Both the position numbers and the translations under genes were made by a program. Below, one piece after another: positions 1 through 31,055 of a DNA stretch of 31,055 bases. Numbering within the stretch: position 1 is the first letter of the stretch; the number at the start of each line of letters is the position of its first letter. Below the pieces are notes generated by a model, which was not told where the DNA came from, did no database searches, and worked only from the letters and a program-made list of their open reading frames with translations. Source of the DNA: a virus; IMG/VR virus record IMGVR_UViG_3300017763_002203, positions 1 through 31,055 of that record; one strand, 5' to 3'.

Positions 1-564
1 AAAGAATATCCTACAGCATCGGCACATAGTGGACATTTTAAATCACTTCTTAATGAACTTGCACTTAAGAAATCATTTAGACCTGATATTATTTTCATTG
101 ATTACCTTAATATATGTGCTTCCTCGCGATATCGCGCTGGTGGCAATGTCAATTCATATACAACTGTCAAAGCTATTGCTGAAGAACTTAGAGGACTGGC
201 TGTTGAAGCAAACGTCCCTATCGTTTCTGCCACGCAGACCACTCGTTCTGGTTATGGTAGCTCTGATGTTGAGCTTACTGACACTTCTGAGTCCTTTGGT
301 CTCCCTGCTACTGCTGATCTTATGTTTGCCCTTATTTCTACTGAAGAGCTCGAAGAACTGGGACAGATACTAGTAAAACAATTGAAGAATAGGTATAATG
401 ATATCAACGTATACAAGAGATTCGTGATTGGTATTGATAGGGCAAAGATGAGATTGTATGATTGTGAACAGTCTGCTCAAGATGACATCCTTGACAATAC
501 TAGGGAAGAGGAGTATGATCCAGAGGAGAAACCAAAGAAATCATTTGAGGGATTTAAGTTTTGA
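1..564 (+). CDS. 41: Replicative DNA helicase gp41, C-terminal part (5' end outside window)
   Basis: This is the last 187 residues of a DnaB/RecA-type hexameric helicase that unwinds the phage fork and partners the gp61 primase encoded further downstream. The frame is open from base 1. A Walker-B-like strand (IIFIDYLNICASS, about residues 30-42 of the fragment) is followed by VPIVSATQTTRSGYG (about 72-86), which fits the H3 motif region of DnaB-like helicases. A charged Lys/Glu tail follows. The Walker A motif must lie before the window. The stop overlaps the TTG start of the next gene. Assignment to gp41 rather than another RecA-fold ATPase rests on these motifs and on the T4-like context. 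Confidence 0.88.
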   Translation, partial: KEYPTASAHSGHFKSLLNELALKKSFRPDIIFIDYLNICASSRYRAGGNVNSYTTVKAIAEELRGLAVEANVPIVSATQTTRSGYGSSDVELTDTSESFGLPATADLMFALISTEELEELGQILVKQLKNRYNDINVYKRFVIGIDRAKMRLYDCEQSAQDDILDNTREEEYDPEEKPKKSFEGFKF

Positions 565-845
565 ACGGTTACTATTCAGTGTTTAATCCCAGAGGTGAAA
601 AGATTGCCGATTGTGGTAGTCAAAAGGATGCTGTCAATCTTCTCAATATGAGAAACAATAGATGGGAAGGACATTACTATATGTTTAATCCTCTTCCTGG
701 TGATATAATTGATGTCAGTTCCGGTAAACAACTTCCTACCCGAGACATCGTAGTTAATATGGATGGTGGTGTAGGTAGTTCTTGGAAAGAAATTGAATAT
801 ACAAAACAACTCCCCGAAAATCAACAACAACCTTTAGACTTATGA
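561..845 (+). CDS. Hypothetical protein with VNMDGGVG motif
   Basis: A 94-residue soluble protein of unknown function. It starts at TTG (561), four bases overlapping the gp41 stop, which suggests translational coupling. Its own stop overlaps the mazG ATG in an ATGA arrangement. Aromatic-rich N-terminal half (YYSVFNP, WEGHYYMFNP) includes two copies of an FNP tripeptide. Near the C-terminus the peptide DIVVNMDGGVGSSW (residues 62-75) reappears almost unchanged in the protein at 16107-16421, encoded by different synonymous codons. No catalytic motif is recognised. Expression probably follows gp41 and mazG. Confidence 0.75.
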   Translation: MNGYYSVFNPRGEKIADCGSQKDAVNLLNMRNNRWEGHYYMFNPLPGDIIDVSSGKQLPTRDIVVNMDGGVGSSWKEIEYTKQLPENQQQPLDL

Positions 846-1246
846 CTGTAGATACACAACGATACCTTGAATTTGTAAATGGCGTTACCTCGGAACAAAG
901 TAAAAGTCACGAAGCTTTTGTATATCGTATCCAGGAACTTGAAGGTCAGGGATTTCCTTCCGAGCGACTGCTTACTGCTGCTGTAGGTATGTCCGCAGAG
1001 GCAGGTGAGTTTACTGAGATTGTCAAGAAGATTGTATTTCAAGGTAAACCTGTCAATGAAGAAAACTTGTTTCATCTGAAACGAGAACTTGGTGATATTA
1101 TGTGGTATGTGGCTCAAGCCTGTATGGGACTAGATACAACCATTGATGAGATCATTGAAATGAATGTAGAGAAACTTGAGAAACGATACCCTGGTGGATC
1201 GTTTGATGTTCACTACTCTGAAAACCGTAAACAAGGAGATGTATGA
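842..1246 (+). CDS. mazG: MazG-like nucleotide pyrophosphohydrolase
   Basis: A 134-residue all-alpha NTP pyrophosphatase. The metal-binding ExxE and ExxD pairs are visible as E53-A-G-E56 and E82-L-G-D85, followed by the aromatic helix IMWYVAQACMG, in the order and spacing of the MazG fold. Cyanophage MazG proteins are single-domain enzymes of about this size that hydrolyse (d)NTPs to monophosphates. A proposed role is adjusting host nucleotide or alarmone pools, though the in vivo substrate is debated. It is translationally coupled to both neighbours (ATGA at 842 and at 1243) between helicase and small unknown genes, so it probably belongs to the replication/nucleotide set. Confidence 0.92.
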   Translation: MTVDTQRYLEFVNGVTSEQSKSHEAFVYRIQELEGQGFPSERLLTAAVGMSAEAGEFTEIVKKIVFQGKPVNEENLFHLKRELGDIMWYVAQACMGLDTTIDEIIEMNVEKLEKRYPGGSFDVHYSENRKQGDV

Positions 1247-1470
1247 TTCAGATTGAAATGGATGTTAGAGCTGCAGCAGCAGTGAGAGAATCACTCTTCC
1301 GAGATACAAAAGACTATACATATGATTCAACCTGTTGCCCTCAACGGATTGTTGATCTTCGTAATGTTATCAGTAATTTAGACGAACAAATTGAGAAAGA
1401 ATTGGAAGTAGCCTTTAAAGCAATCTCTGAACTTGAAAAAGAAGCACCTGATTATGGAGTAGGTAAATGA
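1243..1470 (+). CDS. Small hypothetical protein
   Basis: A 75-residue protein with no recognised domain. The N-terminus MIQIEMDVRAAAAVRESLF is predicted helical and the central part carries a CC pair (residues 27-28) in DSTCCPQR. The C-terminal half is a charged amphipathic helix (LDEQIEKELEVAF). Start ATG overlaps the mazG stop by four bases and is preceded by AAGGAG, so translation is likely efficient and coupled. It looks like a conserved small cyanophage protein, but no function can be given. Confidence 0.72.
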   Translation: MIQIEMDVRAAAAVRESLFRDTKDYTYDSTCCPQRIVDLRNVISNLDEQIEKELEVAFKAISELEKEAPDYGVGK

Positions 1471-1679
1471 AAATTTTAACACTAGAAGATTATCAAAAAG
1501 CAGGAGAAACTTTCTGGCCTAAGTATTGGTATGTTGCTAAAGAACTAGGTGAAGGTGCTAAACCCGAACAAGTTCTCAAAGTGATGGAAGCAGTGGGTGG
1601 TTTAGCACTTAAATTTGCACTAGACGATAAAGAAGGACCATTCGGTTTCAATAAAAAAGATGAGGAATCAACAAACTAA
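1467..1679 (+). CDS. Small hypothetical protein
   Basis: A 70-residue soluble protein of unknown function. It opens with MKILTLEDYQKAGETFWPKY, has an aromatic cluster (FWPKYWYV) and a helical middle (VLKVMEAVGGLALKFAL), and ends in an acidic/basic tail. ATG overlaps the previous stop by four bases, and its own stop TAA shares the A at 1679 with the next ATG. This places it firmly in the coupled run from gp41 onward. No motif points to an activity. Confidence 0.72.
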   Translation: MKILTLEDYQKAGETFWPKYWYVAKELGEGAKPEQVLKVMEAVGGLALKFALDDKEGPFGFNKKDEESTN

Positions 1680-1915
1680 TGACACTTTCTAAAAATACAT
1701 TAGACAATCTTCTTGAAGCAGAATCTTATATTCGTTCTGCAATTAAATCTGCTGCAGTGAATGAGAAACCACTGGTAGTTAAACAACTATCAGAGATTTT
1801 GATGAGTATGGAACAAACTAAAAAGTTTGATGAAATTATGGATATGATCGATAGTAGGGAACTGGGAAGTAAAGGCCAATTTGGTTCCTTCTTTAATGAT
1901 GACGACACTGATTAA
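1679..1915 (+). CDS. Small hypothetical protein
   Basis: A 78-residue, predicted mostly helical acidic protein (TLSKNTLDNLLEAESYIR at the N-terminus, acidic NDDDTD tail). Start ATG is coupled to the preceding gene by a TAATG overlap. No domain is recognised. The acidic tail is common in small phage regulators and partners, but nothing visible supports a specific role. Confidence 0.7.
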   Translation: MTLSKNTLDNLLEAESYIRSAIKSAAVNEKPLVVKQLSEILMSMEQTKKFDEIMDMIDSRELGSKGQFGSFFNDDDTD

Positions 1916-2105
1916 CTATCTAAACGCCTTTTGGGCTGTTGTGATAATGAACTGTATTCAACCAGTGAACTGGCAAGCGTGTCTTCCTATTCATGAGTGG
2001 TTGATACCAGAAATAATGAAGGGAGTTGAGATTTATCTCAATCCCTCTTCTCTGTATCAAACTGAAAGAGAATATCTCGACTCTATAAATAAAGACAGGA
2101 AATAG
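1896..2105 (+). CDS. Small hypothetical protein, possible membrane segment
   Basis: A 69-residue frame starting at ATG 1896, overlapping the previous gene by 20 bases. An upstream in-frame TTG at 1881 would lengthen the overlap and is less likely. Residues 5-19 (LINYLNAFWAVVIMN) form a hydrophobic stretch that is short for a full transmembrane helix. The rest is soluble and ends in a charged region (QTEREYLDSINKDRK). The late promoter for the next gene lies inside its 3' end. It may be a genuine small gene filling the gap or a chance frame; moderate confidence only. Confidence 0.5.
   Translation: MMTTLINYLNAFWAVVIMNCIQPVNWQACLPIHEWLIPEIMKGVEIYLNPSSLYQTEREYLDSINKDRK
2084..2091 (+). promoter_or_regulatory. 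T4-type late promoter
   Basis: Perfect TATAAATA octamer, 29 bases before the ATG of the lysine-rich gene at 2120, within the 3' end of the preceding small gene. T4-like phages use this element with the gp55/gp33 late sigma system. The position implies late expression of the downstream putative virion protein. Confidence 0.75.
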
Positions 2106-2119
2106 TAATTGTAAAGAAG

Positions 2120-3079
2120 ATGTCTGCATCTATGCGTAATTTTATGGAAGCGTACAGCGCTGTCCATAGTACCGAAGCTAGAGAAGAACTAACAGCGAAA
2201 AGAGACGAGATCGCTGAAATGGACCTCTCTGGGATCAATGATGAAGAACTTGAGGATCTTTGTGAAGAAGCACTTGGTGAACTTCTGGACGAAGGTTATA
2301 CAGTAGAAGAGTGTGAAGCAATCTTCACCACAGTCATTTCAGAAGCTAAAGTAACTTACGGTCACGATACCGCTGGTACTAAAGCCAAAAAGACAGATAG
2401 ATTGGAGAGAGGTTTGAAGTCAGCCATTGGCACGGTCAAGTCGAAAGCTGCTAAAGGTGCAGTCAAAGCATATGGGGCATATAGAGACGCTAAAGCTAAT
2501 GCTAAGATGAAGGCTAGAAGAGCTGGTCAGACAACTAAGAACATGTCAGCTCAGGCTCAGAGAAAAGGTTCTGAGATGAAGGCTAAGGCTAAGAGTGGTA
2601 TCAAGTCAATGCTCAAGAAAGGAGCTATGAAGGTAGCTCGTGGAGCTGTCAACGTAGCCAAGAGAATGAGTGAAGGTGCTAAACCAGATTACCTTGATTT
2701 TGATAAGGATGGAAATAAGAAAGAGCCAATGAAGAAAGCTCTTTCTGATAAGAAGAACATTAGAGGTAATAATTCTGCAGAACAGAAAGCACGTCTTGAG
2801 AAGAAACGTGGTATGAAACTTGATGACCATCCTCAGTTCAAGAAAGAGGGTTATATGCCTATGAATAAGGCAAAGGTTGATTCTCAAAAGAACAAAGCTT
2901 ATAATAAGGACATGATGGCTCAGTCAAAGGGTGACACCAAGGAAGCTGACAAACAGTTTAAGCGTCGTATGGCCATGGATTCCATGACAAAGATGAAAAA
3001 AGAAGAACTGGAGCTCCAGGGGTTTACAGAATCTGAAATTCAACGTATCATCGAGGTTGTTGGTTCTTGGGAAAATTGA
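2120..3079 (+). CDS. Lys/Ala-rich putative internal head protein
   Basis: 319 residues in two unlike parts. Residues 1-75 are acidic and helical (for example DEELEDLCEEALGELLDEGY). From residue 76 on it is very rich in Lys, Ala, Arg and Met (KSKAAKGAVKAYGAYRDAK and similar), as expected for a DNA-associated internal virion protein. The junction reads VISE-AKVTYG. I-S-E before Ala fits the T4 gp21 prohead-protease rule (I/L-x-E, cleavage before A/G), so the acidic part could be a removable propeptide (inference). A perfect late promoter stands 29 bases upstream. The opening RNFMEAYSAV resembles N-termini of other cyanophage virion proteins. The function is not proven. Confidence 0.78.
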   Translation: MSASMRNFMEAYSAVHSTEAREELTAKRDEIAEMDLSGINDEELEDLCEEALGELLDEGYTVEECEAIFTTVISEAKVTYGHDTAGTKAKKTDRLERGLKSAIGTVKSKAAKGAVKAYGAYRDAKANAKMKARRAGQTTKNMSAQAQRKGSEMKAKAKSGIKSMLKKGAMKVARGAVNVAKRMSEGAKPDYLDFDKDGNKKEPMKKALSDKKNIRGNNSAEQKARLEKKRGMKLDDHPQFKKEGYMPMNKAKVDSQKNKAYNKDMMAQSKGDTKEADKQFKRRMAMDSMTKMKKEELELQGFTESEIQRIIEVVGSWEN

Positions 3080-3255
3080 TGTATAAGTATCCTTGGCCTC
3101 ACTTTGTGAACGAGGATAGTAAAACTGTTTACACCTATGTCGCGAGTGGGTGGCCAACTGTTATGGGTGTGCCGATCAAAGTGAAAGAATATTTCGGACC
3201 AGAATATGAGAGCAAACTGGTATCATTGGATTACTTAGAGGAATTGCAAAAATGA
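3079..3255 (+). CDS. Small hypothetical protein
   Basis: A 58-residue protein starting at ATG 3079, which overlaps the preceding TGA by one base (TGATG). The in-frame TTG at 3067 is a weaker choice. It is aromatic-rich at the N-terminus (YKYPWPHF) and has no recognised domain. It ends four bases into the start of the large unknown gene at 3252, so the three genes are coupled. It may act with one of its neighbours, but nothing more can be said. Confidence 0.65.
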   Translation: MYKYPWPHFVNEDSKTVYTYVASGWPTVMGVPIKVKEYFGPEYESKLVSLDYLEELQK

Positions 3256-4622
3256 GTACAATCCCTCCCGAAGCTAAGAAAGCCATGTTGGCGGTCGTTG
3301 ATGCGATGGGCAGTGATGATTATAACTACTACTCTGATTTCTCAACTACAATGGCTGCCTCTGGTAGATCCAGAATCATAGCCACGTTTAGAGTAGTAGT
3401 CCCACAAGTTCAAAGACAGAGAGCTACGGCTAATCTCAAGAAGAACCTTGAGAACTCTAATTATATTGTAAGTACTGACAGTAAGGACACTCAGATTGAT
3501 GTTCTGATTAAAAATACGAATAAGAAAATTAGAATAAATGTAAAACCACCTGTTGGTGGTGGTTATTCAGCTTCTAAGAAGACAGCGATCGCTGAATCTG
3601 GTCAAGCAGTTTACGCTCAGTACGTTATTGATAATGCTGGAGTTACTGTTGATAGTGTTATTGATTCACAGAAACTAAAGAAGGCATACGACAAGTGTGT
3701 TACTACAGGTGCCTCCTTTGAAGAGATTGAGTCGATGGATCCTGATTGGAAGAAGTCATCCATCATGGGAGCACTTAAACTCAAAACACCATACGGTCAA
3801 GGATATAAGTATCTCCGTGGTGGTGACATGGTTGATAAGGTTGGTGATGTTTTCAAGAAAGTTAAGAAAGTTCAGGGTTGGTATGGTGACCTGAATAAGT
3901 GGTCACCAGCTGATATTTACATTGCTAAGAGTGGATTCACTGCTCAACAATTGCAGGAGGAACTGGCTGGTATCACAACATGGGAAACTCTGAATGCTAG
4001 AATGTTTAAACTCCTGAAGGAAAAAAAGTTCATTGGAGTTTCACTCAAGAAGATGGAGAGAGGAGCAAACCTCGCAGATATAAACTTTCCTACTGATAAA
4101 TCTACAGTTGATTTTAAGTATGAGAAGATGGAGTCACCCATGACTTCAACCAGTGGTTATCTCATCATGAAGAAAGGACCTCAGGAAATCAAAGTTAACT
4201 TCAGAACATTTACTAGTTCTGGTGGTTTCTCTGGTGAGGTTCTTGGTGGATCGGCTAGACATGGAAAGGTCGGACATGGGGCAATGAGTAACCTTCTGAA
4301 ATCTCATGGATTTGATCAACTCCCAGACAACCCAACTTCTAGGAGAATTGCCGTTCAGGGAGATGAAAAGATGGCTGAGTGGGTGGCTAAAACATCAAAA
4401 AGTCTCGGACTTGTCAACGCAAATCAAGAAGCTGAAGCTGAGATGAGGTGGTTACAAGGAGACACAAATTATAGACAATCGAAGTATCTTACAGTAAAAT
4501 TGTTTGAAATCATCAATGGTATCAATGATGATAAAAAGAAAAATATGTTAATGGAAGATATGTATAGATACGCTTCCTCTACTGTCACAGGGGTATCAGG
4601 ACCATACGTTAAACTATCCTGA
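3252..4622 (+). CDS. Large hypothetical protein, probably virion-associated
   Basis: A 456-residue soluble protein with no signal peptide or transmembrane segment and no domain I can name. It lies downstream of a late promoter and of the lysine-rich head-type gene, coupled through a four-base overlap, and is closed by a terminator at 4637. Visible pieces: a Lys-rich region around residues 190-215 (KKVKKVQGWYG), a Gly/Ser-rich stretch near 325-345 (SSGGFSGEVLGGSARHGKVG), and a beta-strand pattern QIDVLIKNTNKKIRINVKP (81-99). The last resembles a nuclease core but lacks the expected acidic residue. The context favours a structural or packaged protein. Confidence 0.72.
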   Translation: MSTIPPEAKKAMLAVVDAMGSDDYNYYSDFSTTMAASGRSRIIATFRVVVPQVQRQRATANLKKNLENSNYIVSTDSKDTQIDVLIKNTNKKIRINVKPPVGGGYSASKKTAIAESGQAVYAQYVIDNAGVTVDSVIDSQKLKKAYDKCVTTGASFEEIESMDPDWKKSSIMGALKLKTPYGQGYKYLRGGDMVDKVGDVFKKVKKVQGWYGDLNKWSPADIYIAKSGFTAQQLQEELAGITTWETLNARMFKLLKEKKFIGVSLKKMERGANLADINFPTDKSTVDFKYEKMESPMTSTSGYLIMKKGPQEIKVNFRTFTSSGGFSGEVLGGSARHGKVGHGAMSNLLKSHGFDQLPDNPTSRRIAVQGDEKMAEWVAKTSKSLGLVNANQEAEAEMRWLQGDTNYRQSKYLTVKLFEIINGINDDKKKNMLMEDMYRYASSTVTGVSGPYVKLS

Positions 4623-4636
4623 CACTTGACAAACCG

Positions 4637-4666
4637 GACCATCCGACTTGACTGGGTGGTCTTTTT
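4637..4666 (+). terminator. Rho-independent terminator
   Basis: Eight-pair stem GACCATCC / GGGTGGTC (one G-U) around a nine-base loop, followed by TTTTT. It ends the late transcript that starts at 2084. Part of its loop and stem also supplies the -35 box of the next promoter. Confidence 0.8.
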
Positions 4667-4676
4667 ATGCTAATAT
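4648..4676 (+). promoter_or_regulatory. Sigma70-type promoter for the methyltransferase gene
   Basis: TTGACT (4648-4653), a 17-base spacer and TAATAT (4671-4676) give near-consensus host sigma70 boxes. Initiation near 4683 would leave a leader of about 16 bases with AGGA ahead of the ATG at 4699. The -35 box lies in the loop of the preceding terminator hairpin, so the two signals are interleaved. It suggests early expression by host RNA polymerase. Confidence 0.7.
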
Positions 4677-4698
4677 TGAATTATAGGAATGAGTCTAC

Positions 4699-5616
4699 AT
4701 GGCCAAGATCGTTGAACGTCGTAAGTACCCCACTGTCCTCCGGTATCCCGGTGGTAAATCACGGATCATTTACTACCTGTTCCGTAAGAACATGATTCCT
4801 GAGAACATCAAAGAATACCGTGAAGGTTTCCTTGGTGGTGGATCTTGTGCTCTTACTTTCTCTGTCATGTATCCAGGTGTTCCTGTCTGGGTCAATGATT
4901 TGTACTACAATCTGTTCGCTTTCTGGACTCAACTACAGAAGAATCCTGATGCCCTTATCAATCGACTCCTTGAACTCAAGGATGAAGCTTGTCGTGCTGA
5001 GGGTGTTGAGGAACTGGAGGCTAAACACCGAGCTCTCTATGCTGATATGAGAGATCTCATCAACACTTCTGACGATGACTTTGAACTCGCCACTGCTTTC
5101 TATGTCCTGAATCGTTCTAGTTTCGGTGGTTTTACTGAACAGAACAAGAATGCTTTCATCCGTGATTCTTACAAGAACACCATTTTCTCACAGAGTAAGA
5201 TCAAGAAACTTGCTAACATCAGTGAGATCATTCAACCCTGGAGGATTACCAATCAGGACTATCGTGACCTGATGGAAGCTCCTGGTGAGGATGTATTTGT
5301 ATTCCTTGACCCTCCATATCTCATCAAAGATATGTTGTATGGTAAGAACAAGGAGATGCACACTGGTTTCTCTCATGAAGGCTTCGTCAAAGCGTGTAAG
5401 GACACCCCCCACAATTGGATGATTACCTACAATGAACACCCCTGGTTAAGGGAACAGTTCGATGAATTTCATATGGAAACTTTTGAGTTTCGTTATAGTC
5501 TCGCTCATCGTAAAGAAAACAAGAATAAAAAGGAAGAACTTCTAGTCATGAACTATGTTCTTCCCCGAGATCAAGAGTCATCAACAAATGCTCTGGAGGA
5601 TGTCCTATACGCCTGA
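4699..5616 (+). CDS. dam: D12-class adenine-specific DNA methyltransferase (Dam-like)
   Basis: A 305-residue SAM-dependent N6-adenine methyltransferase. The N-terminal RYPGGKSRI (residues 15-23) is the SAM-binding motif of the D12/Dam class, WVNDLYYNLFAFW fits the following conserved element, and D204-P-P-Y207 in FVFLDPPY is the catalytic motif IV. Order and length match phage Dam enzymes, which usually modify GATC, but the target here cannot be read from sequence. It has its own sigma70-type promoter and no cognate endonuclease gene beside it, so protection of phage DNA from host restriction is the likeliest role (inference). Confidence 0.93.
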   Translation: MAKIVERRKYPTVLRYPGGKSRIIYYLFRKNMIPENIKEYREGFLGGGSCALTFSVMYPGVPVWVNDLYYNLFAFWTQLQKNPDALINRLLELKDEACRAEGVEELEAKHRALYADMRDLINTSDDDFELATAFYVLNRSSFGGFTEQNKNAFIRDSYKNTIFSQSKIKKLANISEIIQPWRITNQDYRDLMEAPGEDVFVFLDPPYLIKDMLYGKNKEMHTGFSHEGFVKACKDTPHNWMITYNEHPWLREQFDEFHMETFEFRYSLAHRKENKNKKEELLVMNYVLPRDQESSTNALEDVLYA

Positions 5617-5619
5617 TCA

Positions 5620-5627
5620 TCTAAATA
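5620..5627 (+). promoter_or_regulatory. Candidate late promoter
   Basis: TCTAAATA, one step from the TATAAATA octamer, 22 bases ahead of the ATG at 5650 in the short gap after the methyltransferase. The location fits late expression of the putative packaged protein, but the match is imperfect. Confidence 0.45.
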
Positions 5628-5649
5628 ATCCCATGGGATATAATAACTG

Positions 5650-6891
5650 ATGAAGAGTTTTTTCAACTTTTTAAAAGAAGCTAGAACTTCGACCGTCTCT
5701 GATCAAGCCCAAAGAAAGGGTTTAACGGGAGATGGTCATGGTAATTGGTATGATAAAGAGGGTGCTAGGGTAGCTGTTACTAGCAAGGGAACCCTTCAGA
5801 TGCTTACTAAGAAGGAACTATCCCAAGAAGAACCAAAAAAAGAATTAAAATCTTCAGATGAACCACAATCTGTCCGACAAATGCCTGTGCAGCAGGGAGA
5901 ATTTGGAACATTTGGAGATGGAAAACCAAGAAGAATGCCAGCTCCTACTAGAGCTGATGGGTCAGCTAAAGAAGATCTTGGACCTCTCACAGTCACTTTC
6001 GGCAGATTCAACCCTCCAACGATTGGACATAAAAAGTTATTAGATGCTGCTAAAAAGGCAGCAGGTAAGGGATCTTTAAAGATATATCCCTCTAGATCAG
6101 TAGATCCTAAGAAGAATCCTCTTGATCCAGACGAGAAAGTTGATGTCATGAGACAGTCTTTTCCAGATTATGCTGAGAATATAGTCAATGATCCCAACTC
6201 TAAGACTATTTTTGATGTTTTGAAACAGGCATATTCAGATGGACATTCAAGTGTTAAAATTGTGGTTGGTGGTGACCGGGTTCAGGAATTCACCAAACTC
6301 TCTAGCGAATACAACGGAAAACTCTATGATTTTTCTGACGTGGCAACTGTATCGGCTGGTGATAGAGACTCAGATGCAGAAGGAACTGAGGGAATGTCGG
6401 CGTCGAAGATGAGAAAAGCGGCCCTTGAGGACGATTTTGAGACATATCGTACTGGTATTCCTGACACAATCGACGACAAAACTGCTAAAATGATGATGAC
6501 AACTCTCAAAAAGAGAATGTCAGTCAAAGAGGGGTGGTCACTTTGGGAGATTGCACCTAAGTTTGATTGGAAAAACCTTAGAGAAAACTATATCAATGGT
6601 GGTCTTTTTAAGGTTAATCAGTTAGTTGAGAGCCTTAACACTGGACTCATCGGCAAGGTCATTCGTAGAGGAACCAACTATCTAATCTGTGTGACCGAAG
6701 ATAATGTGATGTTCAAATCCTGGATTAGTGACCTAAATGAGTACACTGAGGTCAAAATGAACAGGAAAAAGAGAGATGGTAAACACCCAAACACCCTTAT
6801 TGGAACTGATGGGTACCTGAAGAATGTACAAGATAAGACTCCTGGATATGATTATGGTAAACAATTCATAAATAAGTACAGGAAAAAGTAG
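5650..6891 (+). CDS. Nucleotidyltransferase-fold protein with capsid-targeting-like N-terminus
   Basis: 413 residues. The first ten, MKSFFNFLKE followed by ARTS, match the pattern of the T4 capsid-targeting sequence (MKTYQEFIAE before AR in internal protein III), including the L-x-E/A prohead-protease site. A linker follows, then a cytidylyltransferase/NMNAT-type domain: G118-RFNPPTIG-H127 is the (H/T)xGH-type nucleotide site and GMSASKMR (248-255) corresponds to the ISSxxIR motif. The C-terminal part holds a small beta domain around GKVIRRGTNYLICV. Such enzymes transfer nucleotidyl groups, as in NAD or CDP-alcohol synthesis; the substrate is unknown. If the leader works, the enzyme would be packaged and injected with DNA. 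Confidence 0.8.
   Translation: MKSFFNFLKEARTSTVSDQAQRKGLTGDGHGNWYDKEGARVAVTSKGTLQMLTKKELSQEEPKKELKSSDEPQSVRQMPVQQGEFGTFGDGKPRRMPAPTRADGSAKEDLGPLTVTFGRFNPPTIGHKKLLDAAKKAAGKGSLKIYPSRSVDPKKNPLDPDEKVDVMRQSFPDYAENIVNDPNSKTIFDVLKQAYSDGHSSVKIVVGGDRVQEFTKLSSEYNGKLYDFSDVATVSAGDRDSDAEGTEGMSASKMRKAALEDDFETYRTGIPDTIDDKTAKMMMTTLKKRMSVKEGWSLWEIAPKFDWKNLRENYINGGLFKVNQLVESLNTGLIGKVIRRGTNYLICVTEDNVMFKSWISDLNEYTEVKMNRKKRDGKHPNTLIGTDGYLKNVQDKTPGYDYGKQFINKYRKK
6867..6874 (+). promoter_or_regulatory. Candidate late promoter
   Basis: CATAAATA octamer inside the last codons of the nucleotidyltransferase gene, 29 bases before the ATG at 6904. Spacing equals that of the 2084 element to its gene, which supports late transcription of the downstream virion-type gene. 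Confidence 0.6.
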
Positions 6892-6903
6892 TAAAACAGT
6901 CTC

Positions 6904-8034
6904 ATGGATATTGAACTCAGAGAATTGAGTGCCATCTACCTTCAAAACCTCCAAGAAGACATGGAGAGTGGGGGGCAAGATGGTGGAGCTGATGTTGGAG
7001 CTCACGCTAAGGCTATCAGATATCAATCTCGTAGAGATGGTGTTCCCCTACCTAAGGCTTTTAATGATTATGTTGCAAAGAATCAACTGAGTGGTACTGA
7101 GAGAACTGCACTGAGGCAGAAACTCGGTTTCATGGGTGAAGAAACAGAAGTATTGGATGAGAAAAAAGAATGCAATCACTCCCCCAAGGGTGAAGATTGT
7201 CCTATTCATGGTAAGGAAAAAGAATGTTCCATGAAGGAAGAAGATAACTATAAGACTAAGGATAAGATCCTTAATAAGGCAAAACCACTCCATAAACACC
7301 TCTACAAGAATCTCCATAAGAAAGATACTGATGGTGATGTCAATGAGCATGTCTCTTGGAGAACTGATCTCTCTGAGTATGTTGGTGGAAATGCTTCACC
7401 AAAAGGAAAGACTGATACTAAATCTGGAGAGAAAATCTCTGAGAAAAAGGTAAAAAATAAGGTTATTATCAATCCCCCCATGGGAATGACAGAAGCTATT
7501 GCAGAATTGGGAGGTCAAATCCTTGAGATGATTGAGGTTGAAGAGGCAGTGTATGGCGGTACTCCTAAGAAAAAGGAAGAACCAAAAGATACTCGTATGA
7601 CTGTTACTAATGCTGATAAGAAAGGAAACACTCCCGCATATCAGAAAATGATGTCTGGTGATAAACGTTATAAGAAAGCAGATCACATGGGTGAAGATGC
7701 ATCAATGAGTCCTCAAGAACTGCAACTTCAAAAGAAGAAAGCAATGATTGATAGAATGATTGCTCAGAAAAGACAGCAAGGATTGAGTAAGGTGAAAAAG
7801 TCTGAAGCACCTACAAAAGCAATGGGTGAATCAACCGAAGATTCTCTGAAAGACCGTCGTATGGAGCGTGGTGGTGTTGACGGCAACAACCGTTATAATA
7901 GTGCTACCAAGAATGTTGCTATGGGTGGTGGAAAGAAAAAACCCTATGACGGTATGTCGGCACTTGAGAAAGTGAAGGCAAGTATCCGTGCTAAACATGG
8001 ACAGGGTGCTATCATTGATACCAAGAAGAAGTGA
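6904..8034 (+). CDS. Lys-rich putative virion protein with Cys/His cluster
   Basis: 376 residues, strongly hydrophilic and Lys/Glu/Gly-rich, with no transmembrane segment. The N-terminus is a helix (DIELRELSAIYLQNLQED) followed by a low-complexity Gly/Asp stretch. C90, H92, C99, H102 and C108 form a CxHx6CxxHx5C cluster that could bind zinc. The C-terminal third is repetitive in Lys, Met and Gln (LQLQKKKAMIDRMIAQKRQQ). Late promoter candidate at 6867, and the next gene starts two bases after the stop. The composition recalls other cyanophage structural proteins, but no family is recognised with certainty. Confidence 0.72.
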   Translation: MDIELRELSAIYLQNLQEDMESGGQDGGADVGAHAKAIRYQSRRDGVPLPKAFNDYVAKNQLSGTERTALRQKLGFMGEETEVLDEKKECNHSPKGEDCPIHGKEKECSMKEEDNYKTKDKILNKAKPLHKHLYKNLHKKDTDGDVNEHVSWRTDLSEYVGGNASPKGKTDTKSGEKISEKKVKNKVIINPPMGMTEAIAELGGQILEMIEVEEAVYGGTPKKKEEPKDTRMTVTNADKKGNTPAYQKMMSGDKRYKKADHMGEDASMSPQELQLQKKKAMIDRMIAQKRQQGLSKVKKSEAPTKAMGESTEDSLKDRRMERGGVDGNNRYNSATKNVAMGGGKKKPYDGMSALEKVKASIRAKHGQGAIIDTKKK

Positions 8035-8035
8035 C

Positions 8036-8545
8036 ATGCCAGCAAAATCAAAGGCCCAACAAAGGTTCTTCGGGATGGTTAGATCAACTCAGAAAGGGGA
8101 AATGAAAAGTCCCTCGTCTGAGATTTCTCAAGCTGCAACCTCCATGTCTAAGTCCGACGTGAAGAAGTTTGCTAAAACCAAACACAAAGGACTACCTAAT
8201 AAGGTAGAGGTAGAAGAAGGACATAAGACCTGTAAGTCAGGTAGTTACTATTGTTATACTGACAAGAAGTGTAAGCCTATTCCAAAAGGGTTTAAAATGG
8301 TTGGTCCTGCTGGCATGCTCCGCAAAGAGAATGGGCATACTGTGGATGATGATGAGAATAAGAATGGAAATGGTTCCAATGGGAATGGAAATGGTTCCAA
8401 TGGGAATGGGGGTGATAATGGTGGATCCTCCTCAGTAGGAGAGTCCTATGACGCTAATGATTACAACACCCTGAAGAGTCAGATTGGTTCATACAAGAGT
8501 CATCGTAAGACCTTCAAACAGTTCATGGGCAAATCTAAGTCATGA
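8036..8545 (+). CDS. DUF3008-like protein with Cys motif and Asn/Gly repeat
   Basis: 169 residues from ATG 8036; the in-frame ATG at 7988 would lie well inside the previous gene and is rejected. It begins MPAKSKAQQRFFGMV, the hallmark opening of the DUF3008 family found in phages and bacteria. Residues 62-95 hold C66, C73 and C79 in CKSGSYYCYTDKKCKPIPKG, a possible small metal or disulfide knot. A low-complexity linker of Asn, Gly and Ser (encoded by 21-base repeats) follows. The basic C-terminus HRKTFKQFMGKSKS recalls capsid-targeting leaders but at the wrong end. It lies in a run of virion-type genes; role unknown. Confidence 0.75.
   Translation: MPAKSKAQQRFFGMVRSTQKGEMKSPSSEISQAATSMSKSDVKKFAKTKHKGLPNKVEVEEGHKTCKSGSYYCYTDKKCKPIPKGFKMVGPAGMLRKENGHTVDDDENKNGNGSNGNGNGSNGNGGDNGGSSSVGESYDANDYNTLKSQIGSYKSHRKTFKQFMGKSKS
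8363..8404 (+). repeat. 21-base tandem repeat, two full copies
   Basis: Two exact copies of a 21-base unit (8363-8383 and 8384-8404), with a partial third copy running into 8412. They encode the heptapeptide NGNGSNG in the linker of the DUF3008-like protein. Because 21 is a multiple of three, copy number can change without frameshift, which allows linker length to vary. Confidence 0.85.
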
Positions 8546-8859
8546 TGAAAGTAGGTGCCGACGGATATACAAATGCGGCAAATTCCGCTGGTCCTAACGC
8601 TGGATTCGACAAGAGATTGTTTAAGGGTGATGATGATCTTCTAAGTCAGGACTTTCAGACCGCAGCTGAGACAGGACAGAATAGATATAATACTTTCTCC
8701 TCTGTTTATCCTGTGATGAAAGTATCTCTGTCAAATAATAAAGGTGATGGGCCATCAATTGATCAAATGGTTGATGCCTCTAAAGCTTTTGTGAATAAAA
8801 TTGATGAGACAAACAGAAAAAACTTCTCTGAATTTTTCAAAGAAGCTAAAAATAAGTAA
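8542..8859 (+). CDS. Putative virion-associated protein
   Basis: 105 residues, start ATG overlapping the previous stop (ATGA); a second ATG at 8545 gives an equally plausible start one codon later. Gly/Asn/Asp-rich N-terminal half (GADGYTNAANSAGPNAGFD), then a helical C-terminal half. The last residues, KNFSEFFKEAKNK, carry the same aromatic pattern and xKEA as the capsid-targeting leader at 5650, but at the C-terminus. No known domain is recognised. Coupling to the two genes upstream suggests a shared late transcript. Confidence 0.72.
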   Translation: MMKVGADGYTNAANSAGPNAGFDKRLFKGDDDLLSQDFQTAAETGQNRYNTFSSVYPVMKVSLSNNKGDGPSIDQMVDASKAFVNKIDETNRKNFSEFFKEAKNK

Positions 8860-8893
8860 AAATTTATATATAGTGTAGTTATGAATTATTACT

Positions 8894-9097
8894 ATGCTAT
8901 CCTTTTTACTTCCACTAGCATCAAAAATTATTAAAGATGCTATCAACAATATTCCCGAAAATGAAGAACTCGGTGAGAAAATGGTTGAGATCTGTCTTGT
9001 TATTCTTTCTAAGGCAGTTAAGTTGACCAAGACTGATATGGACGATCAACTCTTAGAAGTTGTGACTAAAGCAATCAATAATCGCGAAGAAACATAA
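8894..9097 (+). CDS. Small hypothetical protein
   Basis: 67 residues, all-helical by eye, opening with a hydrophobic segment (MLSFLLPLASKII) and continuing as amphipathic helices (MVEICLVILSKAVKLT). The N-terminus could be membrane-associated but is short for a transmembrane helix. It follows a 34-base AT-rich gap and is closed by a hairpin at 9102. No function is recognised. Confidence 0.65.
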   Translation: MLSFLLPLASKIIKDAINNIPENEELGEKMVEICLVILSKAVKLTKTDMDDQLLEVVTKAINNREET

Positions 9098-9101
9098 TCA
9101 A

Positions 9102-9126
9102 AGGAGACCAATCTACAAGGTCTCCT
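9102..9126 (+). terminator. Hairpin, probable terminator or mRNA 3' end
   Basis: Perfect eight-pair stem AGGAGACC / GGTCTCCT with a nine-base loop, seconds before the late promoter at 9131. The following run (CTATTATAAA) is only moderately T-rich, so termination may be partial. Confidence 0.6.
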
Positions 9127-9130
9127 CTAT

Positions 9131-9138
9131 TATAAATA
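9131..9138 (+). promoter_or_regulatory. T4-type late promoter
   Basis: Perfect TATAAATA octamer directly after the hairpin at 9102-9126 and 30 bases before the ATG at 9169. It should drive the Ig-like virion protein. Confidence 0.8.
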
Positions 9139-9168
9139 TTTCTATAAAAGAATTTAAAGGAAAGAATC

Positions 9169-9738
9169 ATGCCTTTATGGGGAATAACTGATGAGTCAAA
9201 ACCAAAGTGGCTTACTGACTCCGAGAAAAAAGAAGTATATGCTAATAACAGTGGATGGGTTGTTGAAGCTGGATCCAAAATGACTGGCAATGGTAATGCA
9301 AATGCACAACCTGAAGTTTTATGTTGTATTAGTGAGCTTGCTGATAGACTACAAAATGCTACAATCACTGAGATTGAATTTATGACAACCGCCTTTAGTA
9401 AAGGTGCTGGTGGTACAATCTCTATGCGTGTAAGATGGAATGAAGCAGTAACTGTAACTGGAACACCACATTTCGTCATTAATAACACAACAGACGCAGC
9501 AAGACATCAAACTTGTCTTTATGTTAGTGGATCAGGTACTAATGAATTGATATTTGGTAAAACATTAGCTGGGGGATCAGCAGATATAAATGCTTCAGAT
9601 GTACTCAATGTTATTGCTAACCCACTTGCACAAAACGGTGGTTCAACAATTAAGGATACTGGTACAACAACGAACTCAGAGATTACAAGTTCTACTGCTA
9701 TTGGCACTGCCGCTGGCACATTGACTATTGCTGCATAA
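9169..9738 (+). CDS. Virion-type protein with SwmB-like Ig domain
   Basis: 189 residues. The N-terminus MPLWGITDESKPKWLTDSE is a form often seen at the start of cyanophage structural proteins. From about residue 85 to 170, strands such as EAVTVTGTPHFVIN, YVSGSGTNELIFGKTL and GGSTIKDTG follow the pattern of SwmB-type bacterial Ig-like repeats, usually surface-exposed adhesive or decoration modules. It has an own late promoter at 9131 and an AAAGGA ribosome site. No signal peptide is visible, so virion assembly rather than secretion is likely. A capsid or fibre decoration role is inferred from domain type and late timing. Confidence 0.75.
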   Translation: MPLWGITDESKPKWLTDSEKKEVYANNSGWVVEAGSKMTGNGNANAQPEVLCCISELADRLQNATITEIEFMTTAFSKGAGGTISMRVRWNEAVTVTGTPHFVINNTTDAARHQTCLYVSGSGTNELIFGKTLAGGSADINASDVLNVIANPLAQNGGSTIKDTGTTTNSEITSSTAIGTAAGTLTIAA

Positions 9739-9743
9739 CATCG

Positions 9744-10124
9744 ATGTTATTTTCTGAATTGAACGAAGAGAACTTTCTTCTTTTTGCTATTAAAAATTAT
9801 GAGAATCCTCAGGCGGTGACCAAGGAAGATTTTGAGAAGGACTTGAATCATTTTAGATATATTAAAAGATTGTTGAAACGGTATAACAATACAGGTGAAT
9901 TAAAAACTCACCTGTTAATTAATCACTTCATCATCTTGTATAATATCTTTGGTGATGCTGCCACTCCCATGTTCTTCTACAAAATAGAAGATAATCTGTG
10001 GTCATCTGTTAAGACGTTTATTGTCTTTCTAGACAGATTGCCAGAGTATCCTCATACCTATATTCATGATATTCCATTGGATGATAACTGTTTAAAGGAG
10101 TTAAGGAAAGTCGCAGATGGATGA
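9744..10124 (+). CDS. Conserved cyanophage-type hypothetical protein
   Basis: 126 residues, helical and aromatic-rich (NFLLFAIKNYENP at the N-terminus; LLINHFIILYNIFGDA in the middle). It looks like one of the small conserved proteins next to gp61 in T4-like cyanophages. No catalytic motif is visible. The start is five bases after the previous stop; the stop overlaps the next ATG by eight bases, indicating coupled translation of the set 9744-10699. Confidence 0.75.
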   Translation: MLFSELNEENFLLFAIKNYENPQAVTKEDFEKDLNHFRYIKRLLKRYNNTGELKTHLLINHFIILYNIFGDAATPMFFYKIEDNLWSSVKTFIVFLDRLPEYPHTYIHDIPLDDNCLKELRKVADG

Positions 10125-10323
10125 TCAAAAACTCAATAGAATTATAGAGATTATTAGAGACCTCAATGAAGAGGGGATGGTGCCAACAAATAACGTTGGT
10201 CAAGGAAAAATTGCAGGGACAGTAGAGGCTGGTGACGATCCACCAGTAAGAAAGCCTAGGAAAAGGTACATTTATCAAAAGGGTTTAAGGAAAACTTGGA
10301 GCCCTACAGATGGAAGAAAATGA
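10117..10323 (+). CDS. Small conserved hypothetical protein
   Basis: 68 residues. A short N-terminal helix (MDDQKLNRIIEIIRDLNEEG) leads to a Gly-rich middle (GKIAGTVEAGDDPPVRKPRK) and a basic, aromatic tail. The GTVEAGDDPPVRK stretch looks strongly conserved in style but I cannot assign it to a family. It overlaps both neighbours, which include a predicted membrane protein, so a joint function is possible. Confidence 0.72.
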   Translation: MDDQKLNRIIEIIRDLNEEGMVPTNNVGQGKIAGTVEAGDDPPVRKPRKRYIYQKGLRKTWSPTDGRK

Positions 10324-10699
10324 AGTTAAGATAGCAGTCTTGCAGCAAAAAATAGAAGATCTTAAACCTATTGTGCTTAGGATTGATACTGCAATTCAAA
10401 AATTATCTGAGGTAAATATAACAGTTAGCAGAATGCTTGCTGTTCATGAAGAACGAATATCAAAACAAGAAGAAATCGACACAGTATTGTTTGCTAAAAT
10501 TGACAAACTCCGTGATAAAATGGACAGGGATCATGACCTCGTATTGCAAAGAATACGTCAATTAGAGAAGAGGGTATGGATGGCTGTCGGTGGTTTTGCT
10601 GTCCTGACATTTTTCATTAATAATAACGGACTTGTCAGTAAGGTATTGACACCTGTCAATGAACCCTCTACAATACAGAGAAGCGCGATTGATGGTTAA
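10310..10699 (+). CDS. Coiled-coil protein with one transmembrane helix
   Basis: 129 residues. Residues 1-88 are a long heptad-patterned helix (KIAVLQQKIEDLKPIVLRID and on to VLQRIRQLEKR). They are followed by a hydrophobic segment WMAVGGFAVLTFFI (about 89-102) and a short polar tail. This is the architecture of haemolysin-XhlA-type or other small phage membrane proteins. It overlaps the previous gene by 14 bases and the primase by one. An inner-membrane anchor or lysis-related role is possible, with no direct proof. Confidence 0.75.
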   Translation: MEENEVKIAVLQQKIEDLKPIVLRIDTAIQKLSEVNITVSRMLAVHEERISKQEEIDTVLFAKIDKLRDKMDRDHDLVLQRIRQLEKRVWMAVGGFAVLTFFINNNGLVSKVLTPVNEPSTIQRSAIDG

Positions 10700-11670
10700 T
10701 GGATTTTATTGATGTAAAATACATCAATTTGATTTCTTCTAGGCTCTCTAAATTTAAAAAGGTAAAACCATATCTTTATAACTTCCGGTGTCCCCTTTGT
10801 GGTGATTCCCAGAAGCATAAGAATAAGGCTCGTGGATACCTGTATAGAGTCAAGAACAATACAAATTATAAGTGCCACAACTGCGGTGTGAGTTTGTCGT
10901 TTAACAATTTCCTTAAAGAGGTTGATTGTGAGACACATAAACAATATACCTTTGAGAAATTCAAAGAGGGTCACACCGGTAAGAATTTTGTGACTGAAAC
11001 TCCTGAGGGTGTATTCAAAACAATAGATACTTCCAAACCTAAGTTTGAGAAGAGGGCGAAGATGGACCTGCCAAAAGCTTTTGATGTACCTAGGACTAAG
11101 AAATACTTAGAAGACAGGGCAATCTTTTCTGGTGACTTCTATTTCTGTGAAGACTTTAATAAGTTTACCGGCAGTGACAGTAAACATGAGGATCCTAGGA
11201 TTGTCATACCCTTAATAAGAAATAATGTGTTGGTAGGGATACAGGGAAGAGCCCTAGATCGTAACCCTGTTAAATACTTAACCATAATGTTCGATGAAGA
11301 TGCGCCGAAAGTCTATGGGCTTGATAGAGTTAATAAAGAATTTCCCGTCTATGTCGTCGAAGGACCCTTTGACAGCACTTTCCTCCCTAATAGTGTGGCT
11401 ATGTGTGGTAGTGACGGTGAAATTCGTGATCTTGAGGGAAGCGATATCGTTTATGTTTATGATAATGAACCCCGCAATAAAGAGATTGTTAACCGCATTG
11501 GACGAGTCATTGAACGTGGAGGAAAGGTCGTTATCTGGCCACCGAACGTAAGAGAAAAAGACCTAAATGATATGGTTCTCGCTGGACATAAGGTTCCAGA
11601 ACTAGTAGAATCAAATGTATATTCTGGATTAAAAGCAAAACTTAAATTTACTACCTGGAAAAAGATATGA
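10699..11670 (+). CDS. 61: DNA primase gp61
   Basis: 323 residues of a DnaG-type primase that makes RNA primers with the gp41 helicase. A zinc-binding motif is formed by C31, C34, C59 and C62 (CPLCGDSQ and CHNCG). The TOPRIM catalytic core follows, with E221 in VYVVEGPFDS and D255 in VYVYDNEPRNKE. The length is close to that of T4 gp61. Start ATG overlaps the previous stop (TAATG) and the stop overlaps the nrdA ATG by four bases, coupling primer synthesis to nucleotide reduction genes. Confidence 0.92.
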   Translation: MDFIDVKYINLISSRLSKFKKVKPYLYNFRCPLCGDSQKHKNKARGYLYRVKNNTNYKCHNCGVSLSFNNFLKEVDCETHKQYTFEKFKEGHTGKNFVTETPEGVFKTIDTSKPKFEKRAKMDLPKAFDVPRTKKYLEDRAIFSGDFYFCEDFNKFTGSDSKHEDPRIVIPLIRNNVLVGIQGRALDRNPVKYLTIMFDEDAPKVYGLDRVNKEFPVYVVEGPFDSTFLPNSVAMCGSDGEIRDLEGSDIVYVYDNEPRNKEIVNRIGRVIERGGKVVIWPPNVREKDLNDMVLAGHKVPELVESNVYSGLKAKLKFTTWKKI

Positions 11671-13970
11671 GTAATGGTACGAAGGTAAAGAAGAGAGATG
11701 GAAGAATTGAATCTCTGGACCTTGAAAAGATGCATTTAATGGTTGAGGAGGCATGTATTGATCTTGCAAATGTCTCTGCTAGTCAGGTAGAAATGCAATC
11801 AGGTATCCAGTTTTATGATGGTATTACTACTGATGAGATTCAGGAGATCTTGATTAAGAGTGCTAGTGACTTGATTGATCTGGAACATCCTAACTATCAG
11901 TTTGTCGCAGCTAGACTCCTTCTGTTCTCCCTAAGGAAACAGATGTATGGGCGTATGAGGGATATGCCTGACCTTATCGACCATATCACTGACAAGTGTT
12001 ACTCTGGTGTGTATGATAAGGAGATCTTTGTAAAGTATTCAGAAGAAGAAATTAAAAAGGTTGGTCATTGGGTCAATCATGATCGTGATTTCTTGTTCAC
12101 ATATGCTGGCTTGAGACAAGTTGTAGATAAATACCTAGTACAAGATAGAAGCTCATCGAAGGTATACGAGACTCCACAGTTCATGTATATCATGATCGCT
12201 TTGACTATCTTCCAAGAGTATCCCAAAGACACACGTCTAAGTTATGTGAAGAGATACTATGATGCAATCAGCAAACACCGACTCAACATCCCAACACCAA
12301 TCATGGCGGGTGTCAGAACGCCTCTCCGTCAGTTTGCGAGTTGCGTTCTCATTGATGCTGACGACACCCTGGATAGTATTTTTAGTTCTGATATGGCCAT
12401 CGGTCGTTATGTTGCACAAAGGGCTGGAATTGGTATCAACGCGGGGAGGATACGTGGTATCAACTCTAGAATTAGGGGTGGAGAAGTTCAACACACTGGC
12501 GTTGTTCCTTTCCTTAAAAAGTTTGAATCAACTGTACGATGCTGTACGCAAAATGGAATCCGAGGTGGATCAGCAACAGTCCACTTCCCAATCTGGCACC
12601 AAGAAATAGAAGATATTATTGTTCTTAAGAACAACAAAGGTACAGAAGACAATCGAGTGAGGAAACTTGACTACTCCATCCAACTATCAAAGATTTTCTA
12701 CGAACGTTTCATTGCAGATGGAGAGATTAGCCTATTCTCACCGCATGACGTACCAGGTTTGTATGATGCTTTTGGTACTGATAAATTTGACGATCTCTAT
12801 GTACGTTATGAATCAGATGAGTCTGTTCCAAGAAAGACTATCGGGGCACAGAAGCTGATCCTTGATCTTTTGAAGGAGAGGGCAGAGACTGGTCGTATTT
12901 ACATTATGAATATTGATCATTGTAATAGTCACTCATCTTTCAAAGACAAGGTGAATATGAGTAACTTGTGTCAGGAGATTACTTTACCAACGTATCCATT
13001 GAATCATATCGATGATCTGAGTGGTGAGATTGCCCTTTGCATTTTGTCAGCTGTCAATGTGGGTAAGATCAAATCCGATGAGGAACTGGAGGACCTCTGT
13101 GACCTCTCTGTGCGGTCTCTGGATGAGTTGATTGATTACCAAGATTATCCAATTAAGGCAGCGGAGATTGCGACCAAGTCAAGACGTTCTCTAGGGATTG
13201 GATTCATTGGTCTGGCTCATTACCTGGCTAAACTAGGATTCAAATATGGTGAACAGGGAGCTTGGAATGCGGTACACCAACTTTCTGAGTCTTTCCAATA
13301 TTACCTACTGAAGTCATCCAATAACTTGGCTAAAGAGAAAGGACATTGTGAATATTTTGGAAGGACCAAATATGGTGATGGTATCCTACCAATTGATACA
13401 TACAAACAGGAAGTAGACGAAATTACATCACAGGAGTTGCAACATGATTGGAAGTCTCTTAGGGCATCTATCAATGAGTTCGGTCTCAGGCACTCAACAC
13501 TGTCCGCACAAATGCCATCGGAAAGCAGTTCCGTTGTGTCAAATGCAACCAATGGAATTGAACCACCCAGGGACTACTTGTCCATTAAGAAATCCAAGAA
13601 GGGACCTCTTAAACAAATTGTTCCCTCCTATGGAACTTTGAAAAACAACTATACTCTCTTGTGGGAGATGGAAAGTAATGAAGGTTACATTAAAATTGTA
13701 GCAGTTATGCAGAAGTTCTTTGACCAAGCTATATCTGGAAACTGGTCTTATAATCCTGAAAATTATCCAGATAATGAGGTCCCCGTGTCACAAATGGCAA
13801 ATGATCTCTTGACTACATATAAGTATGGATGGAAGACCTCTTACTATCAAAATACAAATGACCTCAAGACTGATGAGGTAGAAGAAGAGGATACAAGAAC
13901 CAAATTAGATTCATTGTTAACAGAATTAGAACAAACCGAGGAGGGAGAGTGTGAATCCTGTGCAGTTTAG
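11667..13970 (+). CDS. nrdA: Ribonucleotide reductase class Ia, large subunit
   Basis: 767 residues, catalytic alpha subunit converting ribonucleoside diphosphates to deoxy forms. An N-terminal ATP-cone-like region is present (VKKRDGRIESLDLEKMHLMV). Active-site residues are visible at E. coli-like spacing: C226 (FASCVLID), N433/C435/E437 (NLCQEI) and C458 (CILSAVN). The redox Cys pair closes the protein in CESCAV. All catalytic residues are intact, so the enzyme should be active. It sits four bases overlapping primase and 20 bases overlapping nrdB, and supplies dNTPs for phage replication. Confidence 0.97.
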   Translation: MSNGTKVKKRDGRIESLDLEKMHLMVEEACIDLANVSASQVEMQSGIQFYDGITTDEIQEILIKSASDLIDLEHPNYQFVAARLLLFSLRKQMYGRMRDMPDLIDHITDKCYSGVYDKEIFVKYSEEEIKKVGHWVNHDRDFLFTYAGLRQVVDKYLVQDRSSSKVYETPQFMYIMIALTIFQEYPKDTRLSYVKRYYDAISKHRLNIPTPIMAGVRTPLRQFASCVLIDADDTLDSIFSSDMAIGRYVAQRAGIGINAGRIRGINSRIRGGEVQHTGVVPFLKKFESTVRCCTQNGIRGGSATVHFPIWHQEIEDIIVLKNNKGTEDNRVRKLDYSIQLSKIFYERFIADGEISLFSPHDVPGLYDAFGTDKFDDLYVRYESDESVPRKTIGAQKLILDLLKERAETGRIYIMNIDHCNSHSSFKDKVNMSNLCQEITLPTYPLNHIDDLSGEIALCILSAVNVGKIKSDEELEDLCDLSVRSLDELIDYQDYPIKAAEIATKSRRSLGIGFIGLAHYLAKLGFKYGEQGAWNAVHQLSESFQYYLLKSSNNLAKEKGHCEYFGRTKYGDGILPIDTYKQEVDEITSQELQHDWKSLRASINEFGLRHSTLSAQMPSESSSVVSNATNGIEPPRDYLSIKKSKKGPLKQIVPSYGTLKNNYTLLWEMESNEGYIKIVAVMQKFFDQAISGNWSYNPENYPDNEVPVSQMANDLLTTYKYGWKTSYYQNTNDLKTDEVEEEDTRTKLDSLLTELEQTEEGECESCAV

Positions 13971-15141
13971 GGTGTCATCAGAAGTGAATAGTGTGAAAAA
14001 GATTGAAGGCATGACTGTCTTCAATACGGAACAGGTCAATACGAAGAAACAACCAATGTTTTTTGGTAAACCACTGGGTGTCCAAAGATATGATTCTTAT
14101 AAGTATCCTATCTTTGATAAACTGACAACTCAACAGTTAGGTTACTTCTGGAGACCTGAGGAGGTCTCTCTACAGAAGGATCGTGGTGATTATCAAACAC
14201 TTAGACCAGAACAAAAACATATCTATACTTCTAATCTGAAGTATCAGATCATGTTGGATTCTATTCAAGGTCGTGGACCTGGTATGGCGTTTATTCCATA
14301 CTGTTCACTTCCTGAACTGGAAGCATGTATGGAAGTGTGGGGATTTATGGAGATGATTCATAGTCGTTCCTATACTTATATTATCAAGAACATATATGCA
14401 GACCCATCAGAGATCTTTGATAAGATTGTTACTGATCCACGTATTCTAGAACGTGCTTCGAGTGTAACAGAATCTTATGACGACTTCATTAGAAGTGCAC
14501 ATGAATGGGGTGCTGGTCATATGTGGGAGGAAGATTGGAAAGATTCACCGTCTGCACATTGGTCTCGTCTTGACGTTAAGCGAAAGCTTTATAGAGCAGT
14601 AGCAAATGTCAATATCCTTGAAGGAATTCGGTTTTATGTTTCTTTTGCTTGTAGCTTTGCTTTTGGTGAACTTAAACTCATGGAAGGTTCAGCAAAGATT
14701 ATCTCTCTTATTGCTAGAGATGAGAATCAACACCTTGCCATCACTCAAAATATTTTGAACAAGTGGAAACAGGGTGATGATCCCGAGATGAAACAGATCG
14801 CCAAGGAAGAAGAAGAGTGGGTTTATGCCATGTATGACAGGGCAGTAAACGAGGAGAAAAGATGGGCTGACTACTTATTCAAAGATGGATCAATGATTGG
14901 TCTGAATGATACTCTCTTGAAACAGTATGTTGAGTGGACAGCTAATCGCAGACTTAAGTCACTTGGTATGAAACCTGTTTATGACATTGCTGCAAAGAAT
15001 AATCCACTACCATGGACTCAGCATTGGATTTCTTCTAAAGGACTTCAAGTGGCACCACAGGAAACAGAAGTAGAGAGTTATGTTGTTGGAGGAATCAAAC
15101 AAGATGTCAAAAAAGACACCTTCTCAGGATTCAAACTTTGA
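13951..15141 (+). CDS. nrdB: Ribonucleotide reductase class Ia, small subunit
   Basis: 396 residues from GTG 13951, which has a good GAGGAG ribosome site (13938-13943) inside nrdA. ATG 14011 (MTVFNTEQVN) is the alternative start and matches where the conserved part begins; with it the protein is 376 residues. The radical-bearing beta subunit shows the metal ligands and radical Tyr: DRGDYQ (Asp), WGFMEMIHSRSY (Glu, His, Tyr), LEGIRFYVSFACSFAFGE (Glu) and ARDENQHLAITQ (Glu, His). It forms the active enzyme with NrdA encoded immediately upstream. Confidence 0.96.
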   Translation: MNPVQFRVSSEVNSVKKIEGMTVFNTEQVNTKKQPMFFGKPLGVQRYDSYKYPIFDKLTTQQLGYFWRPEEVSLQKDRGDYQTLRPEQKHIYTSNLKYQIMLDSIQGRGPGMAFIPYCSLPELEACMEVWGFMEMIHSRSYTYIIKNIYADPSEIFDKIVTDPRILERASSVTESYDDFIRSAHEWGAGHMWEEDWKDSPSAHWSRLDVKRKLYRAVANVNILEGIRFYVSFACSFAFGELKLMEGSAKIISLIARDENQHLAITQNILNKWKQGDDPEMKQIAKEEEEWVYAMYDRAVNEEKRWADYLFKDGSMIGLNDTLLKQYVEWTANRRLKSLGMKPVYDIAAKNNPLPWTQHWISSKGLQVAPQETEVESYVVGGIKQDVKKDTFSGFKL

Positions 15142-15286
15142 AGATATCTGGTGGGAAATGGAGGATATTGAACCTCTTACTCCCCCAGTGAAAGCAAAAA
15201 AGATAGATGATTGGTGGTTCCATGAGGAGCCACTAAATATGGTAGATGAAAATTTATCATGTGGAAGAAAATCAAGAGTACCCTGA
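15104..15286 (+). CDS. Small Trp-rich hypothetical protein
   Basis: 60 residues from ATG 15104, with GGAGG about ten bases upstream, overlapping the nrdB 3' end. Two tryptophan pairs stand in acidic surroundings (DIWWEMEDIEPL and KKIDDWWFHEEPLN), giving an internal near-repeat of about 30 residues. The protein may be a small interaction peptide. Its 3' 41 bases overlap the nuclease gene. The in-frame ATG 15080 lacks a good ribosome site. Confidence 0.55.
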   Translation: MSKKTPSQDSNFEDIWWEMEDIEPLTPPVKAKKIDDWWFHEEPLNMVDENLSCGRKSRVP

Positions 15287-15740
15287 GTACCCCAATCCCT
15301 GGAGATATAACGGCAGCGTGTTTGACGGGAGCCTTATTCGGGACTTTCACGGTTTTGTTTATAACATTACCAATCTCACAAACCAACGACAATACATTGG
15401 GAGAAAGTATTTTTGGCAAAAACGAAAGCCTAGACCTACAGTTGGTAATCCCAAACCAAGGAGAGTTACATCTGAAAGTGACTGGAGAAAATACTACGGT
15501 AGTTGTCCAGAGCTTAAAGAAGATGTTAAACAGTTCGGAAGGGATTCCTTTAGGAGAACTATACTGAGTCTACACAAAACGCCTGGGAAAGTGAACTATG
15601 AAGAGACCCGTCAGTTGTTTTTGAATAATGTGTTGACAGAGGGCTTGACAGATGGAACCCCTGCCTACTACAATAGCAATGTCCTAGGTAGGTACTATAG
15701 AAAAGATTACTATGATTTTGGAAACGATTCTGGCACTTAG
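15246..15740 (+). CDS. GIY-YIG-like endonuclease
   Basis: 164 residues. The N-terminal strand GFVYNITNLTNQRQYIGRKY has the spacing of the GIY...YIG hallmark, with FVY in place of GIY. It is followed by the basic helix region WQKRKPRP and by SDWRKYYGSCPELKEDV and FGRDSFRRTIL, as in phage Seg/Hef-type relatives. NYEETRQLFLNNVL supplies the expected Glu. Such nucleases are homing enzymes or act in phage recombination and host DNA degradation. It sits just behind nrdB, a common site for homing nucleases in T4-like phages. Whether it is free-standing homing or core function is undecided. Confidence 0.78.
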   Translation: MKIYHVEENQEYPEYPNPWRYNGSVFDGSLIRDFHGFVYNITNLTNQRQYIGRKYFWQKRKPRPTVGNPKPRRVTSESDWRKYYGSCPELKEDVKQFGRDSFRRTILSLHKTPGKVNYEETRQLFLNNVLTEGLTDGTPAYYNSNVLGRYYRKDYYDFGNDSGT

Positions 15741-16110
15741 TGCCGTCGATTATGACCACTTAACAAGAGCGGTCAAGGTTGAAGCAAGACCTAATACCAT
15801 GGATGAGTACTGTGTGGCAGTGTCTATCCTCAATCGTGTTAGATCTCCCTATTACCCTAACACTGTTGCTGATGTAGTATATGCTCCTGGCCAGTATCAA
15901 GGATTTGATTATTGGAGACCTGTTGCTCCCACTACTTTGGTAAATGAATTTAAATCCGAACTTGGTCGTTCTAAACTTCTACAAGCATATGAAATCATTG
16001 GGGATAGGACTGACTTTAAAGGACAAAGAATGTTACCACATCGTGTCGTATCAGAAGATCCAATGTGCGATCAAAAAGGTAACTTCTTTCACTATCACTG
16101 GCAAACATGA
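15712..16110 (+). CDS. Cell wall hydrolase, SleB-like
   Basis: 132 residues, Hydrolase_2/SleB type: LTRAVKVEARPNTMDEYCVA carries the catalytic Glu (E24), followed by VSILNRVRSPYYPNTVADVV and VYAPGQYQGF, then a His/Tyr-rich end (GNFFHYHWQT). This is the normal order of the family, which cleaves peptidoglycan glycan strands. Full-length SleB proteins are larger, but the single catalytic domain is this size. The start overlaps the nuclease gene by 29 bases. No signal peptide is obvious, so export would need a holin or virion packaging. Role in lysis or entry is inferred. Confidence 0.85.
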   Translation: MILETILALSAVDYDHLTRAVKVEARPNTMDEYCVAVSILNRVRSPYYPNTVADVVYAPGQYQGFDYWRPVAPTTLVNEFKSELGRSKLLQAYEIIGDRTDFKGQRMLPHRVVSEDPMCDQKGNFFHYHWQT

Positions 16111-16421
16111 CCTATCCAGCACCAATGATATGTCCCTATGATGAATGGTTTAGTGAACCTATTATGACAGAAACACAAATGGAGTATATGAAATTGTATA
16201 GTGTTCGAGAAGAAGATGATATTGTTGTCAACATGGATGGTGGGGTTGGTGGTTCTTGGGGTGTAAGTAAAGAACCAGAGAACATTCATCAGTTGATGTA
16301 TGATATATCCACAGAGAGTGCATCAATCACTCTTCAATTGGACCCTCTACCACCACTTGGTGGTGGTTCCGAGACATTCCAAGAGGGCTATTGGCAGTCG
16401 GGAATAGGTCTGTTAAATTAG
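16107..16421 (+). CDS. Hypothetical protein with VNMDGGVG motif
   Basis: 104 residues, unknown function, coupled to the hydrolase by a four-base overlap. Residues 38-51 read DIVVNMDGGVGGSW, almost identical to residues 62-75 of the 94-residue protein at 561-845; the rest of the two proteins is unlike. The N-terminus is Pro/aromatic-rich (PAPMICPYDEWFSEP) and the C-terminus Gly/Pro-rich. It is the last gene before the tRNA region. Confidence 0.72.
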   Translation: MTYPAPMICPYDEWFSEPIMTETQMEYMKLYSVREEDDIVVNMDGGVGGSWGVSKEPENIHQLMYDISTESASITLQLDPLPPLGGGSETFQEGYWQSGIGLLN

Positions 16422-16424
16422 AGA

Positions 16425-16442
16425 AGTGGTTGAGACACCACT
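16425..16442 (+). other. RNA hairpin with TGAGAC loop (1)
   Basis: AGTGGT / ACCACT, six perfect pairs, closes a six-base loop TGAGAC. It lies right after the 16107 gene and before the first tRNA. The same loop recurs in the hairpin at 16649-16665. Confidence 0.65.
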
Positions 16443-16456
16443 GCGGTAACTCCCTT

Positions 16457-16489
16457 GGTAGTTCAGAGTTAGCGGCGATAGGAACTACC
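16457..16489 (+). other. RNA hairpin before tRNA-Arg
   Basis: GGTAGTTC / GAACTACC, eight perfect pairs with a 17-base loop, ending four bases before tRNA-Arg. It may guide processing of the tRNA 5' end or protect the upstream mRNA 3' end. Confidence 0.6.
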
Positions 16490-16493
16490 TCTT

Positions 16494-16567
16494 GGGTCAG
16501 TAGCTCAGTGGAATAGAGCCACGCACTTCTAATGCGTTGGTCGGGGGTTCGAATCCCTCCTGACCCG
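16494..16567 (+). tRNA. tRNA-Arg (UCU)
   Basis: Full cloverleaf: acceptor GGGTCAG / CTGACCC perfect, D arm GCTC / GAGC, anticodon stem ACGCA / TGCGT with loop CTTCTAA (anticodon TCT at 16528-16530), T loop TTCGAAT. Discriminator G; no encoded CCA. It reads AGA, a codon favoured by AT-rich phage genes. Confidence 0.97.
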
Positions 16568-16572
16568 TTCAA

Positions 16573-16645
16573 TCCTCTATAGCTCAGTTGGTAGAGCAGG
16601 TGACTGTTAATCACCCTGTCCCTGGTTCGAGTCCAGGTGGAGGAG
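16573..16645 (+). tRNA. tRNA-Asn (GUU)
   Basis: Acceptor TCCTCTA / TGGAGGA (one G-U), D arm GCTC / GAGC, anticodon stem GGTGA / TCACC with loop CTGTTAA (anticodon GTT at 16606-16608), perfect T stem CCTGG / CCAGG. Discriminator G; CCA not encoded. Five bases separate it from tRNA-Arg. Confidence 0.97.
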
Positions 16646-16647
16646 TT

Positions 16648-16728
16648 AGGAACTTGAGACGTTCCAACCAAAGGTGCCACTAATACTTGGTGGAATTAAC
16701 CCCCTTTGGATGTTCAGGAAGGGTTCCT
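16648..16728 (+). other. Structured RNA spacer with competing helices
   Basis: GGAAC-TTGAGAC-GTTCC (16649-16665) forms a local hairpin with the same TGAGAC loop as the one at 16425. CCAAAGG (16668-16674) pairs with CCTTTGG (16703-16709) around an inner CCAC / GTGG. AGGAAC (16648-16653) can alternatively pair with GTTCCT (16723-16728), enclosing the whole element and breaking the first hairpin. No tRNA, known riboswitch or ORF is recognised here. Confidence 0.5.
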
Positions 16729-16753
16729 GTCCTACTTCATTATAAACTGTCAG

Positions 16754-16794
16754 TATACTGGGTGTGACGCCCATATAGCATACGGATAAGTATA
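16754..16794 (+). other. Nested hairpin in tRNA spacer
   Basis: TATACT (16754-16759) and AGTATA (16789-16794) enclose a tight hairpin GGGTG-TGA-CGCCC (16760-16772). It sits seven bases ahead of tRNA-Thr. A processing or insulating element is possible; nothing else is seen in the 16729-16800 stretch. Confidence 0.4.
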
Positions 16795-16800
16795 GTGTAT

Positions 16801-16872
16801 GCCTCCGTAGCTCAGTGGTAGAGCAGGGCTTTTGTAAAGCTCAGGTCGCAAGTTCAAATCTTGTCAGAGGCT
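16801..16872 (+). tRNA. tRNA-Thr (UGU)
   Basis: Acceptor GCCTCCG / CAGAGGC with a single C-A mismatch at the sixth pair, D arm GCTC / GAGC, anticodon stem GGGCT / AGCTC with loop TTTGTAA (anticodon TGT at 16833-16835), T stem GCAAG / CTTGT and loop TTCAAAT. Discriminator T; CCA not encoded. The acceptor mismatch is unusual but leaves a plausible functional tRNA. Confidence 0.93.
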
Positions 16873-16932
16873 TCGGGTTAATCCCGAATTTCCCTTCCGT
16901 GTGAAGAGGTCTGGGGAGTGTTATCACTCCCC
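16872..16932 (+). terminator. Two hairpins between tRNA-Thr and talC
   Basis: TTCGGG / CCCGAA (16872-16888, loop TTAAT) directly touches tRNA-Thr. GGGGAGTG / CACTCCCC (16913-16932, loop TTAT) is a perfect eight-pair stem. Neither has a strong T tract, so they may serve as RNA 3' ends or processing barriers rather than classic terminators. They separate the tRNA unit from the late promoter at 16942. Confidence 0.5.
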
Positions 16933-16941
16933 ACCACTTGC

Positions 16942-16949
16942 TATAAATA
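16942..16949 (+). promoter_or_regulatory. T4-type late promoter for talC
   Basis: Perfect TATAAATA octamer 28 bases before the talC ATG at 16978, immediately after the hairpin at 16913-16932. It may transcribe talC, def, tRNA-Val, the antitoxin-like gene and the last two tRNAs up to the hairpin at 18536. Confidence 0.8.
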
Positions 16950-16977
16950 TTACTCATCTATTCAGTTCCAAGTTTCA

Positions 16978-17646
16978 ATGAAAATCTTTTTAGATACTGC
17001 TGATACAGGTATCATTCGTCAGTGTTATAATACTGGTTTGATTGATGGAGTCACTACTAATCCTACTCTCATCATGAAGAGTGGTAAAAGTCCTGTTGAT
17101 GTCTACGAGACAATCAAAGATATTGGCATCAAAGATATCAGTATGGAAGTCGTAGGTGACTTTAATGAGATGGTAAAGGAGGGTCAGAGACTCTATAATC
17201 GTTTTGGTTCTGTAGCTACCATTAAAGTACCTTGTACTGAAGATGGTTTGATGGCTTGTAATTACCTTTCTAAAGAGGGTATCAATGTGAATGTCACACT
17301 GATCTTCTCAGCGGCTCAGGCAATCTTAGCAGCTAAGGCTGGAGCTAAGTATGTCTCTCCTTTCATAGGTAGATTGGATGATCAATCCGTCGCTGGTCTT
17401 GAAGTAGTCAGGTCTATTTCTGAGTTGTATCGTATTCATGGTATGAAAACTCAGGTTCTGTCAGCTTCAATTCGTAGTGTTCAGAGGGTTGTTAGGTCTT
17501 ATTATAATGGAGCTCAGGTAGTGACAATGCCTCCTGAAATCTTTAAGAAAATGTATGATCATATACTAACTGATAAAGGTCTTGAGATCTTTGATAAAGA
17601 TTGGGCAGAAGTTACTCATAGGGTATCTCAACCAGATGAAGAGTAA
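16978..17646 (+). CDS. talC: Transaldolase, TalC/FSA type
   Basis: 222 residues from ATG 16978; the frame is open up to 16918 but that would run through the late promoter and a hairpin. TIM-barrel aldolase signatures are clear: FLDTADT (D6), GVTTNPTL (24-31), the Schiff-base Lys K83 in TIKVPCT, NVTLIFS (105-111) and YVSPFIGRLDD (125-135). It is the short TalC/MipB form typical of cyanophages, an auxiliary metabolic gene that pushes host carbon through the pentose phosphate pathway to make NADPH and ribose for nucleotides. It fits with nrdAB upstream. Confidence 0.96.
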   Translation: MKIFLDTADTGIIRQCYNTGLIDGVTTNPTLIMKSGKSPVDVYETIKDIGIKDISMEVVGDFNEMVKEGQRLYNRFGSVATIKVPCTEDGLMACNYLSKEGINVNVTLIFSAAQAILAAKAGAKYVSPFIGRLDDQSVAGLEVVRSISELYRIHGMKTQVLSASIRSVQRVVRSYYNGAQVVTMPPEIFKKMYDHILTDKGLEIFDKDWAEVTHRVSQPDEE

Positions 17647-18077
17647 TGATTTTAGAGATACTAAAAGATGGTGATGAGATACTAAGAAAAGAATCTTGTC
17701 CTGTTATTCTGACTGATGAGGTTAGAAAGTTAATCGAAGATATGAAAGAAACTATGATTCATGCTGATGGTATGGGTCTATCAGCTCCTCAAGTTGGTAA
17801 GAATATCAGAGTGATTGTTGTTAAACTTTTGGATAATAAAACCCAAGAAATGATTAATCCTGTTATTAAGTGGCATTCCATAAACACTTGTAATCTTCAG
17901 GAAGGTTGTCTCAGCATTCCTGGTATGTACTTTGATTTGACTAGACCAATAAAGATATCAGTCAAGTTTCAAGATTTGAGCGGTAAGTATAAAAAGTGGA
18001 AACTCAAATCATGGGAATCTCGTGTTGTTCAACATGAGATTGATCATCTAAATGGTGTGTTGATGACAGACTACTAG
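17646..18077 (+). CDS. def: Peptide deformylase
   Basis: 143 residues. All three motifs of the metalloenzyme are present: G42-MGLSAPQV-G51, EGCLS (86-90, metal ligand C88) and H130-E131-IDH134. It lacks a long C-terminal tail, as known for cyanophage deformylases. Those have been studied for removing formyl groups from nascent proteins such as photosystem II D1, keeping photosynthesis going in infection. The ATG shares one base with the talC stop. The final base of its TAG stop is nucleotide 1 of tRNA-Val, so RNase P cutting would split the stop codon. Confidence 0.96.
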   Translation: MILEILKDGDEILRKESCPVILTDEVRKLIEDMKETMIHADGMGLSAPQVGKNIRVIVVKLLDNKTQEMINPVIKWHSINTCNLQEGCLSIPGMYFDLTRPIKISVKFQDLSGKYKKWKLKSWESRVVQHEIDHLNGVLMTDY

Positions 18078-18148
18078 GGAGATTAGCTCAGAGGTAGAGC
18101 ACCTCGTTTACACCGAGATTGTCACAAGTTCGATCCTTGTATCTCCCA
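18077..18148 (+). tRNA. tRNA-Val (UAC), overlapping def stop
   Basis: Perfect acceptor GGGAGAT / ATCTCCC, D arm GCTC / GAGC, anticodon stem CCTCG / CGAGA (outer C-A mismatch) with loop TTTACAC (anticodon TAC), T stem ACAAG / CTTGT. Discriminator A; no encoded CCA. Nucleotide 1 is the G of the def stop codon TAG. Confidence 0.95.
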
Positions 18149-18157
18149 TCACAGAAG

Positions 18158-18175
18158 TTATCTCAGTTTAGATAA
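18158..18175 (+). promoter_or_regulatory. Palindrome before antitoxin-like gene
   Basis: TTATCT-CAGTTT-AGATAA, a perfect six-base inverted repeat between tRNA-Val and the Phd-like ORF, 36 bases before its ATG. Phd/YefM antitoxins bind palindromic operators near their own start, so this is a candidate operator; it could equally be an RNA spacer hairpin. Confidence 0.35.
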
Positions 18176-18210
18176 TCTGAAGTATGATTCTTTTATACAT
18201 ATAATCAACT

Positions 18211-18384
18211 ATGAAATTTTATTCAGTGAAATACTGGCAAGAGAATTGGGAAACTCTTATGGAAAGAGTTGAAAATGGAGAGACAATAGGTATAGAGAAT
18301 GACAAAGGGGAAAAGGCAGTGATGGTTCCGGCGGATGATGAACTCATACGCATATACACAGAACAGAACAATGAAGGATCCTGA
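18211..18384 (+). CDS. Phd/YefM-like orphan antitoxin
   Basis: A 57-residue protein. The N-terminal pattern (KFYSVKYWQENWETLMERV, then ENGETIGIEND, then KGEKAVMVPADDELIRIYTE) follows the Phd/YefM fold closely. In this fold a beta strand and a helix are followed by xRVENGExixI, a turn, and xAVxVPxDE. The long C-terminal toxin-binding tail of classical family members is nearly absent. No Doc, YoeB or RelE-type toxin gene lies beside it; both flanks are tRNAs. The stop TGA directly abuts tRNA-Ile. There is no clear ribosome site. It might repress transcription, or neutralise a host toxin in the way T4 Dmd does (inference). Confidence 0.72.
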   Translation: MKFYSVKYWQENWETLMERVENGETIGIENDKGEKAVMVPADDELIRIYTEQNNEGS

Positions 18385-18456
18385 GGGACTGTCGCATATT
18401 GGTTAATGCTCGCTCCTTATAAGGGCGCAAACTGGGTTCAATTCTCAGCAGTCCTA
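18385..18456 (+). tRNA. tRNA-Ile (UAU)
   Basis: Acceptor GGGACTG / CAGTCCT (terminal G-U), D arm GCAT / ATGC, anticodon stem CGCTC / GGGCG with loop CTTATAA (anticodon TAT), T stem CTGGG / CTCAG with loop TTCAATT. Discriminator A. Bacteria normally read AUA with a CAU tRNA modified to lysidine, so a UAU anticodon is uncommon. Confidence 0.85.
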
Positions 18457-18460
18457 CCTT

Positions 18461-18533
18461 GGGGGTTTAGCAATCTGGTGAATGCAGCAAACTCATAATT
18501 TGCCTAAGGTGAGTTCGATCCTCACAATCCCTA
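18461..18533 (+). tRNA. tRNA with CAU anticodon (Met or Ile2)
   Basis: Acceptor GGGGGTT / AATCCCT (G-U at the first and fifth pairs), D arm GCAA / ATGC (one mismatch), anticodon stem GCAAA / TTTGC with loop CTCATAA, T stem GTGAG / CTCAC. It lacks the GGG/CCC anticodon-stem pairs of initiators, so elongator Met or lysidine-Ile is meant; sequence alone does not decide. Confidence 0.88.
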
Positions 18534-18535
18534 TT

Positions 18536-18557
18536 GGGTCAGTTCTACGACTGGCCC
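18536..18557 (+). terminator. Hairpin closing the talC-tRNA unit
   Basis: GGGTCAGT / ACTGGCCC (one G-U), loop TCTACG, two bases after the last tRNA and directly before the -35 box of the next promoter. It lacks a T tract, so factor-dependent or weak termination is likely. Confidence 0.5.
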
Positions 18558-18558
18558 C

Positions 18559-18587
18559 TTGACCTATGAGATCATACCCTCTATAAT
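18559..18587 (+). promoter_or_regulatory. Sigma70-type promoter
   Basis: TTGACC (18559-18564), a 17-base spacer and a perfect TATAAT (18582-18587). Initiation near 18594 gives a short leader before ATG 18610. It is the strongest host-type promoter in the window and indicates early expression of the three small genes to 19316. Confidence 0.82.
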
Positions 18588-18609
18588 TACAGAGTAATCC
18601 ATACAGAAG

Positions 18610-18828
18610 ATGACTATTACTTCCAAGTTCAAGAAAGATATCAGCACTCTCCGATCTGCTGTCGGTGGTGATTTCTATCTCGATGTAAAGAATCCGAAAC
18701 TTTACAAGAAGATCCGTAAATTTTATCAGAACAATGGTGTTGCGTTTTCTGGTGATCCACTAGATGACTATGATATCCTGATTGATTGTATCGCTGAAGA
18801 TCTTGAAACTTCGGAGGTAGTGCAGTGA
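18610..18828 (+). CDS. Small hypothetical early protein
   Basis: 72 residues, soluble, basic N-terminal half (TSKFKKDISTLRSAVGGDFY) and acidic C-terminal half. No recognised domain. First gene behind a consensus sigma70 promoter, so probably made early by host RNA polymerase, when phages express host-takeover factors. The stop overlaps the GTG start of the next gene. Confidence 0.72.
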   Translation: MTITSKFKKDISTLRSAVGGDFYLDVKNPKLYKKIRKFYQNNGVAFSGDPLDDYDILIDCIAEDLETSEVVQ

Positions 18829-19061
18829 GAATTCTTAACGAACGTTTCCCCTATCGTTATGTTGAATGTGGAACCCTAGAGAATGGGTTCCCAGACTTTC
18901 GTATTCAGAAAGCTGATAGTTATACAAAACGATATCGCGATATGTACCTCTGTGATAATGGAATGCAAATAGCATTGGCTATGGAAGATTTTGACTACAC
19001 TAAATGGTTAGACCCAGAAGGTGTTTCTTGTTATGTAAGAGATTCTGTATCATCAACTTAA
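18825..19061 (+). CDS. Small hypothetical early protein
   Basis: 78 residues starting at GTG 18825 (GTGA overlap with the previous stop, GGAGG upstream). Rich in Tyr, Asp and Arg (RFPYRYVECG, DSYTKRYRDMYLCDNG) with three Cys residues. No domain is recognised. The next gene begins immediately after its TAA, so the three genes form an early operon. Confidence 0.7.
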   Translation: MRILNERFPYRYVECGTLENGFPDFRIQKADSYTKRYRDMYLCDNGMQIALAMEDFDYTKWLDPEGVSCYVRDSVSST

Positions 19062-19316
19062 ATGGAACAAGATGCCATCAACCTAACTCTTATACATGAG
19101 TGGATGACGGTATATGATGCCAAACTTCTACTCCATGATTACTATATGAAGGTAAGATCTCATAAAAAGTATCATGGATGGAAGACAGTTGAAACTCATA
19201 TGGATATGTTTTATGGACATCTTCAAAGAGATTCTGAAGTAAATTTAAGAGCAAGGATTGATCTTATTAAGTCACGGATGGACTCTAACAGCACTGGTCG
19301 GGATACAACCCAATGA
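19062..19316 (+). CDS. Small hypothetical early protein
   Basis: 84 residues, helical, His- and Met-rich (HEWMTVYDAKLLLHDYYMKV; WKTVETHMDMFYGHLQRD). It starts directly after the preceding stop and is followed by two hairpins, the second a strong terminator at 19365. Function unknown; early expression is inferred from the promoter at 18559. Confidence 0.7.
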   Translation: MEQDAINLTLIHEWMTVYDAKLLLHDYYMKVRSHKKYHGWKTVETHMDMFYGHLQRDSEVNLRARIDLIKSRMDSNSTGRDTTQ

Positions 19317-19364
19317 GTTTCTTGTTTCTCTAAAGAACAAGTGGCGTGCATGCAAGACCTCTTC

Positions 19365-19390
19365 AGGACGGGTTACCCCCGTCCTTTTTT
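19365..19390 (+). terminator. Strong rho-independent terminator
   Basis: AGGACGGG / CCCGTCCT, eight pairs with a five-base loop, followed by a T6 run. It ends the early operon. A second hairpin, CTTGTT / AACAAG (19321-19341), precedes it just after the last stop codon. Confidence 0.9.
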
Positions 19391-19398
19391 CATAAATA
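19391..19398 (+). promoter_or_regulatory. T4-type late promoter
   Basis: CATAAATA immediately after the T run of the terminator, 26 bases before ATG 19424. The back-to-back terminator and late promoter insulate early from late transcription. Confidence 0.72.
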
Positions 19399-19423
19399 GG
19401 GTCGTATAATTATTACTGAAAAT

Positions 19424-19696
19424 ATGTCTTACAAAGGAACTGCGGGTAAGTCCGCTAGTGGTGCTTCCATGTCGAAATATGATGTCGAAGTTGAAGGTAG
19501 ACTTCAAGCCCTTGAAGCAGCTATTGTTGAACTGAAAAAAGAAGTGGCTTCCCACAAACATGCTGCTCCTGCTGCTAAGAAGTCTAGTGGTGGTGATAGT
19601 AGAGTTGATGTTCTGGTAGATGCATTGAATAAGATCCCAGCCATTACTCAACATTGTAGTAAAGGACCAGATGGTGTCAGGAAAATTGACATCTAA
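19424..19696 (+). CDS. Putative virion-type protein
   Basis: 90 residues: a Gly/Ser/Ala-rich start (SYKGTAGKSASGASMSKYD), a coiled-coil middle (VEGRLQALEAAIVELKKEV), an Ala/His/Lys linker and a folded end. It follows a late promoter and is monocistronic. The architecture suggests a small oligomeric structural protein, but I recognise no family. Its last codons contain the -35 box of the glycan-cassette promoter. Confidence 0.72.
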   Translation: MSYKGTAGKSASGASMSKYDVEVEGRLQALEAAIVELKKEVASHKHAAPAAKKSSGGDSRVDVLVDALNKIPAITQHCSKGPDGVRKIDI

Positions 19697-19714
19697 GACC
19701 TAGACATATAAAAT
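19686..19714 (+). promoter_or_regulatory. Sigma70-type promoter of glycan cassette
   Basis: TTGACA (19686-19691, perfect), a 17-base spacer and TAAAAT (19709-19714, five of six). TATAAA at 19707 with a 15-base spacer is an alternative. Lies 22 bases before ATG 19736 and overlaps the end of the preceding gene. No further promoter of this quality is seen before 30415, so the 13-gene operon probably depends on it. Confidence 0.72.
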
Positions 19715-19735
19715 AGTAAAAGACAAATTATCAAA

Positions 19736-20782
19736 ATGAGTGAATATACAAAAACCGCACTGGTTCTCGGTGCGGGTGGTTTTATTGGTAGTCACATGGT
19801 CAAACGTCTCCGTGATGAGGGGTATTGGGTCCGTGGTGTCGATTTAAAACGCCCTGAGTTTTCCTCTTCAGAATCTCATGAGTTCATCCTCGGTGATCTT
19901 CGTGAAGTAGATTTTGTTCGCCGTGCTCTTCAATTCAGGGGATATCGTGGAAACTTCTACAATAGTGTTCCCGATAAACTGATTGAATCCTTTGATGAGA
20001 TCTACCAGTTCGCTGCTGATATGGGTGGTGCTGGTTTCGTATTCACTGGTGAGAATGATGCAGATATTATGCACAACTCAGTGACAATCAATCTGAATGT
20101 TTTAGAAGAACAACGTAAGTTAAATGAGAAGGTTGAGTTAAATAAGACTAAGATTTTCTATTCTGGATCAGCGTGTATGTATCCAGAACACAATCAACTT
20201 GACCCAAACAACCCAGACTGTCGTGAAGAATCAGCATATCCAGCAAACCCAGATTCGGAATATGGATGGGAGAAACTCTTTTCTGAACGTTTATATTTCG
20301 CTTACAATCGCAACCACGGCATTCCTGTTAGGGTGGCTCGCTATCACAACATCTTCGGTCCTGAAGGTACCTGGGACGGTGGAAGAGAGAAAGCACCAGC
20401 TGCAATCTGCCGTAAGGTCTGTTACCTCCCGGAGGTCGGTGGAGCTATCGAGGTGTGGGGAGATGGCTTACAAACTCGTTCCTTCCTGTTCATTGACGAA
20501 TGCATTGAAGCGACTCGACGACTGATGGATAGTGACTTCATGGGTCCTGTTAATATTGGATCTGAAGAGATGGTTACTATTAATCAACTAGTAGAGACAA
20601 CTGCTAAAGTTTCTGGTAAAGTTGTTAAGAAGATGTATAAACTGGATGCTCCTCTGGGTGTTCGTGGTCGTAACTCCAACAATGACCTTATTCAAGAGAA
20701 ACTTGACTGGAATTATAGTCAAACCCTTGAAGAGGGTATCCGTAAAACATACGAATGGATTCAAAAACAAATTAACTCATGA
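19736..20782 (+). CDS. GDP-mannose 3,5-epimerase-like SDR enzyme
   Basis: 348 residues, extended SDR fold with NAD-binding LVLGAGGFIGSH (residues 9-20). AADMGGAGF and SGSACMYPE match GDP-mannose 3,5-epimerase. C147, Y176, K180 and K219 (in GGREKAPAA) keep exactly the spacing of the plant enzyme's C145, Y174, K178 and K217. Such enzymes convert GDP-mannose to GDP-L-galactose or GDP-L-gulose. First gene of the cassette, right behind the TTGACA promoter; it would supply an unusual activated sugar for the downstream transferases. Product identity is inferred. Confidence 0.88.
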   Translation: MSEYTKTALVLGAGGFIGSHMVKRLRDEGYWVRGVDLKRPEFSSSESHEFILGDLREVDFVRRALQFRGYRGNFYNSVPDKLIESFDEIYQFAADMGGAGFVFTGENDADIMHNSVTINLNVLEEQRKLNEKVELNKTKIFYSGSACMYPEHNQLDPNNPDCREESAYPANPDSEYGWEKLFSERLYFAYNRNHGIPVRVARYHNIFGPEGTWDGGREKAPAAICRKVCYLPEVGGAIEVWGDGLQTRSFLFIDECIEATRRLMDSDFMGPVNIGSEEMVTINQLVETTAKVSGKVVKKMYKLDAPLGVRGRNSNNDLIQEKLDWNYSQTLEEGIRKTYEWIQKQINS

Positions 20783-21366
20783 AAATAAAAGACGTTATAC
20801 TCCAGAACAATCTGGAGTTTTCCGGTGGTGGAACCGATAAAAACTCTACACATTGTTATGTTGATTACTTCTATGAGGAAGCATTTGAACCATACAGGGA
20901 TAAGAAAGTCTCAGTCCTAGAGATTGGAATCAGTGGGGGATATTCACTGAGACTTTGGAGAGAGTATTTCAAAAACGCTAAGACTATTGTCGGTATTGAT
21001 AATAGACCTGAGGTAGTTGAACAGGTTAATAGGTCGATTCCAGGTGTGGAATATCACTTTGGTGATGCGTATACACAGGAAATGGTAGACAAACTTCCTA
21101 AGTTTGATATCATCATAGATGATGGTAATCACTGGACAGATCATCAAATAAAGGCTATGGAACTTTACTTACCACTACTTAAAAAGGGTGGTCTTTATGT
21201 TATTGAAGACATTCAACATGGATGGCCTTTGGAAGGACACATCAAAGATCCTTATGGAATGCTTAAATCGGCTCTCCCTGAAGAGTACACCTATGTCTTC
21301 CATGACTTGAGGGATGTTAGTGGAAGATTCGATGACTCTATGATGGCAATTAGACACGTTGAATGA
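20779..21366 (+). CDS. SAM-dependent methyltransferase, class I
   Basis: 195 residues. Motif I is VSVLEIGISGGYSLRLW (residues 45-61); FDIIIDDGNHWTDHQ and LLKKGGLYVIEDI supply motifs II and III. This set is typical of MycE/MycF-like sugar O-methyltransferases and the Methyltransferase_24 group. Coupled to the epimerase by ATGA. A likely role is O-methylation of the sugar made by the cassette. Confidence 0.8.
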   Translation: MKIKDVILQNNLEFSGGGTDKNSTHCYVDYFYEEAFEPYRDKKVSVLEIGISGGYSLRLWREYFKNAKTIVGIDNRPEVVEQVNRSIPGVEYHFGDAYTQEMVDKLPKFDIIIDDGNHWTDHQIKAMELYLPLLKKGGLYVIEDIQHGWPLEGHIKDPYGMLKSALPEEYTYVFHDLRDVSGRFDDSMMAIRHVE

Positions 21367-21402
21367 AACTATCTAAAAAGATTTAATTAACTGAGGATTA
21401 TC

Positions 21403-22113
21403 ATGGCTATTACACATACACAAATTAAAAACTTGATGGGATCAAGGGAAAAGGTCATCATCTTTGAGGTTGGATGTGCAGATGGTAGGGACACTAAGAC
21501 TTTCTTGAACACTTTTGGTGAGGAGTTGACCATTTATAGTTTTGACCCAGAACCTATCAATATTCGTGCTCTTACTGAACTTGGACAAACTGATGCCATG
21601 GGTGGCAATAACGATCAACTCGTGACTGATAAGAGGCACATCTTCCATCCTTATGCGATGTGTGATCATAAAGGAACTCTTACCTTTAATAGGTCTAGGG
21701 ATGTAGGTTGGCCAGACGGTGGTGAGAATATTGGTAGATACTCTGGTTCAATTCACCGACCAGTCACTCATTTGCAGAGTGATAAATATGGTAGCCGATG
21801 GCCGAAGACTGTTTTTGAGGAAACTGTAGAGACAGAATGTACCTCTATTGATATCTTTTGTGAAGAGAATGGTATTGATCATATTGATTTTCTTTGGATG
21901 GATACTCAAGGAGCTGAAAGAGAAGTCCTTAAAGGTTCTCAAAGAATGATTTCCAACATTGACTATGTCTATACAGAGTATTATGATGAGGAGATGTATG
22001 AAGGTTGTGCAGGTCTTGCGGAAATCCAATCACTTCTTCCCAACTATGTTCTTGAGCATAACTGGAGATGTGGTGACGCCGACGGTGGTGACGTTTTGTT
22101 AAAAGGAGTATGA
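21403..22113 (+). CDS. FkbM-family methyltransferase
   Basis: 236 residues. SAM site VIIFEVGCADGRDTKTF near residues 18-34, then SIDIFCEENGIDHIDFLWMD and TQGAEREVLKG, the hallmark end of the FkbM family. These enzymes O-methylate sugars in capsules, exopolysaccharides and antibiotics. The 36-base gap before it is the largest inside the cassette and holds a GAGG ribosome site. Two distinct methyltransferases suggest a doubly methylated or end-capped glycan. Confidence 0.88.
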   Translation: MAITHTQIKNLMGSREKVIIFEVGCADGRDTKTFLNTFGEELTIYSFDPEPINIRALTELGQTDAMGGNNDQLVTDKRHIFHPYAMCDHKGTLTFNRSRDVGWPDGGENIGRYSGSIHRPVTHLQSDKYGSRWPKTVFEETVETECTSIDIFCEENGIDHIDFLWMDTQGAEREVLKGSQRMISNIDYVYTEYYDEEMYEGCAGLAEIQSLLPNYVLEHNWRCGDADGGDVLLKGV

Positions 22114-22967
22114 ATATTACAATCCTAGGATCTGCTGGTCAGATCGGTGCTTATCTATCTGAGTACCTAAAAGACAAAGGACATCATGTAAGCAATGTTG
22201 ATATTGTAAATGGTGTTCAATATGATTTGAGAGTGACACCTAACACTGTGGTAGAGAATGCAATTCAGTATGCTGATTTTGTATTCTTTCTTGCTTTTGA
22301 TGTAGGTGGTTCACGTTACTTGAAGAAGTATCAACATACGTTTGACTTTGTCAACAATAATACTCGTATGATGGCGAACACCTTTAAATTACTGAAGAAG
22401 TTCAATAAGAGATTTATCTTCGCTTCTTCTCAAATGAGCAATATGAGTCACTCACCATATGGTGTTGCTAAAAGAATGGGTGAACTTCACACTACAGCAC
22501 TGAAAGGACTAACTGTCAAGTTCTGGAATGTGTATGGTATTGAGAAAGACATGGATAAGGCACATGTGATCACTGACTTTATTCGTAAAGGATTTGAAGA
22601 AAAACAATTTGAGATGATGACAGATGGTACAGAAGAGCGTCAATTCCTCTACGCTGAGGATTGTTGTGAGGCTCTAGAGACCATCATGGAAAACTATACT
22701 GACTTCAAACCAGAAGATCCACTTCACATTACATCATTCCACTCTAATACTGTTAGAGAGATTGCTAATATTATTCAGGGTTGTTTTGGATTAATTGATA
22801 GACATGATGTAAAGATTGACTCTGGACTGGCTAAAGACAGTGTTCAGATGGACAAAAGAAATGAGGCAGACACTTATATTTTAAACTGGTGGGTCCCCAA
22901 GACCACTATTGATGCCGGAATCAGAAAAGTATTTAATGAAATGAAGAAGAGTTATGAAAGTAATTGA
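22110..22967 (+). CDS. NAD-dependent sugar epimerase/dehydratase
   Basis: 285 residues, extended SDR. Rossmann start ITILGSAGQIGAYLSEYL, then DFVFFLAFDVGGS, catalytic YGVAKRMGE (YxxxK, S in FASSQMS upstream) and RQFLYAEDCCEAL. It acts on a nucleotide sugar, with 4,6-dehydration or epimerisation possible; the sequence does not fix which. ATGA overlap with the FkbM gene and 14-base overlap with the GT17 gene downstream. Confidence 0.85.
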   Translation: MNITILGSAGQIGAYLSEYLKDKGHHVSNVDIVNGVQYDLRVTPNTVVENAIQYADFVFFLAFDVGGSRYLKKYQHTFDFVNNNTRMMANTFKLLKKFNKRFIFASSQMSNMSHSPYGVAKRMGELHTTALKGLTVKFWNVYGIEKDMDKAHVITDFIRKGFEEKQFEMMTDGTEERQFLYAEDCCEALETIMENYTDFKPEDPLHITSFHSNTVREIANIIQGCFGLIDRHDVKIDSGLAKDSVQMDKRNEADTYILNWWVPKTTIDAGIRKVFNEMKKSYESN

Positions 22968-23790
22968 CGTATTTCCATTCTTCAATGAACTGGATATCCT
23001 AGAAATAAGGTTGAATGTTCTGGATCCCTATGTTGATTATTTTATCATCAGTGAGGCAACCAAAACCTTCTCTGGGATAGACAAACCTCTCTTCTATAGT
23101 GAGAATAAGGAAAGGTTCTCTAAGTTTAGCCATAAGATTATCCACAACATTGTTGAGGACACAACCTCCTCAGATCTTCATCCATATCAGAGGGATGTAT
23201 TTCAGAAAGACAAGATCAAGGATGTAGTATTGGAAAACTCATCTGAAGATGACATTATTATTTGGAGTGATATTGATGAGGTTCCTAATCCAGAGGCAAT
23301 CAAAGACATAAGAGAATACTTTGAACAGAATGTCATCTTCCATTTTGCTCAAGAGAACTGTATGGGATACTTGAATCTTGTGGAAGTTAGTGGTACAATT
23401 CGTGGTATGACTCCAGACTGGGACTATGGGGATAGACCAAGATGGATGGGTACAAAAGTATTTGGAAGATCTATTCTTGAGAAATATACCCTGTCAGAAC
23501 TCCGTAGCATACAGGAGAAAGAAAAGAACTCCAGAATTTTCCCTGGTGGATGGCACTGGAGTTATGTTGGAAGTGAAGGTCTCTCTGTTGAGGAAAGGGT
23601 ATTGAAGAAAATTGAGTGTGCTGCACACTCAGAACTAAATACCGAACAAATCAAACAGAATGTAGCTGGAGTCAAGGACAATAAGGATCCGTTAGGTAGA
23701 CATTATGCTAACTATCAACCTGTCCCCCTTGATGATTACCCAGAGTATATCTTGAAGAATAAAGACAAATTTGCAGACTTAATTAAATGA
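22954..23790 (+). CDS. Glycosyltransferase family 17-like protein
   Basis: 278 residues. DVFPFFNELDILEIRL at the N-terminus, WSDIDEVP (DxD) near the middle and FPGGWHWSYVG toward the end are characteristic of GT17, the family of beta-1,4-mannosyl-glycoprotein GlcNAc transferases, which also has many bacterial and phage members. The acceptor in a cyanobacterial host is unknown. No transmembrane segment is visible, so it should act in the cytoplasm. Confidence 0.86.
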   Translation: MKVIDVFPFFNELDILEIRLNVLDPYVDYFIISEATKTFSGIDKPLFYSENKERFSKFSHKIIHNIVEDTTSSDLHPYQRDVFQKDKIKDVVLENSSEDDIIIWSDIDEVPNPEAIKDIREYFEQNVIFHFAQENCMGYLNLVEVSGTIRGMTPDWDYGDRPRWMGTKVFGRSILEKYTLSELRSIQEKEKNSRIFPGGWHWSYVGSEGLSVEERVLKKIECAAHSELNTEQIKQNVAGVKDNKDPLGRHYANYQPVPLDDYPEYILKNKDKFADLIK

Positions 23791-24752
23791 TTGTATCTGA
23801 ACTTTATAGTGGTTCTGGACTCGGAAACCAATTGTGGAATCTGGTTGTTCCTAGAATTCTTGCAGAAAAAAATGGTTATGAGTGGGGAGTAAAGAAGTCC
23901 AACCCATTCAAGGCATGTGCCTTCATGACAAACTTCGATTTTGGTAAGGAAGTTGTGGGTGGTTCGGGTCCAGAAGGAGGGCCCCCTGAAACCCTACCAG
24001 AGGGGATTGAAAACTACTACAAGGAACGTGATGAACGTTATCCTCCCTATCTCGGTGGTGAGGAGGTGATGTTTTTTGATGACAATCTGTGGAACAATCT
24101 TTCAGATAATACAAAAGTTGAAGGATGTTTCCAGAAGATGGGATACATCAAGGAGTATCGTGATGATATCATCAAGTGGTTGGACTATGATGAAAAGATT
24201 ACTCAGTATTCTTCTGAAAATATTTGCGTAATTCAGTTCCGGGGTGGTGACTATCTCACTGGTGCATCTTGGCTCCCTCCTGAGTATTATCAGAATGCAG
24301 CAAAACACATGTTAGAGAAGAATCCAAACATGAAGTTTGTTTGTGTTACTGATGATGCAGAGAGTGCAAGGAAGTTCATTCCTTTTGCTGAGGTTGTTGG
24401 TTCTGCAATCATGGAGGAGAAGGATCCATACCAGGGAAGTATTGGGTGGTACAAGTACCCAGGTGGTCCTGTTGGTATTGACTACTCTATCCTCAATACA
24501 TCAAAGAACGCAATCATTTCCGCATCCACTTTTTCTTTCTGGCCTGTTTGGACCAATAAAGAGTGTGATGTTATTGCTCCAAGATATTGGTTCGATTGGA
24601 AAAATTCTAATGGTTGGTGGAGACCTGACGAATCTATCGTTGATGAGTGGTACTGGTTGGATCGTCAAGGTGATTTGATGACAGGAACCGACTGTAAGAT
24701 TGAATATGAGATGTTCAAAGAGTCCAAACAATTCTATAAGCGCACACGATGA
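23787..24752 (+). CDS. Fucosyltransferase-like protein (GT11-type)
   Basis: 321 residues. GLGNQLWNLVV near the N-terminus, VIQFRGGDY (in place of HxRRxDY), FVCVTDDAESARKF and ISASTFSFWPVW match the order of alpha-1,2-fucosyltransferase motifs. The substitution of the HVRR block (QFRGGDY) marks it as divergent from the clearer GT11 enzyme at 27280. It probably transfers fucose or a related GDP-sugar, which fits the GDP-sugar enzyme at the start of the operon. Confidence 0.78.
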   Translation: MIVSELYSGSGLGNQLWNLVVPRILAEKNGYEWGVKKSNPFKACAFMTNFDFGKEVVGGSGPEGGPPETLPEGIENYYKERDERYPPYLGGEEVMFFDDNLWNNLSDNTKVEGCFQKMGYIKEYRDDIIKWLDYDEKITQYSSENICVIQFRGGDYLTGASWLPPEYYQNAAKHMLEKNPNMKFVCVTDDAESARKFIPFAEVVGSAIMEEKDPYQGSIGWYKYPGGPVGIDYSILNTSKNAIISASTFSFWPVWTNKECDVIAPRYWFDWKNSNGWWRPDESIVDEWYWLDRQGDLMTGTDCKIEYEMFKESKQFYKRTR

Positions 24753-25750
24753 CTATTAAAATTTACACTCTGTCTGACAAGAGACCTGACTTTATTAATC
24801 TTCAGTACGAGACGATCAAGAAACATGTGACTGATGACTTTGAGTACATTGTCATCAACAATGCCGTAGATAGTGTTGAGAGGACTGCAGAGATTGATAG
24901 TATCTGTGAGTCACTTGGGGTTGAATCTCTCAAGGTTATCCTGGATCCATCGATGAGGGTATCTCATGGTGAGGTAAACTTCACAGGTGACCAATATGCA
25001 AATGCCAATCTAGCATGTTCTTATCCCACCCAGTGGGCTTGGATTAACTACATGACTAAACATGATGACCTTGTTATCAACATTGATTCTGACATGTTCC
25101 TCATTAAGGATGTCAGTTTCAAGGAGATGATGGGTAATAATAACTTTGGTATTGTTCATGCGTATAGGGGGAATGATCACAGGGTACATTACCCCTGGAA
25201 TGGTTTCTTTATTGCTGATATTCCCAACATGCCTAATCCTGAAGAGATGGATTGGGGTTGTGGTGAGGTTCTTGGAGAAAGAGTTGACGTTGGTGGACAG
25301 GGTCATCACTATCTTAAGAAGTATCAGAACCAACTAAGGACACTCAATATTGAACAATGGGGCGTCCTTGATGATAGGGGTGATGAAATTGAAGTTAATG
25401 TGAATGGTTGTGCCCAGTTCTTCATCAATCTTGAAGAGATGAGTATCGATGTCAAGAACAGACAAGCTAGTGACCACAATACTTTTGACCATCAATCACC
25501 CAGAGATAATTACTGGGATTACTTCTCTGATAACTTCATTGATATTATCAATGAGACTAACAAAACTGGATTTCCTAAACCAACCTTCGTGGACTTCCTA
25601 AAATTGGAAAAAGATGATACAATAAAGGAGTCTTTTATCTTTCACTACAAAGCTGGTAGTAACTATATGGCATGGGCTAATAGCGTTTACAATTCAAAGA
25701 AGACTGAGGCTTTCACTAAACTATTGAGTGAAGGAGTCTTCAATGATTGA
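24749..25750 (+). CDS. Glycosyltransferase, GT-A type
   Basis: 333 residues. VINIDSDMF contains the acidic DxD-type metal site of GT-A enzymes, set between MTKHDDL and IKDVSFKEM. WNGFFIADIPNMPN and NVNGCAQFFINLEEM follow. I cannot name the family. The gene is coupled by four bases to its neighbours. Confidence 0.7.
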   Translation: MTIKIYTLSDKRPDFINLQYETIKKHVTDDFEYIVINNAVDSVERTAEIDSICESLGVESLKVILDPSMRVSHGEVNFTGDQYANANLACSYPTQWAWINYMTKHDDLVINIDSDMFLIKDVSFKEMMGNNNFGIVHAYRGNDHRVHYPWNGFFIADIPNMPNPEEMDWGCGEVLGERVDVGGQGHHYLKKYQNQLRTLNIEQWGVLDDRGDEIEVNVNGCAQFFINLEEMSIDVKNRQASDHNTFDHQSPRDNYWDYFSDNFIDIINETNKTGFPKPTFVDFLKLEKDDTIKESFIFHYKAGSNYMAWANSVYNSKKTEAFTKLLSEGVFND

Positions 25751-26420
25751 TTTACCTGATGTAACACTTATCTGTGTATCCAGTGTAAATTTTGAACAGA
25801 CCCTGTATGCTTTTCGTAAGAGCATGCAGGGTATTCGTTTTGGTGATGTTAAACTTGTATCAGATCAGGATCGTCCTGACTTTGAAGACGCAGGTATCAC
25901 TGTAGAGAAGTGTTCAAAGATTACTTCTATTGATGAGTATAGTCACTATATGATCTATGATCTACAGAAACATGTAGATACAACTCACTGTATTACTATC
26001 CAGGCTGATGGGTTTATTATTAACCCTGTAAAGTGGGACCCATTATGGCTAGAGTATGACTACATTGGAGCTCCATGGGAACACTCTGATGGGGCATATA
26101 TTGACCCTTGGGGTGGCCACCAAAGAGTTGGTAATGGTGGATTTACCCTCAGGTCAAAGAAATTATTAGAAGTACCACAACATGCCTATGTTCATTTTGA
26201 TGTGAACTGGGGGGACTTCTATAAACATATGGGTGCTAACAATACCGCAGAAGATGGATGTATCTGTGTCCACAACAAACATATATACGAGGTATTAGGT
26301 TGTAAGTTTGCACCTGTTACTGTTGCTGCCAGGTTTGCTCATGAGAAACCTGTACCAGAAACTAGGGGTATCACCCCATTTGGATTCCATTATCATCTCC
26401 CTGCGGGAACTGTTTTATGA
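25743..26420 (+). CDS. DUF5672-like glycosyltransferase-type protein
   Basis: 225 residues from ATG 25743, with AAGGAG six bases upstream; the ATG at 25728 is in frame but lacks such a site. The blocks ITIQADGFIINP, YDYIGAPWEHS, RVGNGGFTLRSK and EDGCICVHNK correspond to the DUF5672 family, often encoded in polysaccharide clusters and thought to be glycosyltransferases. The eight-base overlap with the preceding stop implies coupling. Confidence 0.82.
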   Translation: MIDLPDVTLICVSSVNFEQTLYAFRKSMQGIRFGDVKLVSDQDRPDFEDAGITVEKCSKITSIDEYSHYMIYDLQKHVDTTHCITIQADGFIINPVKWDPLWLEYDYIGAPWEHSDGAYIDPWGGHQRVGNGGFTLRSKKLLEVPQHAYVHFDVNWGDFYKHMGANNTAEDGCICVHNKHIYEVLGCKFAPVTVAARFAHEKPVPETRGITPFGFHYHLPAGTVL

Positions 26421-27283
26421 AGATTATTATCTGGGGACATTACCCCATCCACACGTCCACACATGGATATATTCATGACACATACTTCAAAACCTTTGAA
26501 CACTTGGGTCATGATGTGAAGTGGGTGTCCAATGAATATACACACCACCTTGACTATACTGATACGGTGTTCTTTGTGGAGGATTCACAAAAGTCCAATA
26601 TGCCTCTCAGGAAAGATTGTAAGTATATCACTCATCATATTGATACAAAGTATTTTACTGACAATGGTATACCATATGAGAACGTATTGAAACTTGGTAA
26701 CTGTATTCGTAATACAGTTGATTTTGAGAAAGTAGAAGACCTTTGTCACTGGGATGAATCAACCAGAACTCTCTATCAAACATGGGGAACAGATCTTTTA
26801 CCTCATGAAATTGATGTTGATAACTATGAGAAGTTTGATCCATCAAAGAAAAACATTAACTATGTGGGGATGATGTATGAACAGGGTCCTTATTGGCTTG
26901 AAAACTTTGCATATTATGCAGAAAAAGATGGTAAACAAATTGAACTATATACCCAATCAATCGAACACTCAGATAATCGTAGATTGATTCGTGATTCTTA
27001 TGTCTGTCCAGATTTTAGAAGTGACTGGCATCTTCAGTGTGGTTATATCCCCTGTCGTATTCAAAAAAACATCAGTTATGGTAGAGTTACAGGAACAAAC
27101 TCACCATTCATCAAGGAATCCTTTGGTGATTATGTAGTTTTCGGTGGTACTCCAGAGACTCTCTATAATAACCTTGTCCAGGCAGAGAAGAACGGTAGTA
27201 TTAATATGAGGGAGGCCATGCAGTTCATTAAGGACAAACACACTTATGTTAACCGTGTCAACAACATTTTAAAATTATTATGA
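26417..27283 (+). CDS. Putative GT-B glycosyltransferase
   Basis: 288 residues. The N-terminal KIIIWGHYPIHTSTHGYIHD and HLGHDVKWVSNEY resemble the acceptor-domain start of GT-B enzymes. The C-terminal end (DYVVFGGTPETLYNNLVQAE, then a helix) resembles the donor-domain closing region. No EX7E motif is evident. Assignment relies mainly on general form and on operon context. Confidence 0.6.
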   Translation: MKIIIWGHYPIHTSTHGYIHDTYFKTFEHLGHDVKWVSNEYTHHLDYTDTVFFVEDSQKSNMPLRKDCKYITHHIDTKYFTDNGIPYENVLKLGNCIRNTVDFEKVEDLCHWDESTRTLYQTWGTDLLPHEIDVDNYEKFDPSKKNINYVGMMYEQGPYWLENFAYYAEKDGKQIELYTQSIEHSDNRRLIRDSYVCPDFRSDWHLQCGYIPCRIQKNISYGRVTGTNSPFIKESFGDYVVFGGTPETLYNNLVQAEKNGSINMREAMQFIKDKHTYVNRVNNILKLL

Positions 27284-28071
27284 TTGGTTTTAATCACCTT
27301 GGTATCATTGGAAGACTGGGAAATCAGATGTTCCAATATGCAACTCTTAGAGGTATTGCACACAATAGAGGATATGATTTCACTATCCCTGAAAGTGATT
27401 TCGAAGATGAATGGAATGATCATCAACTATTTGATGTTTTCACGATGCCTCACCTAAAGAACAGGGGTAAAGTTGCTGATAAGTATCTGCAAGAAAAACA
27501 ATTTAACTTTGATCCAGAACTTTTTGATAAATGTCCTGATGACATTAGCCTATATGGTTACTTTCAAACAGAACGATACTTCAATAAAATTGCTGACTCA
27601 ATCCGAGAGGACTTCACATTCAAAGATGATGTGATTGCCAACTGTAAGGAAGTGATGGAAGAGGTTACTGAACCTATTGCTCTTCATGTTCGTAGGACTG
27701 ATTATGTTGAGAAGTCACAAGATCACCCGCCGTGTAGTCTTGAGTACTATCAGGAGGCATTGAGTAAATTTGATGTAAAGAGACCTGTTGTCATCTTCAC
27801 TGATGATATTGAATGGTGTAAGAGTCAAGAGATCTTTCAACCAGATAGGTTTATGGTCTCTGAGACTGAGGATAATGTCTATGATATGTGTATGATGACT
27901 CTTTGTGATGACTATATTATCGCTAATAGTTCATTCTCGTGGTGGGGTGCATGGTTGAGTCGCAACCCAGATCCTAAGGTCATTGCACCTAAGAGATGGT
28001 TCGGTACTAATGGTTATACTGCTTCTAATAATACTGAAGATATTGTTCCCAAAAGATGGACTAAAATATGA
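27280..28071 (+). CDS. Alpha-1,2-fucosyltransferase-like protein (GT11)
   Basis: 263 residues with the full GT11 pattern: GRLGNQMFQYATLRGIAHNR at the N-terminus, HVRRTDYVE in the middle, PVVIFTDDIEWCK and DYIIANSSFSWWGAWLS toward the end. These enzymes use GDP-fucose to add alpha-1,2-fucose to glycans such as O antigens. Coupled to both neighbours by ATGA overlaps. Confidence 0.92.
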   Translation: MIGFNHLGIIGRLGNQMFQYATLRGIAHNRGYDFTIPESDFEDEWNDHQLFDVFTMPHLKNRGKVADKYLQEKQFNFDPELFDKCPDDISLYGYFQTERYFNKIADSIREDFTFKDDVIANCKEVMEEVTEPIALHVRRTDYVEKSQDHPPCSLEYYQEALSKFDVKRPVVIFTDDIEWCKSQEIFQPDRFMVSETEDNVYDMCMMTLCDDYIIANSSFSWWGAWLSRNPDPKVIAPKRWFGTNGYTASNNTEDIVPKRWTKI

Positions 28072-28820
28072 GTCCTACCATTTCAATTGCTATTCCTACA
28101 TATGAGATGAAGGGTTCAGGGTCTCAGTATCTTTATCAGTTATTTGAAAGTATAAAGAATCAGAAGTATAAGAACTTTGAAGTTTGTATCTCTGATCACT
28201 CTCAGAACGATGAAGTATTAAATGTTTGTGGAGAGTTCGCTGATAATTTTAAAATCCAATACTTTAAGAATGAAAAGGACAGAGGTAATGGGCCCTCTAA
28301 TACAAACTCTGTTGTGGAGATGTGTGAGGGTAAGATCACTAAACTTATGTTTCAGGATGATCTCTTTATAGATCCTTGGGCATTGAATTATATCATTAGT
28401 TCCTTTGAAAAGGGACACAGTTGGTGTTTCAATGGTTTTGCACATACTAAGGATGGATTTACCCATGCAAGAATGAAGGTTCCTGAGTGGACTGACATGA
28501 TGTTGGAGGGTAGAAACTTATTAGGTAGTCCATCTTGTGTCTCATTTTTGACTGATAAGTTTGTTAAATTTGATGAAAAGTTGGTTCTTCTTATGGATAC
28601 TGACTTTTACCATAGGATGCGATATAATTATGGAATGCCGTACATTATATCTGATGTCTTGACATCGAATCGGGAACATGACAATCGTGTAAGTTCATCT
28701 AGTGTCCAATATGATACTAGAATTGAACACCCTGAGGGCCCATGGTTAGTAAACAAAGAAGAATTGGATTACGTTTTGGAGAAAAATAAAGACACAAGGG
28801 AGTACCCAGATGAAACATGA
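28068..28820 (+). CDS. Glycosyltransferase family 2-like protein
   Basis: 250 residues. ISIAIPTYEMKGSGSQYLYQ at the N-terminus, ESIKNQKYKNFEVCISDHSQ, NGPSNTNSVVEMCEGKI and MFQDDLF (acidic DD metal site) are classic GT2 blocks. A soluble enzyme without membrane helices. It overlaps the next gene by 11 bases. Confidence 0.86.
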   Translation: MSPTISIAIPTYEMKGSGSQYLYQLFESIKNQKYKNFEVCISDHSQNDEVLNVCGEFADNFKIQYFKNEKDRGNGPSNTNSVVEMCEGKITKLMFQDDLFIDPWALNYIISSFEKGHSWCFNGFAHTKDGFTHARMKVPEWTDMMLEGRNLLGSPSCVSFLTDKFVKFDEKLVLLMDTDFYHRMRYNYGMPYIISDVLTSNREHDNRVSSSSVQYDTRIEHPEGPWLVNKEELDYVLEKNKDTREYPDET

Positions 28821-29646
28821 CTTAACTAAAGCAACTTTTATTATTCCTGTCAGAATTGAGTCAGACGATAGACTTAGGAATGTCATCACTTCAGTTTGTT
28901 ATTTGTTATCAAATTTTGATACTACTATCATTCTTAGAGAGGTTGATGACCGTTCTATATTTGTTGAAGAGGCACTACCTCAGATCATTGAATTTTGTGG
29001 TGATATCAAAGGTCTCATTCATCAGTTTGTATTCTCCGAATCACAAACATTCCATCGTCAGTCTATCCTAAATGACATGATCATGGAGAGTGAAACTGAA
29101 ATTGTGGTCAACTATGATTGTGATATCCTTCTCCCTGTAGAGTCTTATCTAAGTGCATATAACACTATTCTCGACAAAGAATCTGATGTAGTGTATCCAT
29201 ATGGTGATGGTGATTACCAGTATCGTGTTATGGCTGATGATGAACTTGTATCTGAATTCCTGACTGAAGAATTTGATTTTTCTATCCTTAGAAAGAAATC
29301 TACTAAGTATGATGCTAAGTACGGGTTCTGTCAGTTCTTTAATCGCGATGTCTATATTGAAGGTGGGTTGGAGAATGAGAACTTTGTTGCATATGCTCCA
29401 GAAGACGTTGAAAGATTTTACAGGTTTGGTACTCTGGGGTATAATGTTGGAAGGTTGAATTCTATGGTCTATCATCTAGAACATGAGAGGACACCCAACT
29501 CTTGGTTCACTAACCCCCATATGACTGAGAATAATGAAGAGTGGAGTAGAGTCCAGAAGATGGATTCCGAAACACTCCGAGAATATATTACATCCCAAGA
29601 TTATTACAAACAACGTATCAATGGACAGGAACAAGTCAGTTTATAA
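28810..29646 (+). CDS. Glycosyltransferase family 2-like protein
   Basis: 278 residues. ATFIIPVRIESDDRLRNVIT and the acidic block VVNYDCDILLP (DxD) are GT2/GT-A features; QILNDM-type positions are replaced by QSILNDMIMESETEIV. YGFCQFFNRDVYIEGGL and YAPEDVERFYRF resemble the galactosyltransferase-like C-terminal part of the family. It overlaps the GT25 gene by 26 bases. Confidence 0.78.
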   Translation: MKHDLTKATFIIPVRIESDDRLRNVITSVCYLLSNFDTTIILREVDDRSIFVEEALPQIIEFCGDIKGLIHQFVFSESQTFHRQSILNDMIMESETEIVVNYDCDILLPVESYLSAYNTILDKESDVVYPYGDGDYQYRVMADDELVSEFLTEEFDFSILRKKSTKYDAKYGFCQFFNRDVYIEGGLENENFVAYAPEDVERFYRFGTLGYNVGRLNSMVYHLEHERTPNSWFTNPHMTENNEEWSRVQKMDSETLREYITSQDYYKQRINGQEQVSL

Positions 29647-30418
29647 ACTCAAGGGCATTGGACCTATCTATTGTCTTAATCTAGATGGGCAACCAGAGAG
29701 ATGGGAATTCATGGAGAACCAGTTTAAATACTGGGAGATTGAGAATTATACCCGTATCTCTGCTTATGACGGTCGTGAAAGTGACCTAGGAGAGATTCTG
29801 AAGGGTCGTTACCCTGATATGATGAGTTCTGGTGAGGTGGGGTGTGTAACGTCACATCTTAAGGCTCTCCGACATTTCGTGGAGGAGACAGACGATCCCT
29901 ATGCTGTCATCATGGAAGATGATTGTAGTCTCGATCTGGTAAAGTTCTGGAACTTTACATGGAAAGATTTCTATGGTAGGATTCCTTATGATTGGGACGT
30001 TGTCCAAATCGCTATCATCTGTACTGGTGACATCAATATCAAGATCCATAAAAGGTTCGTGAATGAGTTCTCTACAGCTTGTTATCTAATCACTAGACAT
30101 CACGCTATGAAGTTGTTAAGACTTCATACAAGAGGAGACAAGTACAAATTAGACAATGGTGTACGACCAAGACCTGTAGCTGATGATCTCATCTACAACT
30201 CTGGTAACACCTACTCTATCCCACTTCTTCTGTATAAGATTGAATTGGGATCCAGTATTCATCCTGATCATGTTGATGCTTTTCATAAGCATAACTTCAA
30301 TGCACAATTTAACTTCTGGTCTAATACCGGAGCACAGATGACCATTGAGGAACTAATGAACTTTGATCCTTATTTTGGAAGAGTAGTGGAATCCTCCCAT
30401 CAACCAACACAAGGTTGA
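29621..30418 (+). CDS. Glycosyltransferase family 25 (LPS-type)
   Basis: 265 residues from ATG 29621; the frame is open to 29534 but that would overlap the previous gene by over 100 bases. IYCLNLDGQPERWEFMENQF, TRISAYDGR, SSGEVGCVTSHLKALRHFV and PYAVIMEDDCSLD match GT25, the LPS beta-galactosyltransferase/procollagen family, with the EDD metal site intact. STACYLITRHHAMKLL follows in the expected place. Last gene of the cassette; its stop codon lies within the next promoter's -35 box. Confidence 0.9.
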   Translation: MDRNKSVYKLKGIGPIYCLNLDGQPERWEFMENQFKYWEIENYTRISAYDGRESDLGEILKGRYPDMMSSGEVGCVTSHLKALRHFVEETDDPYAVIMEDDCSLDLVKFWNFTWKDFYGRIPYDWDVVQIAIICTGDINIKIHKRFVNEFSTACYLITRHHAMKLLRLHTRGDKYKLDNGVRPRPVADDLIYNSGNTYSIPLLLYKIELGSSIHPDHVDAFHKHNFNAQFNFWSNTGAQMTIEELMNFDPYFGRVVESSHQPTQG

Positions 30419-30443
30419 CGGTTTAGTAACTAATTACTATAAT
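30415..30443 (+). promoter_or_regulatory. Sigma70-type promoter of beta-barrel gene
   Basis: TTGACG (30415-30420), a 17-base spacer and a perfect TATAAT (30438-30443). Initiation near 30450 would give a leader of about 150 bases, unusually long for this phage. The -35 box contains the stop codon of the GT25 gene. Confidence 0.78.
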
Positions 30444-30448
30444 AAATA
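30441..30448 (+). promoter_or_regulatory. Overlapping T4-type late promoter
   Basis: AATAAATA overlaps the -10 box of the sigma70-type promoter. The gene could therefore be read both early and late from nearly the same start site. Confidence 0.6.
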
Positions 30449-30451
30449 ATA

Positions 30452-30484
30452 TTGTGAGACGATAATTCCTCACAAGATTTTTTT
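30452..30484 (+). terminator. 5'-leader hairpin with U tract
   Basis: TTGTGAG / CTCACAA, seven pairs with a ten-base loop, then GA and a long T run (30478-30484). By position it is at the very 5' end of the predicted transcript, so it is either a terminator of the incoming glycan operon or an attenuator of the new one. Confidence 0.65.
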
Positions 30485-30490
30485 CAACAG

Positions 30491-30523
30491 TGCCCTACCC
30501 TCGCATCACTTAGGTTGGGGGCA
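30491..30523 (+). other. Leader hairpin 2
   Basis: TGCCCTACC pairs with GGTTGGGGGCA, nine pairs with a two-base bulge and one G-U. It lies between the two terminator-like hairpins of the leader. No T tract. Confidence 0.5.
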
Positions 30524-30539
30524 TATCGTTCAAACAAAC

Positions 30540-30562
30540 AGAGACTAGTCGAGTCTCTTTTC
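30540..30562 (+). terminator. Leader hairpin 3, terminator-like
   Basis: AGAGACT / AGTCTCT, seven perfect pairs with a five-base loop, followed by TTTTC. The second terminator-like structure between promoter and coding start, suggesting attenuation or an independent small RNA ending here. Confidence 0.55.
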
Positions 30563-30565
30563 ATC

Positions 30566-30583
30566 CGTAGGTTAAACTCTACG
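30566..30583 (+). other. Leader hairpin 4
   Basis: CGTAG / CTACG with loop GTTAAACT, 20 bases before the ATG at 30603. It is close enough to affect ribosome access; the site AAGGT lies between it and the start. Confidence 0.45.
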
Positions 30584-30602
30584 AGACAAAAAGGTAAAAC
30601 AA

Positions 30603-30974
30603 ATGTTTAAATCTGTATTCGCAGCAACTGCTGTTCTGTTCACTTCTGCTGGCGCTGCCCTTGCAGGTCCCTACGTTAACGTCGAAACCAATGCTGGTTG
30701 GACTGGATCTGAGTACAACGGTGCAGGAACAGACCTCCACGTAGGATATGAAGGCGCACTGGGTGACGCTGGTTCTTACTACGTTCAGGGCGGTGCTACT
30801 GTACTGACTCCCGATGGTGGTGATGCTGATACCGTTCCTTCCGGTAAGGCAGGTCTGGGTCTTGGTTTGACTGAGAACCTCAGCGGTTATGGTGAAGTAT
30901 CCTTCGTAGGTTCAGGCGACGAAGATCTTGACCGTGGTTATGCAGGTAAGTTGGGCGTCAAGTACAACTTCTGA
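30603..30974 (+). CDS. Secreted outer-membrane beta-barrel-like protein
   Basis: 123 residues. A clear signal peptide (MFKSVFAATAVLFTSAGAALAG, cleavage expected after ALA near residue 21) is followed by alternating Gly/aromatic strands (YVNVETNAGW, DLHVGYEGAL, YYVQGGATVL, KAGLGLGLTENLSGYGEVSF). The C-terminus LGVKYNF ends in Phe, the usual BAM-complex signal of outer-membrane proteins. It is far smaller than a porin, so a small barrel or oligomer is likely. Codon choice is richer in C/G-ending codons than most of the window, as in highly expressed genes. Role unknown; surface alteration or exclusion of other phages is possible (inference). Confidence 0.8.
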   Translation: MFKSVFAATAVLFTSAGAALAGPYVNVETNAGWTGSEYNGAGTDLHVGYEGALGDAGSYYVQGGATVLTPDGGDADTVPSGKAGLGLGLTENLSGYGEVSFVGSGDEDLDRGYAGKLGVKYNF

Positions 30975-31012
30975 TTGTTCATATAGACAAGTAAATATCT
31001 AGATGTTATACT

Positions 31013-31039
31013 GGGGGTGCGACGGCATCCCCTTTTTTT
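31013..31039 (+). terminator. Strong rho-independent terminator
   Basis: GGGGGTGC / GCATCCCC (one G-U), loop GACG and a T7 run. It ends the beta-barrel transcript. The remaining 16 bases of the window hold nothing recognisable. Confidence 0.92.
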
Positions 31040-31055
31040 ATGAGAAATTATTTTA

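Follow-up and report, generated by a model that had tools for sequence, protein, structure and literature searches.

We report a small gene of T4-like marine cyanophages together with a structured RNA that precedes it, both seen in a 31,055-nucleotide stretch of viral DNA (IMG/VR record IMGVR_UViG_3300017763_002203, positions 1 to 31,055; here called the window). The protein is a new member, in an uncultivated contig, of an already known, unexplained family, Phage_OMP. The leader RNA upstream of the gene is conserved in structure and linked one-to-one with it across phage genomes; it is the new part of the finding and appears to be previously undescribed. On balance we lean, with some reserve, towards an explanation in which a separately transcribed and leader-boosted gene supplies an exported outer-membrane protein that changes the host envelope, most plausibly in phosphate stress. 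The features of the locus are collected in Table 1.

Table 1. Features of the Phage_OMP locus in the window.
Feature	Position	Strand	Basis
Sigma70-type promoter TTGACG-17-TATAAT, 11/12 consensus positions	30415..30443	+	Sequence motif
Late-promoter-like AATAAATA, overlapping the -10 box	30441..30448	+	Match to published cyanomyovirus late promoter NATAAATA
Hairpin TTGTGAG..CTCACAA followed by T run, just after the promoter	30452..30484	+	Sequence
Conserved structured leader RNA, two hairpins	30538..30590	+	Covariance model and covariation
Leader hairpin P1, AGAGAC-UAGUCGA-GUCUCU	30540..30558	+	Sequence; compensatory changes in 5/5 modelled pairs
Leader hairpin P2, CGUAG(G)...CUACG, after invariant CAUC	30566..30583	+	Sequence; two-sided changes in 4/6 pairs
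Ribosome-binding-site-like AAAAAGG, 8 nt before ATG	30588..30594	+	Sequence
Phage_OMP (PF24653) gene, 123 aa	30603..30974	+	ORF; PF24653 and phrog_417 profile matches
Signal peptide MFKSVFAATAVLFTSAGAALA, predicted cleavage before GPYV	30603..30665	+	Pattern, kept in 215/217 relatives
Mature part, 102 aa, six predicted antiparallel strands, terminal Phe	30666..30971	+	AlphaFold2 models
Intrinsic terminator of the gene, 8-pair stem then T run	31013..31039	+	Sequence

The reading frame, which runs from ATG to TGA, matches the Pfam family PF24653 (Cyanophage outer membrane protein like beta barrel domain) over its full length, residues 1–123 aligning with profile positions 1–122 (E 8.8e-47; 158.8 bits against a cut-off of 27), and likewise matches phrog_417 in PHROGs (E 4.2e-50), where the function is given as unknown. 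PF24653, Phage_OMP, phrog_417, T4-GC241 (the name in phage record notes), ‘DUF680’ (the name in phage annotations) and PhCOG173 are synonyms for one family. No Pfam family named DUF680 matched at E-values up to 10, the only families listed being PF24653 and OMP_b-brl (PF13505), the latter below its cut-off (12 bits against 28.7; E 0.23), and a sequence search of the PDB with the window protein gave nothing significant. The gene has been known since at least 2010 and was found in 15 of 16 T4-like cyanophages (PMC3037559). We found a family member in 476 phage records, all of cyanophages or marine phages and none outside cyanophages, and no homologue in 14 control genomes; PhCOG173 was likewise reported to have no homologues in the host strains used in an evolution study (PMC6224464). 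The closest relatives of the window protein are 80–98% identical to it, and the dN/dS ratio against relatives (about 0.07–0.2) indicates purifying selection, so the ORF is not a chance one. In signal, length, terminal Phe, hosts and genome neighbourhoods the protein shows no difference of substance from the rest of the family. Among 84,980 species, in a search that sees close relatives only, just three phage-like MAG contigs matched (L082, L083 and L084, labelled Rhodobacteraceae, Lewinella and Dehalococcoidia). A host origin of the protein was considered on the strength of these matches and rejected: the neighbours in L082 are cyanophage-like (GT11, GT25, hli), and all three contigs are probably mis-binned phage DNA. 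There is also a second, less acidic PF24653 subfamily (KHEFKG/KSEFKG type), which lies beside the acidic copy, in many cases ahead of pstS, and comes without a leader (L085 6523–6894, L086 5506–5862, L041 3597–3950).

The gene has a sigma70-type promoter, a late promoter and a terminator of its own, so it probably runs as a separate transcription unit, to judge from these motifs one whose activity begins in early or middle infection and continues into the late phase. The late element corresponds to the published cyanomyovirus motif (PMC2984593), and a composite TTGAC..ATAAATA arrangement recurs in 37 of 98 non-redundant leader-bearing upstream regions, against 0.1 in shuffles. The hairpin just downstream of the promoter may be the terminator of the glycan operon or a hairpin at the 5′ end of the transcript; seven T follow it, and at this place relatives, too, form strong hairpins, which are unrelated to it (mean z -2.0). 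Control by a Pho box was considered for the window and rejected, there being no CTTAN7CTTA upstream of the gene, and the 206 family upstream regions show no excess of this motif (1 observed against 1.05 expected). The prediction of Pho boxes for phage genes has been called unreliable (PMC10976474).

The leader RNA was first noticed in the upstream regions of relatives, as a pair of hairpins whose two arms change in step. A covariance model built from 16 sequences scores 61.9 bits at the leader and no more than 9.4 bits elsewhere in the window; over the model searches the leader scores 61.9–62.9 bits and the next best hit 8.7–9.4. The window's own sequence was among the 16, so its score does not count as independent evidence by itself, whereas the genome-wide linkage described below does. 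In an alignment of 74 sequences fitted to the model, 98.8% of cells are paired, and 9 of the 11 pairs vary on both sides. Covariation scores 0.743, compared with 0.237 in shuffles (0 of 500 reach the observed value) and at most 0.092 when the structure is slid along the alignment, and the hand-set alignment (16 sequences) agrees. A reading of the element on the opposite strand was rejected, since its many G-U pairs (P2 is closed by G-U in 53 of 60 cells) would become A-C mismatches. From the conserved structure and the compensatory changes in the 5′ UTR, we assign the leader to a structured cis-regulatory class with a putative effect on expression.

The linkage between leader and gene is close. 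With a wider covariance model, 17 of the 23 whole records (P-HM1 being counted twice) yielded exactly one element, which in every case directly precedes the PF24653 gene, and no phage genome has the leader more than once; Syn9, P-SSM2, P-SSM4, P-TIM68, S-ShM2 and P-HM1 all lay outside the training set. S-PM2 has neither the gene nor the leader. Among loci outside the training set the leader stands at the same place in 85 of 97, several of the remaining loci ending at contig edges. When contigs were picked by the RNA pattern alone, the gene was present in 80 of 80 and began 12–23 nt after the leader; overall the leader stands 11–23 nt before the start of the gene. The gene does occur without a leader in podoviruses, in ACG-2014f and in a freshwater contig, as do second gene copies. 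No Rfam 15 covariance model matched at the leader, either in the window end at E-values up to 10 or in ten further loci at up to 1. Several cyanophage RNAs are named in the literature, namely CfrI, PhotoRC-II, wcaG, manA and glnA (PMC9964418, PMC2864571), and in the open literature, to which the search was confined, the leader is not among them.

The leader would most likely stabilise the mRNA or control its translation, with the result that much protein is made. That it is instead a ligand- or protein-sensing switch is a tentative second choice, which we consider possible but less probable. The single-stranded CAUC is invariant and the GUCG loop nearly so, both of which would fit a sensing element. 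Furthermore, the Prochlorococcus-type leaders (L088, L098, L101 and others) carry an extra conserved block upstream of P1, GGAcUCGAAAGAUCGUaACCCUGyG, and it is possible from the sequence that this block pairs with the 5′ arm of P2 to form an alternative structure. The competing pairing is, however, nearly invariant, so that covariation is silent on it either way, and the element precedes one gene only, unlike most riboswitches.

The initial annotation had placed the gene next to a glycan cassette and read the two as a coordinated remodelling of the host surface. The position holds: in the window the gene borders a run of glycosyltransferases (19736–30418) whose last gene is a GT25 (PF01755). 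The coordination is not supported: as a general rule it is rejected on the counts of neighbours in 197 loci and on the separate promoter and terminator motifs of the gene. Many of these loci are short, so the counts are lower bounds: GT25 lies upstream in only 45, and the downstream neighbours include hli (65), nrdC (51), td (30) and pstS (13). In the nearest relative (L001, protein 98% identical) the gene is followed by a short ORF, a high-light-inducible-type ORF and ferredoxin. S-SM2 has GT25, two Phage_OMP copies, pstS and phoA, and S-B05 is similar; in S-ShM2, P-HM1 and S-SSM5 the gene sits in the nrdC-td-phoH region, and in T7-like phages (podoviruses) it lies beside psbA and hli. The glycan cassette is thus one of several neighbours. 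Elsewhere in the window, six tRNA genes (Arg, Asn, Thr, Val, Ile, Met) surround talC and a peptide-deformylase-like ORF at 16493–18534, and two otherwise different small ORFs (561–845 and 16107–16421) share the peptide DIVVNMDGGVG(S/G)SW.

These neighbourhoods bear on the proposal that the protein serves superinfection exclusion or receptor masking, coating or blocking the outer membrane in concert with glycans made by the phage and thereby preventing the adsorption of other phages. We regard this as unlikely. Its attractions are a predicted fold that may be of OmpX/Ail-like class, the place of the gene at the GT25 end of the cassette in the window and in the 45 loci, and the proposal that the LPS genes of P-SSM2 prevent further infection (PMC2984593). 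Most copies, however, lie far from glycan genes and in phages that have no cassette, the gene is framed by a separate promoter and terminator, and published selection removed it in one host (PMC6224464).

Turning to the protein, most of what the initial annotation had read from the sequence is borne out across the family. The cleavable signal peptide it had proposed is present as a Sec-type pattern, with K3, a hydrophobic core and A-L-A before G (ALA|GPYV); an AxA-type site stands at the expected position in 215 of 217 family members, and K or R near the N-terminus in all 217. The terminal Phe is likewise a family trait, F or W ending 214 of the 217 proteins, and F123 is invariant among 87 diverse members, as are A21, V25, G48, G64 and G84. 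The mature part, put at about 100 residues, comes to 102; it is glycine-rich (24 Gly, with 8 Tyr and no Cys) and has a net charge of -10 (family median -9). The codon use, described as that of a highly expressed gene, is indeed distinctive: 18 of 27 two-fold pyrimidine codons (67%) end in C where the other window genes would predict 34% (z about 3.6); this is the highest share among all 45 genes of the window, and the codon-usage distance from the other 44 was matched in 8 of 2000 simulations. High expression is thus backed by codon use and promoter. Strands of outer-membrane type had also been suggested, and the alternation of hydrophobicity over the predicted strands exceeds that of strand shuffles (10 of 5000 reach it). 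As for the central claim of a phage-encoded, exported beta protein of outer-membrane type, the Pfam family is so named and two predicted folds lean the same way.

The first of these, an AlphaFold2 model of the window protein based on 87 sequences, has six antiparallel strands (residues 22–34, 37–53, 57–70, 76–88, 93–102 and 112–121), the blocks of the mature part mostly at pLDDT 82–91 and one at 72. The second, of a member 36% identical, has the same topology with mature blocks at pLDDT 87–94. Foldseek ranks a minimal transmembrane beta-barrel, OmpA and OmpX first among the PDB matches of model 1 (probability 1.00; E-values 0.007–0.04); such E-values for outer-membrane barrels are weak, the best in the PDB being 0.007 and others reaching 0.4. 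A structural aligner places OmpX first (Z 9.8; rmsd 4.0 over 119), followed by Ail (Z 9.2) and OprF (Z 9.0). Of the three predicted outward loops, two are 28–30% D/E and the first 12%, and the turns alternating with them are short. The best reading of the models is a fold of outer-membrane type, although the six predicted strands fall below the usual minimum of eight in small outer-membrane barrels. That low count is one reason to weigh a soluble periplasmic barrel, avidin- or lipocalin-like, in place of a membrane protein; the other is that avidins appear among the weaker Foldseek matches of model 2 (E above 0.1) and that avidin-type structures also match model 1 (Z about 6.3). We think this distinctly improbable: the top structural matches are outer-membrane barrels, and the invariant terminal Phe, the amphipathic strands and the alternation of short turns with longer acidic loops speak against it. 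A virion component, such as a minor tail or capsid-associated protein, is very improbable, for although two peptides (25% coverage) of the S-SZBM1 homologue, which we confirmed as a true family member, were detected in purified virions (PMC9146016), PhCOG173 was absent from S-TIM4 particles and called non-structural (PMC6224464), a conserved cleavable export signal would be unusual for a virion protein, and S-PM2 lacks the gene entirely.

We therefore return to the host envelope. Phage_OMP is most likely an abundantly made host-envelope protein, the product of an auxiliary gene that would be transcribed alone from the combined sigma70 and late promoter. The protein would be exported by Sec and its signal peptide removed, and the mature part would most likely enter the outer membrane of the infected cell as a beta-sheet or barrel of very small size, its acidic loops facing outwards. 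The envelope so altered would benefit the phage during infection, most plausibly under nutrient, that is phosphate, stress. Nutrient stress is favoured by the neighbourhood of pstS and phoA, although pstS lies beside the gene in only a minority of loci, and by the published loss in replete medium: essentially every phage evolved in Synechococcus WH8102 with replete medium carried a mutated PhCOG173, the gene often being broken, and a role in phosphate limitation was suggested (PMC6224464). A phosphate-selective pore as such was considered, and the strongly negative mature part makes it less likely, the missing Pho box weighing in the same direction. A bolder version, in which a six-stranded outer-membrane beta protein closes or oligomerises in an unusual way and the leader is an undescribed class dedicated to one gene across T4-like cyanophages, seems to us rather doubtful.

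Almost every T4-like cyanophage carries the gene, and these phages rank among the most abundant marine viruses. The leader, conserved with the gene and missing where the gene is missing, as in S-PM2, offers a handle on the timing and strength of production of the protein and opens the effect of the phage on the host outer membrane to direct test. A truly six-stranded fold would also bear on how small an outer-membrane barrel can be.

Both parts of the locus have known counterparts. OmpX, Ail and the OmpA transmembrane domain share with the predicted Phage_OMP fold an up-and-down antiparallel beta sheet, a signal peptide, a terminal Phe, and long outer and short inner turns; they have eight strands and about 150 residues, whereas Phage_OMP has six predicted strands and about 102 residues, with no significant match in sequence. 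The wcaG, manA, PhotoRC-II and glnA RNAs are, like the leader described here, structured 5′ leaders before auxiliary genes in cyanophage genomes, but no Rfam 15 model fits the new leader, and it stands before one gene family only. Highly expressed messages can carry stabilising stem-loops at their 5′ ends, as does that of ompA in E. coli. The Phage_OMP leader resembles these in placing hairpins in the 5′ UTR of a presumably abundant outer-membrane protein message; it differs in that its loop and the CAUC are also conserved, and its stabilising effect is putative.
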